64,000 nt of DNA from Luteolibacter pohnpeiensis (GTDB taxonomy: Bacteria > Verrucomicrobiota > Verrucomicrobiia > Verrucomicrobiales > Akkermansiaceae), in contig NZ_JAENIJ010000007.1 of NCBI RefSeq assembly GCF_016595435.1, forward strand, positions 62,001 to 126,000. The letters are read 5' to 3'. Both the position numbers and the translations under genes were made by a program. The notes under the pieces were generated by a model. That model was not told where the DNA came from and did no database searches. It saw only the letters and a program-made list of their open reading frames with translations. Shown here piece by piece: positions 1 through 64,000 of this stretch; within the stretch, counting starts at the first letter, position 1, and every line of letters starts with the position of its first letter.

Positions 1-330
1 CTTTCGATCTACCACGTCCTTAATGGTTGAGCTAGTATTAACGATCAGGAGCGTCCCTCCTTTGGTTGGTAAAGCCAACTTCGAGCCATCCGGTGAGATC
101 AGCCGTTCGAGAGGCACTTCTTGTATAACCAGAGAGGCACGGCTGCTTCCGTCAAAAAATTCAAGCGTTGCATTGCCAGTTCCATCAGTGCTCTTGTGGA
201 TGAGCTTTAGAGTGAGCTTGCCAAAGTTCTGTGAACTCTCATTGCCAGTTGCGAACGAACACGATACCAACGCCGCAAGAAGTATGCTGGCCGTACCGAG
301 ACGCCGCCAAAAATCAAAGATCGTATTCAT
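1..330 (-). CDS. Secreted protein of unknown function, C-terminus beyond window
   Basis: The minus strand is open from an ATG at 330 to the window edge, giving 110 codons with no stop. The product begins MNTIFDFWRRLGTAS and continues with a hydrophobic stretch ending near LVSCSFA, which reads as a Sec signal peptide. A lipoprotein site at the Cys is possible but the lipobox is poor. The mature part (KLTLKLIHKSTDGTG, then FFDGSS) looks beta-rich and matches no family I know. An AGGA lies five bases before the ATG and supports this start. It is the third minus-strand reading frame in the patch, 80 bp after the secreted protein at 411-968, and may be cotranscribed with it. The C-terminus lies left of the window. 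Confidence 0.6.
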   Translation of the reverse strand, partial: MNTIFDFWRRLGTASILLAALVSCSFATGNESSQNFGKLTLKLIHKSTDGTGNATLEFFDGSSRASLVIQEVPLERLISPDGSKLALPTKGGTLLIVNTSSTIKDVVDRK

Positions 331-410
331 CGCATTCCTGGGGCTGGGCCAAGCTTGCAACATGAGACTACGCTTACGGCATTCATTAGGAGGGCATTTT
401 TTAGGGCCAT

Positions 411-968
411 TCATTCTATTTTGCTAATAATACTTGATCCAAAAGGATTAACAACTGAATCAACAGTCTCAACCTTAACTTCATTTTCATCCCTTTCTTT
501 CGAGTACAAGTTCCATTTACCAGTTAAGTCGCCCATCGAGACACACCGCCCTCTTGATGCGAATGAACTCGAGACAAAATCAAACCAAACTTCGTCACGA
601 GAATTAAATGCATAATGCTTACTTTCGTTAATCACACTCGCTCCACACGCAAAAAAAATTCTGTACAAAGGTGATTCTTCAGATCTTGATTCAGGATCCG
701 CCCTTAGAACAAGAACTCTTATTCTCGAAAGAGATATCATCTTCCCTGAGTCAACAATTAACGAATCTGGGACGATGTAAGTCTCTCCCCCCTTAGTGAA
801 CGAAATTTGGGCAAGACTCCCATTATTTTTCAGCTCAACTTGAAGTTTGATACCTAAATCCGAATTAGATATAATTGCAACATCAGAATCAACCTCGTGA
901 AGATCAGACGCCCATATCGGGGAAAATGTTAATCCCAAAACCAGCAAAAAACATAAAATATATTTCAT
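411..968 (-). CDS. Small secreted protein coupled to an RHS-type tail
   Basis: The 185-residue product starts with a clear signal peptide, MKYILCFLLVLGL to about IWA/SDL, so it is exported. I chose the ATG at 968 rather than an in-frame alternative start codon 30 bases upstream, because the signal peptide begins here and a GGAG Shine-Dalgarno lies seven bases before it. That ribosome site sits inside the last codons of the preceding reading frame (stop at 971-973), so the two genes are two bases apart and probably coupled in translation. The mature part is polar with two Cys and no recognised domain. The gene is clearly AT-richer than the rest of the window, which suggests transfer. Its position after an RHS-like C-terminus would suit a periplasmic immunity protein, but that is inference from position alone. 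Confidence 0.65.
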   Translation of the reverse strand: MKYILCFLLVLGLTFSPIWASDLHEVDSDVAIISNSDLGIKLQVELKNNGSLAQISFTKGGETYIVPDSLIVDSGKMISLSRIRVLVLRADPESRSEESPLYRIFFACGASVINESKHYAFNSRDEVWFDFVSSSFASRGRCVSMGDLTGKWNLYSKERDENEVKVETVDSVVNPFGSSIISKIE

Positions 969-970
969 TG

Positions 971-1404
971 TTAACTCCAATCTTCTATTTTGTCCCAATA
1001 TTGAGGTCTACGAAGCCGCTCCCCGAGCAATCTTCTCGCCCTATTTTCTTCCTTAACGGCTTCATCACCTCGGTCCCACAATTTTTGGGCTTTAGCTCCT
1101 TTAATGGAGTCAAGACTGATGCACGATTGAATACCTGTTTCCGCACCCGACGACCGATCCAATCGTAACTGAACGATAATTCCTGATATGACACACCTTG
1201 GCCAAGGGCGGTAGAAGTCGATGTCATCATGATGAGCTGATTTACAGTGTTCCATACATAGTTCCAGCGACTGTCTGATGTCAAGTTACCATTTGCATCG
1301 TGTCCCAGGGAGGTAAATGGCAGACCTGATCTATTCATGACTGGCAATCTTACTACCCCGTCAGAAAGCGCAACGCTTTGCCAAACTGCTTGGATAAAAG
1401 TCAA
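971..1404 (-). pseudogene. RHS/YD-repeat protein remnant with C-terminal tail
   Basis: Two overlapping minus-strand frames together look like the end of an RHS protein. The frame 1404-985 encodes a YD-repeat-like segment (HDANGNLTSDSRWNYVWN, then FSYDWIGRRVRKQVFN). After about position 1130 that frame loses sense. The second frame, ending at 971, encodes a charged tail (KLWDRGDEAV, then PQYWDKIEDWS) that looks like a normal protein end. A single frameshift near 1120-1170 would join them. There is no RHS sequence upstream: a TGA lies at 1408-1410 and AT-rich DNA follows, so the usual body of well over a thousand residues is missing. The intact tail, with the next gene's ribosome site inside it, suggests recent decay or an orphan C-terminal cassette. 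Confidence 0.6.
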
Positions 1405-1470
1405 TTTTCACACTTCCTGCATCCAATAAATACATTTATACATTCTATTCATACCCATACATAAAAATCC

Positions 1471-2412
1471 ATGAATGTAAAACCAACCAAAACTATTTTT
1501 CATTTTCTAGTCGCATCAGGCATCGCGTTTTCAACTGGGGAGCTCAAGGGACAAGAAAAAACCCAGCAGGATACAAGCATTTCGGTTCACAAAAAGGCAA
1601 CAGAACTGGATGGGGTCAGAACTGACTTCAGAGAAGCCACGATCCGATCGACCAAGCCAGGTTACGTGCACCTATGGCACTACGTTGGTGACAAGCCCTT
1701 GGTTGCGCCCTTGGTCGCGGATGAGGATGGCAAGGGCTATCACAAAACCATCAGTTATTGGGCGCAAGACCTGAATGGAGGTGTTTTCAATTATCAGATT
1801 TCACCCGAAGGTGAAGAGACTCCACTTTCGGTGAAAGTAGAGCTTTGGAATCATCGGCATTTAAGTTACTCGGAATTTGTTGAAAACATCGATGCTACAG
1901 AAGATCCGTCAGGAGAAGTTCTGCGCGGCATCCCACTCGATCTTGTGCCGATGCAAGAGGGCGCATTGTTGCTGGCAATCACGGATGAACCAGACTTAAC
2001 ACAAAATGCGCCGTTTATGCTCAAGATTTGGAGACCAACATACGGCGAGCAATTACCCGCAGAATTGGTTTCGCAGCCGGTACAAATCGGCTATTTAATC
2101 ACCACCCCTGGCGAAGAAAACCAAAAAGTAAATCCACCTACAGGGCAAAAGTTGGGCCGAATCTCACAACGATCAGGCAAACTGATTGCACATCTGAACT
2201 ATCAATTGGGTTCGCATTCCGTTTATGATGGCGAGCTAACACTGGAACAGCCATTCCAATTTAACATATTCGCGTCTTTTGGTGCCATTTATCCTGTGGT
2301 CGGTGTGTTAACCACAGAAAGGGATTCGATGCCGTTTTTGATCGATCAAATGAAAAGCGATTTGGCTGGCACCAAGTGGGAAAAGCACCTCACAGGTGCC
2401 ACTAATGAATAA
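1471..2412 (+). CDS. Secreted protein of unknown function
   Basis: The 313-residue product has a plausible signal peptide (MNVKPTKTIFHFLVASG, cleavage around residue 25). The rest is soluble and probably beta-rich. I recognise no family. Phrases such as GYVHLWHYVGDKPLV and SYWAQDLNGGVFNYQ show no catalytic motif. No strong Shine-Dalgarno precedes the ATG (upstream bases are ataaaaatcc), so the start is likely but not certain. It stands alone on the plus strand after the AT-rich patch and converges with the GxGYxYP gene, with 22 bp between the stops. Its base composition is nearer to the core genes than to the patch on its left. Confidence 0.7.
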   Translation: MNVKPTKTIFHFLVASGIAFSTGELKGQEKTQQDTSISVHKKATELDGVRTDFREATIRSTKPGYVHLWHYVGDKPLVAPLVADEDGKGYHKTISYWAQDLNGGVFNYQISPEGEETPLSVKVELWNHRHLSYSEFVENIDATEDPSGEVLRGIPLDLVPMQEGALLLAITDEPDLTQNAPFMLKIWRPTYGEQLPAELVSQPVQIGYLITTPGEENQKVNPPTGQKLGRISQRSGKLIAHLNYQLGSHSVYDGELTLEQPFQFNIFASFGAIYPVVGVLTTERDSMPFLIDQMKSDLAGTKWEKHLTGATNE

Positions 2413-2434
2413 CAAGCAAAGGCTATTTAAATTT

Positions 2435-4561
2435 TCAGTGTCCAAAAACTTCGAGTTCCGCAACCCTGGCGGTTGAGTCCTTACCCGAATCGTAAATCGT
2501 GACTTTAAGGTATCTGGCATTCACTGGAGCGAACTCGATATCAGTCACATCAGCCGTGTTCGCCTTTTGAGCGTCGACTGTTGTCCAGATATTCCCATCC
2601 AGACTGGTTTGCACCATGAACGCTTTGGTATTCAGATTCTTCGCCAAACCAGCAGCACCTGCATGCCGGATGACGTAGCGGCTGATCACATGTGGTTTTT
2701 GAAAATCGAGGCCGATCCATGGCTTATCGACACCTTTTGAAGTCCACATCGTGTCTACGGTGCCATCCATGATCCCGTTGACATCCTTGGTATCACTGCT
2801 GGTCCGAATCTGCGTGTTGGCATCCAAACACAAATTGTAGGGAATCCCCCCTGCCTCATTCGATAAATTGAAATAGTGATCCGCTCTCACAAACTCCACT
2901 TTATCCGGAAATTCTTCGTTCAAACGATCGTGCAATTGGATCAGTTTTTGCAAACTAAGATCTCCCCAAACATCCGCCTGATAAGCGATGAACTTTGGAG
3001 ATTTGCCATCCCAACGTTGTATCTCCTGATGAATGGAGCCGGAAATATGATCGTAAGATCCGGCATAAGGAATTTTCAGTTTATCAAATAAGACCCGGCG
3101 ATTGGTAACTCCACCCTCTACCGATGGCACATCTTTGAAATTCTGAACCGTTGCCCCATACAAGCTTCGGCAAAAGGTTTCATAAGAATCACGCTGCATC
3201 GTTGTGGCATCATCCCAGATGGTCGAGACCCGCAAGCCAGAGCGCTGCAGATAAGTTTCTGTTAGACGGGCGTAGCCATCCATGCGCTGCTTGTCCTTGA
3301 GGTAATCCCCCACTGGTGCTCCTGGTTCATTCAGGGTGTTGAATGGCATCATGTATCCCATGCCCGATGGGCCAGTCACAAAACAATCGAGTGGTGATGC
3401 CTGGCCATAGTAATAGTTCATGATGACTGGCGCGATATCCACCAGCCCTGGAGATATCGTCCAATTCAGAGGCATTTTTCCGCGAACATCCGCAGAGCGA
3501 TCCCAGTTCTTCCGCATCGCGTGCTGGGTGTATTGGATGTTATCTCCGTCGCTGATGAAAATGGCAATATAGACCTTATCCTTGAGTTCCGGCATTTTGG
3601 GAACCGGCGGAATTTTAATTTCGTGTGTCGTTCCAGCAAAGACACTCGCACTGATGAAGAAGTCCGCCGGCAATGTTCCGATGCCATATTCGGAAGCTGC
3701 CGTGATTCCGGATCGCTCGGTGGCATACCAACCCAGAGCGATCGATTCACCCGCCTTCATGTCATTGAAAAACTTGCCGAGCATTTTTCTTTCCTCGGGG
3801 ACCGTCGTATCCAGCCATACCACCGCGGCGCCAGCCGCACTTGCGATATCCCGAGTGTGGAAATAGTCCCCTCCTCCTTTCCGATCCAACGGCTTGGCGC
3901 TTACTATCAACCGTTTTTCACATTTCGGCCAATAGTGCTGATAGAGATATTCATAAATCTCAACTGTGGATTTCAAATCGAGCTTTGTTAGATCCTCAAC
4001 AACCTTGAAGCGGATGCCATGATTCTTCAGATCGTCGTATACAACCTGCGTCACAGGTATGGCATTCATCACTGCAGCGGCCGTACCTGCCAAATTCCGG
4101 TAGTGAGGATTCAAATTGGGATCGTAGAGAACCACGCCTGCAATTTCCCGCTTATACTTATCGACGAGATCGAGCTTCGTATTGCGATCATACTTCGGAT
4201 CCAACGCAAACCCGGCGGTATCCGGCCAGGTCTCGGGTTTTTCTTCCGCTCTGGCATCGAACAGATAGATCCGCGGTTGCTTTTTATTCACCTGCCCTTG
4301 CAAGGCGGAAAAGGTGATCAATTCATCCCGGGAAAGATCCTGGGCAGCGATCGCATCGAGTGATTTGGCAGGTGTCGCGAAAATCGGAATCGCCTGCCCG
4401 ACTGGCCAGGAGAGGCCCTCGGATGCTTGTCGAACTTCAGGGTAATCCACATGACGGCTTTTCCCTTCCGGCAAGGGTGCGGCACGTGCGACCCAGATAG
4501 CCCCCGCAATCACTTGCACGGCCAAATTGGCCAGCAACCGGTTGATTTTCAAATGATCCAT
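2435..4561 (-). CDS. GxGYxYP-family putative glycoside hydrolase with discoidin domain
   Basis: From the ATG at 4561 the product is about 708 residues. A frame extends to 4651, but the hydrophobic N-terminus after MDHLKINRL favours the later start. The central region contains GPSGMGYMMP near residue 400, a variant of the GxGYxYP signature of a family proposed to be glycoside hydrolases. An Asp-rich stretch (FISDGDNIQYTQ) precedes it. The last 130 or so residues form an F5/8 type C (discoidin) carbohydrate-binding fold, with the usual DGTVDTMWTS and WIGLDFQ start and ARYLKV near the end. It is probably exported and polysaccharide-directed; no activity can be assigned. It is divergent from polX and has no carbohydrate-utilisation neighbours. 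Confidence 0.85.
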   Translation of the reverse strand: MDHLKINRLLANLAVQVIAGAIWVARAAPLPEGKSRHVDYPEVRQASEGLSWPVGQAIPIFATPAKSLDAIAAQDLSRDELITFSALQGQVNKKQPRIYLFDARAEEKPETWPDTAGFALDPKYDRNTKLDLVDKYKREIAGVVLYDPNLNPHYRNLAGTAAAVMNAIPVTQVVYDDLKNHGIRFKVVEDLTKLDLKSTVEIYEYLYQHYWPKCEKRLIVSAKPLDRKGGGDYFHTRDIASAAGAAVVWLDTTVPEERKMLGKFFNDMKAGESIALGWYATERSGITAASEYGIGTLPADFFISASVFAGTTHEIKIPPVPKMPELKDKVYIAIFISDGDNIQYTQHAMRKNWDRSADVRGKMPLNWTISPGLVDIAPVIMNYYYGQASPLDCFVTGPSGMGYMMPFNTLNEPGAPVGDYLKDKQRMDGYARLTETYLQRSGLRVSTIWDDATTMQRDSYETFCRSLYGATVQNFKDVPSVEGGVTNRRVLFDKLKIPYAGSYDHISGSIHQEIQRWDGKSPKFIAYQADVWGDLSLQKLIQLHDRLNEEFPDKVEFVRADHYFNLSNEAGGIPYNLCLDANTQIRTSSDTKDVNGIMDGTVDTMWTSKGVDKPWIGLDFQKPHVISRYVIRHAGAAGLAKNLNTKAFMVQTSLDGNIWTTVDAQKANTADVTDIEFAPVNARYLKVTIYDSGKDSTARVAELEVFGH

Positions 4562-4665
4562 CCCTAAAAACTGCACGGCCGCGATACGGACGGTTAGAAA
4601 TTCAACTTTCAGCTGATTTTCTGATTTCCCTTCACTTCCCAAAGTGCCCATTTCATGCTCCGCGC

Positions 4666-6393
4666 ATGACTCGTGAGACGCTGGCCGGGACTCTGGAAGA
4701 GATCGCTCTTTTGCTGGAGCTGAAAGGCGAAAATCCGTTCAAAATCCGTGCTTATCGCCAAGGCGCGGAGGCCGTTCTGAACTATGACGGTGACATCGTC
4801 GCCAAAGCGACGGCAGATGATTTGAAAGACATCAAAGGCATTGGCGAGGCACTGCGTGAAAAGCTGCACGAGCTGGCATCCACGGGTGTTTTGAAATTCC
4901 ATCAGGATTTGCGATCTCAATTCCCGGAGGGGCTGTTTGAACTCTTCGATGTGCAGGGCTTGGGCCCAAAGAAAGTGAAGGCACTTCACGAATCGTTGGG
5001 CATCGGATCGATTGCAGATCTGAAACAAGCCTGTGAAGCAGGCAAAGTCGCCGAGCTCGCCGGTTTTGGTGCCAAAACCCAGGTCAAGATTCTGGAAGCA
5101 TTGGCATTGCGTGAAAGCTTCGCCGATCGCTTCTTACTGGGAATGGTAACGCCCGTGGTGGAAACGATTCTCGAAACCCTGCGGCAGCATCCCGATGTTT
5201 CGCGCAGTGCAGTTGCCGGGTCCTACCGCCGCGCCAAGGAAACGGTGCACGATCTCGATTTCCTCGTCGCCACCAAGGAGCCGGCCCAGGTTTGCAAAGA
5301 CTTCACCCTGTTACCGGAAGTGAAATCCATCATTGCCTGCGGCGAAACCAAAGCATCGGTGCGACTCAATGACGGCATTCAGTGTGATCTGCGCGCCGTC
5401 TCGAACGAGCAATTCCCTTTCGCCCTGCAGTATTTTTCGGGGTCGAAAGAGCACAACGTCGCATTGCGCTCCCTGGCCCTGAAGCAGGGGCTTTCCCTGA
5501 ATGAATATGGATTTACCGGTGACACCTCGGAACTTCCGCCGATTCACGAGGAAAAGGACATTTATGCTGCGCTGGGCTTGGATTACATCGCGCCGGAAAT
5601 GCGGGAAAACCGTGGAGAAATCGAAGCCGCTGCGGAAAACCAGCTTCCGAAATTGATCGAGCTGGAGAACCTTCGCGGAACTTTTCACAGCCATACCACT
5701 GCGTCCGATGGCCACCACACCCTGGAAGAAATGGCGGAGGAAGCGATCGATCTCGGCCTGCAATATCTCGGGATTTCCGATCATTCAAAATCCTCGCCGC
5801 AGGCGAACGGACTGAATGAACAACGCCTGATGGCGCAAATCAAAGAGATCGCCGAACTCAACAAGGGTTACGAAAAATTCCGACTGTTGGCTGGTTCGGA
5901 AGTCGATATTTTAAAAGACGGATCGCTCGACTTCGACGACGAGTTGCTGATGCAGTTGGATTTCTGCGTGGCCTCGGTCCACGGCGTGTTCAATCTTTCC
6001 GAAGATGAAATGACTCGGCGAATCTGCCGGGCGATGGAAAACGAGCATGTAACGATGCTCGGCCACGTCACCGGCCGGGTCCTGCTGAAGCGCGAACCCT
6101 ACCAGGTCGACCACGCGCGCATCATCGACTGCGCTGCGGAAACCCGGACCATCATTGAGCTCAATTGCAGCCCGAAGCGGATGGACATGGATTGGCGTTG
6201 GTGGAAGCGCGCGCGCGATAAAGGAGTGCTGTGTTCGATCAACCCGGATGCCCATTCGATTGCCCGATTGCACCACATTGGCCTCGGCGTCCGGATGGCG
6301 AAGAAAGGTTGGCTGCGGCGACAGGATGTCTTCAACACACGACCGCTGGAGGATGTGTTGAAGTTCCTCGCCACGCCCAAATCGAAACGCTGA
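4666..6393 (+). CDS. polX: DNA polymerase/3'-5' exonuclease PolX
   Basis: The 575-residue product has the full bacterial PolX layout. Residues 1-150 are the helix-hairpin-helix DNA-binding part, starting with ALLLELKGENPFKIRAYR. The family-X nucleotidyltransferase core follows, with GSYRRAKETVHDLDFLV near residue 185 supplying the paired metal-binding Asp residues. The PHP phosphoesterase domain runs from about residue 335 and shows FHSHTTASDG, ISDHS, GSEVDI, SVHGV and NPDAHS, so the metal ligands for 3'-5' exonuclease activity are present. Family members fill short gaps in base-excision repair and process damaged 3' ends. The length is typical and the ATG at 4666 begins the usual N-terminus. 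It is divergent from the GxGYxYP gene, and the next gene lies 41 bp downstream on the same strand. Confidence 0.95.
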   Translation: MTRETLAGTLEEIALLLELKGENPFKIRAYRQGAEAVLNYDGDIVAKATADDLKDIKGIGEALREKLHELASTGVLKFHQDLRSQFPEGLFELFDVQGLGPKKVKALHESLGIGSIADLKQACEAGKVAELAGFGAKTQVKILEALALRESFADRFLLGMVTPVVETILETLRQHPDVSRSAVAGSYRRAKETVHDLDFLVATKEPAQVCKDFTLLPEVKSIIACGETKASVRLNDGIQCDLRAVSNEQFPFALQYFSGSKEHNVALRSLALKQGLSLNEYGFTGDTSELPPIHEEKDIYAALGLDYIAPEMRENRGEIEAAAENQLPKLIELENLRGTFHSHTTASDGHHTLEEMAEEAIDLGLQYLGISDHSKSSPQANGLNEQRLMAQIKEIAELNKGYEKFRLLAGSEVDILKDGSLDFDDELLMQLDFCVASVHGVFNLSEDEMTRRICRAMENEHVTMLGHVTGRVLLKREPYQVDHARIIDCAAETRTIIELNCSPKRMDMDWRWWKRARDKGVLCSINPDAHSIARLHHIGLGVRMAKKGWLRRQDVFNTRPLEDVLKFLATPKSKR

Positions 6394-6434
6394 GCCAAAG
6401 ACATTTTCTTCAATTTTACAAAATCAACACCTCA

Positions 6435-6890
6435 ATGAAATCCGCCGAACCTTCAGAGAATCAATCCAAACTCAGTGCTGTCGTCGCCCGATATGTGGAC
6501 TCGCGCGATGGCTATGCCCACGCGGCGAAGTTGGTGGACGAAACCGATCTCTCAACGGCTTTCGTCGAGATTTCGAAAAAGCGTGCGGCGGTTGCCAAGA
6601 AACTGACCGCGCTGGTCACCACCGATCAGGATTCCCCGAGCGAAGCGAACGGGACTCTGGAAGGCGCAGCGCATCGTTGGTGGATGGGCGTCCGTGAAAG
6701 CATGTCATCCGAGGAATTGCATGCGATTTTGAGCGAATGCGTGCGCGGCGAAAAAGTTCTCGCCGGTGCGTTGGAAGACGCGATCAAGTCGGAGGACATG
6801 AATGATGAAACCCGCAGCTTGATGACGGCGGCGCTGGCGGACGTTCAAATGGCGATCGAACACTTCAAGTTCTCTGGAGTGGAATCCTGA
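6435..6890 (+). CDS. PA2169/DUF2383-type four-helix-bundle protein
   Basis: The 151-residue product is almost entirely helical. Its pattern (RYVDSRDGYAHAAKLV, EISKKRAAVAKKL, LEGAAHRWWMGVRE, and a C-terminal helix with ALADVQMAIEHFK) fits the PA2169/DUF2383 ferritin-like four-helix-bundle family. Such proteins are often stress-linked and their function is unknown. I set the start at ATG 6435, where the family-like sequence begins; the frame runs further upstream but overlaps the end of polX. The gene follows polX by 41 bp and may share its transcript. It converges with the S41 protease gene, 14 bp separating the stops. Confidence 0.8.
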   Translation: MKSAEPSENQSKLSAVVARYVDSRDGYAHAAKLVDETDLSTAFVEISKKRAAVAKKLTALVTTDQDSPSEANGTLEGAAHRWWMGVRESMSSEELHAILSECVRGEKVLAGALEDAIKSEDMNDETRSLMTAALADVQMAIEHFKFSGVES

Positions 6891-6904
6891 ACGGCGCCGA
6901 AATT

Positions 6905-8110
6905 TCATTTTTCGGCGGTCTCGATCGCTTTCTCCAGGGTTTTGTCGTGCCAGGCTGTAATCCGTGTGCGAACCTCCGGTGGGAGCGAATCCAGACGGCA
7001 CCAATTTTCGAAATTCTCCCGATCTTCGGTGGTGATTTCCACCGGAATGTCGGGCGTAATTCCCACGCCATGTGGCGTTCTTCCTGAGGGCGTGTGGTAG
7101 GTGGCGATGGTGAGCCGTAACGCGGTGCCACCGCCCATCGGGATGATGTTTTGAACCGATCCCTTGCCGTAACTCACTTCGCCAACAATGGTGGCACGTT
7201 TCAGATCCTGCAATGCCCCAGCCGTCAGTTCGGAAGCCGAGGCGGACATGCGATCGATCATCACAGTCACCGGGTATTCCCGTTTCCGGCGTTGGCGTTC
7301 CGGGGTTTTCATTGGCTCGCCCATTTCGCCATCGCGCCCGCGTGTGGTAACGACCGCCGTGTTGGGTGGTAGCAGCAAACCCAGAATTTTCACGGTTTCG
7401 TGCAAATCCCCGCCTCCGTTGCCGCGCAGATCCAGAATCAGCGAAGTCATCCCCTTGTCTTCCAGTTCATCCAGCGCGGCCTCCATTTCGCGAGCGGAAG
7501 TCGCTCCGAATCTGGCAAGACGGACGTAGCCAAGATGCTTTTCATCGTTGAGAATTTTGGCCTCGGTTACGGACTGCTGCTCGATGTAGCGGTGAGTTAA
7601 TGCCACCTCGACGGGTCTCGGCTCGTTGACCGGCTTGATTTTGAGATGGGTCACCTCACCGGCCTGGCGATGCAGACTGGCTAGCAGGTCGCCAAATTCC
7701 GCTCCTTTTGTAGGCTGACCATCAATGCTCAAGAGCGAGCTTCCCGGCAAAACCTTTGCCTGAGCAGCAGGTCCGAGTGGAGCCACGGCCGCGATGTAGG
7801 GGCCATCATCGCGTAGCCCGAGCGAGAGCCCGATGGACGGCACCTCCGTGTCCAGGTCTGTCATTCGCGCCATTTCCGGGTGAATGAAGGACGAATGCGG
7901 ATCGAGACTAGCCAGCATGCCCTCTAGCGCGTGGTTCACCAGACGATCATAGGCCAGCTTATCGACATCCGGGTGCCTGGCGCGGACGGTTTCAAGAACC
8001 TGCACAAAGCGCTCAATCGCTGGGTAAGCAGCCTCGTCTGGATCGGGAAGTCCGGTGGATTCACCGCGAGCGATCAGGCACATTGCGGCAAACAGGCAGA
8101 GCAGTCTCAT
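6905..8110 (-). CDS. S41 family C-terminal processing peptidase (CtpA-like)
   Basis: From ATG 8110 the product is 401 residues and begins with the signal peptide MRLLCLFAAMCLIARG. A longer frame to 8128 exists but the signal peptide favours the later start. After an N-terminal helical part, a PDZ domain covers roughly residues 85-170 (VLPGSSLLSIDGQPTKG). The S41 core follows: LDLRGNGGGDL, the Ser nucleophile in SASASELTAG near residue 287, and the partner Lys in SYGKGSVQ about 25 residues later. Both catalytic residues are therefore intact. Such enzymes trim or degrade periplasmic proteins from the C-terminus. At 401 residues it is a short, CtpA-type member rather than a long Prc. Confidence 0.92.
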   Translation of the reverse strand: MRLLCLFAAMCLIARGESTGLPDPDEAAYPAIERFVQVLETVRARHPDVDKLAYDRLVNHALEGMLASLDPHSSFIHPEMARMTDLDTEVPSIGLSLGLRDDGPYIAAVAPLGPAAQAKVLPGSSLLSIDGQPTKGAEFGDLLASLHRQAGEVTHLKIKPVNEPRPVEVALTHRYIEQQSVTEAKILNDEKHLGYVRLARFGATSAREMEAALDELEDKGMTSLILDLRGNGGGDLHETVKILGLLLPPNTAVVTTRGRDGEMGEPMKTPERQRRKREYPVTVMIDRMSASASELTAGALQDLKRATIVGEVSYGKGSVQNIIPMGGGTALRLTIATYHTPSGRTPHGVGITPDIPVEITTEDRENFENWCRLDSLPPEVRTRITAWHDKTLEKAIETAEK

Positions 8111-8454
8111 GGACGGGATTGTTAGCACTGGCGCTGCTGTCTGACAGGCAAAATCTCGTGCTGAAAATCATCAGTCGATTTGTCGGAATTTTGTTTGCGG
8201 CGGAGCGGTCCTCTCCTATGGTCACCGCCGACTGCTGTGTGCGTTCGATTTTGGCAGCTAGCCCGAACCGATATGAATAGACAGGGGCCATTCATCCGGC
8301 GAAAAAGGTCACGCCTTTATAGGAAGACCGACTTAAACTGGACGGCCCCACCTGTTGAGCTTACGGAACGTGGCTCATAGCGCCAAGAACGGCACAGCGG
8401 TTTCTCTTTTTTTGCAGGATTGCTTTCCGGGGAAATTCCCCGAATCTGATCGGG
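8111..8454. other. Divergent intergenic region without recognised gene
   Basis: These 344 bp separate the S41 protease (minus) from the 885-residue secreted protein (plus), so they should hold two promoters. No reading frame here looks like a real protein. I see no tRNA-like fold and no repeat. A poly-T tract (ttctctttttttgcagg) lies about 45 bases before the plus-strand ATG, followed by the short inverted repeat ggggaaattcccc. Nothing more can be supported. Confidence 0.4.
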
Positions 8455-11112
8455 ATGAAATTTTCCGGCGCGTTCCTGACCACCGCCCTTTTGTGCCTGG
8501 CCACCCTGCATGCTGCGGAAGTGGCGCAACCGGCCAACCCAGCACCGAAAACCACTGCGGAACTCGTGGCCGAGTTGGCATCCGAGGATTACCACACGCG
8601 TGAGGAAGCTACGCTGGCGCTTTGGAAGCTGGGTTTCACGGCCATGGATGAGTTGAAGCAAGCGGCTCAAAGTGACGATCCAGAGGTCGCCTTCCGTGCC
8701 CAAAAAGTGCTCCGCAAAATCCAGTTACTGATCACGCCGGATACGGATCCAGAAGTGGAAAAACTGGCGGAAGAATATGCCACCGCACGCCCTGCCAGGA
8801 AAATCGGCATTCTCCAGGCGATGACTCAAATGAGAGCGCTGGGACAAGTGCTGAGACTCTTCGCCGCAGAAACCGATCCATCCGTCCGAATCGAGATGGA
8901 ATCCGATAGGAGCTTCAACATTCACAACATTGCGCTATACGCTGCCCGTGAAAAAATCGTCGGCGGCGATACCGAGGGAGCACGAACTCTGCTGGAACTC
9001 GCTCCCGCAAATGCGAGCGGCTTGCTTGCTCTGGCTGAATTTTTTCGCGCCCAAGGCACACTAGGCGCAGAATTGGAGAAGGCGAAAACCTCCACTGCCA
9101 AGGGCAAGGACGCCTGGCTATTTGCTCTATACCGAGCTTCCGGTGATTTGGAATCCGCACTGCGCCAGGCAGGTCAGGTCGAGGAACCAACCCTGGGAGC
9201 GACATTGGCGGCGCTGCATGGCGATCCGGTGCCATTGCTCGAACTCCAGATGCGAAACTCCGATATTCAGGATAACTCCAGAACTTACCTCAAATTGGCG
9301 ATCCAACGTTGGACCCAAGGCAGCTTGAGCGACGAAGATCTGCTTCCCCTCACCCGCCAAATCCAGGGAAATGAGAATTGGGTGGAAGACGGCACCGCCC
9401 AGGCCCTTTACCAACTCGCCCGGCCCGATCTGGTGCTATCAGAATTGCGCATCAAACGACCAGCCATTGCGGCTGAGTATTACATTAGCAAAGAGGATAT
9501 TCCTGAAGCGCTCAAGTGCTTGGGAATCGACCCGGATCAACCAGATCTGGTCAGCGCACTTCAAGACGCTTACAAGAAATATCAGTCCAGAGAACAATTC
9601 GAACAAGCTGATTCAGGAGACCTGTATCAGTTGGATATTCTGCTCTCACTGATGGCTACCCACGGTCTCAGTGGAGAAATCGCACAAGCACTCGATCCGA
9701 TCATGGAGAAAATCGCCTCTGGCGAAGATGGTGAGATATTGAAAGAGATCTCCTATTTTCATGACCGGGGATTATTATCCTACGACCGGAAGCTGACCAT
9801 GGATTGGGCAGGAGATGATGCCCAGCGTTGGAAGGAATGTTATACCGTGATTTTAGGTAATGAGCCACAGTGGGATGACATCTTGGACTGGATGGCAACT
9901 GTAGCCCCTGAGTCGTCTGCTGCAGATCGTTACGATGGCATCATGTCGCTACAAAGCGGCATTTCTTACGATGTCCCCGAGGCCGCGAACTGCCGGGAGC
10001 TATGGATGGGCCGCTTTTGGAAAGCGATTGGGGACACCCCTGAACCCCGCCGCCAGAAGCTACTCGATAACATAACGTTCCTGATTTTGAAAAAACCCGT
10101 GCTTGGTGAGGTTTTACGTCTGATGGATCAAGAACCTGCCGTTTTCGATAGGAGCCCCATCGAAAGTTTCCGTCCCAGCATTTTGATCATGGCGAACCGT
10201 TGGCAGGAGTTGGCTGATTTCTATTTGGAACAAATCCAGACGGACGAGGGCAAACTGAATCCGATCATGCATGCTTACGCTGCCAGCGCCTTGCGTCGAG
10301 TCGGCAAAGATCAAGAAGCTGCCGAACAGGACCAATGGGTTGACCGATTAGCCCTAGGTCAGAATACCGGGATTGCACGCGCCTACGACGACCTTGGGGA
10401 TTACACTCACTCAAAGGTCTGGTGGGACAGGGCCGCAATGGAGTGTTCGGATAACCTCATCGAAGTCCGCCTCGTGTTCACTTCTCTGCTCGATACCGTG
10501 ACCGATACCGGTGATTGGAAGCGAGCTGCCGCATTAGCCGAATTCATTGCCTCCCAAAGTACTGCCTACCTCGCAATCACCAACACAGAAAACCTGTCTT
10601 ATCGCCTCCGAGCGGATGTTTACAAGGCCTTGGATCTCTTGCCTACTGACCGAGAAAAAGCCCTGAAAATGCTGGACGATTGCCACAAGCTCATGCCGAC
10701 GGCGGGCAGTTTGGCCGACTATTTCTTCCCCGCCATACGGGCTGCGGGTTTGACCCAAGAAAGCGATGCCTGGTTTGAAGAATCATGGAAACGATTCGCT
10801 CCCATCATCAAAAAATACCCAAACGCTCACAACAGCCTGAATACGATTGGATGGATGGCGGCGCGTGCCAAATCCCACCTCGATGAAGCCGAACAATTGG
10901 AAAATCAGTCGCTTGCAAATGCTCCTGAGAATCCAGCCTACATGGATACCATGGCAGAAATCCAATTTGCCAAGGGAGATCGAAAAGCCGCGGTCGAATG
11001 GTCAGCCAAGTCGAATCAATTCATCCTCGGGGAAAATTTTCAGGGATCGATCGGTTACACGGATATTCGTCGCCAGTATTACCGTTTTTTGGAAGGGCCG
11101 TTTCCGAAATAA
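8455..11112 (+). CDS. Large secreted HEAT/TPR-like repeat protein
   Basis: The 885-residue product starts with a signal peptide (MKFSGAFLTTALLCLATLHA/AEV). Residues 30-100 have a HEAT-like rhythm (YHTREEATLALWKLG, then DPEVAFRAQKVLRKI). The rest is helical, and the last 150 residues look like tetratricopeptide repeats (AEQLENQSLANAPENPAYMDTMAEIQFAKGD is split over two helices). No catalytic motif is visible. It is probably a periplasmic or surface scaffold; the partner is unknown. It precedes pgk by 69 bp on the same strand, but a TTGACA at 11145 suggests pgk has its own promoter. Confidence 0.75.
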   Translation: MKFSGAFLTTALLCLATLHAAEVAQPANPAPKTTAELVAELASEDYHTREEATLALWKLGFTAMDELKQAAQSDDPEVAFRAQKVLRKIQLLITPDTDPEVEKLAEEYATARPARKIGILQAMTQMRALGQVLRLFAAETDPSVRIEMESDRSFNIHNIALYAAREKIVGGDTEGARTLLELAPANASGLLALAEFFRAQGTLGAELEKAKTSTAKGKDAWLFALYRASGDLESALRQAGQVEEPTLGATLAALHGDPVPLLELQMRNSDIQDNSRTYLKLAIQRWTQGSLSDEDLLPLTRQIQGNENWVEDGTAQALYQLARPDLVLSELRIKRPAIAAEYYISKEDIPEALKCLGIDPDQPDLVSALQDAYKKYQSREQFEQADSGDLYQLDILLSLMATHGLSGEIAQALDPIMEKIASGEDGEILKEISYFHDRGLLSYDRKLTMDWAGDDAQRWKECYTVILGNEPQWDDILDWMATVAPESSAADRYDGIMSLQSGISYDVPEAANCRELWMGRFWKAIGDTPEPRRQKLLDNITFLILKKPVLGEVLRLMDQEPAVFDRSPIESFRPSILIMANRWQELADFYLEQIQTDEGKLNPIMHAYAASALRRVGKDQEAAEQDQWVDRLALGQNTGIARAYDDLGDYTHSKVWWDRAAMECSDNLIEVRLVFTSLLDTVTDTGDWKRAAALAEFIASQSTAYLAITNTENLSYRLRADVYKALDLLPTDREKALKMLDDCHKLMPTAGSLADYFFPAIRAAGLTQESDAWFEESWKRFAPIIKKYPNAHNSLNTIGWMAARAKSHLDEAEQLENQSLANAPENPAYMDTMAEIQFAKGDRKAAVEWSAKSNQFILGENFQGSIGYTDIRRQYYRFLEGPFPK

Positions 11113-11181
11113 CTTCATCCGCCGTAGCCTGAATCACCTGTGACTTGACACCGGCCGCGGACTCAGGCGGGATTCCCGCTC

Positions 11182-12378
11182 ATGGCAAAACTTTCCATTC
11201 GCGATCTCGACGTAAAATCCAAGGAAGTCCTCATGCGTGTTGACTTCAACGTCCCGCTCCAAGACGGCGTCATCACCGATGATACCCGGATCCAGGCGGC
11301 CGTGCCTTCCATCAAGCATCTCATCGCCGGTGGAGCGAAATTGGTCCTCGCCTCTCACCTTGGTCGCCCGAAAAGCGGCCCGGAAGCCAAGTTTTCCCTC
11401 GCGCCTGCCGCAGCTCGCCTCAGCGAAATCCTCGGCCAGGAAGTCAAACTCGCTCCGGAATCCGTGGGCGAAGAAGTCGCAAAACTCCGCGCCGCCTTAC
11501 AGCCGGGTGAAGTGCTGCTGCTCGAAAACACTCGCTTCCATCCTGAGGAAGAAGCCAATGACAAGGACTACGCCAAGGCACTCGCCGGCTCCGCCGATAT
11601 CTTCGTCAATGACGCCTTTGGAACCGCTCACCGCGCCCACGCCTCGACCGAAGGCGTGACTCATTTCATCGCCCAATCCGCATCCGGCTTCCTGCTCGAC
11701 CGCGAGCTCGAATACCTCGTCGGCAAGCTGGAAAATCCGGAAAAACCGTTCCTCGTGATCATGGGCGGTGCCAAGGTTTCGGACAAGATCCAGGTCATCA
11801 CCGCCCTCATGGAAAAAGCCGATGCGTTCCTGATCGGTGGCGCCATGGCCAATACCTTCCGCAAGGCTCAAGGCTACGCCACCGGCAACAGCCGTGTGGA
11901 AGCCGACAAACTCGACCTCGCGCTTGATATCCTCGCCAAGGCCAAGGAAAAAGGCGTCCGTTTCCTGCTCCCTGCCGACACCCGCATCACTCAGGAATTC
12001 AAGGAAGGCGCTGAAACCAAAGTCACCGATCCATACGAAAAAGGTGGCGCGACCCCAGACGGCTGGGAAGGCATCGACATCGGCGACGTCGCCATCGATG
12101 AATTCGTCGCTGAAGTTGCCAAAGCGAAAACCATCATCTGGAACGGACCGATGGGTGTGTTCGAAATCGAAAGTTTTGCCAAAGGCACCAAGGCCATCGC
12201 TGAAGCAATGGCGAAGAATGAAGGCGTCACCATCGTCGGCGGCGGAGATTCCGTGACTGCGGTGAATCAATTTGGTCTGGATGACCAGATGACCTTCATT
12301 TCCACCGGTGGTGGAGCTTCCCTCGAACTTCTCGAGGGCAAGGTGCTGCCTGGTGTCGCCGCATTGAGCGACGCGTGA
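11182..12378 (+). CDS. pgk: Phosphoglycerate kinase
   Basis: The 398-residue product catalyses 1,3-bisphosphoglycerate + ADP to 3-phosphoglycerate + ATP in glycolysis. The N-terminal substrate motif [21 protein letters not shown] and [11 protein letters not shown] are present, as are the nucleotide-side motifs [20 protein letters not shown] and the C-terminal GGGDSVTA and STGGGASLE. Length and motif order are those of a complete bacterial enzyme. tpiA follows after 39 bp with no terminator between, so the two are probably one operon ending at the hairpin after tpiA. A TTGACA box at 11145-11150 is a possible -35 element. Codon use is strongly biased to C-ending codons, as expected for a highly expressed gene. 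Confidence 0.97.
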
Positions 12379-12417
12379 TTCTACCCCCCATCTGCCCGAA
12401 ACGATTATTTAGCTACC

Positions 12418-13212
12418 ATGAGCCGAAAGCCGATTTTTGCCGCCAACTGGAAAATGAACAAGGGGGCTTCCGAAACGGAAGACTTTGTGAAGAGCTTCCT
12501 TTCCAAGACCCAGGGGATGAATTTCACCAGTGAAATCGTCATCGCCCCACCATTTGTTTCCCTGCCAAAGCTGGCCGACCTCTTGCACACCGCGACTGCC
12601 GGACAGAATGCCCACGCCATTCAAATCGCCGCCCAAAACTGCTCGGAATACGATTCGGGTGCCTACACGGGTGAAGTGAGCGTCATGATGCTGCGTGAAT
12701 TCTTTGTCCACTATGTCATCCTCGGTCACAGCGAACGCCGCTCGATCTATGGTGAGACGGATGCGAAGATCAACGCGAAGATCAAGAAGGCCCGTGAAGC
12801 CAACCTGAAGCCGATTTTCTGCATCGGCGAAACCCTCGCTGAGCGTGAAGGCGGCAAACTGGAATCCGTTCTCCGCACTCAGGTTACCCAAGGACTCAAG
12901 GACATTTCGGAGAAGGATCTGAACGAAATTGTCATCGCTTATGAACCCGTCTGGGCAATTGGGACCGGCGTTACCGCAACTTCTGAGCAAGCTCAGGAAG
13001 CCCACGCCTTTGTTCGCTCGCTCATCGCTGAGATCTACGGACCTGATGCGGCTGCCAAGATCCGCATCCAATACGGTGGCAGTGTGAAACCAGGCAATGC
13101 AGCCGAACTGATGGCCCAGCCGGATATCGACGGCGCACTCATCGGCGGTGCTGCTTTGGAGCCTCAGAGCTTCCTCGACATCATCCGCAACGGATCCGCT
13201 CCTGCGAACTGA
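12418..13212 (+). CDS. tpiA: Triosephosphate isomerase
   Basis: The 264-residue product interconverts dihydroxyacetone phosphate and glyceraldehyde-3-phosphate. Catalytic residues are visible: Lys in AANWKMNKG, His in ILGHSERR, Glu in AYEPVWAIGTG. The phosphate-binding IQYGGSVKPGNA and the C-terminal GALIGGAAL complete the barrel. It lies 39 bp after pgk, and a strong intrinsic terminator starts about 17 bp after its stop. The pgk-tpiA pairing is a common glycolytic arrangement. Confidence 0.97.
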   Translation: MSRKPIFAANWKMNKGASETEDFVKSFLSKTQGMNFTSEIVIAPPFVSLPKLADLLHTATAGQNAHAIQIAAQNCSEYDSGAYTGEVSVMMLREFFVHYVILGHSERRSIYGETDAKINAKIKKAREANLKPIFCIGETLAEREGGKLESVLRTQVTQGLKDISEKDLNEIVIAYEPVWAIGTGVTATSEQAQEAHAFVRSLIAEIYGPDAAAKIRIQYGGSVKPGNAAELMAQPDIDGALIGGAALEPQSFLDIIRNGSAPAN

Positions 13213-13229
13213 GGGGCGCCAACATCTCC

Positions 13230-13265
13230 AAATCCACCTCGTCTCCGGCGGGGTGGATTTTTTTA
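13230..13265 (+). terminator. Rho-independent terminator after tpiA
   Basis: Arms aaatccacc (13230-13238) and ggtggattt (13252-13260) form a perfect nine-pair stem with a GC-rich loop, followed on the plus strand by a run of T. It begins 17 bp after the tpiA stop and closes the pgk-tpiA transcript. Confidence 0.9.
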
Positions 13266-13332
13266 TACTCATCTCCCCCGCTTTTTGAGTTCTCACTTTG
13301 CAGAATCGCAAGGTGCGCCTAGCATATGCGCC

Positions 13333-14031
13333 ATGAAAGGACTTTGGCAGAAGCTTGCAGCGATAACATTCCTAATTTTGACAAGTTGCACGGCAGTTTC
13401 CCAACAAAAGGAGCACGTCATCGTCACTGGCGGACCGACTTTGCGGAAATGGGAAAATCTCCGGGTTAAGGATGATCAACATGATCGCTTCTGGGGAAAT
13501 TTCGTTCGCGCATCCACCATTCGTATCGACGAGTTGCGCACCGCGTATGGCAACGATGTAAAAGTCGTCTGGATCGTCTATAAACCAAGCTACGTCACCC
13601 GTGGCCAGGAAGACAGCCAACCCTACACGACCTGGATCGCCAATCTGGCAAAGAAACGAAATACCTCATTGATCTGGGTCAATTCATCTGGAGATCTGAT
13701 CCGCGCGATCAATTCCCGTCCACGTGGTGCGGTCGAAACCTTCGACTATTTCGGCCATTCGAACCGCTATGCATTCCTTCTCGACTACGGCAATGAGATC
13801 ATGGCCGCCTCGACACAAGTGCTGCATGAAAACGATCTCTCACGCATCAAAAGCTCGGTCTTCAGCAAAAACGCTTATTGCAAAAGCTGGGGCTGCCACA
13901 CGGGCGAAAGCATGAGTGCCGTCTGGAAAAAATCCGTTGGCATGCCTATGGAAGGAGCAAAAGGACCGACTTCATATCTGTCGATTACAGACAATAAATT
14001 GCCCACCGTAAGCGGAAGCTGGGTTAGATGA
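13333..14031 (+). CDS. Lipoprotein with His/Cys motifs, possible caspase-like fold
   Basis: From ATG 13333 the product is 232 residues. A longer frame starts at 13285, but the lipoprotein signal (MKGLWQKLAAITFLILTSC) fixes the start; the lipobox is LTSC with Cys at residue 19. The mature part has an alpha/beta rhythm, with strand-like VKVVWIVYK and SLIWVNSSGD. It then shows FDYFGHSNRYAF and, some 45 residues later, CKSWGCHTGESM. The spacing of GH(S) and WGC(H) recalls the His and Cys positions of clan CD (caspase-like) domains. I cannot confirm the fold or any activity. It stands alone between the tpiA terminator and bioB. Membrane-anchored, probably periplasmic. Confidence 0.7.
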   Translation: MKGLWQKLAAITFLILTSCTAVSQQKEHVIVTGGPTLRKWENLRVKDDQHDRFWGNFVRASTIRIDELRTAYGNDVKVVWIVYKPSYVTRGQEDSQPYTTWIANLAKKRNTSLIWVNSSGDLIRAINSRPRGAVETFDYFGHSNRYAFLLDYGNEIMAASTQVLHENDLSRIKSSVFSKNAYCKSWGCHTGESMSAVWKKSVGMPMEGAKGPTSYLSITDNKLPTVSGSWVR

Positions 14032-14084
14032 ACCGTTGCAGTTGACGTCCGGGCTTTGGTCCTGCATGTCCTTTTCCATCTTCC

Positions 14085-15095
14085 ATGACTCTTTCAGAAC
14101 TTCAGAGCCTTTACGACCTTCCGTTTTTCGAACTGATTCAGCGTTCCCGCGGGGTTCATGAAGCAAACTGGCCGGAAGCAGAGGTGCAACTTTGCACCCT
14201 GCTTTCCATCAAAACCGGGGGCTGCTCCGAGGACTGCTCCTACTGCGCCCAATCCGCTCGTTACAATTCCGGCGTCCAAAGTGAGCGCCTGATGGAAAAA
14301 GCAGCCATCATGGAACGCGCTCAAGCTGCACGCGATACGGGCTCTACCCGCTTTTGCATGGGAGCCGCTTGGCGTGGCGTACGCGGTGGCACCCAGCGCT
14401 TCGAGCAAGTTCTGGATATCATCAAAGACGTTTCCACCCTTGGAATGGAAGTCTGCGTCACCCTCGGTGAACTCGGCCCTGAAGAAGCAGTCCGCCTCCG
14501 TGAAGCCGGCGTAACCGCCTACAATCACAACCTGGATACCTCGCCGGAACATTATCCAAACATCGTCACCAGCCACACTTACGAAGACCGCCTTCGCACC
14601 ATTCGCAATGTGCAGGCCGCAGGGATGTCGGTCTGCTGCGGCGGCATTCTCGGCCTCGGCGAAACCATCACCGACCGGCTGCGTCTGCTTGAGGTGATCT
14701 CGAATTTCAACCCGCAGCCAGAGAGCGTGCCGATCAACTCTCTCATGCCGATGCCGGGCACTCCATTGGCCGAAAACCCCCAGGTTGACCCATTTGATCT
14801 CGTGCGGATGATTGCCGTCGCCCGCATCGCGGTTCCGAAGGCAAAAATCCGCCTCTCCGCAGGACGCACCAGACTTTCCGACGAGACCCAAGCGCTATGC
14901 TTCTTTGCCGGAGCCAATTCCATTTTCTACGGAGAAAAACTCCTCACCGCAAAAAATCCTGCGGTGGAGAAAGACCGGGCCCTGCTTTCCAAATTGGGAC
15001 TTTCCACCCTCGCTCCAAATCCTTCCCTTACCCCTCCTGAGGCAGATCCAGATCTGCCAGCAACGCCGTCCTGCAATGGCTCGGCTTGCTGCTAA
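14085..15095 (+). CDS. bioB: Biotin synthase
   Basis: The 336-residue radical-SAM enzyme inserts sulfur into dethiobiotin to make biotin. The [4Fe-4S] cluster motif is in TGGCSEDCSYCAQS (C-x3-C-x2-C). MGAAWRG, YNHNLDTSPEHY and SLMPMPGTPL match BioB, and the ligand Arg for the auxiliary [2Fe-2S] cluster lies in RLSAGRTRLSDE. The C-terminus is odd: it ends LPATPSCNGSACC, with three Cys in the last eight residues. No other biotin genes are nearby. A TTGACG at 14042-14047, 37 bases before the ATG, may be a -35 box. Confidence 0.97.
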   Translation: MTLSELQSLYDLPFFELIQRSRGVHEANWPEAEVQLCTLLSIKTGGCSEDCSYCAQSARYNSGVQSERLMEKAAIMERAQAARDTGSTRFCMGAAWRGVRGGTQRFEQVLDIIKDVSTLGMEVCVTLGELGPEEAVRLREAGVTAYNHNLDTSPEHYPNIVTSHTYEDRLRTIRNVQAAGMSVCCGGILGLGETITDRLRLLEVISNFNPQPESVPINSLMPMPGTPLAENPQVDPFDLVRMIAVARIAVPKAKIRLSAGRTRLSDETQALCFFAGANSIFYGEKLLTAKNPAVEKDRALLSKLGLSTLAPNPSLTPPEADPDLPATPSCNGSACC

Positions 15096-15176
15096 AAAAC
15101 CAGGATTCCTTGACCCGACTCTCGACAGAGAGAAATCATTCTCATACCGTTCGAAAACACCTATTAAACAACGATC

Positions 15177-15965
15177 ATGATTCGTAAATTCATCCCGGCC
15201 GCGTTGGTTCTCGGTCTAGCCATCACTTCCCACGCGCAAACCGCCGCTGCCGAAGAAGCCCCAGCTGCTCCAGCCACAGAGGAAGCCGCTCCTGCGATCG
15301 ATCCTGCAACGGTCAAAACCAATGCTTCCTATGCACTCGGCTACCAAAACGGTCGCCAGCTTGCCAGCTACGGCATCGTTAGCTCCGATCTCGATATCGA
15401 AGCCTTCAAGAAAGGTTTCCTCAGCTGCTTGGACGGTGCGGAATTGAGCCTTTCCCAAGACGACATCGACGCTGCCCTCACCGCTTTTGGCAACTCCCTG
15501 CAAGCTCGTGAAACCGAAAAAGCAGCCGCCAACCTCAAGACTGGCCAGGAGTTCCTTGCAGAAAACGGCAAGCGCGAAGGCGTCAAAACCACCGAAAGCG
15601 GACTCCAATATGAAGTTCTGACCGAAGGCAAAGGCCAGACCTACAAGGAAGAGGACGGCGACAAAATCTTCATGGTCAACTACAAGGGAAGTTTGATCAG
15701 CGGCAAGGAGTTCGACAAATCTCCAGAAGGCGAGCCTGTTGCCATGACACTCCAGGTCATCCCTGGCTTCAAGGAAGCACTCACCAGCATGCCAGTAGGA
15801 TCGAAGTGGAAAGTATACATCCCAAGCGACCTCGCCTACGGTGAAAGCCGTAGCGGTGCGGACATCGCTCCGAACAGCGTGTTGATTTTCGAATTGGAAT
15901 TGGTGGAAATTCAGGACGCTCCTGAATCATCCGGCCTTCCTTTCCCAATGCCACAAGGACATTGA
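15177..15965 (+). CDS. FKBP-type peptidyl-prolyl cis-trans isomerase (FkpA/Mip-like)
   Basis: The 262-residue product has a signal peptide (MIRKFIPAALVLGLAITSHA) followed by an Ala/Glu/Pro-rich linker. Residues 45-115 form the helical FkpA-N dimerisation region (SYALGYQNGRQLASYGI). Residues 160-250 are the FKBP domain, with VNYKGSLISGKEFDKS, VIPGFKEAL and IPSDLAYGE, the usual ligand-pocket positions. It acts in the periplasm as a prolyl isomerase and chaperone. It lies 81 bp after bioB with a TTGACC at 15110 that may serve as its own -35 element, and it ends at a strong hairpin. Confidence 0.93.
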   Translation: MIRKFIPAALVLGLAITSHAQTAAAEEAPAAPATEEAAPAIDPATVKTNASYALGYQNGRQLASYGIVSSDLDIEAFKKGFLSCLDGAELSLSQDDIDAALTAFGNSLQARETEKAAANLKTGQEFLAENGKREGVKTTESGLQYEVLTEGKGQTYKEEDGDKIFMVNYKGSLISGKEFDKSPEGEPVAMTLQVIPGFKEALTSMPVGSKWKVYIPSDLAYGESRSGADIAPNSVLIFELELVEIQDAPESSGLPFPMPQGH

Positions 15966-15992
15966 TCCACTTTCGGGATCTATCGATTTGGA

Positions 15993-16023
15993 AAGCCGCT
16001 GTCATGCGACAGCGGCTTTTTTT
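15993..16023 (+). terminator. Intrinsic terminator between FKBP gene and fumC
   Basis: Arms aagccgctgtc and gacagcggctt (11 pairs, loop of a few bases) are followed on the plus strand by seven T. On the minus strand the hairpin is followed by a short stretch with fewer T, so it may also serve convergent fumC, whose stop lies at 16030. It works best for the FKBP gene. Confidence 0.9.
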
Positions 16024-16029
16024 GTGATT

Positions 16030-17403
16030 TTACAATCCGCTCATCCGCACTGGATCGAGTAATTCGCCCAACTGTTCAGCAGTCAAATTCAACTCCTCAA
16101 GTCGCTCCTCGCATAACTCGCGCACCGTTCGCCCCGAACTCACCGATTCCTTCGCAATCGCCGAAGCCCGATCATAGCCGATCTTGGGAGCCAGTGCGGT
16201 GACCATCGAAAGCGATAATTCGATCAGTTCATTGCAACGTTCCGGGTTGGCTTCGATGTCCACCACACACTTGTCCCGGAAAGCCGTCGCCACATTGGAA
16301 AGCAACTCGATCGATTCTAACAAACAGGCACCAATCAAGGGCATGGAGACATTCAATTCCAGAAATCCCCCCACCCCGCACCAGCTCATGGTGGTTTGAT
16401 TCCCGGCAACTTTTGCGGCAACCATGGTCATGGATTCAGACATCACTGGATTCACTTTGCCAGGCATGATCGATGATCCTGGCTGAGTCGCCGGTAACCG
16501 GATTTCACCGAATCCGCATCGCGGGCCAGACCCTAACAACCGAATATCGCAGGCAATCTTGTGCAACGAAACCGCGATCGTTGCCAGCTGTCCGTGAGCT
16601 TCCACACAGGCGTCCTTCGCCGCTTGTGCTTCGAAATGATTCGCAGCTTCGCGAAATGAAATGCCTGTTTCATCGGCGATCAATCCGATGGCCGTTTTGG
16701 CGAAATCCTCATGGGTATTCAGCCTGGTCCCAACCGCGGTGCCGCCGAGAGGCAACTCTAACAAAGCATCGAGCGCCTTTTGCGCACGTGCTGCCGACAA
16801 TTCCGCTTGCCGGGCCCAACCGCTGAATTCCTGACCCAGGGAAACCGGCGTTGCGTCCATCAAATGGGTCCGCCCGATTTTGAGAATCTTGTGAAATTCA
16901 TTCGCCTTCTCGGACAGTGCCGCTGCAAGGCCGGAGAGCGCGGGTTTCAATTGATTCTCGATCGCACATCCCGCTGCAAGGTGGATGGCAGTCGGGAAAG
17001 TATCGTTCGATGATTGCCCCAGATTGACGTGATCGTTTGGGTGAACCTTGCCCTCCTCGGTGGAAGCCAGGTGCGAAATCACCTCGTTGACATTGGTATT
17101 GGTCGAGGTGCCGGAACCGGTCTGATAGATATCAATTGGGAACTGGCGATCATAGGTGCCCCGGGCGACTTCTCCCGCAGCTTTCGCAATCCGATCCGCC
17201 ACGGCCTCATCTAACATGCCGAGTCGTGCGTTCGCTTGCGCCGCTGCACGCTTGATGCTGCCATAGGCATGGATGAGTCGCGGCGGCACCGGAGTTCCGG
17301 AAATCGGGAAATTCAAAACAGCACGCTGGGTGGATGCCCCATAAAGTGCGTCCGCGGGGACTTCCATCTCCCCCATCGAGTCCTTTTCGATCCGAGTCTT
17401 CAT
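16030..17403 (-). CDS. fumC: Class II fumarate hydratase
   Basis: The 457-residue product interconverts fumarate and malate in the TCA cycle. The superfamily signature GSSIMPGKVNP is intact and contains the catalytic-loop Ser. The N-terminal EKDSMGEMEVPADALYGA and the central TGSGTSTNTNVNE and GRTHLMDATPV are those of FumC rather than aspartase. Length is normal and the ATG at 17403 opens the conserved N-terminus. It is the last gene of the minus-strand run, 37 bp after queD, and meets the FKBP gene tail to tail over a shared hairpin. Confidence 0.96.
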   Translation of the reverse strand: MKTRIEKDSMGEMEVPADALYGASTQRAVLNFPISGTPVPPRLIHAYGSIKRAAAQANARLGMLDEAVADRIAKAAGEVARGTYDRQFPIDIYQTGSGTSTNTNVNEVISHLASTEEGKVHPNDHVNLGQSSNDTFPTAIHLAAGCAIENQLKPALSGLAAALSEKANEFHKILKIGRTHLMDATPVSLGQEFSGWARQAELSAARAQKALDALLELPLGGTAVGTRLNTHEDFAKTAIGLIADETGISFREAANHFEAQAAKDACVEAHGQLATIAVSLHKIACDIRLLGSGPRCGFGEIRLPATQPGSSIMPGKVNPVMSESMTMVAAKVAGNQTTMSWCGVGGFLELNVSMPLIGACLLESIELLSNVATAFRDKCVVDIEANPERCNELIELSLSMVTALAPKIGYDRASAIAKESVSSGRTVRELCEERLEELNLTAEQLGELLDPVRMSGL

Positions 17404-17440
17404 CCATCACTGTGGATCAAAAACGCGGAGAATCCACCCC

Positions 17441-17806
17441 TCAAAATTCGCCTCGGAAGGAGCAGCGTGCGGTGGGTGTTTCGAAAATGACAATCTCCGC
17501 CAGTCCCGGAAGTTGCGGTGCCAGCTTCTTCCAAAACCAGCCAGCCATCCGCTCGATTGTGGGACTTTCCAATCCTTCGATATCGTTCAAATACGAATGA
17601 TCCAGCTTGTCCAGCAGCGGACGCATCGCATCCGAAATGTTTTTGTGATCATAAACCCAGCCGATGGTCTCATCGACTTCACCTTCGATCGAGATCTCGA
17701 CCTTGAAACTGTGACCATGCATCTGCCGGCATTTGTGGTCCGCAGGCAGGCTTGGTAAGGTGTGGGCCGCCTCAAATCGGAAATCCTTGGTCACTCGCGC
17801 TCTCAT
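17441..17806 (-). CDS. queD: 6-carboxy-tetrahydropterin synthase QueD/PTPS family
   Basis: From ATG 17806 the product is 121 residues, the usual length. A frame extends to 17965 but overlaps the end of hrpA and adds no family sequence. Zinc-binding His residues appear in FEAAHTLP and QMHGHSFK, the Cys nucleophile lies in HKCRQMHG, and a Glu is in IVIFETPTARC. QueD makes the carboxypterin precursor of 7-deazaguanines (queuosine). Other queuosine genes are absent, so the pterin-synthase alternative cannot be excluded. It begins 28 bp after the hrpA stop and probably shares its transcript. Confidence 0.9.
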   Translation of the reverse strand: MRARVTKDFRFEAAHTLPSLPADHKCRQMHGHSFKVEISIEGEVDETIGWVYDHKNISDAMRPLLDKLDHSYLNDIEGLESPTIERMAGWFWKKLAPQLPGLAEIVIFETPTARCSFRGEF

Positions 17807-17834
17807 TTGCCCAAACCAAGCACTCCACCCGGGA

Positions 17835-20800
17835 TCAGGCAAGCCTGCCAACCACTTCAGCGATCCGCTTTTCAGAAATTTTCCAAATGCAGGGAACATC
17901 AGGAGCAAATAACGAAACCCGATACTCCTCCAGCATCCACCCGGCATTCCACAAGGTGGCATCATCCGGATTTTCGATCCAACGCGCGAACCATGGGCAC
18001 CAGTATTCGCGCAATCGCTGCATTTTTTCCAAATCCTTCACCATGGGTAGCGAAGCAATGCGCCCAAGCCGCGAGCGAATCGCCTTGAGCCGACGCGGAT
18101 AGTCTTTCAGCCCGGAAAATCCTACACGCCAGGCAAATTGTCTGCGCAATAACCAAGCAAGTTGCTCGTCCAGGTCATCCGCGATTTCGCCATAATTCCG
18201 ATCGCCCTTTTTATCCGCGATCCAATCGCGAATCTCCGGCAACTGGTCGAGCAGATCATCCACCGATCGGCCGACCATCGTCGCCGCCTCATACCACTTG
18301 CCCCTGACGTTTTGATTCAGCTGGCGAAAATCCTCCGGCGATCGCGGAAATTCACCACCTGCAGCACCTTCAGCTGCGAGTAGTATGAGATCTTCCAGTG
18401 TGGTGCCACCATCACCCAGACGTGACAGCTCGACTTTCGCCATCATCCCCAAGGGATACTTTTTCATCAAATAAGCCACCTCACCATCATGCGCCAAACA
18501 CAGCAACCGCGCACCGCCACGGCGATGGGATTGGGTCGCTTCTTCCGCCACGCTGAATGCTTTGACTCCGACGCTTTTCCCCTCGTCAACCAATGCCGGA
18601 AACGCCGCGCCGCCCGGCGTCATCACCTGATCCGGCAGACTCTCTCCGTCCCAAGAACTGATGCCACTGCGCTCGACATCCGCATTGGCCGCCGCCTCGA
18701 AACGAACCCGCATGTAATCGGCGAGCTGCAATTTCAAAACCGCCACATGGGTTCCCATCGCCAGTTCCTCGCCTTCATCATCGCACACCCAGATTTTGGT
18801 CACCAATGACAAGGGCAGGCGTTCAGCATCGAATGCATCGATTGGAACAAACGCGCCGGTTCGATCTTTCACATGCTCGGCAAGGGCACGAAAAATCGGC
18901 TGGTCCTTCGGGGCAAATCTCCACAGCTCCGCAAATCCCTCCGCCACTTGGGCGATGGGTTGGCAGGCTTTTCGCAAATCCTTGGGAAGCGACCGCAATA
19001 AGACCTCCGCACGTTCCGCGAGATCGCCATCGACGCCCCAATCCGGCAGCCAATCAGGAAGTCCGGGAAGCTGATCCACATGGACTCCTAACGTCACACC
19101 GTCATCCCGTTCACCGGGTGCGGTGTGATAATACAATTGATATTCGTCATCCCCGTATCCCAATGAGTCTGGATATCCCTCAACTCCGAGATATGCCATA
19201 TCTTCATCGAGCACATCAGCCACCTGCATGATGAGGCGATCTTCATCCTCACCATTCCATTTGTGAAACGCCGCGGCCGTGTTGATTCGCTCTGGAATGC
19301 GATCCTCAAAAAATCGCAACACCGCCTCATCGCTCCACAAGCCGCCGGGCCGTCTGAGTTTTTGCTCGATCGCCTGCAACTCCTCACGCAGCTCTTCCAT
19401 ACGGAGGAGAAAGCGCGCCTTGCGACGCAGTCCTCCGCCAACGATGCCCTCGCGCAAAAAGACCGAGTGAGCCGCTTTCGGATCGACACGCCCATAGTGA
19501 ATGCGCCGCCCCTGAACCACCGGCAAGCCACCACAGATCACCCGTTCCTTGCCATAAACCGCCCCCTGTTTCTCGTCCCAATGAGCTTCACCGTATTTGC
19601 TGGAGCAAAGATGAGGAGCCACCGCCTCCACCCATGCAGGATCGATCTTGGCGACACGTCTCGCCCACAGGCGCGAGGTCTCGACCAATTCCATTCCCAT
19701 CACCCACTCCCAGCGCTTGCCGATGTTGAATAATCCGGAGCCTGGAAATACGGCAAAAAATCCGCCCGAGGCGCTGCGATAAGCTTTGTTCTCCCGATCC
19801 CACAACCCGAATTGCCGTGGGACGCCCGACAGCAATGAACGATGAATGGCAGCGTAGGCAAAACTGCTGCCGATCTCACCAACTTTGATTTTCCACTCGC
19901 GCTCGATCAGGCTTGTTAGTTCATCCGCAACGTTCGCCCACTCCATCACCCGGCGAGCATTCAGGAATGACGCACCGGCGAATTTCCGCAGCGCGTTGCG
20001 CTTCCAGCGGCCGCGATCATCGCGGAACTCCGTCACGTCTTTCCACATCCGCAGCAGCCCGATGAAGTCACTCTCGGCGTCCTTCCATTTGGCATGTGCC
20101 GCATCCGCTTCACGTGCTTTTTCCGCCGGGCGTTCGCGTGGATCGTTCGATTCCAAGGCGGCGACAATCGGAAGAACTTCCGCCAGGCAATTTTCCTTAC
20201 GCGCCTCGATCAGCATCCGTCCGAGGCGCGGGTCGACCGGCAGTCGTGAAATCTGCCGACCGTAATCGGTTAGATTCTTCGCCTTATCCAGCGCGCCAAC
20301 TTCCCGCAAGGTCCGGTAGCCCTCGGCGATGGCCTTGGGTGCCGGAGGATCGAGAAACGGGAACTCAGAAATTTCCGGCAAACCCAGCGATTTCATTCGC
20401 AGGATGACGCCAGCCAGAGAGCTGCGGCGTATTTCCGGGTCAGTGAATTCAGGCCGTTCGGTTAGATCGGCTTCCTCATACAGTCGGACGCAAGTTCCTT
20501 CGCGCACCCGTCCGCATCGGCCTTTTCGTTGCCGGGCACTTGCCTGGCTCACGGGCTCGATCTGAAGTCTCTGCACCCCTTTGCCCGGACTCCATCGGCT
20601 AACTCGCGCCACGCCCGCATCGACCACACAAGCGATGCGAGGAATGGTCAACGATGTCTCAGCGACGTTCGTGGCAAGAACCAGCCGCCGCTTGTTTCCC
20701 GGCTGAAAAACCCGCTGTTGATCTCCCAAACCCAGGCGGGCAAACAAGGGCAAAACCTCGGTGCCACGGTATTTCCGACCGTCTAACACATCCGCACATT

Positions 20801-21524
20801 CACGAATCTCCCGCTCGCCCGGTAAAAACACCAACACATCGCCGGTCGGGTCGACCACCGTCAGCTCATCCACCGCACGAGCCACATGTTGCGGCAAATC
20901 CTCATCGTCTTTCGGCGGAAGATAAAACTCGCTAACCGGAAACATCCGGCCTGGAGCTTCGATCACAGGTGCCGGTTCCCCATTGAACTCGAAAAAACCT
21001 GCAAACGAACCCGCATCCAGCGTTGCGGATGAGATGATCACTTTGAAATCCGGGCGGCGCTGCAGGACGCCTTTCAGATAACCTAACAAAAAGTCAATGT
21101 TGAGCGAACGCTCGTGTGCCTCATCGATGATCAAAGCCGCATATTGACCCAGATCACGATCCCCCTGGGTTTCGGCAAGGAGGATGCCGTCCGTCATGAA
21201 TTTGATCCGCGTGTCCCGCGTGGTTTTATCTTCGAAGCGAACCTGATAACCGACGAAGTCGCCGAGCTCGACCGACAGCTCCTCCGCCACCCGCTTTGCA
21301 ACGCTTGCGGCGGCAATTCGGCGAGGCTGGGTGCAACCGACACGGCCACCCTTTTCGCCTAATGCCTCTGCCACCATTTTCGGCAATTGCGTGGTTTTTC
21401 CGGAACCGGTTTCGCTGACAACCACGACGACACGGTGCTTCCGAACCGCAGCGAGAATCTCGTCCCGATGCTCCACGACCGGCAATTCAGCCGGGTAATT
21501 CCATCTCCCTGAAAATCCGCTCAT
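17835..21524 (-). CDS. hrpA: DEAH-box ATP-dependent RNA helicase HrpA
   Basis: From ATG 21524 the product is 1229 residues. The frame runs 31 codons further up, but that start lies inside the preceding helicase gene, and the family-like sequence begins with MSGFSGRWNYPAELPV. Motif I is SETGSGKTTQ, motif II is IDEAHERS, motif III is SSATLD, and motif VI falls in QRKGRCGRV. The long C-terminus includes the OB-fold and DUF3418-type region typical of HrpA. Such helicases resolve stalled ribosomes and remodel RNA. The start is 13 bp after the stop of the UvrD-type gene, and queD follows by 28 bp, so the three are likely one transcript. Confidence 0.94.
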   Translation of the reverse strand: MSGFSGRWNYPAELPVVEHRDEILAAVRKHRVVVVVSETGSGKTTQLPKMVAEALGEKGGRVGCTQPRRIAAASVAKRVAEELSVELGDFVGYQVRFEDKTTRDTRIKFMTDGILLAETQGDRDLGQYAALIIDEAHERSLNIDFLLGYLKGVLQRRPDFKVIISSATLDAGSFAGFFEFNGEPAPVIEAPGRMFPVSEFYLPPKDDEDLPQHVARAVDELTVVDPTGDVLVFLPGEREIRECADVLDGRKYRGTEVLPLFARLGLGDQQRVFQPGNKRRLVLATNVAETSLTIPRIACVVDAGVARVSRWSPGKGVQRLQIEPVSQASARQRKGRCGRVREGTCVRLYEEADLTERPEFTDPEIRRSSLAGVILRMKSLGLPEISEFPFLDPPAPKAIAEGYRTLREVGALDKAKNLTDYGRQISRLPVDPRLGRMLIEARKENCLAEVLPIVAALESNDPRERPAEKAREADAAHAKWKDAESDFIGLLRMWKDVTEFRDDRGRWKRNALRKFAGASFLNARRVMEWANVADELTSLIEREWKIKVGEIGSSFAYAAIHRSLLSGVPRQFGLWDRENKAYRSASGGFFAVFPGSGLFNIGKRWEWVMGMELVETSRLWARRVAKIDPAWVEAVAPHLCSSKYGEAHWDEKQGAVYGKERVICGGLPVVQGRRIHYGRVDPKAAHSVFLREGIVGGGLRRKARFLLRMEELREELQAIEQKLRRPGGLWSDEAVLRFFEDRIPERINTAAAFHKWNGEDEDRLIMQVADVLDEDMAYLGVEGYPDSLGYGDDEYQLYYHTAPGERDDGVTLGVHVDQLPGLPDWLPDWGVDGDLAERAEVLLRSLPKDLRKACQPIAQVAEGFAELWRFAPKDQPIFRALAEHVKDRTGAFVPIDAFDAERLPLSLVTKIWVCDDEGEELAMGTHVAVLKLQLADYMRVRFEAAANADVERSGISSWDGESLPDQVMTPGGAAFPALVDEGKSVGVKAFSVAEEATQSHRRGGARLLCLAHDGEVAYLMKKYPLGMMAKVELSRLGDGGTTLEDLILLAAEGAAGGEFPRSPEDFRQLNQNVRGKWYEAATMVGRSVDDLLDQLPEIRDWIADKKGDRNYGEIADDLDEQLAWLLRRQFAWRVGFSGLKDYPRRLKAIRSRLGRIASLPMVKDLEKMQRLREYWCPWFARWIENPDDATLWNAGWMLEEYRVSLFAPDVPCIWKISEKRIAEVVGRLA

Positions 21525-21537
21525 GTCGCCAGCCCGA

Positions 21538-23583
21538 TCAAAACGGCTCATCATCATTCCATCCCCGATCCATCCCGACTTTCCATTCCTCAACCATTTC
21601 CGCTGGAAAATCTTCAAGGAACCTCGAAGGACGGGTGATGATGTCGCCGGTGTAGGATTTGGGATTCATCATCGGATAACTCAAATAAAGATCATCCTTC
21701 GCACGGGTTAGAGCGACATAAAACAAGCGCCGTTCCTCCTCAAGTGCCGCCTGATCATCCGAATCCAAAATCCGCCCGTTCGGGAATTGCCCGTCCGCCA
21801 GCCAAATCAAAAACACCGCCTTCCACTCCAGCCCCTTGGCTTGGTGAATGGAAGAAAGCGTCACCTTTTCATCATCGTTCGCACTGCGGTCCCCTGTCGG
21901 TTCGCCATCGACGGCGCTCATCAATGAAAGTTGCGCCAGAAACTCTTCGATGTCCGTGAAATTCCCACCATACTGGGAGAGCTGCTCGATGTCACTACGA
22001 CGATTGTCGTAGTTATCGAAGTTTTCCTTGATGTAGTCATCGTAGACCCCTTCCAGAACGCTGAAAATCATTTGCGACGGTGCCACAAATTCGCCATCCG
22101 GTGACAATTCGTCCAACGTGTAGCAAAGCTGCTCCCAATGCTTCGCCGATTTTTTCGGAGCTTTGAACTGCAGGAAAAGATCCGACCACTTCGGCGGTGG
22201 CTGGGGGTTGTCAATGAAACCGGAATTGAGCCAGCTTTGCCAAAGTTTCTCCGCAGCCCCCGGGCCGATTCCGGGAAGGAGCATGGTCATTCTCTTGAAG
22301 CTCACTTCATCCTTTCGGTTCGTCACAAACCGCAGGAAGGCAGCAACGTCTTTGATGTGTGCTTGCTCGAAAAACCTCAATCCACTGGTGATGCCAAATG
22401 GAATACCGCGTCGTGTCAGCTCCATCTGCACCTCCAGGCTCTGGAAATGTGCGCGGTAAAGCACGGCCATTTCCTCAAGTTCGATGCCCTCATCCCGAAG
22501 CTCAAGAATGCGTTGCGCGACAAATGCCGCCTGCGTGTTCGGGTCCTCCACCGCGACCAACGCAGGCTTGATCCCCGTGCCTTGGCGCGACGATCTCAGA
22601 TCCTTTTCGAAACCGGCAGTATTTGCCCGAATGGCGGCGTTGGATAAATCGAGAATTTCCGGAACACTGCGATAATTCGTCTCGATTTTGAATACCTTCG
22701 ATCCCGGCCAGGTCGTTGGAAAACTCAAAATGTGATCCATGTCCGCACCGCGCCAGGAATAAATCGACTGAGCATCATCGCCCACCGCCATGAGGCTGTT
22801 AGATCCACCTGTTAGAAGGAAAATCATCCTGCCCTGCACCGAGTTGGTGTCCTGATACTCGTCGACCAACAAATGCCGGAAGCGCTTTTGATAGAGTGCC
22901 AGCACCTCCGGTTGCTCCTCGAATAGGCGGACCGTCTGGCCTAACAAATCGTCGAAATCCATCGAGTTGGTCGCCTGTTTCTTCGCCGCATAGCCTTCTT
23001 TCACTTTCGCGATCTCATCGATCCAATCGTAGAAGTAGGCATACCGGCCCGCAACGACCTGTTCCAAGGTGGCACCCGTGTTTTCTATCAGGCTGAAAAT
23101 GCTGGCCAAGACATCCGGCTTCGGGAAACGGCGCTGTTTGGTATCGATTTCACAAGATGCCACCACGGCGGAAAGCAGCGATTTCTGGTCATCGCGATCC
23201 AGAATTGAAAAGGACCTAGTGAAACCCAAATCCTCTGCATGGCGGCGTAGAATCCGATTCCCAATCGAATGGAACGTCCCGGCCCAAAGATCGGAAATAT
23301 CCTGCGGCACCAATTCGCGGACGCGTTCGATCATTTCCCGCGATGCCTTGTTCGTAAACGTCAGCAGCAGGATTTGTCGCGATTCCACTCCGTGATCTAA
23401 CAGCCAAGCGACACGGTAAGTCAGGGTCCGGGTTTTTCCTGAACCGGCGCCTGCAATGACCAATGCCTTGCCTGGCGGAGATGAAACCGCGGCATATTGC
23501 TCGGTATTGAGCGCGGCAACGTAATCGATTCCGGAAGCATGAGCTGCCGGAGTTGTGCGATGAATCGTGTATTCGCGCGCCAT
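21538..23583 (-). CDS. UvrD/PcrA-like superfamily 1 DNA helicase
   Basis: The 681-residue product has the SF1A motifs in order: Q motif (LNTEQYAAVSS), Walker A AGAGSGKTRTLTYR, motif Ia LTFTNKAS, Walker B LVDEYQDTNSVQ, motif III VGDDAQSIYSWRGA, motif IV NYRS, motif V SIHQAKGLEWKAVF, and motif VI YVALTRAKDDLYL. This is a 3'-5' helicase used in DNA repair or replication restart. The C-terminus ends soon after motif VI, so it is shorter than typical UvrD/PcrA and lacks a long tail. The alpha/beta hydrolase gene ends 15 bp upstream and hrpA starts 13 bp downstream. Confidence 0.92.
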   Translation of the reverse strand: MAREYTIHRTTPAAHASGIDYVAALNTEQYAAVSSPPGKALVIAGAGSGKTRTLTYRVAWLLDHGVESRQILLLTFTNKASREMIERVRELVPQDISDLWAGTFHSIGNRILRRHAEDLGFTRSFSILDRDDQKSLLSAVVASCEIDTKQRRFPKPDVLASIFSLIENTGATLEQVVAGRYAYFYDWIDEIAKVKEGYAAKKQATNSMDFDDLLGQTVRLFEEQPEVLALYQKRFRHLLVDEYQDTNSVQGRMIFLLTGGSNSLMAVGDDAQSIYSWRGADMDHILSFPTTWPGSKVFKIETNYRSVPEILDLSNAAIRANTAGFEKDLRSSRQGTGIKPALVAVEDPNTQAAFVAQRILELRDEGIELEEMAVLYRAHFQSLEVQMELTRRGIPFGITSGLRFFEQAHIKDVAAFLRFVTNRKDEVSFKRMTMLLPGIGPGAAEKLWQSWLNSGFIDNPQPPPKWSDLFLQFKAPKKSAKHWEQLCYTLDELSPDGEFVAPSQMIFSVLEGVYDDYIKENFDNYDNRRSDIEQLSQYGGNFTDIEEFLAQLSLMSAVDGEPTGDRSANDDEKVTLSSIHQAKGLEWKAVFLIWLADGQFPNGRILDSDDQAALEEERRLFYVALTRAKDDLYLSYPMMNPKSYTGDIITRPSRFLEDFPAEMVEEWKVGMDRGWNDDEPF

Positions 23584-23598
23584 CAGCTCACTTATCTC

Positions 23599-24327
23599 TT
23601 ACAGCAAATTCGCGGTCAACCACGAGTCCACGCACGAGATGATTTGTGGATACGATTCTTGATCGAAGGAATGTTCCGCATCCGGCACTGCGACCCAGCG
23701 TTTTTCGCAACTCGCGGCAGCGAAAGCATCCTTGCCGTGTTGAATCGGCACCACGTCATCCGCCGTTCCGTGAATGATCAACCAGGGTTGGGTGATGCCG
23801 GACGCGGCTTCGAGCGTGTTGTCGATTTTCTTCATGTCTTCGGCAAACGCCTCGGAAAGCGGGCAATCGGGATCATCCCACATGCAGCCTTCGCCAGGTG
23901 TCACATCGCCGAATTCGCGATCCAGAAATTCGCGAGTGTAGGTCATTCCAGCGAGGGAAACCAGCAGCTGAATCCGCGGATCACGCGCTGCCGTCAGCAC
24001 CCCGACCGCCGCGCCCATGCTGTGCCCCACGTAGGCCACTCTTACATCCTGCGGAACAAACGTGAGCACGGATGACAAATCCCCGACTTCCTTGGAAATG
24101 GTGGAGTCCGTGAATTCGCCATCGGACTCGCCATTCCCTGAAAACGAAATTCTCAGGCATGGCCAACCTTTCGCGGCAAGACCTTTGGCCAAGGCGACCA
24201 ATAGTGGTCTGTCCTTATTTCCGGTCACGCCATGTCCGAGCACCACCAGCACATTGCTGCGGGTACCGGGATGGAAATTGTGATCGATTCGCTCGCCAAA
24301 AGTATTTCGTATCTCGCTGGAAGTCAT
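23599..24327 (-). CDS. Alpha/beta hydrolase (serine esterase-like)
   Basis: From ATG 24327 the product is 242 residues; a frame to 24417 exists but adds no family sequence and overlaps the preceding gene. The nucleophile elbow is GHSMGAAVG, the oxyanion region is LGHGVTGNKDR, the acid lies in IHGTADDVVP, and the catalytic His in DAEHSFDQ. There is no signal peptide, so it is cytosolic. Sequence features resemble small osmotically inducible-type or acyl-esterase-like hydrolases; the substrate is unknown. It sits between the dehydrogenase (16 bp) and the UvrD-type helicase (15 bp), so it is probably cotranscribed. Confidence 0.88.
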   Translation of the reverse strand: MTSSEIRNTFGERIDHNFHPGTRSNVLVVLGHGVTGNKDRPLLVALAKGLAAKGWPCLRISFSGNGESDGEFTDSTISKEVGDLSSVLTFVPQDVRVAYVGHSMGAAVGVLTAARDPRIQLLVSLAGMTYTREFLDREFGDVTPGEGCMWDDPDCPLSEAFAEDMKKIDNTLEAASGITQPWLIIHGTADDVVPIQHGKDAFAAASCEKRWVAVPDAEHSFDQESYPQIISCVDSWLTANLL

Positions 24328-24343
24328 GAATTCAGAGGTATTT

Positions 24344-25231
24344 TTACGCGCCAGCTCGATCCGCAAATGTGAGTTCGGCGACGGCCGATTTATCAAGATC
24401 GCCAAGGCCAAGGTCAATCAAACGCTCATATTGGGCCTGGGTTGCCTGAGAAAGCGGGACATTGATGCCGACATGGTCCGCCAAAGCATTCGCTATGCCG
24501 CTATCCTTGGCTGCATGAGCCGCCGAAAAGTAGCAGTCGTGTTCCCGCGCAATCATGTCGTCGCCATCCGTCTCCAGAACCCGCGAATTGGCGCCGGTTT
24601 GTGAGAAGATTTTCTTCAAAACGCCGGGGTCTAGTCCGAGCGCAACGCCCAGTCCGAGCCCTTCAGCCAAGCCTGCGGTGTTGATATTCATCACCATGTT
24701 GACCAAAGCTTTGATTTTCGCGGCATTTCCGACCGGTCCGACGTGCATCAGCGAGGTCGAAAGATCGTTCAACAACGGTTCGGCCTTCTTGAAAACCTCC
24801 TCGTCCCCGCCAATCATGAGGTAAAGCGTGCCTTGACGTGCCTGTGTGATGCTTGAAGCCATGCTAGCGGCAAGGGTTTGCGCACCGACTTCTGCCGCAG
24901 CTTTCGCCGCCGATTCGTGGGCCGCCGGGCTCACGGTGGCACAATTGATGAAGAGGCGTCCTTCGGCCCCCACCAGCAAGGATTCCTCGCCAGAAAAAAT
25001 CCCGTTCATCGCCGCATCGTCCGTCACGACGGTGAAAATCACGTCACTTCCGGCCGTAACCTCCGGCAGCGATTTGGCGGAGGAGCAGCCCAATTCGGCG
25101 GCTAGAGATTCCGCCAAGGTCGTGTGCTGATCGTAGACGACGGTGACCTTGTAGCCCAGATCCGACAAGCGCCTCGCCATGTTGGCCCCCATTCTGCCCA
25201 CACCCACAAATCCGATTCTTGCGTCTTTCAT
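24344..25231 (-). CDS. Beta-hydroxyacid dehydrogenase (3-hydroxyisobutyrate/tartronate semialdehyde type)
   Basis: The 295-residue product opens with the NAD(P)-binding motif GFVGVGRMGANMARRL. The substrate motif is INCATVSPAAHES, and the catalytic Lys lies in KALVNMVMNINTAGLAEG. The fold and length match the 3-hydroxyisobutyrate dehydrogenase superfamily, which also includes 2-hydroxy-3-oxopropionate reductase and succinic-semialdehyde reductases, so the substrate is not determined. It is soluble and cytosolic. The glucoamylase gene ends 52 bp upstream, with a hairpin between; the hydrolase follows 16 bp downstream. Confidence 0.9.
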   Translation of the reverse strand: MKDARIGFVGVGRMGANMARRLSDLGYKVTVVYDQHTTLAESLAAELGCSSAKSLPEVTAGSDVIFTVVTDDAAMNGIFSGEESLLVGAEGRLFINCATVSPAAHESAAKAAAEVGAQTLAASMASSITQARQGTLYLMIGGDEEVFKKAEPLLNDLSTSLMHVGPVGNAAKIKALVNMVMNINTAGLAEGLGLGVALGLDPGVLKKIFSQTGANSRVLETDGDDMIAREHDCYFSAAHAAKDSGIANALADHVGINVPLSQATQAQYERLIDLGLGDLDKSAVAELTFADRAGA

Positions 25232-25260
25232 CGGCGCAATCTGTCCGTCTGATCGCTATT

Positions 25261-25279
25261 CTGCAACTGCAAGTTGCAG
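25261..25279 (-). other. Hairpin just downstream of the glucoamylase gene
   Basis: Arms ctgcaact and agttgcag form a perfect eight-pair stem with a three-base loop. It lies 4 bp after the glucoamylase stop on the minus strand. No T run follows in that direction, so it is not a textbook terminator. It may protect the 3' end of the message or set readthrough into the dehydrogenase gene. Confidence 0.5.
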
Positions 25280-25283
25280 CAGA

Positions 25284-27668
25284 TCATCGAAGGACGAAGT
25301 GGAAATTCCGGTTCTCCCAATGATTTCCCTGTTTCCAGCAGAAGGTGAATCGAACCAAGGTCCCGGATTTCAGCTCTGAAGTCGGCAAATCCACCCACCA
25401 CAAATCCAGAGTTTCATGATAAACCAGTTCCAGATCCGTGTGCGTATTCCAATCGTTCGTGCTGAATCGGACCATCGCTGCTTGATCGAGAACCACGCGC
25501 ATTTTTTGTCCCGGATCGACCGACTGAAGCTGGTGAGAGAGCGTCCAGATCGAAACAGATGCGGCAACCCGATTGGCGACGTAGCGCTGATAGACGGGTT
25601 CCATTCGATCAAAACAAACGCCATTTCGGCGACTGTTCACCAGCGCCAGGTATTCCGCGTGGGACCAGCAAAGTGGCATCGCCGACCCGGTCGGGGCGCC
25701 CATTTTCATTTTTCCATCGGGCAGGTCTTCCGCATCCCAAAGTTGCTCCGGCAGCATACCGCCCTCATTGGCGAAATCCTCGATGGCTTGGATGAATGGC
25801 AAAGGGTCCTTGCCTGCCGCAAGTTCGTAGTGACCCCGCTCGCCGGTAAGAATGACCCAGCAGCGTCCCTCGCCGGTTCCGTCGAAGGCAGTTCCATCGG
25901 GATTCTGGCCATAACCATCATGGTTGTATCGCCGCCAGCTCGGGCCCTGCGGCAATTCACGCTTCAGCACATGATCGAGCACCGCGATGGAGTCGACAAT
26001 CAGCGGGTCGCTTGCATCACGGATGCCAAGCCGAACCAATTGCAGGAAGTCGCCGCTAATGACGTTTCGTGCCGGGTGGATGCCACCTCCATTGGCGATG
26101 TGGATTTCCACGGTATCTGGATCCGGTGAAGCCACAGGATCTCCGGGATCAGCTGGCGTGATGCGGATGTAATGCTTGGGCGTTCCTTCCAACAACTCAC
26201 CGCACTTGGTGGTGGTCCATTTTTCGAGATTCGCTTCGAGCCAGTCCGCATGATCTAACAAAATCCGGGCCGTTTCGTCATCGTCCTGGCGGCTTGCGAA
26301 TTCGGCAGCACCGACAAGTCCCGCAATGAGCGATGCCAAAGTTGATGGCGAGTAGCCGGCATTTTCTTCCCACCGCTCCTGCCCCGTGACAGGACCATTC
26401 AGAATCAGAAATCTGGCGGCACGGAAGACCACCGTCCGCGGATCAAAATCCCGCAGGGCATCATGCTGCAAAAGCCTCCACGCCAGTAAAATCGGAGCGG
26501 CGACTTCATCGAGTTGAATCGCCTGCCAATACGGTGCTCCGTTGATCCCACTGTTTTGTGGCAGACAGCCATCAGGTGCCTGCACACAGGAAAGCCAGAT
26601 CAATGCACGCAGTGGCGATTCGGTTTCACCACAAGCCAGCAATGCCGTGGCGGTGTGGACCATGTCGCGGGTCCAAACCAAATGATATCCTCCGCGATCG
26701 CTATCATCTTTAATCTCGCCCCATGGGATGCTCAATGAAGCCACAGAGGCTCCGGGGAAAATCTTATCTTCATGCGCTAACAACACGCACTTGCTCAAAC
26801 GAACCATCGATGCGCCATCCCCCGTGTGACTGGCCAGATCCATATCATTACGAGTCCGCTGCCATTGCTCGAAATATCTTTTTTTCAGCTGATCGAATGG
26901 CGTCGCGAATGCCTGGAGGAGCTGTGTCGATGCACTTTGCTGGCTATAGCCAAATCCAACGCCAACCGTGAACTCCAAGCCATCGGTTAGATCGACTTCT
27001 GCAGTCAATGCCAGGTTGCCATCCACGGCTGACTGAAATTCCCAATCCATCTGGAAGTTATCCATCAAATCCCGCCAGCCATCGCTTGCTCCGACGAATC
27101 CGACCGAGCGCTTTGAGAAATCCGGGTGGCAGCCGAGCATGAGATGAATTTCCTCCCGATAAGCATGCAGCAGATTTCTTCCGCCAACATCTTCCCAGCG
27201 AGCGTTGTTATTTCGACCCGTCCCCTTCACATGCGGAGCGAGCAGGACATACATGCGCAGCTTTCCTTCATAGCTAGGATCAAGGATTTCGAGTTTGGTA
27301 TGAACGAGCAAGACCGGCGAATGCGGCTCGCCCAGGATTTCCTTGATGATCCGGTAACGCCCACCGCGATCGCGATTGATCAAGCGATAGAATAACACGT
27401 TTTCCTCTGGATACTCGACCTCGTGATCCATGTCCGTGCTTTCCTGATGGCAAAACGTTTCGCCATCGCTGATGAGGAATTGCAAATCGCGCGTATTCGG
27501 CAGATCCACATGCGGATAATAAATTTCGTTCACGATGCCATGACTCAAGGTGAACCAGACATTTGAGCTGCTTGAATAAGCGGTCCCGACCCCAATCTTG
27601 GCACTCGACGTCCAACGGGGTTCGATGCCCGGGGCACCGAATGCAATCGATGATGATGGATGACTCAT
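25284..27668 (-). CDS. GH15 glucoamylase (glucan 1,4-alpha-glucosidase)
   Basis: The 794-residue product matches bacterial GH15 enzymes. The N-terminal beta-sandwich (glucodextranase-N type) covers about residues 10-275, beginning GAPGIEPRWTSSAK and containing VNEIYYPHVDLPNTRD. The (alpha/alpha)6 catalytic part follows with YHLVWTRDMVHTATAL and LPQNSGINGAPYWQ, then TGERGHYELAAG and PLCWSHAEYLAL, which hold the expected acid and base regions. It releases glucose from alpha-1,4-glucans such as glycogen or starch. There is no signal peptide, so it may act on internal glycogen. The antiporter gene ends 4 bp upstream of its start, so the two are probably cotranscribed. Confidence 0.92.
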   Translation of the reverse strand: MSHPSSSIAFGAPGIEPRWTSSAKIGVGTAYSSSSNVWFTLSHGIVNEIYYPHVDLPNTRDLQFLISDGETFCHQESTDMDHEVEYPEENVLFYRLINRDRGGRYRIIKEILGEPHSPVLLVHTKLEILDPSYEGKLRMYVLLAPHVKGTGRNNNARWEDVGGRNLLHAYREEIHLMLGCHPDFSKRSVGFVGASDGWRDLMDNFQMDWEFQSAVDGNLALTAEVDLTDGLEFTVGVGFGYSQQSASTQLLQAFATPFDQLKKRYFEQWQRTRNDMDLASHTGDGASMVRLSKCVLLAHEDKIFPGASVASLSIPWGEIKDDSDRGGYHLVWTRDMVHTATALLACGETESPLRALIWLSCVQAPDGCLPQNSGINGAPYWQAIQLDEVAAPILLAWRLLQHDALRDFDPRTVVFRAARFLILNGPVTGQERWEENAGYSPSTLASLIAGLVGAAEFASRQDDDETARILLDHADWLEANLEKWTTTKCGELLEGTPKHYIRITPADPGDPVASPDPDTVEIHIANGGGIHPARNVISGDFLQLVRLGIRDASDPLIVDSIAVLDHVLKRELPQGPSWRRYNHDGYGQNPDGTAFDGTGEGRCWVILTGERGHYELAAGKDPLPFIQAIEDFANEGGMLPEQLWDAEDLPDGKMKMGAPTGSAMPLCWSHAEYLALVNSRRNGVCFDRMEPVYQRYVANRVAASVSIWTLSHQLQSVDPGQKMRVVLDQAAMVRFSTNDWNTHTDLELVYHETLDLWWVDLPTSELKSGTLVRFTFCWKQGNHWENRNFHFVLR

Positions 27669-27672
27669 AAAT

Positions 27673-28905
27673 CTACGGTTTGGCTTCGTTCAGGACTTTG
27701 GGCGCAGAGTTTGGCATCGGCTCTTGGGTCGATTCCGGTAGAAAATAAAATAACACTGCGATGATCAGATACACCGAGAGCAACTGCGCCCCTTCGAGCC
27801 AATTGCATTCACCGTCCCCGCAAATCTGAACCAAGATTGCGACGGCGACTCCAACGGCAACCACTTCCGGCAGCGAGAATTCCAAATTCATCGGTTGACC
27901 GAAAAAGTAGGACGCAAAGAGCAAGACGGGCGTCACGAACAAGGCGATTTGAATGCTGGATCCAGTGGCAATCCCGAGACTCAGATCCATTTTGTTTTTT
28001 AAAGCGACCACCACCGCTGTCGAGTGCTCGGCGGCATTGCCCACGGTTGCGACAACGATCACACCAACAAAAACTTCGGACAGTCCCAACGCATGCCGAG
28101 CAGCTTCAATCGAACCAACGAGGAACTCACTCATGAAAGCGACCAGAATCGTGGCACCTGCCAAAATCAACGTGGACCGGCCGATCGACCAGGCATCATT
28201 CTCCGGATCCCCATCATCTTCACCGTTGAATAATCCTTTATGAGTGACCAAAGAAAACAACAGCCACAATAGATAGGTCACCAACAACAATCCGGCGATC
28301 GCCAATGACAGTTTTTGTTCCGAATCCGGCGACCATCCCGCTGGCGTCGCTGCGGCGGACCAATGAAAGATCGTCGGAATGGTTAGACCGATCGCGGCAA
28401 GGCTGAGCGATGTCGAAGAAATACGTGCCGCCGTTTGGTTGAATGTCTGTCGGGGATAACGAATGCCACCCGCCAGCAATGATGCTCCAACCACTAACAG
28501 AATGTTGCCGATGATGGATCCGGTAATTGATGCCTTCACCACGCCTGTCAGTCCCTTCGAAAGGGCCATCAGACCGATGATCAACTCCGCGGCATTGCCA
28601 AAAGTCGCGTTCAGCAAACCTCCAATGCCAGGCCCTGCGCGTTCGCCTAAATGCTCGGTCGCGCGCCCCATCCATCCAGCCAGCGGAATGATACCGACTC
28701 CAGAAATCAAAAAGAGCAGCGTTTGATGATTCCATCCTGGCACGTAGCGGATTGCAAATGCCACCGGCACCGCAAGCAGCAGCCAATCAATCGGACGTAA
28801 AACGCCAAATATCGTAGGCTTGCCGGAATCAGGAACGCTGTGCATCGGCGCCAAACCTGCTCCATCCTCCGACAATCGCAACCCATTCGTGAGATCAATT
28901 CCCAC
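27673..28905 (-). CDS. Ca2+/H+ antiporter, CAX/ChaA family
   Basis: The 410-residue membrane protein has about eleven helices. It carries the two signature repeats of the Ca2+/cation antiporter superfamily: FGNAAELIIGLMALSKG in the first half and VGNAAEHSTAVVVALKNK in the second, each with the conserved Glu. It would expel Ca2+ (or Na+/K+) in exchange for protons across the inner membrane. The start taken is GTG 28905, with GAGG a few bases upstream; ATG 28845 is possible and would drop a polar N-terminus. A perfect ten-pair hairpin ends about 10 bases before the GTG. The glucoamylase gene starts 4 bp downstream. Confidence 0.9.
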   Translation of the reverse strand: MGIDLTNGLRLSEDGAGLAPMHSVPDSGKPTIFGVLRPIDWLLLAVPVAFAIRYVPGWNHQTLLFLISGVGIIPLAGWMGRATEHLGERAGPGIGGLLNATFGNAAELIIGLMALSKGLTGVVKASITGSIIGNILLVVGASLLAGGIRYPRQTFNQTAARISSTSLSLAAIGLTIPTIFHWSAAATPAGWSPDSEQKLSLAIAGLLLVTYLLWLLFSLVTHKGLFNGEDDGDPENDAWSIGRSTLILAGATILVAFMSEFLVGSIEAARHALGLSEVFVGVIVVATVGNAAEHSTAVVVALKNKMDLSLGIATGSSIQIALFVTPVLLFASYFFGQPMNLEFSLPEVVAVGVAVAILVQICGDGECNWLEGAQLLSVYLIIAVLFYFLPESTQEPMPNSAPKVLNEAKP

Positions 28906-28915
28906 CTCACCTCAA

Positions 28916-28944
28916 AGCTGGATCGAAACGCTCCCGATCCAGCT
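28916..28944 (-). promoter_or_regulatory. Leader hairpin upstream of the Ca2+/H+ antiporter
   Basis: Arms agctggatcg (28916-28925) and cgatccagct (28935-28944) form a perfect ten-pair stem with a nine-base loop. On the minus strand the hairpin ends 10 bases before the GTG start, next to the GAGG ribosome site. Only two T follow, so it is a weak terminator for the cupin gene at best. It could also affect initiation of the antiporter. Confidence 0.5.
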
Positions 28945-28965
28945 CCGAATCTCAACTAGACCCGC

Positions 28966-29439
28966 CTAGGAGGGCACCAGGGTTGCGGGATCGACAAATT
29001 CGATCCCATGGGCGACTCCGATCTCGGCGATGGTTGGGAAATCCGGGCCATCGGGCCGATAAAAGGGCTTCTCACATTGGGAAAAAAACGATTTTAACCC
29101 GTCTGAATTTGTCAGCACGTAGAGTTTGCCCGGAGTGTCTCCAATGTTGCGGAACGTATGAGCTTTTCCCCTAGGCAGATACACCGCTGTCCCCGGTCCA
29201 CCCTCGGTCCATGTTCCGTCAAAGAAGAACGAGAACCGGCCTTCTATCACCAGGAAGAATTCATCTTCGCGGTGGTGAATGTGCGGGGCCGGACCATCTT
29301 GAGGTGGTGCAATGTACAAGCCACCGGAAAGCCATCCATTCGTGGTCGTTCCATTTAAGAAAAAGTCGAATTCTCCGCCGAATACCGGCATGAAGTTTTC
29401 TTCACCGGGTTGTCTGATATTTTTGTTAGATAAGTTCAT
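28966..29439 (-). CDS. Cupin-domain protein
   Basis: The 157-residue product is a single beta-barrel cupin. Motif 1 is PHIHHREDEFFLVIEG, with two His and a Glu for metal binding; motif 2 is LPRGKAHTFRNIG with the last His ligand. The C-terminal part (LYVLTNSDGLKSFFSQ) is a short helix seen in quercetinase-like or sugar-binding cupins. There is no signal peptide. Function cannot be assigned from the fold. The peptidase-like gene ends 18 bp upstream and the antiporter starts 60 bp downstream beyond a hairpin. Confidence 0.88.
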   Translation of the reverse strand: MNLSNKNIRQPGEENFMPVFGGEFDFFLNGTTTNGWLSGGLYIAPPQDGPAPHIHHREDEFFLVIEGRFSFFFDGTWTEGGPGTAVYLPRGKAHTFRNIGDTPGKLYVLTNSDGLKSFFSQCEKPFYRPDGPDFPTIAEIGVAHGIEFVDPATLVPS

Positions 29440-29457
29440 CGAAGTGAGTGTTTGGTA

Positions 29458-31725
29458 TCAATGTTGTGTATTTTCATCCGGTGCCATCTGGGGCGTAACG
29501 GAAGGCCAGGAAATTTTCACCGACCCTTCTGAAGTCGGCCATGTGAGGGTATTACCGCGAAAAACTGCATTCAGAGGATTGATCGATATTTCAGGTGGAG
29601 GATAACCAAGCCCGGACAAACCAATCCCGATCGTCTCATGAACCGTGTTTATACTTCCGTCCGGCTGGACGATTTTGGTGGTTTCCACGTAAGTGCCATC
29701 CGCCACCAGACCGAACGGAAAGATCCGGGAATTAAGCATATCGATTGCCCCTGAATTCCAGATCACCTTTTGCAATGATCCGTCATTCTCTGGAGTGTTC
29801 GGATCGATCGATGTTAATGTGGATCCGCCCGACCAAGTCACCGTAACCCCGGTCTCTGGCTGGTGAGTGCCCGAGGCGGAAATGGTTCCGGTACAATCCG
29901 CCATATTGGAAAATGCGGTCGGAAGATATTGCACCGGCATTTCAGGTACACCGCGGCTGCCGTGAATATCACCACGGAACTTCACGTTTAGATCCATCAC
30001 GACTTTTTTCGAGCCCAGCCCAGTGATCTCGTATTTGAAGGGAACCGTCCATTGAGTGATCGGAACGGGATTGCTAACAGTTGGAAATGGATCATTCAAT
30101 TTCACCTGGATCGCTCCGACTGGAGGAGAAGAAGGCACGCGGATCGTGATTCCAACGTCAGGCTCCCAGCGAACGACTTTCATCGCCACGCCGCCCCATT
30201 CAACAGCTCGCTTGGTCTCGCCCGGATCCGCACCAAAATCTCCCTCGATGAGATATTTCGAGTAAGGTTCATTATCATAAGCCGACTCGGATAAAACCCG
30301 CATGATCGAAGGCTTGAGCAGATGACAAGGCTGAGTCGGATGATGTTTCCAGATCAGCTTCGCATTGGGCCGGTTCTGATCCGGGTATTTTGGACTAGGG
30401 TCATAGTAGTAACCCCGGACATCCATCCACCAATCAACCGCAGCAAACGTAAATGGCCGCTCCTTCGGACTGGAAATCGGCGGTTCCTGATTCATTCCAA
30501 GCAGCCGGTCAAAGATTTTCAGGCACGGGGTTCCGCTGTAATTTCCGGAAAGCCAATCGTAGCTCGCGTAAGATCCAACGCCTTGATCAATGAATGCCTG
30601 AGCGATGTCGGCAGTTGCACCGAAACAAGCATCGACCACCACGAGTGAGTGCTTGGCAAAGCGAAGATGGTTTTTCACAAACCCGGCATTGATCGTGTAA
30701 AATGGAGCTGGCTGCCCTTCCTCTCCCGCAAGCCCAAGCTCACCGCTCTTCAGCATCGCCGAATACTGTCCCTGAGTCGCAATCTGCCGAGTGACGAGCC
30801 CAACTGCGTCCGATCCATCGGGTTTTCGATATCCGCATCCATGGCTTTGCCAAAACATCACACCAATCTCTTGTGATGCGGACCAATTCATGATCTCCGC
30901 CAAGGTCGGACTGGAGTAATGGTGTGTATTGTATTGGTTGGCACTCAACCAGCCATTGATGACCGGACCCGAATTTGGAAAATGTTCCTCCAGCGAAAAT
31001 GAAGTGATCGCGAGGTTGCTGCCCGGTAGCTCGATCGTTGAATTTCCTGCATCGAATGCTTTCGCATTGCCAGGTGCGATGGGAGAAAATGGATCGCTCA
31101 GCGCCGATGATATCGTTTGAGACTCCGGCGGATCATTTGAGAATCTGGGTTTGTTCATCAACATCCCAATGGTTCCATCTTTGAACAAGAACGAGACGCT
31201 GTCGGAAATGGCTGAAACGCTGGCACTGGCAACCTCCGGTTGTTCCAGCAACCAACTGATAAGCATTTGTTGCGATTGCGCACGTGGCAAATCCCCCCAC
31301 TCTGTCATCTTACCGGTTGCGAAAGAAATGATATCTAACTGTCTCTGACTTCCGTTGGTCGTGGCATACTCGATTTGACATAAATTACTGTCATGAAGCT
31401 CCACTGTCGGCAAATCGTCATCCGGACTGACGCTGACACGAGCGAACATATGCCCTGCGGGGCGCACTTGCTCAGGGAGCCAGAACGTCACGGTTGCAGC
31501 GGAACCCTCCGATTGGGTTCCGATCATTTTTCGCCAGCTGGATTCCGGTTCCAGGCGATCCGAAATCTCAAGCACGGCTTGTTTTGAACCCTCGGGAATG
31601 GCCACCTCGATTTTAAATTTCCCATCGGGTTCAAAGCCGGAGCCCAAGTTCCTCGGCTCATCGGCAAGGGCAAGAATCGCCAGGGCCAGACTGGTGATGC
31701 AGATCAGAATTAAAGTGAAGTTCAT
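29458..31725 (-). CDS. Secreted protein with clan CD-like His/Cys dyad
   Basis: The 755-residue product has a signal peptide (MNFTLILICITSLALAILALA). The N-terminal 250 residues look beta-rich. The middle shows GVMFWQSHGCGYRKPDG and, about 75 residues on, LVVVDACFGATADIAQ. The His-Gly followed by a strand ending in Asp-Ala-Cys is the pattern of clan CD cysteine peptidases (gingipain C25, caspase and CHAT types). The C-terminal 250 residues include beta-sandwich-like segments (SASGTHQPETGVTVTWSGG). It is therefore a candidate secreted peptidase; activity is inferred from the motif only. It is the first gene of this part of the minus-strand run. The kinase gene lies divergently 118 bp away. Confidence 0.72.
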   Translation of the reverse strand: MNFTLILICITSLALAILALADEPRNLGSGFEPDGKFKIEVAIPEGSKQAVLEISDRLEPESSWRKMIGTQSEGSAATVTFWLPEQVRPAGHMFARVSVSPDDDLPTVELHDSNLCQIEYATTNGSQRQLDIISFATGKMTEWGDLPRAQSQQMLISWLLEQPEVASASVSAISDSVSFLFKDGTIGMLMNKPRFSNDPPESQTISSALSDPFSPIAPGNAKAFDAGNSTIELPGSNLAITSFSLEEHFPNSGPVINGWLSANQYNTHHYSSPTLAEIMNWSASQEIGVMFWQSHGCGYRKPDGSDAVGLVTRQIATQGQYSAMLKSGELGLAGEEGQPAPFYTINAGFVKNHLRFAKHSLVVVDACFGATADIAQAFIDQGVGSYASYDWLSGNYSGTPCLKIFDRLLGMNQEPPISSPKERPFTFAAVDWWMDVRGYYYDPSPKYPDQNRPNAKLIWKHHPTQPCHLLKPSIMRVLSESAYDNEPYSKYLIEGDFGADPGETKRAVEWGGVAMKVVRWEPDVGITIRVPSSPPVGAIQVKLNDPFPTVSNPVPITQWTVPFKYEITGLGSKKVVMDLNVKFRGDIHGSRGVPEMPVQYLPTAFSNMADCTGTISASGTHQPETGVTVTWSGGSTLTSIDPNTPENDGSLQKVIWNSGAIDMLNSRIFPFGLVADGTYVETTKIVQPDGSINTVHETIGIGLSGLGYPPPEISINPLNAVFRGNTLTWPTSEGSVKISWPSVTPQMAPDENTQH

Positions 31726-31843
31726 CGGCAGATCGGGGTCGAGGTCGGCGACTATTTCGGCTTAACTCGATTTCGTAAATGGGCCGAAAGGTGCATCACC
31801 TGCCTCTTTTCAAACCATCCGGTTTCGTGCATAAAACTCACCC

Positions 31844-34201
31844 ATGCTGACGCCCCGCGATGGAAACTCTGAACCGCTACACGATAGCGCGGAGTGGTTT
31901 CGTCTGTTATTCGAACGCAGTGCCGATGCGATGACTCTGGTTGATCCAGCGACTGGCATGTTTGTCGACTGCAACGAGGCTTCAGCAAAAGCTGTCGGTG
32001 CCAAGGATCGTTCAGAGATGATCGGGATTTCGCCTGCCAAAGTGGCGCCGGATTATCAACCGGATGGCAGAACCTCGCGCGAAGTTGCGGCAGAGGCAAT
32101 CAGCTCAGCCATTCAGAATGGAAGTCACCGCTTTGAATGGTTGCTGCGTCGTCTCGACGGACGGGAAACTCATGTCGATGTGGTCGCCACCGCGTTATCT
32201 TCTGCAGGCCGAACTTTAATTTTGACCACCACCCGGAACATCGAGCGAAGCAAACAAATCGAAGCCGATCTCAGGATTTCAGAAACCCGGTGGCGCCGCG
32301 TGTTTGAGCAGCTCCCCATGAGCATGCAGGTTTTCGCACCAGATGGAACGAGCAGGCAGATCAACAGCGCCTATGAGAAACTGTTTCATCTATCCGCGGA
32401 GGATTTGATTGATTTTAATATCTTACAAGACGAGCAATTACAAAAAGCAGGTATCACCGACAACATTCGCAGCGCATTCGAAGGTGACATATCCGTCGTC
32501 CCGCCGATTCCGTTTGAGTTGCGCCTGACCTCAGACGAACTTTCCAGAGGCCTCAAATGGATTGGATCTACGATGTTTCCCGTATTCGATGCGGAAGGGA
32601 AAATCATCGAGGTCGTTTGTGTTCATGAGGATCACACCGATCGAAAACTCGCAGAATATGAAGTGCGATTGTTGAACCAGAATCTGGAACAACGGATCGC
32701 GAAAAGAACAGCGGCGTTGCGCGAGTCAGAAGAAAAATTCAAGGCCTTGTTCGAATTTTCACCGTTAGGCATGGCGCGTGTCAGCTGGGAGGGAGATCTG
32801 CTTCAAGTGAATGAATCGTTCGCACGGACGATCGGATACACACCCGAAGAAACCACACAGCTCACCTATTGGGACATCACGCCTGAAAAATATCGGGATC
32901 AGGAATTGTTAATTCTCGATCTGGTGAAACGCGAAGGCCGATTTGGTCCATTCGAAAAAGAATACATCCATCGCGACGGACATCTGGTTCCCATCGTGAT
33001 CAATGGCATGCTCATCCGTGGAATTGATGGGCAGGAAGAACTATGGGGCATCGTGGAAGACATCACGCCACGCCGCCAGGCGGAGCAAACCATTCGTGAA
33101 TCTGAAAAGAAATTCCGCACCTTATTCGAAGAATCCAGCCACGGCGTGATGTTGCATGCGGCTGACCATTGCTTCAGCGAAGTCAATCCGGCCGCAGCTG
33201 AAATTTTTGGCATGTCACCTGCGGAATTTGTGGGCAAACACCCGGCCTCACTCGCTCCGGAATATCAATCCACAGGGGAACTTTCCTCGATCGTTGCCGA
33301 ACGGGAAATCCGCAAATGCCTGGAGGCCGGGACCGCTCGATTCGAATGGACACATATCCACACGCTGGGTCATGAGATCCAGGTTGAGGTGGTTCTTAGC
33401 CGTATCCAGTCCGGTGCAAAGCATCTGATGCAAGCGGTGGTCACCGATATTTCCGAGCGCAAGCGGGCCGAAACCGAGCTCAAGCGGGCCTTGGAAAGAG
33501 AACGCGAGTTGAATCAACTGAAGAGCAATTTCGTGTCGATGGTCTCACATGAATTTCGCACACCGCTAGGCATCATCCAATCATCTGCGGAGATACTTCA
33601 CGATTACCTTGGACAGTTGGAAGCAGCGGAGCGCGATGAGCAGTTGCAATCGATCATCAAGAATTCAAAACGAATGGCTGGCTTGATGGAAGATGTCTTA
33701 TTGTTAGGTCGGCTCGATTCCGGTCGGATGGAATTTTTGCCCCGTCCGCTCGATCTTTCCGGATTGTGTCGTCGTTTGGTCGACGAAGTCCGCTCCAGCA
33801 CCGAGAACTTTTGCCCGATTGAGTTTTCCACCGCGCGCCTTCCGTTAGAAGCATTGGTTGATGAAAGGTTATTGCGGCACATCCTGCTCAATCTGCTCAA
33901 CAACGCAGTCAAATATTCGAAAGATCAGCAGCCGGTGAAATTCCGCGCTCAGGCGAATGACCACTCCGTCATCTTCCAAATCCGCGATCATGGCATTGGA
34001 ATTCCGGACGTAGACTTGCCGAGTTTGTTCGAAGCATTCCGCCGTGGGTCCAACGTCGGACAAACACCGGGCACCGGACTGGGCCTCGTCATCGTTAAAC
34101 AAAGTGTCGAGCTTCATCAGGGCCAAATCGAAGTCGAGACCCGGCAATCCAGCGGCACCACCTTCACCGTTACCATTCCGCTTTTCCCCGAACTAGCATG
34201 A
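31844..34201 (+). CDS. Multi-PAS sensor histidine kinase
   Basis: The 785-residue product has no clear membrane helix, so it is probably cytosolic. Four PAS domains precede the kinase core, beginning near residues 15 (LFERSADAMTLVD), 150 (VFEQLPMSMQVFAPDG), 300 (KALFEFSPLGMARVS) and 425 (RTLFEESSHGVMLHA). The HisKA domain carries the phospho-acceptor His in VSHEFRTPLG near residue 569. HATPase motifs follow: LLNNAVKYSKD, RDHGIGIPD and GTGLGLVIVKQS. The gene overlaps the response regulator by 4 bp (ATGA), so the two are a coupled pair. The signal is unknown. Confidence 0.93.
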   Translation: MLTPRDGNSEPLHDSAEWFRLLFERSADAMTLVDPATGMFVDCNEASAKAVGAKDRSEMIGISPAKVAPDYQPDGRTSREVAAEAISSAIQNGSHRFEWLLRRLDGRETHVDVVATALSSAGRTLILTTTRNIERSKQIEADLRISETRWRRVFEQLPMSMQVFAPDGTSRQINSAYEKLFHLSAEDLIDFNILQDEQLQKAGITDNIRSAFEGDISVVPPIPFELRLTSDELSRGLKWIGSTMFPVFDAEGKIIEVVCVHEDHTDRKLAEYEVRLLNQNLEQRIAKRTAALRESEEKFKALFEFSPLGMARVSWEGDLLQVNESFARTIGYTPEETTQLTYWDITPEKYRDQELLILDLVKREGRFGPFEKEYIHRDGHLVPIVINGMLIRGIDGQEELWGIVEDITPRRQAEQTIRESEKKFRTLFEESSHGVMLHAADHCFSEVNPAAAEIFGMSPAEFVGKHPASLAPEYQSTGELSSIVAEREIRKCLEAGTARFEWTHIHTLGHEIQVEVVLSRIQSGAKHLMQAVVTDISERKRAETELKRALERERELNQLKSNFVSMVSHEFRTPLGIIQSSAEILHDYLGQLEAAERDEQLQSIIKNSKRMAGLMEDVLLLGRLDSGRMEFLPRPLDLSGLCRRLVDEVRSSTENFCPIEFSTARLPLEALVDERLLRHILLNLLNNAVKYSKDQQPVKFRAQANDHSVIFQIRDHGIGIPDVDLPSLFEAFRRGSNVGQTPGTGLGLVIVKQSVELHQGQIEVETRQSSGTTFTVTIPLFPELA

Positions 34202-34824
34202 AAACCATTCTCATCATTGAGGACGAACCCGAAATGCGTCGCAACCTTGCCACCATCCTTCGTCTCGAAAAATATCGTCCGTTAGAAGCAGGAAACGGAA
34301 GAGAAGGTGTCGATCTCGCGCTGAGTGAATGCCCGGATTTGATTCTTTGCGATGTGATGATGCCGGAACTTGATGGTTATGGAGTCTTAGCCGAGTTGCG
34401 CAGCCAGTCATCCACCGAAGCGACTCCTTTCATCTTCCTCACCGCACGCGGTGAAAAACCAGACATCCGCGCCGGGATGAATCTGGGCGCCGACGACTAC
34501 CTCACCAAACCCGTTGCGAAATCCGATTTACTGAACGCGATCTCATCACGGCTGAGACGAGCCGAACAAACAGGGACCGGATTCCAACCGGACTTTGCAT
34601 CGCCAGCCCCACTCATCGCTGCATTTGGTTTAACCCCGCGTGTCGCAGAAACCTTACTCTGGCTAGCGCAGGGAAAAACCAACGGCGACATCGCACTCAT
34701 CCTCGGAATCAGCGAGAGCACGGTCAAAAAGCATGTCCTTGAAATCTTCATGGCCTTGAATGTTGAAACCAGAACTGCAGCTTGCTTGATGGCTCTGGAA
34801 GCGATGTCCAAATCCCGAAAGTGA
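34198..34824 (+). CDS. LuxR-type response regulator
   Basis: The 208-residue product has a receiver domain (acidic pair in IEDEPE, phospho-acceptor Asp52 in LCDVMMPELDG, switch Thr in FLTARG, Lys in YLTKPV). A C-terminal LuxR/NarL helix-turn-helix follows (LTPRVAETLLWLAQGK and ISESTVKKHVLEIFM). It is a DNA-binding transcriptional regulator and the natural partner of the kinase whose stop it overlaps. The target genes are unknown. It converges with the ABC exporter with 12 bp between stops. Confidence 0.94.
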   Translation: MKTILIIEDEPEMRRNLATILRLEKYRPLEAGNGREGVDLALSECPDLILCDVMMPELDGYGVLAELRSQSSTEATPFIFLTARGEKPDIRAGMNLGADDYLTKPVAKSDLLNAISSRLRRAEQTGTGFQPDFASPAPLIAAFGLTPRVAETLLWLAQGKTNGDIALILGISESTVKKHVLEIFMALNVETRTAACLMALEAMSKSRK

Positions 34825-34836
34825 TCTCAACTCACT

Positions 34837-36693
34837 TCATCCGTTGGCTAAAGTATCAATCAAGGATGCTTCATTTTCCGCTTCGAATTGGCGCGTATAG
34901 AGCAAGTAATAGTGCCCTTTGGCAACCATCAGGTCGTCATGATTGCCGCTTTCCAGAATCCGTCCTTTTTCAATGACCAGGATGCGATCCGCCGTTCGAA
35001 TGGTCGACAGGCGGTGCGCAACCACGAAACTGATGCGGCCGTGAAAGATCGCTTTCAGTCCGTTCTGGATGAGTTGTTCCGTCTCCGTGTCGATCGATGA
35101 GGTCGCTTCATCCATGATGAAGATCCGCGGATTGGCAAGCAGCGCCCGAGCAAAAGAAACCAGCTGTTTCTGCCCTGTCGACAAGCGGTTCCCGCCCTCA
35201 CCGACATCGGTTTCATAGCCATTCTCCATCGCCCGGATGAACCCATCTGCATTGACGCTTCGCGCTGCGGCTTCGACTTCCTCATCCGTCGCTTCCAACC
35301 GGCCATAGCGGATGTTTTCACGGATGGTGCCGCTGAACAAATGTGGACCTTGCAGAACGATACCGAGATTCGATTGATACCAATCGAGACTGCGATCTCG
35401 CAAATCCTGACCATTCACCAGAATGCGGCCGCCTGTTGGCTCGTAAAAACGTGCAGCCAAATTGACAATCGTACTTTTCCCACCACCGCTAGCTCCCACC
35501 AGCGCGATGGTCTGGCCTGAACTAACGGTTAGATTGAAGCCACTCAACACCGGCTCACCTGTGGTGTAGGCGAAATCAACATGGTCGAAGTCAATGGCCT
35601 CAATCTTGTCGGGATACCCGTCTATCGCAAGTTCCGCTGGACGACCCGGGCGGTTCCACTCTGTCAATCTGGCTTTTACCGCATCGCTATCTGAAATGCC
35701 CGGAGTGGTCGCGAGAAGACTGAGCACACGTTCACCAGCGGCTTGAGCTCCCTGCATGTTAACCAAAACCTGGGCGATTTGATTGATCGGATTGAAAAAC
35801 TGCCCGGCATAGAAAATGAAGGCGACCAAGGTGCCGACACTCATGCCGCCACTTCGCACATCCACCCCACCTCTCCACAAGGCGATTCCCGCAGCGATAC
35901 TTCCAAGTGTTAGAACGATCGGAATGTAAACCGCCGACTGCATGGCATTCTGGATCGAAACGCCATACATCTGGGACGACAATCCCTGGAACTCCTGCAG
36001 GTTTTGCTTTTCCCGAACCAGCGATTTGGAAGTTCTCAACCCCTGCAGCGCTTCTGCAAACGCAGCCGTGATCATCGAGTTATACTTCCGCGTTTCGCGT
36101 GAACTCAGCAGCAGTTTTTTCTGAAAGATCGCGCTGATTACCACCAACGGCGGAACCACTGATAAAACCAGCAAACCAAGGACCGGATGAAGCACGATGA
36201 GAATCACCGCGATCACCACGACAAGGCAAACTGCCCAGAGCAAATCAAGGCTTCCCCATGCGATGATTCGCGCGAGCTTGTCACAATCTGAAGTAAGCCT
36301 GGAAATCAACCAGCCGGTTGGGCGGTGATCAAAGTAAGCGAATTCCAGTTCCTGCAGTCTCTTGAAACATTCCTCACGAATGTCGTGGCTCATGTTATTC
36401 GACAAGCCGCCTGCCGAGTTGATGAACGTCCAGACACCGATCGCGAGCATGAATGTTAGACCTGTGTAAACCGCAATCGGCGGCCACAAGTTCACTTCTG
36501 TTTTACCAACGACAGAGTCGACCGACCAACGGGTCACCAAGGCAAAACTCGCATCACACAAGGCGATGACCACCGCCGAAATCGCAAGCGGTATCAGCAA
36601 TCGCCGATAAGGCAACGCATGCCGAAACACGCGCCCCCACAACTTCAGGTCCAGCCGATCGCTGAACACATCTTCCTGAGCCTCTTCTTTCAT
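34837..36693 (-). CDS. ABC exporter half-transporter, catalytically consensus subunit
   Basis: From ATG 36693 the product is 618 residues: six membrane helices (type I exporter), then the nucleotide-binding domain. Walker A is VGASGGGKST, Walker B and catalytic Glu are in IFIMDEATSSID, and the H-loop is VVAHRLST. The signature is LSTGQKQ rather than LSGGQ. The ATG overlaps the stop of the upstream subunit (ATGA at 36690-36693), which fixes the start; a frame runs up to 36771 inside the other gene. With that gene it forms a heterodimeric exporter. The substrate is unknown (drug, lipid or peptide). Confidence 0.9.
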   Translation of the reverse strand: MKEEAQEDVFSDRLDLKLWGRVFRHALPYRRLLIPLAISAVVIALCDASFALVTRWSVDSVVGKTEVNLWPPIAVYTGLTFMLAIGVWTFINSAGGLSNNMSHDIREECFKRLQELEFAYFDHRPTGWLISRLTSDCDKLARIIAWGSLDLLWAVCLVVVIAVILIVLHPVLGLLVLSVVPPLVVISAIFQKKLLLSSRETRKYNSMITAAFAEALQGLRTSKSLVREKQNLQEFQGLSSQMYGVSIQNAMQSAVYIPIVLTLGSIAAGIALWRGGVDVRSGGMSVGTLVAFIFYAGQFFNPINQIAQVLVNMQGAQAAGERVLSLLATTPGISDSDAVKARLTEWNRPGRPAELAIDGYPDKIEAIDFDHVDFAYTTGEPVLSGFNLTVSSGQTIALVGASGGGKSTIVNLAARFYEPTGGRILVNGQDLRDRSLDWYQSNLGIVLQGPHLFSGTIRENIRYGRLEATDEEVEAAARSVNADGFIRAMENGYETDVGEGGNRLSTGQKQLVSFARALLANPRIFIMDEATSSIDTETEQLIQNGLKAIFHGRISFVVAHRLSTIRTADRILVIEKGRILESGNHDDLMVAKGHYYLLYTRQFEAENEASLIDTLANG

Positions 36694-38561
36694 CGTGAAA
36701 TGGGATGGATGGGAGATTGATCTCCCGTTGATAATTCTACCTCTGCCTTGACGGCGTTTTGAATGGTCCAAAGGCGGCGATAGAGCCCCTCCTGGACAAC
36801 AAGTTCTTCGTGAGTTCCCTGTTGGATCACTTTGCCATGTTCAAGAACGACCACACGGTCGGCGTGAGACAAAGTTGAAAGCCGGTGAGCTATGACGAGC
36901 GTGGTTCTTTTGCCATGACGCTGCCTGAGCGCTTGCAGGATGGTTGCTTCCGTTTCCGCGTCGACCGCGCTCAAGGCATCGTCTAACAACAGAACCGGCG
37001 TTTCACGCAGCAATGCCCGGGCAAGAGCAACACGCTGGCGCTGGCCACCAGACAATGTCACCCCTCGTTCACCCACCAGAGTTGAATAATCCGAGGGAAA
37101 CCCACGAATGGTATCGTGAATATCCGCCAATCTTGCGGCTTCCTGGATTTCCTCGTTTGCCGCGCCTTCGCGACCCAAGCGGATGTTTTCACCAATCGTC
37201 TTGGAATACAAAAAGGGTTCCTGCATGACCACGCTGAACTGGGAGCGAACCCATTGACGGTCCAGGTCCTTGAGCTCTCTGTCATCAAATTGGATCGAAC
37301 CCGATTGATAATCGTACAGACGAAGCAGCAAATGCATCAGCGTTGATTTACCAGAACCGGACGGCCCCAATATGGCCAACGTTTGGCCAGGCTCGACGGT
37401 GAATGAGATGCCATTGATCGCCGCAGTTTCTTCCCCGTGGCTGAATACGAGATCCTTCACTTCGATCCGACCCTTCGCAGGGCCATCCGGCACACAGTTG
37501 CCAGGTGGTTTGCTTTCTTCAGGCTCAGATAGAATCTCCCCCATCCGGGTCAAAGCCACGGCTGACTTACCGAGGTCCGTCAGGGTTCTCCCCATTTGCC
37601 GCACGGGCCAGAGCAGGATGTTGAGAAACATGATGAATGCAAACAGAGTCCCAACCGTGAGTGAACCTTGGGAAATAAACCAAGCGCCCGAAAGCAGCAC
37701 CAACCCCTGTTGGGCGAGCACGATCAAATCCGAGGTCGACCAATACCAGGACATCAACCGCAACAGGCGCAAACTCCGATCGCGGTAGAGTTTGTTAGGT
37801 TCGGCAAATTTTTTCATTTCAAATTCCTGCCGGGCAAACGCACGCACGACCCGCAAGCCTGTTAGATTTTCCTGAACAACACGGGTCACCTGCCCTTCCG
37901 CCTCATCCACTTCGAGGAACAAGTGCTTCACCCGGCCGATGTAAAAATATCCGTAAAGAATGATGGGCCCGACCAGTGTGAATGAAATCAGCGCCATCCG
38001 GGCATCTAACAGGAACATGATCGGCACTGCTGAAATCAGAAGCAACAGAGCATTGCTGATATCCACGACCTGACTTGATAAAGCCATTCTCAGCGTTTCC
38101 ACGTCCGATGTGCAGCGCTGGATCAAATCGCCGGTCTCGGCGCGGTCATGATATTTCGCAGGCAATCGCTGGAGATGATCATACAGTTGATCTTTTACCT
38201 TCCGAGCGATGCCGTCTGATGCCATCGCGGCGAAACGGCCTTTTAGAAAACTAAAAAATCCGGCAAGCAACGTGAGCCCGATCATCAGCAGAGCGGGAAA
38301 CCAAAGGTGATTTCTTATAAACTCGGCTCCACCCATCCAGGCGATCAATTGGCGCGTCAAAGGACTTTCCGGCGCGGACTTCGAAAACGCGGAATCAAGT
38401 GTCGCACTTCCAACAAGTGGAGTGGCATAATTAATCAGCGTAAACACAAACAGGGCGAAAATCGCTCTGCCGTAATACGCGCGGAATCCAGACATCAGTT
38501 TCCACAACAGCTTGATTGGCTGGAGGGTACTGTCAGGATCAGAAGTAGACCGGTTTGACAT
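36690..38561 (-). CDS. ABC exporter half-transporter, degenerate subunit
   Basis: From ATG 38561 the product is 623 residues; a frame runs to 38615 but the later Met fits better. Six membrane helices lead to a nucleotide-binding domain with Walker A LGPSGSGKST, canonical signature LSGGQRQRVALARAL, and Walker B LLLDDALSAVD. The usual catalytic Glu after Walker B is Asp here, as in the degenerate half of heterodimeric exporters such as TM287/288. The partner overlaps by 4 bp. A terminator-like hairpin lies 16 bp upstream of the start, suggesting either a transcript boundary or leader control. Confidence 0.9.
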   Translation of the reverse strand: MSNRSTSDPDSTLQPIKLLWKLMSGFRAYYGRAIFALFVFTLINYATPLVGSATLDSAFSKSAPESPLTRQLIAWMGGAEFIRNHLWFPALLMIGLTLLAGFFSFLKGRFAAMASDGIARKVKDQLYDHLQRLPAKYHDRAETGDLIQRCTSDVETLRMALSSQVVDISNALLLLISAVPIMFLLDARMALISFTLVGPIILYGYFYIGRVKHLFLEVDEAEGQVTRVVQENLTGLRVVRAFARQEFEMKKFAEPNKLYRDRSLRLLRLMSWYWSTSDLIVLAQQGLVLLSGAWFISQGSLTVGTLFAFIMFLNILLWPVRQMGRTLTDLGKSAVALTRMGEILSEPEESKPPGNCVPDGPAKGRIEVKDLVFSHGEETAAINGISFTVEPGQTLAILGPSGSGKSTLMHLLLRLYDYQSGSIQFDDRELKDLDRQWVRSQFSVVMQEPFLYSKTIGENIRLGREGAANEEIQEAARLADIHDTIRGFPSDYSTLVGERGVTLSGGQRQRVALARALLRETPVLLLDDALSAVDAETEATILQALRQRHGKRTTLVIAHRLSTLSHADRVVVLEHGKVIQQGTHEELVVQEGLYRRLWTIQNAVKAEVELSTGDQSPIHPISR

Positions 38562-38576
38562 GGGTAATGAGTGAAT

Positions 38577-38607
38577 TGGAAAAAAGAAACCCCGCGATCT
38601 GCGGGTT
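38577..38607 (-). terminator. Minus-strand terminator-like hairpin before the ABC exporter
   Basis: Read on the minus strand, aacccgc and gcggggtt form a stem (one extra base on one side) with a five-base loop, followed by tctttttt. It sits 16 bp before the exporter start and some 280 bp after the TauE/SafE stop. It could end the permease transcript or act as an attenuator in the exporter leader. Confidence 0.55.
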
Positions 38608-38883
38608 GCATCCAAGACTCATCTGGTTGCGCAGCCCGCGGGAAGTGGTTGGGGCTGGCAGATTGGTTAGATTGATCCAGCCATCAGACAACGCCCATTC
38701 CTGGATACCAGGAAACTCGAAAATTGGAGAGGCGAAGGACTTTCATCGGTTGAAACAGATTGGATCGATTAACGTGGCGATTTCTTATTCGATCCCATCC
38801 AATAGAAGCAAGATTATTTACGGAATATTATCGTCACGGATTTTTCTCCACCTGAATTGAACAGAATAAAATGGCGGTCACGC
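38608..38883. other. Intergenic leader region upstream of the ABC exporter
   Basis: Together with the hairpin this makes 322 bp between the TauE/SafE gene and the exporter, both on the minus strand. No reading frame here is convincing. Read on the minus strand it is AT-rich near the permease stop and GC-richer toward the hairpin. It could hold a promoter plus a structured leader, or a small RNA ending at the hairpin. I see no known riboswitch consensus. Confidence 0.35.
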
Positions 38884-39885
38884 TCATCGCGATTGACCTC
38901 GCCGTGCAAGTTTCATGCCAGCTCGATGCAACCATTCGAAGCCCATGTTGAAAACCAGCACACCTCCCAAGGCGCCAATCACACCGACCAAGCCGAGCCT
39001 TTGCCATTCATCAGAAACGGTCCAAACGAATTGACCGATGCATAGGATGGACACGATGAGGAGCGTGGCTTTACGTCCAACCCGTTCGACCACAAACGCA
39101 CCCAACGGAGCCCCCAGAATCACGACGGGAGCAGCAGCCAGCCAGTTTTCAAAAACACCGGGTTGGATACTGGCGGTGAGATTTTTCAGCAAGATTCCCA
39201 GCAAGGAAGTCCAAGCCATGATGATGACCGAAGTCGGAATCGCGATTTTCAAATCCGCCTGACAGAGCAGCACCAAAACCGCATAAAGAACCATGTCGAT
39301 TCCCACTCCGGTGATCGCGGCGACGGTAGAGCCGGCGAGAAGGCCAATGAGGAATCCGGCATTTCGATCAAAGCGATGCGCTCCCGGAGCCATACCTTCG
39401 TGTTGGCATAACTCGCGCAATCGATACAAATGAAGCACTCCGAAACTGCACCACACCACGGCAAATAATAACTTAATGATGACCGGAGGTGCGAGTGGGG
39501 CGATATATAAAATCCCCAACGGAGTGCCAATGAGAGAGCCAAGCAGCGCCCAACGCAGCATCGGCCATTCCACTTCCTGGCGCCTGCATAGGATGAAAAT
39601 CGAGGCGCTGGTCATGCCAACGCTTTGCACCGCAAAACTAAAATCCCGACCCAGCGTGGGTGCTTGTTTGAATAACAAAACCAGGACCGGAAACCCGACC
39701 GTCCCCCCACCCATCGGAGTTGCACCTGCAGCATAGGATCCCATGGCCATCGCCACCGCAATTCCCCAATGTTCCCGGATCGCCTGCCAATAATCACCGC
39801 TAATTACCAAAACCAGCCATCCGCCGTAAAATAACATCAACCAATTCAGCCAGGGCAACAAACGACAACGGTTCGGGCGAATCAT
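38884..39885 (-). CDS. TauE/SafE (TSUP) family permease
   Basis: The 333-residue membrane protein has about eight to nine helices in two related halves. The first half contains AAGATPMGGGTVGFPVLVLLF, trimmed here to the conserved GATPMGGGTVGFP, and the second carries AAITGVGIDMVLYAVLV and GAPLGAFVVERVG. This is the sulfite/organosulfur exporter TSUP family. Substrates known for the family include sulfite, sulfoacetate and taurine-derived compounds; none can be fixed here. A small conserved-looking gene ends 59 bp upstream on the same strand. Confidence 0.88.
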   Translation of the reverse strand: MIRPNRCRLLPWLNWLMLFYGGWLVLVISGDYWQAIREHWGIAVAMAMGSYAAGATPMGGGTVGFPVLVLLFKQAPTLGRDFSFAVQSVGMTSASIFILCRRQEVEWPMLRWALLGSLIGTPLGILYIAPLAPPVIIKLLFAVVWCSFGVLHLYRLRELCQHEGMAPGAHRFDRNAGFLIGLLAGSTVAAITGVGIDMVLYAVLVLLCQADLKIAIPTSVIIMAWTSLLGILLKNLTASIQPGVFENWLAAAPVVILGAPLGAFVVERVGRKATLLIVSILCIGQFVWTVSDEWQRLGLVGVIGALGGVLVFNMGFEWLHRAGMKLARRGQSR

Positions 39886-39944
39886 AAGCGATGCGATAAA
39901 AATATGGATATGATCTGAGTGATTCCTCCAAGTCCATCATTGGG

Positions 39945-40229
39945 TCACAACTGCAGATTCAAAATTTCCGCGCTGACCTTCTCTTCCATGCCTGGCTCGA
40001 TGCGAATGTAAATTTCCTGGAGACCCTTGGATGATTGAGTGACAGCCTTCAAGCCGCCGGAGACTTGCCGCTGGACTTTCAGGGAGCCTGTCCGACTGCC
40101 TGCTCCCAAGGATTTCCCACCGAAAGACCGACCAATGATCACCCCGACGACACCATCGAGCGCTTCGATTCGGCGCATGATTTGGTGGCATTCTTTGGAG
40201 GAACTTTGATGTCGGCCGCGCGATGGCAT
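39945..40229 (-). CDS. Small basic protein of unknown function
   Basis: From ATG 40229 the product is 94 residues. A frame extends to 40484 but overlaps the divergent plus-strand gene, and only the last 94 residues look like protein. They include KECHQIMRRIEALDGVVG, IIGRSFGGKSLG, SLKVQRQVSGGLKAV and LQEIYIRIEPG, an alternating helix/strand pattern with Gly-rich turns. No signal peptide or membrane helix is present. I do not recognise the family. It is the first minus-strand gene before TauE/SafE, 59 bp apart, and may be cotranscribed. Confidence 0.6.
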   Translation of the reverse strand: MPSRGRHQSSSKECHQIMRRIEALDGVVGVIIGRSFGGKSLGAGSRTGSLKVQRQVSGGLKAVTQSSKGLQEIYIRIEPGMEEKVSAEILNLQL

Positions 40230-40270
40230 TGTTGCGGGAATCTTATATCCAGCTGGCGGGCAATGGGAAT

Positions 40271-40289
40271 GCGAATTCAAAAAATTCGC
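40271..40289. repeat. Inverted repeat in a divergent intergenic region
   Basis: The perfect seven-base arms gcgaatt and aattcgc are separated by five A-rich bases. It lies between the divergent starts at 40229 (minus) and 40337 (plus), a natural place for a dimeric repressor site. No T run favours a terminator reading. Confidence 0.4.
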
Positions 40290-40336
40290 GGCATTTGGCT
40301 CTTGTGACAATTTCCCAATGAGGTGATTCTCTGAAC

Positions 40337-41857
40337 ATGAATCTTTTCCGAGCGTTGCTGATCGCCCTTCCGGCATTATCCACGTCCCTTCCTGCTGTGG
40401 AAATCGTATCCTGGAAGGCCCCGGTCGATGATTTGGTGCCAGAACCATTCCACGCCCCGGGAGTAATCCGGTTACCTTATCCACCAGAAGAGTGTGTATT
40501 CTTTCAACCGGGCGACGAACTCTGGGACATCCGGCCGCTATTTGCCGATAGCGAGATGAATAAACAACTCCAGATCGAGTGGATCATCTGGGATGCGCGA
40601 TCCGGTCGTGTCACCGCTAAGGGAGAAATGTCCGACCTGTGGAAAATCCATCAACGGTTGCGCGGACAGGATCAACCCTCCCACATTCGCCTGACCTTGA
40701 GTTTGTATGAGGTCCCACCAGATCAATCACGGCCTGTCATTTCATCCAAGCCGGCTGCCACCGTTTCATGGCTGACAGATAGCGATGAATTCGAGGTGGA
40801 GGCGGCTGATCCATTTTATCTGTTAGGGGCTACCGGCACAGCTCTGCTGGATGATACCAACACCGTGACGAGTGTGAAAATCAGCACCCGCAGCTGGCTG
40901 GGCGACCAGCAGCCGATGACGGTAGATACGGCATTTGATTTGGAAACCGGTGGATCACGCTGGTTCGCGCGCGATTTACTCGATGGCAAAGGAATGGATT
41001 TGGTCCTCTCTTCAAAAGCCGAACTGATCGACGGCACTCCAACAGACCAGATCACGCTGGTGCAGCACGGGAATGATGCGGTGAGCGTGAGCGATGAATT
41101 CAAATCCACTCGATTCCAATTGCCGGACGGACGCTGGGTGCACGCGCTTCCGTTTCCGTTGGATGTTTTCGCCAATTTGATTGAGACCAAGCCGGCTGGT
41201 AAAGGCATGGATGATCCGTTCGCCGCCACCAGTGATGGAGCTTCGGAATGGCGTCCGGTTGGCGACTTTCTCAAAAAGCAATTTCCCAAGTTGGCATCGA
41301 TCGCGCCCCCGGATGACCTGCGTGCCACGATTCCCTATGATTTGCTGGATTTCAGGCCGTGGTTGCAACAGCACACCCCATCCGCCATCGAAGAATCATC
41401 CTTCATTGCTTACGATCCTTTGGGCGAACGGGTGATCGCGATCTCCAATGATCAAAATGACGGCCTCGATGAATTCGACCGCTACTTTTCCACATTGGAT
41501 GATCCGGAAACACCGCATATTTTAGTCACTCTAACCGGCAATGGTAAAACCCAACTGGTCGGCATCTCAGGTCTAACGGCAAGCATCAGCCGCACCAGCA
41601 AACTCGGCCAGGAGCCAGAGCGGCTGATGGAAATCAGCCCGACATTTGGCGATGCCAACCCAGCCAATCCCGGATTGACCGAGCTGGGACTCAACTATCG
41701 ATCCGGCCCAAGCGATAACAGGCCATCGTTCAGTATCAAATCCAAACTCCAGCTAGAGCCAGGTCAGCCGCTAGAGATCATGGGCAGCTCAGGGAGTGAC
41801 GGTTCCGGCAGCGGTATCCGCCTGGAATGCGAGATGCTCGATACAGATACTCACTAA
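40337..41857 (+). CDS. Secreted protein of unknown function
   Basis: The 506-residue product has a signal peptide (MNLFRALLIALPALSTSLPA/VE). The rest is soluble with mixed strand and loop, few Cys, and no known motif. Conserved-looking stretches include FQPGDELWDIRPLF near residue 55 and RLPYPPEECVF just before it. A Gly/Ser-rich segment (MGSSGSDGSGSG) lies near the C-terminus. The product is probably periplasmic or extracellular. It is divergent from the 94-residue gene and converges with the sulfatase with 18 bp between stops. Confidence 0.7.
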   Translation: MNLFRALLIALPALSTSLPAVEIVSWKAPVDDLVPEPFHAPGVIRLPYPPEECVFFQPGDELWDIRPLFADSEMNKQLQIEWIIWDARSGRVTAKGEMSDLWKIHQRLRGQDQPSHIRLTLSLYEVPPDQSRPVISSKPAATVSWLTDSDEFEVEAADPFYLLGATGTALLDDTNTVTSVKISTRSWLGDQQPMTVDTAFDLETGGSRWFARDLLDGKGMDLVLSSKAELIDGTPTDQITLVQHGNDAVSVSDEFKSTRFQLPDGRWVHALPFPLDVFANLIETKPAGKGMDDPFAATSDGASEWRPVGDFLKKQFPKLASIAPPDDLRATIPYDLLDFRPWLQQHTPSAIEESSFIAYDPLGERVIAISNDQNDGLDEFDRYFSTLDDPETPHILVTLTGNGKTQLVGISGLTASISRTSKLGQEPERLMEISPTFGDANPANPGLTELGLNYRSGPSDNRPSFSIKSKLQLEPGQPLEIMGSSGSDGSGSGIRLECEMLDTDTH

Positions 41858-41875
41858 CAATTGTTCACTCAGCCA

Positions 41876-43435
41876 TCAGCGTTCCTGATCGATGCGCTGA
41901 TTTCCAAACCACTTTGGAGGGATCACTTCGGGGACCTTGAACTCCGTGCGCAAGCGCGCGAGTTCAGCCCGAAGTTCTTTCACTTTTTCCGCATTCTCGG
42001 GAAGATCGATGACGTTGGTCATCTCGTGGGGATCGGTCTGCAAATCGAACAGTTCCTGATCGTGATATTGAGTCCCATAGAATTGGACCAATTTGTAGCG
42101 ATCCGTAACAACCCCGTAATGCGGGCGAACATGATGGGCGCCCGGGTATTCGTAATATTGATAATAGAAACTCTTTCTCCAGTCTTCCGGAGTATGGCCT
42201 TCCATGAGGTTCACCAAGCTGCGGCCCTGCATCTCTGATGGAATTTCAATCCCTGCCGCATCCAGAAAGGTTTCGGCAAAATCGAGATTCGACACCATCT
42301 GGTTATTGACGGAACCCGGTTTGATATGTCCGGGCCAACGTACCAGCAACGGAGTGCGCAGGGATTCTTCGAAGATCCAACGTTTATCGAACCAGCCATG
42401 TTCTCCCAGGAAGAATCCTTGGTCTGAGCAATAGATGACGATGGTGTTATCCGTCAGGCCCTCATCATCCAGGGTCTTGAGAAGCTTGCCGACTCCATCA
42501 TCGACCGCTTCCACGCAAGTCAGGTAATCGTGCATGTAACGTTGATACTTCCACGATACGAGTTCCTTCCCGGACAGGTTCGCCTGCTCAAACTTCTCAT
42601 TACGAGGTTTATAGTAGCGATTCCATTGCTCCAACTGCTCATCTGTCAATCCACGCGGTGCCACCAATTTCAAATCCCTCTTGTTCATGGTATTCGCAAT
42701 GGTCATGTCCTGATCATGCTCTGCCAATCCGCGGCCGCTGTAATCATCGAACAATGTTTCAGGCTCAGGATAAACCCGATCCGGTTCTTTCCCTAACAAA
42801 TCAACCGGTGGCTCCCATTCGCGATGCGGTGCTTTTTGTTGGCACATGAGCAGGAATGGCTTCGTTTTGTCCCGGTTTTTAATCCAGTCAACGGAAGTAT
42901 CCGTGATGATATCCGTCACATAGCCATCGAATTTCATGTCCGTTCCGTTGCGGATCATCGGTGGATTGTAATACACGCCCTGCCCGTGCAGGATTTGCCA
43001 AAAATCAAATCCGGTAGGCGTGCTAAGAAGATGCCATTTCCCAATCAGTGCGGTTTGATAACCCGCCGCCTGCAACAACTTTGGGAACGTCATTTGCGAA
43101 CCATCAAACTTGCTGTTGGCGTTGTTCATGAAACCATTGAGATGGTTGTATTTTCCGGTCAGCACGGTCGCGCGACTCGGCCCGCATATCGCGTTGGGAA
43201 CCAAACAGCGGTCGAACCGCATTCCTTCTTTAGCAATTCGATCGATATGGGGCGTTTGGTTCAATTTCCTGGCGTCGCCGTAGGCACTGATCGCCTGCCA
43301 GGCATGATCGTCAGAGAATATGAAGACGATATTCGGCTTCTTGTCCTCCGCATGGAGTGGACTGGTCAACAGGAATCCAGCCAATAGGCAAACTCCCATG
43401 CGGCTGTTATAGAACGGTCGATAAAGGCAAATCAT
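41876..43435 (-). CDS. Secreted type I sulfatase (formylglycine-dependent)
   Basis: The 519-residue product begins with a signal peptide (core MGVCLLAGFLLTSPLHA); the start may be ATG 43435 or the internal ATG 43399, and neither has a good Shine-Dalgarno. Metal ligands are in VFIFSDDHAW. The active-site motif CGPSRATVLTGKYN gives the Cys that becomes formylglycine, so it is an anaerobic or FGE-matured sulfatase of the C type. The middle motif GKWHLLSTPTGFD and the C-terminal FDLQTDPHEMTN fit the iduronate/heparan-type sulfatases. Such enzymes remove sulfate from algal or animal polysaccharides, a common Verrucomicrobiota trait. No maturase is nearby. Confidence 0.93.
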   Translation of the reverse strand: MICLYRPFYNSRMGVCLLAGFLLTSPLHAEDKKPNIVFIFSDDHAWQAISAYGDARKLNQTPHIDRIAKEGMRFDRCLVPNAICGPSRATVLTGKYNHLNGFMNNANSKFDGSQMTFPKLLQAAGYQTALIGKWHLLSTPTGFDFWQILHGQGVYYNPPMIRNGTDMKFDGYVTDIITDTSVDWIKNRDKTKPFLLMCQQKAPHREWEPPVDLLGKEPDRVYPEPETLFDDYSGRGLAEHDQDMTIANTMNKRDLKLVAPRGLTDEQLEQWNRYYKPRNEKFEQANLSGKELVSWKYQRYMHDYLTCVEAVDDGVGKLLKTLDDEGLTDNTIVIYCSDQGFFLGEHGWFDKRWIFEESLRTPLLVRWPGHIKPGSVNNQMVSNLDFAETFLDAAGIEIPSEMQGRSLVNLMEGHTPEDWRKSFYYQYYEYPGAHHVRPHYGVVTDRYKLVQFYGTQYHDQELFDLQTDPHEMTNVIDLPENAEKVKELRAELARLRTEFKVPEVIPPKWFGNQRIDQER

Positions 43436-43658
43436 GAATTCGAATGAGGGTTTTCAGGATTGAACGCCGAACTCGCCCGGTGACCCAGCGCATAATCCGG
43501 TATTACAAAAAAGCCGAATGGCAACTTCTTGAAGATTTCGTGTCATGCAGATTTCGAGTTTCCCCGGCTTGCACTCTGGGTCGCAAAAGGTTCTGCTAGG
43601 CGGACGCCGACCGCGCCACTGCTGTCGGGCGGTATCCCCGCACTTTCCTGTATTTCCC

Positions 43659-45062
43659 ATGCCTCGAAAAACCAAACTTATCTGCACCCTCGGTCCTGCA
43701 ACGGAATCCGAAGAAATGATCGGAACCCTGATCGACGCTGGCACCAACGTTTTCCGGCTCAACATGAGCCACGCCAAGCACGAATGGGCGGCAGAAATGA
43801 CGCGCCGCGTGCGCCGCGCCGCTGAACAACGCAAAGCTCAAATCCCCGTTTTGTTCGATCTCACCGGTCCATCGATTCGCACTGGCGATCTCGAAAAACC
43901 GTTTGAACTGAAACTCGGCGATGTGGTCGAATTCCGCAATTCGGGCACCGCTCCCGCCATCCCGCTTTCAACCACGGTCAATTATGATGGTTTGATGGCC
44001 GACGTGAAGCAAGGCAACACGCTTGTCGTCGATAACGGAGCACTGCTCATGCGGATCGACTCCGTGATGGAGGACCGGATTCTTTGTTACGTGAAAACTC
44101 CCGGGACCATGGGGTCACGCCGCCACATCAACCTGCCGGGCGTGCGCTTGAATCTCCCTGCTCTAACCGAAAAAGATCACAAGGATCTGGCACTCGCCGT
44201 GGAGTGCAAGGCCGACTACATCGCCGGCTCCTTCGTGCGCGACGCCGCCCACGTGCGCGAGCTGCGCGAAGCCATGGAGGCGATTGACGGTGAAGCACAA
44301 ATCGTCGCCAAGGTAGAGGATCAGGAGGCGATGAAAAACATCGATGCAATCATCCAGGAGGCCGATGTCATCATGGTCGCCCGAGGCGATCTCGGGGTGG
44401 AAATTGACTTTGAAGACCTGCCGATCGTGCAGCGCCGGATTGTTAAACGCTGCCACGAACTTGGAACCCGCGTCATCGTTGCGACACAGATGCTTGAGTC
44501 GATGATCTCGAACCCGACACCTACCCGCGCGGAGGTTACCGACGTTTCGAATGCCGCTTACGAAGAAGCCGACTGCTTGATGCTTTCCGGTGAAACATCC
44601 GTCGGTCGCTATCCGGAACGTTGCGTCGAAGCGATCGTCCGCATCGCCACTCGAATTGAACGTTCTGGCGGTCTTGGCTATGGCCATAACGTGTTGCTGC
44701 GCGATGAGCGCCAGAAGGTGGCACGCGCTGCGGTGACACTCGCAGACTCCTTGCCGGAAGGTCGATTGGTCGTCCTCACTCGCCGTGGAGTTTTGGCAAA
44801 CCATGTCGCCATGCTACGTCCAAAAACAGCTGGTTTCTATGCCTTTACGCCAAACGAGCGTGTCTGCCGCCAGCTTGCCTTGACCCGGGGCATCACGCCA
44901 TTCCGCATGGCTTTTGCCACCAACATCGAGGAAACGATCAAACGCGTCGGCGAGCATCTCGTCGCCGAAGGTCTCGCCCGCCCGGGCACGCCAATCGTGA
45001 TCGTTTCTGACATTTTGTCCGACCATTTCGCGGCCAATTCGATCTTGCTTCACCACGCATAA
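43659..45062 (+). CDS. pyk: Pyruvate kinase
   Basis: From ATG 43659 the product is 467 residues. A frame starts at 43545, but the enzyme begins with MPRKTKLICTLGPATES. It converts phosphoenolpyruvate and ADP to pyruvate and ATP. FRLNMSHA, the catalytic-Lys region IVAKVEDQEAMKNID, MVARGDLGVE and the ATP/metal-site ATQMLESMI and MLSGETSVGRYP are intact. The C-terminal allosteric-type domain is present. The gene is divergent from the sulfatase across 223 bp, in which I see no distinct element. The methyltransferase follows by 30 bp. Confidence 0.96.
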   Translation: MPRKTKLICTLGPATESEEMIGTLIDAGTNVFRLNMSHAKHEWAAEMTRRVRRAAEQRKAQIPVLFDLTGPSIRTGDLEKPFELKLGDVVEFRNSGTAPAIPLSTTVNYDGLMADVKQGNTLVVDNGALLMRIDSVMEDRILCYVKTPGTMGSRRHINLPGVRLNLPALTEKDHKDLALAVECKADYIAGSFVRDAAHVRELREAMEAIDGEAQIVAKVEDQEAMKNIDAIIQEADVIMVARGDLGVEIDFEDLPIVQRRIVKRCHELGTRVIVATQMLESMISNPTPTRAEVTDVSNAAYEEADCLMLSGETSVGRYPERCVEAIVRIATRIERSGGLGYGHNVLLRDERQKVARAAVTLADSLPEGRLVVLTRRGVLANHVAMLRPKTAGFYAFTPNERVCRQLALTRGITPFRMAFATNIEETIKRVGEHLVAEGLARPGTPIVIVSDILSDHFAANSILLHHA

Positions 45063-45092
45063 GCATGGCGCTGCGGAAGCTTGCCTGAATCC

Positions 45093-45905
45093 ATGAATCT
45101 GCTCCATGGCGATTGCCTGAAGTTGCTCCCTACCCTGGCCGAGCAATCCTTCGATCTGGTGGTGACATCACCTCCCTATAATTTGGGCATCGCCTACAGC
45201 AGCTTCAAGGACACCGCACCTCGCGATGAATTCATCGATTGGTGCAAGTCGTGGTCGGCGGAGCTGAAACGCGTGATGGCAGATGACGCATCGTTTTTTC
45301 TCAACATCGGTGCCTCGCCTGCCAATCCGCTGCTGCCGCATCAGCTCATTCTTGCGTTGACGGATGGCCCGGAGCCCTTGTTTGTGCTGCAAAACACTTT
45401 CCACTGGATTAAATCCATCACCGTGGAAACCCGGCAGTCGGAGTTCCTGAGCGTTGGCCATTTCAAGCCAATCAACTCCAAGCGCTACGTCAACGACTGC
45501 CACGAATACGTGTTCCATCTCACCAAAACCGGCGATATCGCTCTGGATCGTCGGGCTGCCGGTGTTCCCTATCAGGATAAATCCAACATCGCACGCTGGG
45601 GCCACACGGATGGCGTGGACAAACGCTGCCGTGGCAACAACTGGTTCATCCCCTACGACACCATTGTGTCTCGCGCCAAAGAACGCCCCCACCCCGCGAC
45701 CTTTCCCATCGCACTGGTGGAACAATGCATTCGAATTCATGGCAAAGGCAAAGCCACCCGGCTGATCGATCCATTCTTGGGCATCGGAACCTCCGCCATC
45801 GCCGCACAACGCCAAAATTTGGCCGGATTTACCGGGATCGAGCTGGATCTCGGGTATTTGGAGACCGCCCGTCTCCGGCTTGATGAGGAACACACCCTAC
45901 TTTGA
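45093..45905 (+). CDS. Orphan beta-class DNA methyltransferase
   Basis: From ATG 45093 the product is 270 residues; an in-frame TTG lies 12 bases earlier. The catalytic motif TSPPYNLG is near residue 30, and the AdoMet-binding motif DPFLGIGTSA lies near the C-terminus, the order of beta-class N6-adenine or N4-cytosine methyltransferases. NTFHWIKSI and HEYVFHLTK between them also fit the family. The recognition sequence cannot be read from the protein. No endonuclease or specificity subunit lies nearby, so it is an orphan methylase, possibly regulatory like CcrM. It follows pyk by 30 bp. Confidence 0.92.
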   Translation: MNLLHGDCLKLLPTLAEQSFDLVVTSPPYNLGIAYSSFKDTAPRDEFIDWCKSWSAELKRVMADDASFFLNIGASPANPLLPHQLILALTDGPEPLFVLQNTFHWIKSITVETRQSEFLSVGHFKPINSKRYVNDCHEYVFHLTKTGDIALDRRAAGVPYQDKSNIARWGHTDGVDKRCRGNNWFIPYDTIVSRAKERPHPATFPIALVEQCIRIHGKGKATRLIDPFLGIGTSAIAAQRQNLAGFTGIELDLGYLETARLRLDEEHTLL

Positions 45906-46013
45906 TGGCCCGTCTACCTTTGGATGATTGCCTTCCCTGACCGTTTGACTTGCCGTGCCTCGCCGCACTGAGCTTAATCCCCTCCCACACGACACCGCTG
46001 TCCTCCCATTTTC

Positions 46014-48305
46014 ATGACCCATCTCGAGACTATCGCCCGCGAATCCGGCATTTCGCTTTCCTCCGTCACTTCCACTGCCAAATTGCTATCCGAGGGAGCC
46101 ACGGTGCCCTTCATTTCCCGTTATCGGAAGGAACAGACCGGATCGTTGGACGAAGTGCAAATCACCACGATTCGTGACCGGATGCTCCAGTTGGCGGAAT
46201 TGGACCAGCGCCGCACGACCGTGCTCAAGTCGTTGGAAGAGAGATCCCTGCTCACCCCGGAACTCAAGAAAAAGCTCGAAGCTGCAACCACGCTTTCGAC
46301 AGTCGAAGACATTTTCCTGCCATTCCGCCCAAAACGTCAGACTCGCGCGACCAAGGCCATCGAACGTGGCCTGACTCCACTCGCCGACTGGCTGCTGGAA
46401 AATCAATCCGCAGATCCTGCCGACGAAGCCGCCAAATTCATTGATGAAGAGAAGGAAGTCGCCACCGCAAGTGACGCACTGGCTGGCGCACGCGACATCA
46501 TCGCGGAACGCGTGGCCGACGATGCCGCGCTGCGTGGCCGGGTTCGTAAAATCTACGAAGAAACGGCCACGGTTTCCTCCAAGGTGATGTACGGCAAGGA
46601 TGAAGACCCGGAAGCCGCCAAGTTCCGTGACTACTTCGAGTGGTCCGAGCCTCTTTCTTCGATCCCATCGCACCGGATGTTGGCGATTCGTCGTGGGGAG
46701 AAGGAAGGATTTTTGCTGATGCGAGTCGAAGTTTCGTTGGATCGGGTCACGGCAGAAGCATTGCCGGATTGGGTGAAATCTTCCGCCGAAGCCGGCCATC
46801 AGGTTTCGCTGGCGGTGGAAGACGGCTGCAAGCGCCTGCTCATGCCATCGATGGAAACCGAAGCGCGACTCCAAGCCAAAAAGCGCGCCGACGAAACCGC
46901 GATCAAAGTTTTCGCAGACAACCTCAGAGAACTGCTTCTGGCATCGGCTCTGGGAGAAAAACGCCTGCTAGCTATCGATCCCGGTTTCCGCACCGGATGC
47001 AAAACCGTGGTGTTGGACCGCTCGGGCAAATTGCTGCACCACACCGTTCTTTACGCGACAGCTGGCTCTAACAACCAGCTCTACGAAAGCGCGACCGAGC
47101 TGCTGGCGATGGTGAAAAAGTATGACATCGAAGCGATTGCCATCGGCAATGGCACCGCCAGCCGTGAAACCGAGGCATTTGTTAGAAAGCTGAAACTCCC
47201 GGCTTCGATTCCCGTGATCACCGTGAATGAAAGTGGTGCATCCATCTATTCTGCCTCGGATGTGGCCCGAGAAGAATTCCCGGATCAGGACGTCACCGTT
47301 CGCGGTGCGGTATCGATTGGCCGCCGTTTGATGGACCCGCTTGCCGAACTGGTGAAGATCGATCCGAAGTCAATCGGGGTCGGCCAATATCAGCACGACG
47401 TGGATCAACGCGCGCTCAAAACCAGTCTGGATGACATCGTGATTTCGTGCGTGAACGCAGTCGGTGTTGAACTCAATACCGCCTCGAAGCAGTTGCTGTC
47501 CTACGTCTCCGGACTCAACAGCTCGCTGGCGGAAAACATCGTCATCTATCGTAACGAAAACGGTGCTTTCAGCTCACGCGAACAACTCAAAAAGGTTTCT
47601 CGTCTGGGTGATAAAGCCTTCGAACAAGCGGCCGGCTTCCTGCGCGTCCGGGGCGGTGCCCACCCCCTCGATTCTTCGGCAGTGCATCCGGAACGCTACG
47701 CACTGGTTGAAAAAATGGCGGCGGATGTAGGCTGCAAGGTGGAAGAATTGTTAGGCAATGATGCCGCCCGCAAAAAAATCGACCTGAAGAAATACATCAG
47801 TGACGAGGTGGGTCTCCCAACCCTTCAGGACATTCTTGGCGAGCTTGCCAAACCGGGACGCGATCCGCGCAAACAATTCGAGGTTTTCTCATTTGTCGAA
47901 GGCGTTGAAAAACCATCGGACCTCCAAGTCGGCATGAAACTGCCAGGGATCGTCACCAACGTCACCGCCTTCGGTGCGTTCGTCGATGTAGGTGTCCATC
48001 AGGACGGATTGGTCCACGTGAGTCAGCTGGCGGATCATTTCGTACGAGATGCATCCGAGGTGGTGAAAGTCGGCCAAAAAGTTCAGGTCACGGTCATGGA
48101 AGTGGATCTGAAACGGAACCGCATCGCGCTTTCCATGAAATCGAAACCGGATCTGGAAGGTCAGCGCAGCCCGAGAGGAGACCGCGACTCACGCCCTGCC
48201 CCATCGCGTTCCGGCGGCAATCCACGGCCTGGAAATTTCAAGCCCAACTCGGCTCCGGGCAACGACTGGTTCTCCCAAGCGCTACAAAATGCGAAGAAGA
48301 AGTGA
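46014..48305 (+). CDS. tex: Tex-family RNA-binding transcription accessory protein
   Basis: The 763-residue product matches Tex from end to end. The N-terminal helical part has LSEGATVPFISRYRKE, the YqgF/RuvX-like nuclease fold follows (LLAIDPGFRTGCKTVVLD), then the helix-hairpin-helix part (INTAS-type LNTASKQLLSYVSGLN), and near residue 650 the S1 RNA-binding domain (LPGIVTNVTAFGAFVDVG and QDGLVHVSQL). A basic Arg/Gly/Pro-rich tail ends the protein. Tex is the bacterial homologue of Spt6 and affects transcription and RNA. It lies 108 bp after the methyltransferase, with a TTGACT at 45945 that may be a -35 element. Confidence 0.96.
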   Translation: MTHLETIARESGISLSSVTSTAKLLSEGATVPFISRYRKEQTGSLDEVQITTIRDRMLQLAELDQRRTTVLKSLEERSLLTPELKKKLEAATTLSTVEDIFLPFRPKRQTRATKAIERGLTPLADWLLENQSADPADEAAKFIDEEKEVATASDALAGARDIIAERVADDAALRGRVRKIYEETATVSSKVMYGKDEDPEAAKFRDYFEWSEPLSSIPSHRMLAIRRGEKEGFLLMRVEVSLDRVTAEALPDWVKSSAEAGHQVSLAVEDGCKRLLMPSMETEARLQAKKRADETAIKVFADNLRELLLASALGEKRLLAIDPGFRTGCKTVVLDRSGKLLHHTVLYATAGSNNQLYESATELLAMVKKYDIEAIAIGNGTASRETEAFVRKLKLPASIPVITVNESGASIYSASDVAREEFPDQDVTVRGAVSIGRRLMDPLAELVKIDPKSIGVGQYQHDVDQRALKTSLDDIVISCVNAVGVELNTASKQLLSYVSGLNSSLAENIVIYRNENGAFSSREQLKKVSRLGDKAFEQAAGFLRVRGGAHPLDSSAVHPERYALVEKMAADVGCKVEELLGNDAARKKIDLKKYISDEVGLPTLQDILGELAKPGRDPRKQFEVFSFVEGVEKPSDLQVGMKLPGIVTNVTAFGAFVDVGVHQDGLVHVSQLADHFVRDASEVVKVGQKVQVTVMEVDLKRNRIALSMKSKPDLEGQRSPRGDRDSRPAPSRSGGNPRPGNFKPNSAPGNDWFSQALQNAKKK

Positions 48306-48344
48306 TTTTCTAGCGTAGTCCCTTCCAATCAGACCAGCGACTTG

Positions 48345-49700
48345 ATGCAGAATACGGAGCGAATCAGCCATCCATCCACGTCTTCTCGATCACCTCTCGA
48401 CAAGATACTGGATGCAGCTCCGGTGTTCCTTGCATTGATCCTGGGACTGATTCCGCAGATGCTTTTCTCATCTCCTCAATACTGTGCAAAACCGAGGATG
48501 TGGGCATTTTCGCTCTGCCTGCTGTTAGCCTGGAGAGTGTTTCCAAACCGCTTCAAGGGCCCTGGTAAATTGAGCAAGTGCGCCATCGCCGGACTCTTGA
48601 TCGCCCACCTTTCCTCCCTGATAGGCGGCTTGCTTCATGGAGTAAGCCTCGGCACCGTCAGCTACCAATTGGTGCAAGGGTTGATCGCCCTGATCGGGCT
48701 ATCGGTGATTGTGGCGACCTTTCTTCAGCCACGTTGGTGGAAAACCGGAAAAATCACAGCGGCCTGGATGTTGGGAAGCATGTTCGTCATTTCCTATTTC
48801 TGCTATTTCCTGGCGATCGACCAACTGATCCCAATGGGTCACAACACGAAGTATTTTGAGCCTACCCGCTTGGTGCTGATCTGGCCTTTGCGGATCTGGG
48901 GAGGTCAAATCGGTTGGGAACATGCCAACCATGCCGCGTTTGTCTTTGCCGTCGGGATGGTGATGATTTTCGAGTATCTCGCAGTTCAGAAAGCAAAACG
49001 AGCATGGCCATGGTGGTTGCTCGCGTTAGGGCTGGGCACTGCAGTGTTCTTGACCGGATCGAGAAGCGCCTGGCTCATGTTGCTTGCAGCAATCCCTCTG
49101 GTTTTGTTTCGCCGGCAAAAACCATTTCTCATACCAGCTGTTGCCGTTCTCGGTGGTGTGTTGGCCTGCGGGGTTTTGAGTCTCCACGTGAAGGAAACCT
49201 TGATGGCTCGCAGTTCTGAGAGAGCGATTGAAAAAAACCTCACCAGCCCGACGACTCCGGCGCCTACGAGAGATATCCACTTGGAAGGTTTGGTCGAAAG
49301 AGGCAGTGCGGGTCGCCTCTCGGCCTACCGAACCTTTTGGAATGAATTCCAGGATTCTAAAATTTTTGGTCGCGGTCTGTCAGCAACGGGAAAACCGATC
49401 GTGCAGCTGATGCATGAGCATTCGAGCTACCTGGCCACTTTCCGAGGCGGTGGATTTATTGCTCTAGCCGGTCACCTGCTGACTCTTGCTGCCGCATTGC
49501 TCGCCGCAAGCATTTTGTTTATTCGAGGCTGCCGCTGGCCACTCACGCTGCTGGTCGTCATCCTCCCCGGACTATTATTTGATCGTGGGAATGTTTTCCT
49601 GATGAGCGGTCGATATGAATTCGTGTTTCACTGGGTCGCGGTGATTGCGCCATTTTTAATCATTGCTTCGAAAAGCGATCCTATTCCAGCAAAGAATTGA
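48345..49700 (+). CDS. O-antigen ligase/polymerase-like membrane protein
   Basis: From ATG 48345 (an in-frame TTG directly precedes it) the product is 451 residues with about eleven membrane helices. It shows the Wzy/WaaL family hallmarks: the motif FLTGSRSAWLMLL, a long extracytoplasmic loop near residues 290-350 with Arg residues, and EHSSYLATFRGGG, the usual His-containing motif after the loop. It probably polymerises or ligates surface polysaccharide in the inner membrane. No other polysaccharide gene is nearby, so the acceptor is unknown. It follows tex by 39 bp. Confidence 0.85.
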   Translation: MQNTERISHPSTSSRSPLDKILDAAPVFLALILGLIPQMLFSSPQYCAKPRMWAFSLCLLLAWRVFPNRFKGPGKLSKCAIAGLLIAHLSSLIGGLLHGVSLGTVSYQLVQGLIALIGLSVIVATFLQPRWWKTGKITAAWMLGSMFVISYFCYFLAIDQLIPMGHNTKYFEPTRLVLIWPLRIWGGQIGWEHANHAAFVFAVGMVMIFEYLAVQKAKRAWPWWLLALGLGTAVFLTGSRSAWLMLLAAIPLVLFRRQKPFLIPAVAVLGGVLACGVLSLHVKETLMARSSERAIEKNLTSPTTPAPTRDIHLEGLVERGSAGRLSAYRTFWNEFQDSKIFGRGLSATGKPIVQLMHEHSSYLATFRGGGFIALAGHLLTLAAALLAASILFIRGCRWPLTLLVVILPGLLFDRGNVFLMSGRYEFVFHWVAVIAPFLIIASKSDPIPAKN

Positions 49701-49794
49701 GAATACTCACCATATCTATCAGATCTGGTGATTCGTGACGCTTTGTCTTGCCTAATTGTCATGATGGTTCAATAAATATGGGTTCCCATTTTTC

Positions 49795-52794
49795 ATGGTA
49801 TCCCTGCAATCCGCGAAACTAATCTTTCCGGCAATCATTTGTTTTGCCTCCTTACTGGTAGGCTGGATCGCGACTTACGCGCTCCGGGGTGAAGTCACGA
49901 CTTTTCAAAACCAGGCATTGGTCTGGAGCTTGGTTTGCATCGCGTGCTGTTTCTTTACATGGAAATTCGCACCACGTCCGGGTTCTGGCGGAAGCTCATC
50001 AGGATGCAACAAAGCCGCTGCTTTCGATCAAAAAGCGAGCTCGCTGAATCGGGCGATTTTTGAAGGTACTCAGCTTGCGATCATCGCCACGGATCTCAAG
50101 GGAACGATCATTCATTTCAATAGCGCAGCCGAAGGTATGCTCGGTTACTCGCGCGATGAATTGATCGGTAAAAAAACTCCGGCGATTTTCCATCTTGAAT
50201 CCGAGATGATTGCCCGGGCTCAGGAAGTAGAAAAAGAAACCGGCCGAAAAATCGAAGCGGGATTCGAAGCCCTTGCCTCAACCGTTAAAGTCACGGGCTA
50301 TGACGAACGGGAATGGACCTTCGTTCCAAAATCCGGAAAGCAGATTCCTGTCGCTATCAGTATTGCCTCGATTCGCGACGATGACGGAATCGTCACCGGC
50401 TACATCGGTGTGGCACGCAATATCACCGTGCGCCGCAAAATGGAAACTGCCCTGAAAATCAGTGAGCAGCGCATGAGATTATTTGCTGAACATGCGCCTG
50501 CAGCTGTCGCCATGTTTGATCAGGAAATGCGCTATCTCGTGGTCACCAATCGATGGATCGAGGACTATGGTTTGAAAGGACAAAAGCTCATCGGTCGATC
50601 GCACTATGACGTTTTTCCTGAAATCAATGATACCTGGAAGGAGCACCATCAGCGCGTTTTGAAGGGTGAAATCCTACGCAACGAGGCCGATCCTTTTGAC
50701 CGACTGGATGGTCGTCGCCAGTGGCTTTCATGGGAAGTCAGACCCTGGCATCACATTCACGGAGAAATCGGCGGAGTGATGATGCTCACACAAGATATCA
50801 CTGAGCGTCAAAAAGATGCGCAAGCACTGGAGCAAAGCGAAGAACGATTCCGTCACGCCTTTGAATTCGCAGGGATCGGCATGGCCATCGTTGCCTTGGA
50901 TGGTTCATGGCTGCGGGTGAACAAGTCCGTGTGTGATATTTTGGGGTATAGCACGCAGGAGTTGTTAGCAACGACCTTCCAAGAACTGACCTACCCGGAT
51001 GACTTGGGAACCGACCTGAAACAGGTGCGAGAACTCATTGATGGAGACAAGCGTTACTTCCAAATGGAAAAGCGTTATTTCCATAAGGATGGACATATCG
51101 TCTGGGTCCGCCTCACCGCTTCACTGGTCCGGAATACCGATTCCCAACCGGTCCATTTCATTTCCCAACTTGAGGATATCACAGAACGTAAAACCCTAGA
51201 GCAACATCTCGCCAAAGCTCGTGACGAAGCGGTTGCAGCATCCAGGCTGAAATCGGAGTTCCTAGCGAACATGAGTCACGAAATCCGGACTCCCATGAAT
51301 GGGATCCTGGGCATGTGCGGCATGCTGATGGACACCCCGCTGAGTTCCGAGCAATACGAACTCGGCAGCGTGATTCAACATAGCGCCGAGAGCTTGAGAA
51401 ACATCATCAACGACATCCTCGATTTCTCCAAAATTGAAGCGGGAAAACTCTCCATTGATTACACCGAATTTGATCCGCGGGAGTTGATAGAAGAAACGTT
51501 GCTGCTGCTGGCCCCCCGCGCATTCGAGAAAACGATCGAGCTGATGGACGATTTCGATCCGGCATTGGATCACCGACTCTATGGCGATAGCGGCCGGATC
51601 CGCCAAATCTTGATCAACCTCATTGGTAATGCGGTCAAATTCACCTCTGAGGGCGAAATCATTGTTAGAACCCGCAAATCAGAAACGCAACAAAACCGAA
51701 CCACCATCATCTTCGAAGTTTCCGATACTGGAATCGGCATTCCTGAAGCTTTTCAGAAAAACTTATTCGACCCATTCACTCAAGCCGATGGGAGTATCAC
51801 CCGTCGTTATGGCGGTAGCGGGCTTGGGCTCGCCATTTCGCGCCAGCTTGTCGAATTGATGGGCGGAACCATCCACTTCGAGAGCACTCCAGGGGTGGGT
51901 TCGAAATTCTGGTTTGCACTAACATTGCGCCACACCCAACCATCGGCTGCAGCGCCAAAAAACTACATTCCGAGCGACAAACACGTTCTCATTATCGATG
52001 ACAACGAAAAGGCTGCAGAAATTCTAGCAAAGCAAATCCAGGAGCTCGGAATCAAAGCTGAGACCTGTAAGGATTCTCGTCAGGCGGTCTCCAAGTTGTT
52101 AGAGACACTGAATTCGAGCTCCCCAGTTGATCTGGTATTGATCGATTCCGACATGCCGCACCTTCCAGGAATCGTATTAGCCACGACCATAAGAAATCAC
52201 CCCGAGCTGGCAAAACTACCACTGATTCTTCTTTCCTCCACGCGGACTCAAGATTCCAACGAGACCGCTCAATTACGGTTTTCTGCCATCCTCGCGAAAC
52301 CCATCCGCCATGCATCGCTTGTACGAATTCTCGCCCGCACCCTGGGTGAAAACCCAGAGCTCAGCATGTCGAAACCATCCAGCGATGATCCTCCATTAGC
52401 CAAAAAAAGTTGGCATTTGCTTCTGGCCGAAGACAACGCCGTCAATCAAATGGTGGCCTGCCGCTTGCTCGGAAAACTCGGACATACGGTAGATGTCGTA
52501 GAAGATGGCGCGGCGGCCCTGGCGCGGCTGGCGGAAGGTATCAATTACGATGCCATCTTGATGGACTGCCAGATGCCAGTCATGGATGGCTACACCGCCA
52601 CCCAGCGAATCCGCTCTGGAGATATCGCATCATTGAATTCACGAATTCCGATCATCGCCCTGACGGCCCACGCCATGGCCGAAGATCGGGTCCGTTGCCT
52701 TGAAGTAGGCATGGATGAGTTCGTCACGAAACCGGTGAGGATCAACGATCTCCAGAGTGCCATGGAGCGCGCGATGGGAATCGCAACCCGCTAA
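49795..52794 (+). CDS. Hybrid sensor histidine kinase with two receiver domains
   Basis: The 999-residue product has two N-terminal membrane helices (residues 9-30 and 41-60) with almost no periplasmic loop. Three PAS domains follow, near residues 80-200, 225-335 and 345-460. The HisKA motif ANMSHEIRTPMNG places the His at about residue 495. HATPase motifs are LIGNAVKFTSEGE, VSDTGIGIPE and GGSGLGLAIS. Two receiver domains end the protein: about 727-845 (IIDDNEK, LIDSDMPHLPG) and 870-990 (LAEDNAVNQM, LMDCQMPVMDGY). Both keep the DxxMP phospho-acceptor Asp. There is no HPt domain, so phosphotransfer must continue elsewhere. It converges with hpt, 17 bp between stops. Confidence 0.94.
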   Translation: MVSLQSAKLIFPAIICFASLLVGWIATYALRGEVTTFQNQALVWSLVCIACCFFTWKFAPRPGSGGSSSGCNKAAAFDQKASSLNRAIFEGTQLAIIATDLKGTIIHFNSAAEGMLGYSRDELIGKKTPAIFHLESEMIARAQEVEKETGRKIEAGFEALASTVKVTGYDEREWTFVPKSGKQIPVAISIASIRDDDGIVTGYIGVARNITVRRKMETALKISEQRMRLFAEHAPAAVAMFDQEMRYLVVTNRWIEDYGLKGQKLIGRSHYDVFPEINDTWKEHHQRVLKGEILRNEADPFDRLDGRRQWLSWEVRPWHHIHGEIGGVMMLTQDITERQKDAQALEQSEERFRHAFEFAGIGMAIVALDGSWLRVNKSVCDILGYSTQELLATTFQELTYPDDLGTDLKQVRELIDGDKRYFQMEKRYFHKDGHIVWVRLTASLVRNTDSQPVHFISQLEDITERKTLEQHLAKARDEAVAASRLKSEFLANMSHEIRTPMNGILGMCGMLMDTPLSSEQYELGSVIQHSAESLRNIINDILDFSKIEAGKLSIDYTEFDPRELIEETLLLLAPRAFEKTIELMDDFDPALDHRLYGDSGRIRQILINLIGNAVKFTSEGEIIVRTRKSETQQNRTTIIFEVSDTGIGIPEAFQKNLFDPFTQADGSITRRYGGSGLGLAISRQLVELMGGTIHFESTPGVGSKFWFALTLRHTQPSAAAPKNYIPSDKHVLIIDDNEKAAEILAKQIQELGIKAETCKDSRQAVSKLLETLNSSSPVDLVLIDSDMPHLPGIVLATTIRNHPELAKLPLILLSSTRTQDSNETAQLRFSAILAKPIRHASLVRILARTLGENPELSMSKPSSDDPPLAKKSWHLLLAEDNAVNQMVACRLLGKLGHTVDVVEDGAAALARLAEGINYDAILMDCQMPVMDGYTATQRIRSGDIASLNSRIPIIALTAHAMAEDRVRCLEVGMDEFVTKPVRINDLQSAMERAMGIATR

Positions 52795-52811
52795 ATGTTG
52801 GCTACGGATTC

Positions 52812-53345
52812 CTAATTGGCCGCCTCCAACTTCAACACACCGACATAGGGTAAATTGCGGTAGCGACCTTTGTAATCCAGCCCATATCCCACCACAAATT
52901 CGTCTCCAATTTCAAAACCAACATAGTCCGCCTCCACTTCTTCCGCACGATGCTTGTCCTTCGCCAGCAAAACACCCGTGTGCACTACGGCGGCGCCCTC
53001 TTGGTAAAGCCGCTCTGATACCGCGTGCAAAGTGCGCCCGGTATCAAGGATATCATCAAGCAGGAGCACGTGCCGGTCTTTCACGTCCGGAAAATGACGA
53101 TCCAGGAAATTAACCTGTCCTGAACTTTCAAGACCTTCGTAGCTGGAAACATTCAGGCATTCGATTTCGAGTGGGCGTGGCACACGGCGCAACAAGTCCG
53201 CGGCAAAAACCAGTGCTCCTTTCAAAAGGATGATCACAACCAGCGTTCCGTCCGGGAAATCCCGCTCGATTTCCACTGCCATGGAATCCAAGCGGCGTTC
53301 GATGACAGCCTCGTCGATCAATACCCGTTCGATATCATTGCGCAT
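52812..53345 (-). CDS. hpt: Hypoxanthine phosphoribosyltransferase
   Basis: The 177-residue product salvages hypoxanthine (and often guanine) with PRPP to form IMP or GMP. The PRPP-binding motif is VLLLDDILDTGRTL, the N-terminal loop is IILLKGALVFAADLL, and the C-terminal metal/purine region is EFVVGYGLDYKGRYRNL. Length and motif order are typical. It is the second gene of a minus-strand pair: the FtsB/DivIC-like gene ends 62 bp upstream, so they may be cotranscribed. Confidence 0.96.
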   Translation of the reverse strand: MRNDIERVLIDEAVIERRLDSMAVEIERDFPDGTLVVIILLKGALVFAADLLRRVPRPLEIECLNVSSYEGLESSGQVNFLDRHFPDVKDRHVLLLDDILDTGRTLHAVSERLYQEGAAVVHTGVLLAKDKHRAEEVEADYVGFEIGDEFVVGYGLDYKGRYRNLPYVGVLKLEAAN

Positions 53346-53407
53346 GCTCTTGCCTAATGCAGTTCGCAGGCGCGGGCCAAGATCAATTTTCTACCAGCAG
53401 ATAACCG

Positions 53408-53746
53408 CTACTGGTGCTTGAATTTCAAAACACGCTCGCCTTGGTGGTAGTATTCCAGTCGATCTCTCGCCTGGATCTCAAGAAAGGCAGGATCTTCCCG
53501 AAGCGCACGATGTTCGATCTGGTGATACTCACGGTCTGCCAAAGCCTCCGTTTCACGAACTTTTGCTTGTTCCAAATCAGCTTGAAGTTCCTGGAGCTTG
53601 CGGCGCTGAGGAAAGGCTGTCGCAACCACCACAAAGCCGATGGATAGACAGAAGACGACAAATACCATGGAGGTAACGCCCCTGATCACCCGTGTCCGGG
53701 CCTCAAGGCGGTGAAGCTTCACCGCTGCCGATTTACGTTTCGCCAT
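53408..53746 (-). CDS. FtsB/DivIC-family septum formation protein
   Basis: The 112-residue product has a short basic cytoplasmic N-terminus, one membrane helix (residues 25-46, TSMVFVVFCLSIGFVVVATA), and a coiled coil after it (LQELQADLEQAKVRETEAL). The C-terminal motif EDPAFLEIQARDRLEYY matches the FtsB/DivIC segment that binds FtsL and FtsQ/DivIB in the divisome. It is short, single-pass and typical in length. It is divergent from the giant secreted protein across 122 bp, and hpt follows 62 bp downstream. Confidence 0.9.
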   Translation of the reverse strand: MAKRKSAAVKLHRLEARTRVIRGVTSMVFVVFCLSIGFVVVATAFPQRRKLQELQADLEQAKVRETEALADREYHQIEHRALREDPAFLEIQARDRLEYYHQGERVLKFKHQ

Positions 53747-53868
53747 ACTGCACGACCTTTCAACAACAGGAATACCTAAATGTCAAGAAATCCGAAGGAA
53801 TTCAATGAATCTCGCTGATCGTCAAATTGAAGCTTCCACGCTAACAGATCGGCCAATATACCCGAAGA

Positions 53869-56800
53869 ATGATTAAAACCCTGGCCTTTCTTTGCCTTAC
53901 CGCGACGCAACTGTTGGCAAATCCGGACCTGTTCAGGGAACGCTTCGCCGACCCGGTAACGCGTGAAGCCTCCTTGTCCATGCTCACGCCAGGCAGTCGT
54001 GATTTCTTTTTCTATCAGGCGCTTCATTTTCAGCTCACTGGAAACCAAAGCGAATTTGCACGAACCATTAAGGACTGGAAAACCGCATCCAGTCGCAAGG
54101 ACAACCCGGTCTCCCAGAAGGGTTTGGGTGATCTGGAAAACCGCCAACTGGTTCTCAACTATACGGATGATCCTGATAAGGCTTTGCCAAAGCTGGTGGA
54201 AAAGCTCGGCCTCAAATTCAACGACACTCCGCCAGAAACGATTTCCGCCGCCCCGGAATCACCGACACAGGTGGATCCTGCATGGATCACCACTTCCTCA
54301 TTTGAAAAAATAGCCTCTACCAAAAATCCAGACAAACCCTATCTAACTTATGTCAAACAGCGGCTCTATCAGGAGTTGGAAAATGCTGCTGATTTCGACG
54401 AAGCCGAGGCACTTTGGTTCGCTCTAAAAATCGATCGCCCTGACCTGCCCGGCTTCATGAAATTGTTAGACCGGTTACTCGCTCTCGAAAGGCCGCCGAT
54501 TTTTCACAATCTCCCCTGCTCCAGCCAACTCTCACATGATCAGCTCAAGCAGTTGGCACAGTCTCATCCCACATTGCTGGCGGATGAGTCATTTACCATC
54601 GCCTACCTGACAAGCATGCGGCCGAACTCCACGGTTGATTTGGAGCGCGATCTCAAAGCGCGCGCTGCCCATCTTCAGGCATGTCTTGAATTTACCAAGT
54701 CGCTACCTCCGGCATTGAACTCGCTGAAGCTGCATGTGCTTTACCATCATCTGCTGTTGCAGGAAGAACTCGGGAACTATCCCAAAGCTGAGTTTCTTGA
54801 CTACCTTGCCATCCCAAGGACCAACCACCCGTTCATTCTTACTGATAAGAACCGGCAGCAAACATCGTCCCCTAATCTAACCAAAGACTACTTGCAGGCC
54901 ACTGGCTGCCATCCAGTTCAAAACGACGAGGAAATGGTGACCCGGCTGCTGCAACATTTCCTGGCTCAATCAAGTGACGCGTCCGACTTCGCCCCATATA
55001 TCGAGTCTTCCCAGTTGAAGCATTTGCAAACAGTTGCGCAACTACTCCATAGCGCCGATCCCGCCGTCTGGGGAGCAGGACTCACGCCCGAAGAACTCGA
55101 TCAACTGAAGAACCGGGTCACCCTCTCTTTCGCCCCACAAACGCCGCAAATTCTCGGTTCGGACGATTCGGTGATACTCCCGTTGAAATTGAAAAACACC
55201 CCTTCGGTGCTGGTGCGAATTTTCGAGATCAACTTGCCGGACTATCTGAAATCCCATCAAAGCCGACCTGATTTGACGATTAACCTCGATGGAATGATTC
55301 CTCACCACGAGCGCCAACTGAAATTTGATCAACCATCCATTCAGCTACACCGCGAGGAACTTGAACTCCCAGAGCTTGCCGGTCCTGGCACGTGGGTCGT
55401 CGAACTGGTCAGCAACGGAGTCTCATCCCGGGCATTGATCCAAAAAGGCTCCATCACCCCTTTGTTAGATCGAACGGCTGAGTCTCAGAGCATTCGAATT
55501 TATAACGAAAAAAACGAGCCTATCATGGATGGTTTGCTCGATCTCGGGAGTGAAAAAATCCAAGCAGATGAAGCAGGCGTGATCGTTATTCCTGACAGTC
55601 TGCAGCAAGCAGTCGATCAAGGGACTTTGATAGCAGGCAAACTCGCCGTTCCGATCAAGCTGGGCGATCGTACGGATCAAGTGGCGCTGAATATGGGAAT
55701 CCATCTGGAGCGTGAACAGCTGATCGCAGAACGGCAAGCTGAGCTTCTTCTACGCCTCCAACTAACCAACCATGGCATTGAAATTCCTCTGACTCGACTG
55801 AGCCAGGTTTCCGTAACGCTAAACGCCACTTTGTTAGGAAATACGGTGACACAAAGAGTCATCGGCAAGGACCTGAAACTTGCACCCAGCCTATCAATCC
55901 CGTTCCACGTCCCGGCAAATCTCCAGTCACTTTCAATCACGCTCCAAGGTTCATATCAGTCTCCACTCGGCGGCGAACCAGTTGTCCTGAGCTCCACCAG
56001 CAGCTATGAACTGAACCATTCACTGCTGAACGATCAAATCGCCACGGTTTTCTTTGCTCCAACTACCTCGGGGCATCAATTGGAAATCCGTGGTCGCAAT
56101 GGCGAGCCGATCCCATCCCGTTCATTCAACCTCACCCTGTTCCACAGTGGCTATTCTCAGCCATTCGAAGCAGCATGCCGAACTGATGAAAATGGCATTT
56201 TCATGCTGGGCGACTTGGATCAGATCGTCGAAGCCCGCGTGTCAGGCACAGATCTCGCGGAAACCCACTACGATCCATCTCGTAGAATCACCGATGTTCC
56301 TGATTCCATCGATTGCATCTCCGGTGAGACAATCCGGCTCCCGAACATTCTGGGACTAACAAAAACCAACCGGCTCCAACTTTCATTGATCGAGACCACC
56401 TCGTCCGATTCTGCATTGAGCGATCATTTTGACCAAATCTCAATCGACGCAAATTTCCTCGTCATCACCGGCTTGAAAGCAGGCAGCTATCGCCTCCTCC
56501 AGAAAGATTCAAAGACAGCACTTCACGTTTACGATGGAGTGCGCCGCGATGATCACATTTTCACCAAAAATTCAATCGTTCCCGTAGGAAATTCCGCCGT
56601 TCCAATGGTGGAGAGTGAAACCCGGGATGGCGATGACCTCTTGATTCGAATCAATAATAACACCGCCACCACCCGCGTCACGGTGGTTGGCCACCGGTAT
56701 GCATTTCCAGAATGGTTTCCAGGCCGCGGAGCCATCCCATTCGAGGCAGCAAATCGCACCGAAACCAAGGTCGGCTATTGGCCTTGTGGCTATCGAACCG

Positions 56801-59800
56801 GCGTAAAGGTCGGTGATGAAATGCGCTACATTCTGGAACGGCGCGGTGCTACAAAATTTCCAGGTTCCATGCTACCTCGGCCCGGCACTCTGCTACATCG
56901 CTGGCCTGATGAAGAAGCCGTGCAGGATGAACAGGATGTCCTACTCGGTGGCGGTGGCCGCTCCTTATCCAGGGCATCGCAAGAGCCCTACAGCCCGCCA
57001 CCATTGCCAATGGTGGATTCAAGCGATGGCACTACAATGGGCAGCTCTTCAGAAAATTGCGACTTCCTCGCCCACCCGGCTGTCGTTCGGTTCGACCTCA
57101 CACCGGATGAAAACGGAATCATCCGTCTACCGATCGCCGATTTTAAAAACTCACAGTTCATTGAGATCATCGCAGCCGACTCCTCCGGGAGTGACCGATT
57201 GAAGGTGTCGCTTGAGCCATCAGCTCCAGAGTTACGCGACCAGCGCTTGATCCGGGGGCTGGATCCCGCGACTCCATACGTGGCCCGCCACAGCGCCGCT
57301 GCACTGTTCAAAGATTCCGAGGCAACCATCGAAAACCTGCTCGATGCGGATTGGCGAGCCTTCAACACACTGGAAGATGCCCATCAATTTCTGATCGGCA
57401 TGACGGCAGATCGAAATCTAGCAGAATTCCGATTTCTAACAAAATGGCCGGACCTCACCGAAGAAGACAAATTGGAACTCCTGGCCAAATATCAATGCCA
57501 CGAGCTGGATTTATTCATCGCCCGCAAGGACAAACCGTTCTTCGAAAGATACCTCAAACCGATGCTGGCGGCAAAACCGCAGCCGGAGTTCATCGACGAT
57601 CTCTTACTCCAGCGTGATCTAAGTCCTTACCTTCGGCCCTACGCTTGGAATCGACTCAATGCAGCGGAAAAGGCACTCCTTGCCCAAGCATTGCCGGAAG
57701 CCAGGGATCGCATCGCGCGTGAACTGAAACTCCGCTGGGATGCGGAAGCACCACCTCCCGAACAACAGACCCAGCTATTTACTCAAACCTTGCAGGGAAC
57801 GGACCTCGCCGTGATCGATACGCTAGGCTTGGCCAAAAACGACGATGTGGACCCATTTGGATTGGCCGAGTATGATTCGTATTCAGCAGGCTCTCCCTTG
57901 CTCACCGACAAGCTTCGTCGCATCATCATCCCGAGGATTGATTTTAATGATATCACCTTTCGAGAAGCTGTCGATTTTCTCCGGCTGCGCGCTGTGGAGC
58001 TGGATAGCACCGAGCTCGATCCGTCGAAAAAAGGAATAAACATGATGATCGATCAAGGCCAAGCCTCCGCGACGGATTTCGCTCAGAGAAGGATCTCTGA
58101 CTTACACCTTAGTAATATCCCGCTAGAGACTGCATTGAATTACATCTGTGAGGCGACTGGAATGCGTTACAAAACGGACGACTTTTCCGTAAAGCTCGTT
58201 CCACAAACTGGTGCAGGAAAAGACATGGCCAGTCGCACCTTCACTGTATCTCCTGATTTTGCAAATAAGCTCTATGGTCCCTCTTTGCAAGCTGGCGACC
58301 CATTCGCAGGTTTATCCTTGGATCCAGCATTATCCGCGCGTCCCTCAATTACCGAGCTTCTGGAGGGAAGTGGCGTCCGTTTCCCAGAGGGTTCAAAAGC
58401 CACTCTCACTCCTAATGGGAAGCTGATCGTCATCGCGCCACCATCCGAGCTCGAAAAAATAGATCGATTAACTGAAAGTTATGGTGAGGCCGACATAGAA
58501 GGATACTTTTACGCACCATCTGAAGCTGATGATCCATTCGGGTGGCAGCCCCAGATCACCTATTCAAAGACCCAAATCTGGCGGGAATCAAACTACTACA
58601 GACATCGTGGTAACACAGGAGAGACATTCATTCCTCTCAACCAATTCTGGGTGGACCTGGCTGCCTGGGATGGAAATGGTCCATTTCTCTCACCAAATTT
58701 CAACGCCTGCCATACGAATGGCAACGAGGCATTGATGTGTCTGGCCCTGCTTGATCTTCCATTCAAGGCCGAGCAACCGGAAATCGTGAGCGAAAACAAT
58801 ACGATGCGTGTGAAAGCCCGCGCCCCGATGGTTCTTTTCTATAAAGACACGGTCGCTGTCCCACAAGCCAATGAGGATTCACCGCTCCTGACTCGTCAAT
58901 CATTCTACCCCCTGCACCAACCCACCCGACGAGTTGACGGACAGGAAATCAGCAACGATGTCTCCGGCGAATTCAAAACCGGAACGGCTTATGGGATCTC
59001 ACTTGTGGTGACCAACACCTCTGGTTTCGGCCATCAGATTGATCTTCTTGCACAAATTCCTACCGGTGCCATCCCGCTGGCAGGTCAACCTGAGACTCTA
59101 TCGATCTCGAAAAAAATCCAACCTTTCGGGGTCATCAATCTTAATCTCGCCTTCTATTTTCCAAGCGAAGGGACTTATTCCATTTGCCCATTCGGCATTT
59201 CGGAAAATGGCAAACTCCTGGCTCGCACCTCTCCGCAACAGCTCGTGGTCAATGGAAATCCAAGTGACCTTGCCACCAATGATTGGCGTGGCATCGCTGC
59301 AAATGGAAGTCCGGAACAAGTCTACTCCTATTTGCGAAACGCCCCCCTGGAAGGATTGGAAATCGACCGCATTTTGTGGCGTCTGAAGGACCAAAAGGTT
59401 TACCAACAAATCGCCTCGATTCTGCGGGATCGCATGCTGTTTTCATCCAATGTTTTCGCTTACGCCTTCCTGCATCGCGACGAGCAGGGAATTTCAGATT
59501 ATCTGGAAAACTCAGACCTCATCCATCATCTCGGTGATTGGTTGGACTCGTCACTGCTGCAGCTCCGGCCGCAGATCCATCTCAATTGGTCGCAACTGGA
59601 ATTTGATCCGGTGGTGAATCCTCGCTCCCACTTTTTTAGCGACAATCCGCGCCTGACCCATGATCTAGCCCTCAAATACTATCGAGATTTTCTCGATCAA
59701 CTGGCCTGGAAACCCGAGCTGAGCGCCGAGGATCGGCTCAATCTTTGCGCATTGCTTTTCCTGCAGGATCGCATTGGGGAAGCAATCGCCGAATTCGATC

Positions 59801-60606
59801 AGATCGACCCGAGTGGCCTGGGTTCCCGGCTTCAATATGATTTCCTGAAAGCAACCTCTTTGTTCTATCGAGGCCAACCTGGGGAAGCTTCAGCAATTGC
59901 AAAAACCTATTTATCCAGCCTTCCGCCAGGCATCTGGAAGGACCGCTATCAAGCAGTTGTCAATCAAACTACGGAAATCACCGTACTTTTTCAGAACTCC
60001 GAACTCCCGGGAGAAACTGAGGAAGAGCCTGCACAGGAACTGCAACTCACATCCGATACCAGCGGAGGGTTGCTGCTCAAGCACCACGGCTTTAGCAAAG
60101 CGACCCTGGATTACTTCCAAGTCGATCTCGAAGTGCTATTCTCTGCCAATCCATTCCTTGAGGGGGACCGTGATTCGAATGAACCACCGATGATTCCAAA
60201 CCACACGGCGGAGATCGCATTAACGGATGCAGAATCAACCACCGCTATCGAAGTCCCGGAAAACCTGGCTTCAGGAAATCTCCTGGTCGTGGCTAAATCC
60301 GGCGATGCGACTTCCATGCAGATTCTGGACGACAGTCCTGTGATCGTCCGCAACCAGGCGGCTGCCCGGACCTTGCAATTGTTCGACCGTGAAACCACAA
60401 AGCCGGTATCCAAAGTCTACGTCAAGGTTTACGCCGAAGATCAATCGGGCGAGATCAGTTTCCACAAGGACGGCTACACCGACCTGCGCGGAAAATTCGA
60501 CTACCTGACCCACACCGGCAAAGACATATCTACGATCCGAAGGGTGGCGGTTCTGATAATTTCCCCAGAACATCACATCGCCCGAACCATGATATTCGAG
60601 CGATAG
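53869..60606 (+). CDS. Giant secreted alpha-2-macroglobulin-like protein with secretin-type insert
   Basis: The 2245-residue product has a signal peptide (MIKTLAFLCLTATQLLA/NP). Residues 420-760 read like macroglobulin-type beta domains (GTWVVELVSNG near residue 506, then SRALIQKG, typical of large bacterial relatives). Residues 1210-1275 (CHELDLFIARKDKPFFE) continue that family. Between about residues 1355 and 1535 lies a different module: DFNDITFREAVDFLRL, then SNIPLETALNYICEATG and FPEGSKATLTPNGKLIVIA, the pattern of secretin/TonB short N-domains. A Gly/Ser/Pro-rich stretch lies near 1024-1062. I see no GCGEQ thioester, so covalent trapping is unlikely. It may bind or restrain periplasmic or extracellular proteins. 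It converges with the ATP-grasp gene, 3 bp between stops. Confidence 0.8.
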   Translation: MIKTLAFLCLTATQLLANPDLFRERFADPVTREASLSMLTPGSRDFFFYQALHFQLTGNQSEFARTIKDWKTASSRKDNPVSQKGLGDLENRQLVLNYTDDPDKALPKLVEKLGLKFNDTPPETISAAPESPTQVDPAWITTSSFEKIASTKNPDKPYLTYVKQRLYQELENAADFDEAEALWFALKIDRPDLPGFMKLLDRLLALERPPIFHNLPCSSQLSHDQLKQLAQSHPTLLADESFTIAYLTSMRPNSTVDLERDLKARAAHLQACLEFTKSLPPALNSLKLHVLYHHLLLQEELGNYPKAEFLDYLAIPRTNHPFILTDKNRQQTSSPNLTKDYLQATGCHPVQNDEEMVTRLLQHFLAQSSDASDFAPYIESSQLKHLQTVAQLLHSADPAVWGAGLTPEELDQLKNRVTLSFAPQTPQILGSDDSVILPLKLKNTPSVLVRIFEINLPDYLKSHQSRPDLTINLDGMIPHHERQLKFDQPSIQLHREELELPELAGPGTWVVELVSNGVSSRALIQKGSITPLLDRTAESQSIRIYNEKNEPIMDGLLDLGSEKIQADEAGVIVIPDSLQQAVDQGTLIAGKLAVPIKLGDRTDQVALNMGIHLEREQLIAERQAELLLRLQLTNHGIEIPLTRLSQVSVTLNATLLGNTVTQRVIGKDLKLAPSLSIPFHVPANLQSLSITLQGSYQSPLGGEPVVLSSTSSYELNHSLLNDQIATVFFAPTTSGHQLEIRGRNGEPIPSRSFNLTLFHSGYSQPFEAACRTDENGIFMLGDLDQIVEARVSGTDLAETHYDPSRRITDVPDSIDCISGETIRLPNILGLTKTNRLQLSLIETTSSDSALSDHFDQISIDANFLVITGLKAGSYRLLQKDSKTALHVYDGVRRDDHIFTKNSIVPVGNSAVPMVESETRDGDDLLIRINNNTATTRVTVVGHRYAFPEWFPGRGAIPFEAANRTETKVGYWPCGYRTGVKVGDEMRYILERRGATKFPGSMLPRPGTLLHRWPDEEAVQDEQDVLLGGGGRSLSRASQEPYSPPPLPMVDSSDGTTMGSSSENCDFLAHPAVVRFDLTPDENGIIRLPIADFKNSQFIEIIAADSSGSDRLKVSLEPSAPELRDQRLIRGLDPATPYVARHSAAALFKDSEATIENLLDADWRAFNTLEDAHQFLIGMTADRNLAEFRFLTKWPDLTEEDKLELLAKYQCHELDLFIARKDKPFFERYLKPMLAAKPQPEFIDDLLLQRDLSPYLRPYAWNRLNAAEKALLAQALPEARDRIARELKLRWDAEAPPPEQQTQLFTQTLQGTDLAVIDTLGLAKNDDVDPFGLAEYDSYSAGSPLLTDKLRRIIIPRIDFNDITFREAVDFLRLRAVELDSTELDPSKKGINMMIDQGQASATDFAQRRISDLHLSNIPLETALNYICEATGMRYKTDDFSVKLVPQTGAGKDMASRTFTVSPDFANKLYGPSLQAGDPFAGLSLDPALSARPSITELLEGSGVRFPEGSKATLTPNGKLIVIAPPSELEKIDRLTESYGEADIEGYFYAPSEADDPFGWQPQITYSKTQIWRESNYYRHRGNTGETFIPLNQFWVDLAAWDGNGPFLSPNFNACHTNGNEALMCLALLDLPFKAEQPEIVSENNTMRVKARAPMVLFYKDTVAVPQANEDSPLLTRQSFYPLHQPTRRVDGQEISNDVSGEFKTGTAYGISLVVTNTSGFGHQIDLLAQIPTGAIPLAGQPETLSISKKIQPFGVINLNLAFYFPSEGTYSICPFGISENGKLLARTSPQQLVVNGNPSDLATNDWRGIAANGSPEQVYSYLRNAPLEGLEIDRILWRLKDQKVYQQIASILRDRMLFSSNVFAYAFLHRDEQGISDYLENSDLIHHLGDWLDSSLLQLRPQIHLNWSQLEFDPVVNPRSHFFSDNPRLTHDLALKYYRDFLDQLAWKPELSAEDRLNLCALLFLQDRIGEAIAEFDQIDPSGLGSRLQYDFLKATSLFYRGQPGEASAIAKTYLSSLPPGIWKDRYQAVVNQTTEITVLFQNSELPGETEEEPAQELQLTSDTSGGLLLKHHGFSKATLDYFQVDLEVLFSANPFLEGDRDSNEPPMIPNHTAEIALTDAESTTAIEVPENLASGNLLVVAKSGDATSMQILDDSPVIVRNQAAARTLQLFDRETTKPVSKVYVKVYAEDQSGEISFHKDGYTDLRGKFDYLTHTGKDISTIRRVAVLIISPEHHIARTMIFER

Positions 60607-60609
60607 ACG

Positions 60610-63090
60610 TTAATAAACTCTCCGGACCGAATGGCTGAAGTAATGCTGCGTGAGCAGATCGGACAGCTTTTCAAAAGCCTCCTCCAGCCATTCGAATTCC
60701 GCGATACCTGCCTCGCCTGATTGGGCGAATCGAGCATTCATCTCCGCCAAAAGTTCCATCACATCCGGAAACAGTCCCTGCTTTGGATCTCCAGGAAACT
60801 TCTGCATTTCACGGTCTAACACCTCCATCTGAAAGGCGACCGAGCGTGGGTTGAGCGTATCCCAGAAAATCAAATCCCTAACCCCTTCCCAATCGGGGCG
60901 GGAAAAATGCCGACGCCGATAGGTCATCACGCTATCGCAGGTCTCTAACAATGGGTCGAGTTTTAGCCCGTCATCTCCGGCAGCTGTTTGCAGAAGCTTC
61001 AAGGTTGAGATCGCCCGCTCGATGCGGCGGCCGGTTTCAAAAAATCTCCACCCCTGCCCCCGAGTCATGTTTTCCGCTTCCATGCCAGCTAGAGCCGCAA
61101 GATGGAGAATGAGCGTATCCAAAGTTTGGGCAAGATCGGTTGCACGAGGAGCATGCGATGGGGAATGGAGCAATCCCTCTAGCCGGTTGAACAATCTCCA
61201 GGTATCATCGGAAAGCCGATCCCGTGCGGCAGCAGCGTTACTCATCAGCGACCGAGTCAACCGTGCCAAACTGCGGTAGTCGGATGTATCATGGACCAGA
61301 CTTGTTAGAGTGCTTAACAAAGCGCCGGACTGGATGCCATCGGTTTCAGGAAAGAGGCGGCTGCCTTCGATCAAGGCCTGACAAGCAGCCAAATGCTCGC
61401 GTTGACGACGTCCGCTTTCACCACCCATCTGGCGCAACGTGACACGCAGCAGTCTCGTTACTGACTCGATCCGCTCCGCGTAGCGACCGACCCAAAAAAG
61501 TTGTTCTGCGATCCGGCTGGGAACATCCATCGCCGTCACATGTTTCAGCGGCGTCTTGTTCAAGCTGTGGACCGCAGTCGGCCCAGGTGTGGCAATCGCC
61601 GAATCAGCAACCCACACATCCTTGGTGTGCCCAGCATGCCATGGCCAAAGTTGCGGCGGCTTGCCGGATTTACCCACTCGCGCCATACCTCCAGGCATCA
61701 CACTTGGCCCATCCTTGGCGTGAACGGCAAAGGTCCGCCAAAAGAATGGTTTTGAAGAAAGGGAACGTCCCTCCAACGCAGGCATTTGGCTCGGTGAGAC
61801 CTCTTTTTGGACAACGAAATCGTGCGGTGATTCCTCGATCGCAGCGACCCATTTACGGCGAGCCGCAGCGGAAAGGGTTCCACAGCGAATTGGCAGCAGA
61901 GGTTGCGGATTGAAGGCAGACATCAACACATAGCGATGCAGCTGGTCCAGAATTTGACGCCGGATCGATGCCTGGCCGAGCCACCAGGTTTCCACGAATG
62001 GCAATTTGAGATCTTCGTCTAACAAGAATTTACAAGCCCTCGGCAGGAACGGCATCAGTGCTGGCGATGAGGCGAAACCTGAACCCGGAGCATTTGCCAA
62101 CGCCACATTCCCGCTGCGCCAGGCCTCAATCATACCCGGCACCCCACCTCCACCGAGGGTCCAGTATTCCAATGGATCAATCCCATTATCATCGATCCTG
62201 CAGGCAACTCCATCCACCCGGCGCAATCCGCCAAGAGTTTTCAGATACAGCCGCCGCTCACGAACGGTTAGATCCGCAGCTTCCACCAAGGGAAAACCTA
62301 ACAATCTCGCCTTGTAAGCATACTCGAAGTACGATGGATGCCGGAATCCGGGGGTCATCACGACCACATTCGGCGTCTCCGTTCTCAAACCGCAGAATTC
62401 CTGCAAGGTGAGTTTTTCCAGTTCAAAATAGCGGCCAAGCCGGTGAATCGGTGCGGCTTCGAAGCAATCGGACAACAAATTCGAGACCACGTGGCGATTT
62501 TGCAGCACCTGCCCCAAGCCACCAGTTCCTCGCGTATGGTCTGCCAGGACCATCCATTGCCCGGCAGGATTCCGGACCAAATCACAAGCGCTGGTGATCA
62601 AAAACCGACCACCCACGGGTTGCATCCCACGAGTTTGCGGCTGGTATAAGGGATTCGAGTGAACCAGATCCGGCGGTAAAATCCCCTCCGCTAACAATCG
62701 CTGCGGGCCATAGAGGTCCGCAACCAATGCTGCCATCAAGCGCGCCCGCTGCACCAGACCTGTGGAAACTTTGGCCCATTCATCGCGGGAAATCATCAAT
62801 GGCAAAGGATCAAGTTGATACGGCTGCGCACCGTCCGCCACATCATTGTAGACATTAAAAGTCGTGCCCAGATCCTCCATCATCCGGGCTGCCGTCGTGC
62901 TTAGCACACCACGTTCATCCGGAGACCACGACTGCATTTTCGCCGCAGTGTCCTTCCACATGGAGCGGATCCGCCCTGATGAATCGGCGAGTTCATCCCA
63001 CACCGCGCCGTCCGCGCCAGATGCGAGAGCGCGGGCAATGGGGGGCGTGCTGCGGTTGCGGGGAACCATTGATGCTGAGTGCGCTTCCAA
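60610..63090 (-). CDS. Circularly permuted ATP-grasp protein fused to alpha-E domain
   Basis: The 826-residue product has the circularly permuted ATP-grasp domain over about residues 40-500 (VVMTPGFRHPSYFEYAYKA, CRIDDNGIDPLEYW, NAPGSGFASSPALMPFLP). The helical alpha-E domain follows from about residue 520 (PSRIAEQLFWVGRYAERIE) to the end. In other genomes the two domains occur as one or two genes beside a DUF2126 transglutaminase, as here. The predicted role is ATP-dependent peptide or amide-bond formation on an unknown substrate; this is established only as a genomic prediction. The DUF2126 gene ends 7 bp upstream, so both are one operon. Confidence 0.92.
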   Translation of the reverse strand: MEAHSASMVPRNRSTPPIARALASGADGAVWDELADSSGRIRSMWKDTAAKMQSWSPDERGVLSTTAARMMEDLGTTFNVYNDVADGAQPYQLDPLPLMISRDEWAKVSTGLVQRARLMAALVADLYGPQRLLAEGILPPDLVHSNPLYQPQTRGMQPVGGRFLITSACDLVRNPAGQWMVLADHTRGTGGLGQVLQNRHVVSNLLSDCFEAAPIHRLGRYFELEKLTLQEFCGLRTETPNVVVMTPGFRHPSYFEYAYKARLLGFPLVEAADLTVRERRLYLKTLGGLRRVDGVACRIDDNGIDPLEYWTLGGGGVPGMIEAWRSGNVALANAPGSGFASSPALMPFLPRACKFLLDEDLKLPFVETWWLGQASIRRQILDQLHRYVLMSAFNPQPLLPIRCGTLSAAARRKWVAAIEESPHDFVVQKEVSPSQMPALEGRSLSSKPFFWRTFAVHAKDGPSVMPGGMARVGKSGKPPQLWPWHAGHTKDVWVADSAIATPGPTAVHSLNKTPLKHVTAMDVPSRIAEQLFWVGRYAERIESVTRLLRVTLRQMGGESGRRQREHLAACQALIEGSRLFPETDGIQSGALLSTLTSLVHDTSDYRSLARLTRSLMSNAAAARDRLSDDTWRLFNRLEGLLHSPSHAPRATDLAQTLDTLILHLAALAGMEAENMTRGQGWRFFETGRRIERAISTLKLLQTAAGDDGLKLDPLLETCDSVMTYRRRHFSRPDWEGVRDLIFWDTLNPRSVAFQMEVLDREMQKFPGDPKQGLFPDVMELLAEMNARFAQSGEAGIAEFEWLEEAFEKLSDLLTQHYFSHSVRRVY

Positions 63091-63097
63091 AATCCGC

Positions 63098-64000
63098 TCA
63101 CAAGCTGGTCGGAATCATCCGCAAGTCCAGTGTGAAGGGGAAATCCGGGCTGGTTGGTGCTTGTTTTGCGATGATTTTACCTCCCGTATGGCCATGTCTG
63201 AAGAATCTGGCCAGCCTTCTAGCTTCTGCTTCATACGCATTCACCGGGAAACTGGTGTGATTGCGTCCGCCAGGATGAGCGGCATGGTAGGTGCAACCAC
63301 CGATGGAACGATCGTTCCAGGTGTCGAGTATGTCCAAAACCAGTGGCGTGTGCGGAGCGATGGTCGGGTGCAGGCAATTCGGCGGTTGCCATGCGCGATA
63401 GCGAATGCCGGCAACGTATTCGCCATGGGTGCCCGTTGGTCGAAGAGGGATTTTCGTGCCATTGCAGGTGATCACATGCCGTTCACCGGTCAGGCCACGG
63501 GCCAGCACTTGCATTCGCTCAACCGAACTATCGACATAGCGAACCGTGCCGCCGGGCGTTCCGTCTTCACCGAGCACGTGCCATGGCTCGATCGCATGCC
63601 GGATTTCCAGATCAATGCCGAGTTGTTGGTAATCGCCGATTTTCGGGAACCGGAACTCCAAGTGTGGCGCAAACCAATCGTGATCCGTTTGATAGCCGTG
63701 TGCCGAAAGATCATCCAGGACTTCCTTGAAATCCTGCCAAATGAAATGAGGCAGCATCCAGCGGTCGTGAATTTCGCTACCCCAGCGAACGAGTGGTTTT
63801 TCATAGGGTTCTTTCCAAAAACGGGCGACCAACCCGCGAAGAACCAAGTGCTGGGCGAGACTCATTCGATGATGCGGCGGCATCTCAAAGTTCCGCATTT
63901 CGAGCAGGCCCAGTCTCCCGGTCGCGCTATCCGGACTGTAGAGCTTATCGATGCAAAATTCGGCACGGTGGGTGTTTCCGGTCGAATCGATGAGTAAATT
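63098..64000 (-). CDS. DUF2126 large transglutaminase-like protein, C-terminal part
   Basis: The minus strand is open from the window edge to the stop at 63098, about 300 codons. The visible part matches the C-terminal region of DUF2126: LIDSTGNTHRAEFCIDKLYS at its start, then MSLAQHLVLRGLVARFW, LPHFIWQDFKEVL, LEPWHVLGEDG, TVRYVDSSVERMQV and YHAAHPGGRNH. The N-terminal transglutaminase domain with its Cys-His-Asp site lies outside the window, so it cannot be checked. The gene precedes the ATP-grasp/alpha-E gene by 7 bp and the two should be cotranscribed. An internal Met at 63898 is not a start. Confidence 0.9.
   Translation of the reverse strand, partial: NLLIDSTGNTHRAEFCIDKLYSPDSATGRLGLLEMRNFEMPPHHRMSLAQHLVLRGLVARFWKEPYEKPLVRWGSEIHDRWMLPHFIWQDFKEVLDDLSAHGYQTDHDWFAPHLEFRFPKIGDYQQLGIDLEIRHAIEPWHVLGEDGTPGGTVRYVDSSVERMQVLARGLTGERHVITCNGTKIPLRPTGTHGEYVAGIRYRAWQPPNCLHPTIAPHTPLVLDILDTWNDRSIGGCTYHAAHPGGRNHTSFPVNAYEAEARRLARFFRHGHTGGKIIAKQAPTSPDFPFTLDLRMIPTSL

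Follow-up and report, generated by a model that had tools for sequence, protein, structure and literature searches.

CAGE proteins are a recently described family of hollow megadalton cages (McCafferty et al. 2025, PMC12485934; Tetrahymena CAGE1, Dictyostelium AbpF). They are reported to be widespread from bacteria to protists, with a function that the preprint gives as not known, and in bacteria they carry a signal peptide and are abundant in Planctomycetota and Verrucomicrobiota (PMC12485934). The Amuc_1098 family type IV pilus secretin, for its part, is the PilQ of Akkermansia muciniphila (PMC4960237), and in other systems inner-membrane partners dock on the N0 domain of a secretin, PilP on that of PilQ and GspC on that of GspD (PMC3441751, PMC3169554). 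Here we describe a gene in a 64,000-nucleotide stretch of Luteolibacter pohnpeiensis DNA (the window) whose giant product, most likely a bacterial CAGE, carries the N-terminal domain pair of such a secretin. In the open-access literature we found no secretin domain in any CAGE or macroglobulin-like protein, and a word search of the CAGE preprint text (PMC12485934) found neither secretin nor pilus mentioned. An inserted domain that tracks its source protein across genomes is, moreover, an unusual and measurable pattern.

The giant protein and its inserted module

The open reading frame at 53869-60606 (+) begins with ATG and encodes 2245 aa without internal stops. Judged by eye, its N-terminus resembles a Sec signal peptide, and most of the insert-bearing relatives listed likewise begin with a hydrophobic stretch. 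The features are as follows.

53869..60606 (+): whole gene for the putative CAGE-type protein with inserted secretin module, 2245 aa (open reading frame, homologues)
53869..53919 (+): signal-peptide-like N-terminus, residues 1 to about 17 (sequence judged by eye)
55120..57210 (+): tandem beta-sandwich domains, residues about 418-1114, with a predicted macroglobulin/complement-like fold (structure model, fold matches)
57370..57792 (+): helical block, residues about 1168-1308, fits the first part of CAGE domain 11 (model against the domain list of PMC12485934)
57793..57888 (+): left linker, residues 1309-1340 (low pLDDT, linker of relatives)
57889..58233 (+): inserted STN (N0-type) domain, residues about 1341-1455 (NCBIfam, AlphaFold2, Pfam)
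58234..58494 (+): inserted N1 (Secretin_N-type) domain, residues about 1456-1542 (NCBIfam, AlphaFold2, Pfam)
58495..58779 (+): right linker with short helices, residues 1543-1637, fits the second part of CAGE domain 11 and includes a conserved W..SNYY stretch near residue 1572 (alignment, linker of relatives, model)
58780..59253 (+): beta-sandwich domain, residues about 1638-1795, fits CAGE domain 12 (model, fold match)
59284..59529 (+): helical domain, residues about 1806-1887, fits CAGE domain 13 (model)
59662..59991 (+): helical domain, residues about 1932-2041, fits CAGE domain 14 (model)
60043..60600 (+): C-terminal beta domains, residues about 2059-2244, fits CAGE domain 15 (model, fold match)

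Residues 1341-1542 are the STN(N0)+N1 pair of a type IV pilus secretin of the Amuc_1098 type, far above chance. Residues 1340-1538 aligned with positions 248-455 of the 805 in the NCBIfam model NF042912 (Amuc_1098_fam; E=1.7e-53), and the match was confined to these residues; the whole protein scored 181.8 bits against a family cut-off of 750. The insert is 53-56% identical to the Amuc_1098-type secretin encoded elsewhere in the same genome. Among 48 module sequences (24 inserts and 24 secretins), Pfam STN matched 37 and Secretin_N 19 at E<=1, with best E-values of 1.3e-4 and 7.5e-4, respectively; the window module alone matched STN weakly (E=0.023, 15.0 bits, cut-off 28.4), and a relative in which the module is repeated four times in tandem was above the Pfam cut-offs for both families. 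AlphaFold2 predicted two alpha/beta domains at residues 52-253 of the model of 1290-2245, with pLDDT in 10-residue blocks of 76-97 over the module, except for 54 and 45 at model residues 181-200. A PDB sequence search with the module returned PilQ 6w6m as its sole, weak match (E=0.52). Complement chains dominated the Foldseek search with the C-terminal model, and no secretin was among the matches listed, a result that hardly probes the module and is not evidence against it.

The initial annotation, made from the sequence alone, had placed an inserted secretin-type N-domain pair at residues 1355-1535, and that pair is real, with a somewhat larger extent; the structure prediction and homologue search that it suggested gave the two alpha/beta domains above and relatives both with and without the insert. 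It had, however, read FREAVDFLRL and PLETALNYICEATG as marking the two domains, and both are helices of the one STN domain, with N1 following. It had also left the choice between secretins and TonB-dependent receptors, of which the type IV pilus secretin is nearest and the receptor is not.

The giant protein most likely belongs to the CAGE family as one of its bacterial members. The assignment is strong but comes from architecture: the protein agrees with the family in its length, the order of its domains, its signal peptide and its taxonomic distribution. CAGE proteins are about 1,900-2,400 aa long and lack Pfam domains, and the 2245 aa found here matched 0 Pfam families, including A2M, MG and TED, at E<=10. 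When the models were aligned by eye to the published list, domains 3-15 agreed in order and size: about 1,114 residues (signal, unmodelled region and beta domains) precede helical, linker, beta, helical, helical and beta blocks. These models span residues 396-1335 (pTM 0.70) and 1290-2245 (pTM 0.46), so the placement of the domains relative to one another is unsure. As in CAGE, alpha-2-macroglobulin is among the best structural matches of the predicted Ig-like domains, and the 80 relatives kept of at least 559 are mainly from Planctomycetota and Verrucomicrobiota. Two stretches that the initial annotation assigned to one large family, residues 420-760 and 1210-1275, indeed both contain many family-wide conserved columns. 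Profiles A1 and A3 found no chain at E<=1 in a PDB set seemingly without deposited CAGE entries, and the whole-protein PDB sequence search gave only one chance match (E=0.55); alignments A2 and A3 were made without L123 (masked letters) and fragments.

Relatives and origin of the insert

In relatives that have no insert, the position of the module is occupied by a variable, low-complexity linker. Insert bearers form one clade on the backbone tree, within Verrucomicrobiales. Monophyly of the inserts was nevertheless rejected (p-AU 0.0003) with a group that was defined by host protein, after an earlier module tree had been viewed, and that has long branches in G114, G115 and G116; the module tree also took in L038 and L044 from other module-bearing proteins. 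A single capture followed by plain vertical descent is thus rejected by the module trees and the AU test. In Prosthecobacter, the corresponding linker holds an STN domain 64% identical to an Amuc_1098-family secretin of its own genome, and this capture is an independent event.

In the genome of the window the pilus cluster from Amuc_1098 to Amuc_1102 is complete, and all five members score above their NCBIfam cut-offs. The gene for the insert protein is not near this cluster, and no neighbour family was common to three or more of 17 insert-bearing loci. All 73 genus genomes had a match to the module, mostly in secretins, and only a subset encoded the giant protein with the insert, which shows that pili can do without it. 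Before the counts we left out, in the genus, G006, G012, G024 and G047, whose copies were fragments or lacked the full module; also left out was G256, which shares contig, near-identical match coordinates and frame lengths with the H. luteola genome G112.

Matching of the insert to the pilus secretin of its own genome

Each insert tends to resemble most closely the pilus secretin of the genome in which it resides. Within the genus the own secretin was the best of 18 for 16 of the 18 inserts, and in a wider set it was the best of 24 for 22 of the 24. Across 31 genomes it was best for 29, with an own-genome identity of 66.0% as compared to 50.3% when shuffled, a value that none of 100,000 shuffles reached. 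Seven hold-out genomes, which were picked after the rule was known (the non-genus genomes among the matches listed whose module lies within an open reading frame 2,287-2,360 aa long), followed it in 7 of 7 cases. The two misses fell within 1 point, and among their closest rivals was a secretin of a sister genome that shares 96% or 99% identity with the own secretin. General own-genome compositional similarity as the sole cause is rejected because its effect in paralogous-secretin controls was too small: own identity was 37.9 vs 36.8 in one control (82 of 20,000 shuffles as high) and 39.7 vs 38.2 in the other (2 of 20,000), with the own paralogue best in only 2 of 15 genomes each time. The own-genome effect was 1 to 1.5 points in these controls as compared to 11 to 16 for the pilus secretin.

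In 13 genomes, distances among inserts correlated with those of the secretin module (0.72), and not with those of the rest of the secretin (0.12), its TPR part (0.05) or the insert's own backbone (0.16); no partner in the pilus operon tracked the insert in these genomes, the highest being Amuc_1099 (0.27). In these 13 genomes the insert follows the secretin's module, and neither the remaining secretin sequence nor the backbone of the insert protein. Over 24 genomes the insert also correlated with its own backbone (0.62; partial correlation 0.39 given the secretin module), in a set whose distances include secretin fragments (G026, G105, G114 and G116), which make the estimate for the rest of the secretin less reliable. 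Such matching across species hints that the giant protein and the pilus pore may work jointly.

Docking, copying and decoy readings

The N0-N1 domains of secretins pack into rings. The reading that we favour, with slightly better than even confidence, is a periplasmic CAGE-type cage subunit coupled to the pilus channel through an STN-N1 docking piece. The protein would be a subunit of a hollow periplasmic assembly, probably tetrameric, and in one Verrucomicrobiales clade its variable linker houses the STN-N1 pair of the pilus secretin. The module would then present to the periplasm the surfaces of the secretin's N0-N1 ring and hold the cage at the pilus channel, whether it packs against the N-domains of the secretin itself or binds a partner that the secretin also binds. 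We infer a docking role for the module, and our guess at the task of the cage is to hold or guard pilus subunits or the secretin in transit. The initial annotation's tie to a secretion or uptake channel thus gains indirect support from the match between insert and own secretin, with binding itself a conjecture. The broader proposal, a periplasmic cage with an integrated pilus-secretin N0-N1 copy that co-evolves with the real secretin as either docking adaptor or decoy, we put forward tentatively, at somewhat less than even confidence.

Some of these data could also arise by copying without function, if the linker tolerates insertion and intragenomic recombination repeatedly overwrote the insert with the secretin module, in which case the matching says nothing on binding. 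Indeed, the own-genome matching is spread across the whole module (STN half, N1 half and loops alike), and gap patterns are shared between an insert and the secretin of its genome (0.581 vs 0.481; 0 of 20,000 shuffles as high). Codon identity between G113 and G111 falls to 0.41 in the module between flanks at 0.67-0.68, as it would after replacement, and the divergence peak of the sister genomes is limited to the module. These shared indels and the confined peak fit DNA replacement rather than selection, and the branches of the inserts are longer than those of the secretins. However, silent sites carry no sign of copying: the same-codon rate of insert and own secretin was 0.491, as compared to 0.483 and 0.494 for comparisons with the paralogous secretin in the same 15 genomes. 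None of 31 own pairs exceeded 79% identity, so a recent copy is missing in all 31, and the module is intact in every complete bearer seen. In nine close pairs (which share genomes and in which secretin silent sites were not saturated), amino acids favoured the own secretin by 184 to 86 and silent codons were split 214 to 217; with non-overlapping pairs the count was 62 to 37, a weak test for selection (p 0.015 against 0.5, 0.16 against a control background of 0.555). We regard copying without function as fairly unlikely.

Less probable still is an integrated decoy, in which the cage would be a macroglobulin-like trap and the secretin copy a bait for phage or rival-borne factors that attack the pilus channel. 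A decoy has to track its target, as is observed here, and the insertion sits in a linker that is otherwise variable; the secretin module is more divergent than the barrel half (mean distance 0.402 vs 0.262 in 13 genomes), and macroglobulin-like folds are found in traps, a protease trap also being one guess for the CAGE role in the CAGE preprint (PMC12485934). However, the Amuc_1099 and Amuc_1100 homologues are equally divergent (0.480 and 0.525), which makes the pace of the secretin module nothing unusual for this operon, and a C[GLAS]EQ thioester motif was absent from the window protein and from 78 core and 72 C-terminal aligned regions, as the initial annotation had noted for the protein itself. 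To our knowledge, no attacker of this pilus channel has been described. The missing motif also bears on a further reading, an ordinary protease inhibitor of the alpha-2-macroglobulin type that gained a domain by chance, which we consider very improbable. Macroglobulin and complement chains were the top Foldseek matches of the core and C-terminal models (E 1.1e-13 and 8.7e-8), but with TM-scores of 0.09-0.23 and a best VIA row at an rmsd of 12.9 A over 432 residues, and unrelated Ig-like chains scored equally well for the C-terminal beta domain. The C-terminal part matched the NIE-MG1 fragment of E. coli alpha-2-macroglobulin at Z 9.7 (179 residues, 4.1 A), and 22 relatives gave just two Pfam hits of this kind, both weak: an MG4 (E 0.072) and a bMG3 (E 0.22). 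With no thioester and no Pfam A2M, MG or TED domain in the window protein, alpha-2-macroglobulin membership is rejected. The initial description as a giant macroglobulin-like protein accordingly holds for the predicted fold of the beta domains and fails the sequence tests; as modelled, the rest of the protein is macroglobulin-like in fold only.

If the broader proposal of a docking adaptor or decoy is true, it would give the CAGE family of bacteria its first concrete partner. A cage lineage with a matched copy of a pilus-pore domain names a candidate that could be tested in cultured, non-pathogenic bacteria. Compared by architecture, the window protein and CAGE proteins are both about 2,200 aa long, without Pfam domains and exported in bacteria, with an N-terminal part, tandem Ig-like domains with macroglobulin-type matches, and a helical-beta-helical-helical-beta series of similar sizes; unlike CAGE1, the window protein has a 200-residue secretin module in the loop that corresponds to CAGE1 residues 1414-1519. 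Bacterial alpha-2-macroglobulins (E. coli, Salmonella) likewise have tandem MG-like beta-sandwich domains by fold, and the window protein differs from them in its helical parts as well as in the thioester and Pfam macroglobulin domains. The same STN-type unit matching NF042912 occurs in different hosts, in the four-copy verrucomicrobial protein L038 and in the M56/BlaR1-type sensors L173 and L174 (two or three STN copies). With the Amuc_1098 family secretin itself, the giant protein has the STN-N1 module in common, whereas the TPR part and the secretin barrel belong to the secretin and are absent from the giant protein.

A pilus secretin module in a giant protein

The 2245-residue product of the ORF at 53869-60606 (the window protein) yielded no Pfam domains at E≤10, and its single NCBIfam match was to NF042912 (Amuc_1098_fam, type IV pilus outer membrane protein) over residues 1340-1538 (E=1.7e-53; 181.8 bits versus a whole-protein cut-off of 750). 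Because the match is partial and below its cut-off, part of a pilus secretin rather than a whole secretin is built into the protein. Modeled with AlphaFold2 as part of residues 1290-2245 (mean pLDDT 79.6, pTM 0.46), this insert forms one alpha/beta domain at about 1341-1455 and another at about 1456-1542; together with the NF042912 match, the model bears out the secretin-type N-domain pair proposed in the initial annotation; the two motifs quoted there do fall inside the module, although both are helices of its STN (N0) domain alone. When 48 module sequences (24 inserts and 24 secretins) were scanned singly, Pfam at E≤1 found STN in 37 and Secretin_N in 19, each match being individually weak, and the sole match of the module profile in the PDB was the PilQ-family secretin 6w6m (E=0.52). 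The true secretin of this genome lies on a separate contig (L031; 873 aa, 1201.7 bits to NF042912), adjoined by homologues of Amuc_1099, 1100, 1101, and 1102 that all exceed their cut-offs; the insert shares 53-56% identity with the module of this secretin.

Matching of inserts to secretins of the same genome

Within the genus, the genome's own secretin was the best match for the insert in 16 of 18 genomes, and in 22 of 24 when six more genomes reached through other loci were included (identity 65.3% versus 50.8% shuffled). A hold-out of seven further genomes from the same family and other genera, taken after the first counts, gave 7 of 7; over all genomes the own secretin was best in 29 of 31 (66.0% versus 50.3%, with 0 of 100,000 shuffles as high), and restriction to well-filled columns gave 28 (25 for the STN half, 22 for the N1 half). 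A paralogous secretin (about 830 aa; 15 genomes) served as control: its own-genome excess was 1.0 to 1.5 points, and the own copy was best in 2. Informative sites sided with the own secretin at a share of 0.79 for inserts (24 genomes) versus 0.53-0.56 for the control (15 genomes, where inserts gave 0.76). Among 13 genomes with complete data, insert distances correlated with those of the secretin module at 0.72, the rest of the secretin at 0.12, its TPR part at 0.05, and the own backbone (the giant protein without the module) at 0.16; across 24 genomes, a set that takes in deep splits, the correlation with the backbone was 0.62, and the partial correlation was 0.73 with the secretin module and 0.39 with the backbone.

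A FastTree core tree, which carried composition warnings, placed the 14 insert-bearing rows in one clade (support 100) among 78 cores (62 without the insert, one with an STN domain only, and one fragment short of the site). In module trees (43 and 63 modules) the inserts did not group, most standing beside their own genome's pilus secretin. A single grouping of the 24 inserts was rejected, as forcing them together cost 501 log-likelihood units (p-AU 0.0003).

Silent sites gave no sign of copying in 15 genomes: the same-codon rate at residues in common was 0.491 for insert and own secretin, and 0.483 and 0.494 for paralogue comparisons. Nine pairs had secretin modules of 78% identity or higher, with some genomes recurring among the pairs; in these close pairs the count for the own secretin was 184 to 86 at amino acids and 214 to 217 at silent codons, and five pairs without genomes in common gave 62 to 37 (p=0.015 versus one half, 0.16 versus the control's 0.555) and 87 to 97, respectively. 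Counting against selection alone are gaps common to insert and own secretin, the even spread of own-genome matching over the module, and sharp local divergence peaks at the module in two pairs of sister genomes. In G219/G191 the flanks stand at 0.70-0.95 and the module at 0.62; in G113/G111 codon identity is 0.41 in the module, 0.53-0.75 in most windows of the flanks, and 0.46 in a short window just before the module. All these observations would be accounted for if old replacements had been succeeded by co-adaptation.

Backbone relatives and other carriers of secretin N-domains

Homologues with and without the insert were both found in a search of 99 related genomes: those in the genus, at about 45% identity, are full-length and carry it, and those at order level, at about 30%, match residues 1-1313 and 1567-2236 only. 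A scan of genome contigs returned at least 559 relatives, the best 80 of which belong to Planctomycetota, Verrucomicrobiota, Lentisphaerota, Riflebacteria, Myxococcota, and one Desulfococcaceae; among the relatives listed, those lacking the insert have 108 to 232 mostly low-complexity residues at its site. Some genus genomes have a second, insert-less CAGE-type paralogue (~30% identity) in addition to the insert-bearing one (G019:C259, G028:C865, G026:C107, and G057:C24). In some assemblies CAGE-type genes are split over two frames or shortened (L049:7792-13193, L172:6937-10086, L103, L142), through either sequencing error or decay. CAGE-type genes in records titled Akkermansia muciniphila (L088, L113, L137, L141) cluster with other Verrucomicrobiota, and the species label may be loose.

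Residues 396-1335 were modeled (mean pLDDT 84.9, pTM 0.70) as a run of beta sandwiches followed by helices. Macroglobulin and complement chains took the top Foldseek ranks (E 1.1e-13), and VIA-align placed Salmonella macroglobulin first (Z 9.9, 432 residues, rmsd 12.9 Å); TM-scores were low, so the domain kind alone is common to backbone and macroglobulin. The earlier description of the protein as macroglobulin-like thus holds for domain kind, with the low TM-scores and empty Pfam search against anything closer. For the C-terminal beta domain, complement chains scored no better than unrelated Ig-like chains.

In a Prosthecobacter CAGE-type protein (L092), the linker that elsewhere houses the module contains an STN domain alone (L092:14093-14350, + strand). 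Its nearest match in that genome is an Amuc_1098-family secretin, 64% identical over 86 residues and cut by a contig end. The L092 protein lies deep inside an insert-less clade, so this STN is an independent capture and the linker acquired a secretin N-domain at least twice. Multiple modules also occur in a 1069-aa protein of genus genome G009 (L038:9580-12786, - strand; four tandem STN-N1 modules without a barrel, exceeding both Pfam cut-offs), in a 1563-aa protein of an order-level relative (L044:8696-13384, - strand; two modules close to the C-terminus), and, as two or three secretin-type STN units in the C-terminal part, in M56/BlaR1-type membrane sensors (L173:5922-7679 and L174:4982-7471, both + strand).

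Possible role and comparison with CAGE

The N0 domain of secretins is described as a docking site for inner-membrane partners, PilP on PilQ and GspC on GspD (PMC3441751, PMC3169554). The simplest reading of a module copy kept matched to its own genome's secretin would be that it has to meet either that secretin or the partner which the secretin meets. We therefore lean slightly toward docking of the cage at the pilus channel, and are surer of the architecture than of the role. Against docking, no neighbor gene family was common to three or more of 17 insert-bearing loci, and the insert protein seems to be absent from many genomes of the genus that have pilus secretins. The matching might instead reflect copying without function, which we judge a distinctly weaker candidate; that the module acts as an integrated decoy seems doubtful, and an ordinary protease inhibitor very improbable.

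As for the cage itself, CAGE is a ~1 MDa hollow homotetrameric shell of ~2,200-aa subunits, of unknown function and widespread among Planctomycetota and Verrucomicrobiota; its bacterial members carry signal peptides, and the subunits have no Pfam domains but do have Ig-like domains resembling macroglobulin (2025 preprint, PMC12485934). CAGE1 is helical at 1-443, beta at 444-1195, helical at 1244-1414 and 1519-1559, beta at 1606-1738, helical at 1751-1833 and 1879-2011, and beta at 2014-2215 (PMC12485934).

Modeled blocks of the window protein (residues)
418-1114, beta
1168-1308, helical
between helical 1168-1308 and the short helices, insert
near 1592-1628, short helices
1638-1795, beta
1806-1887 and 1932-2041, helical
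2059-2244, beta

By these domain orders, the insert falls within the loop that joins both segments of CAGE domain 11. Family profiles run against the PDB matched no CAGE chain; the modeled architecture makes the window protein very probably a CAGE family member. In architecture, CAGE1 and the window protein have the block order in common, and the secretin module in the domain 11 loop is the window protein's.
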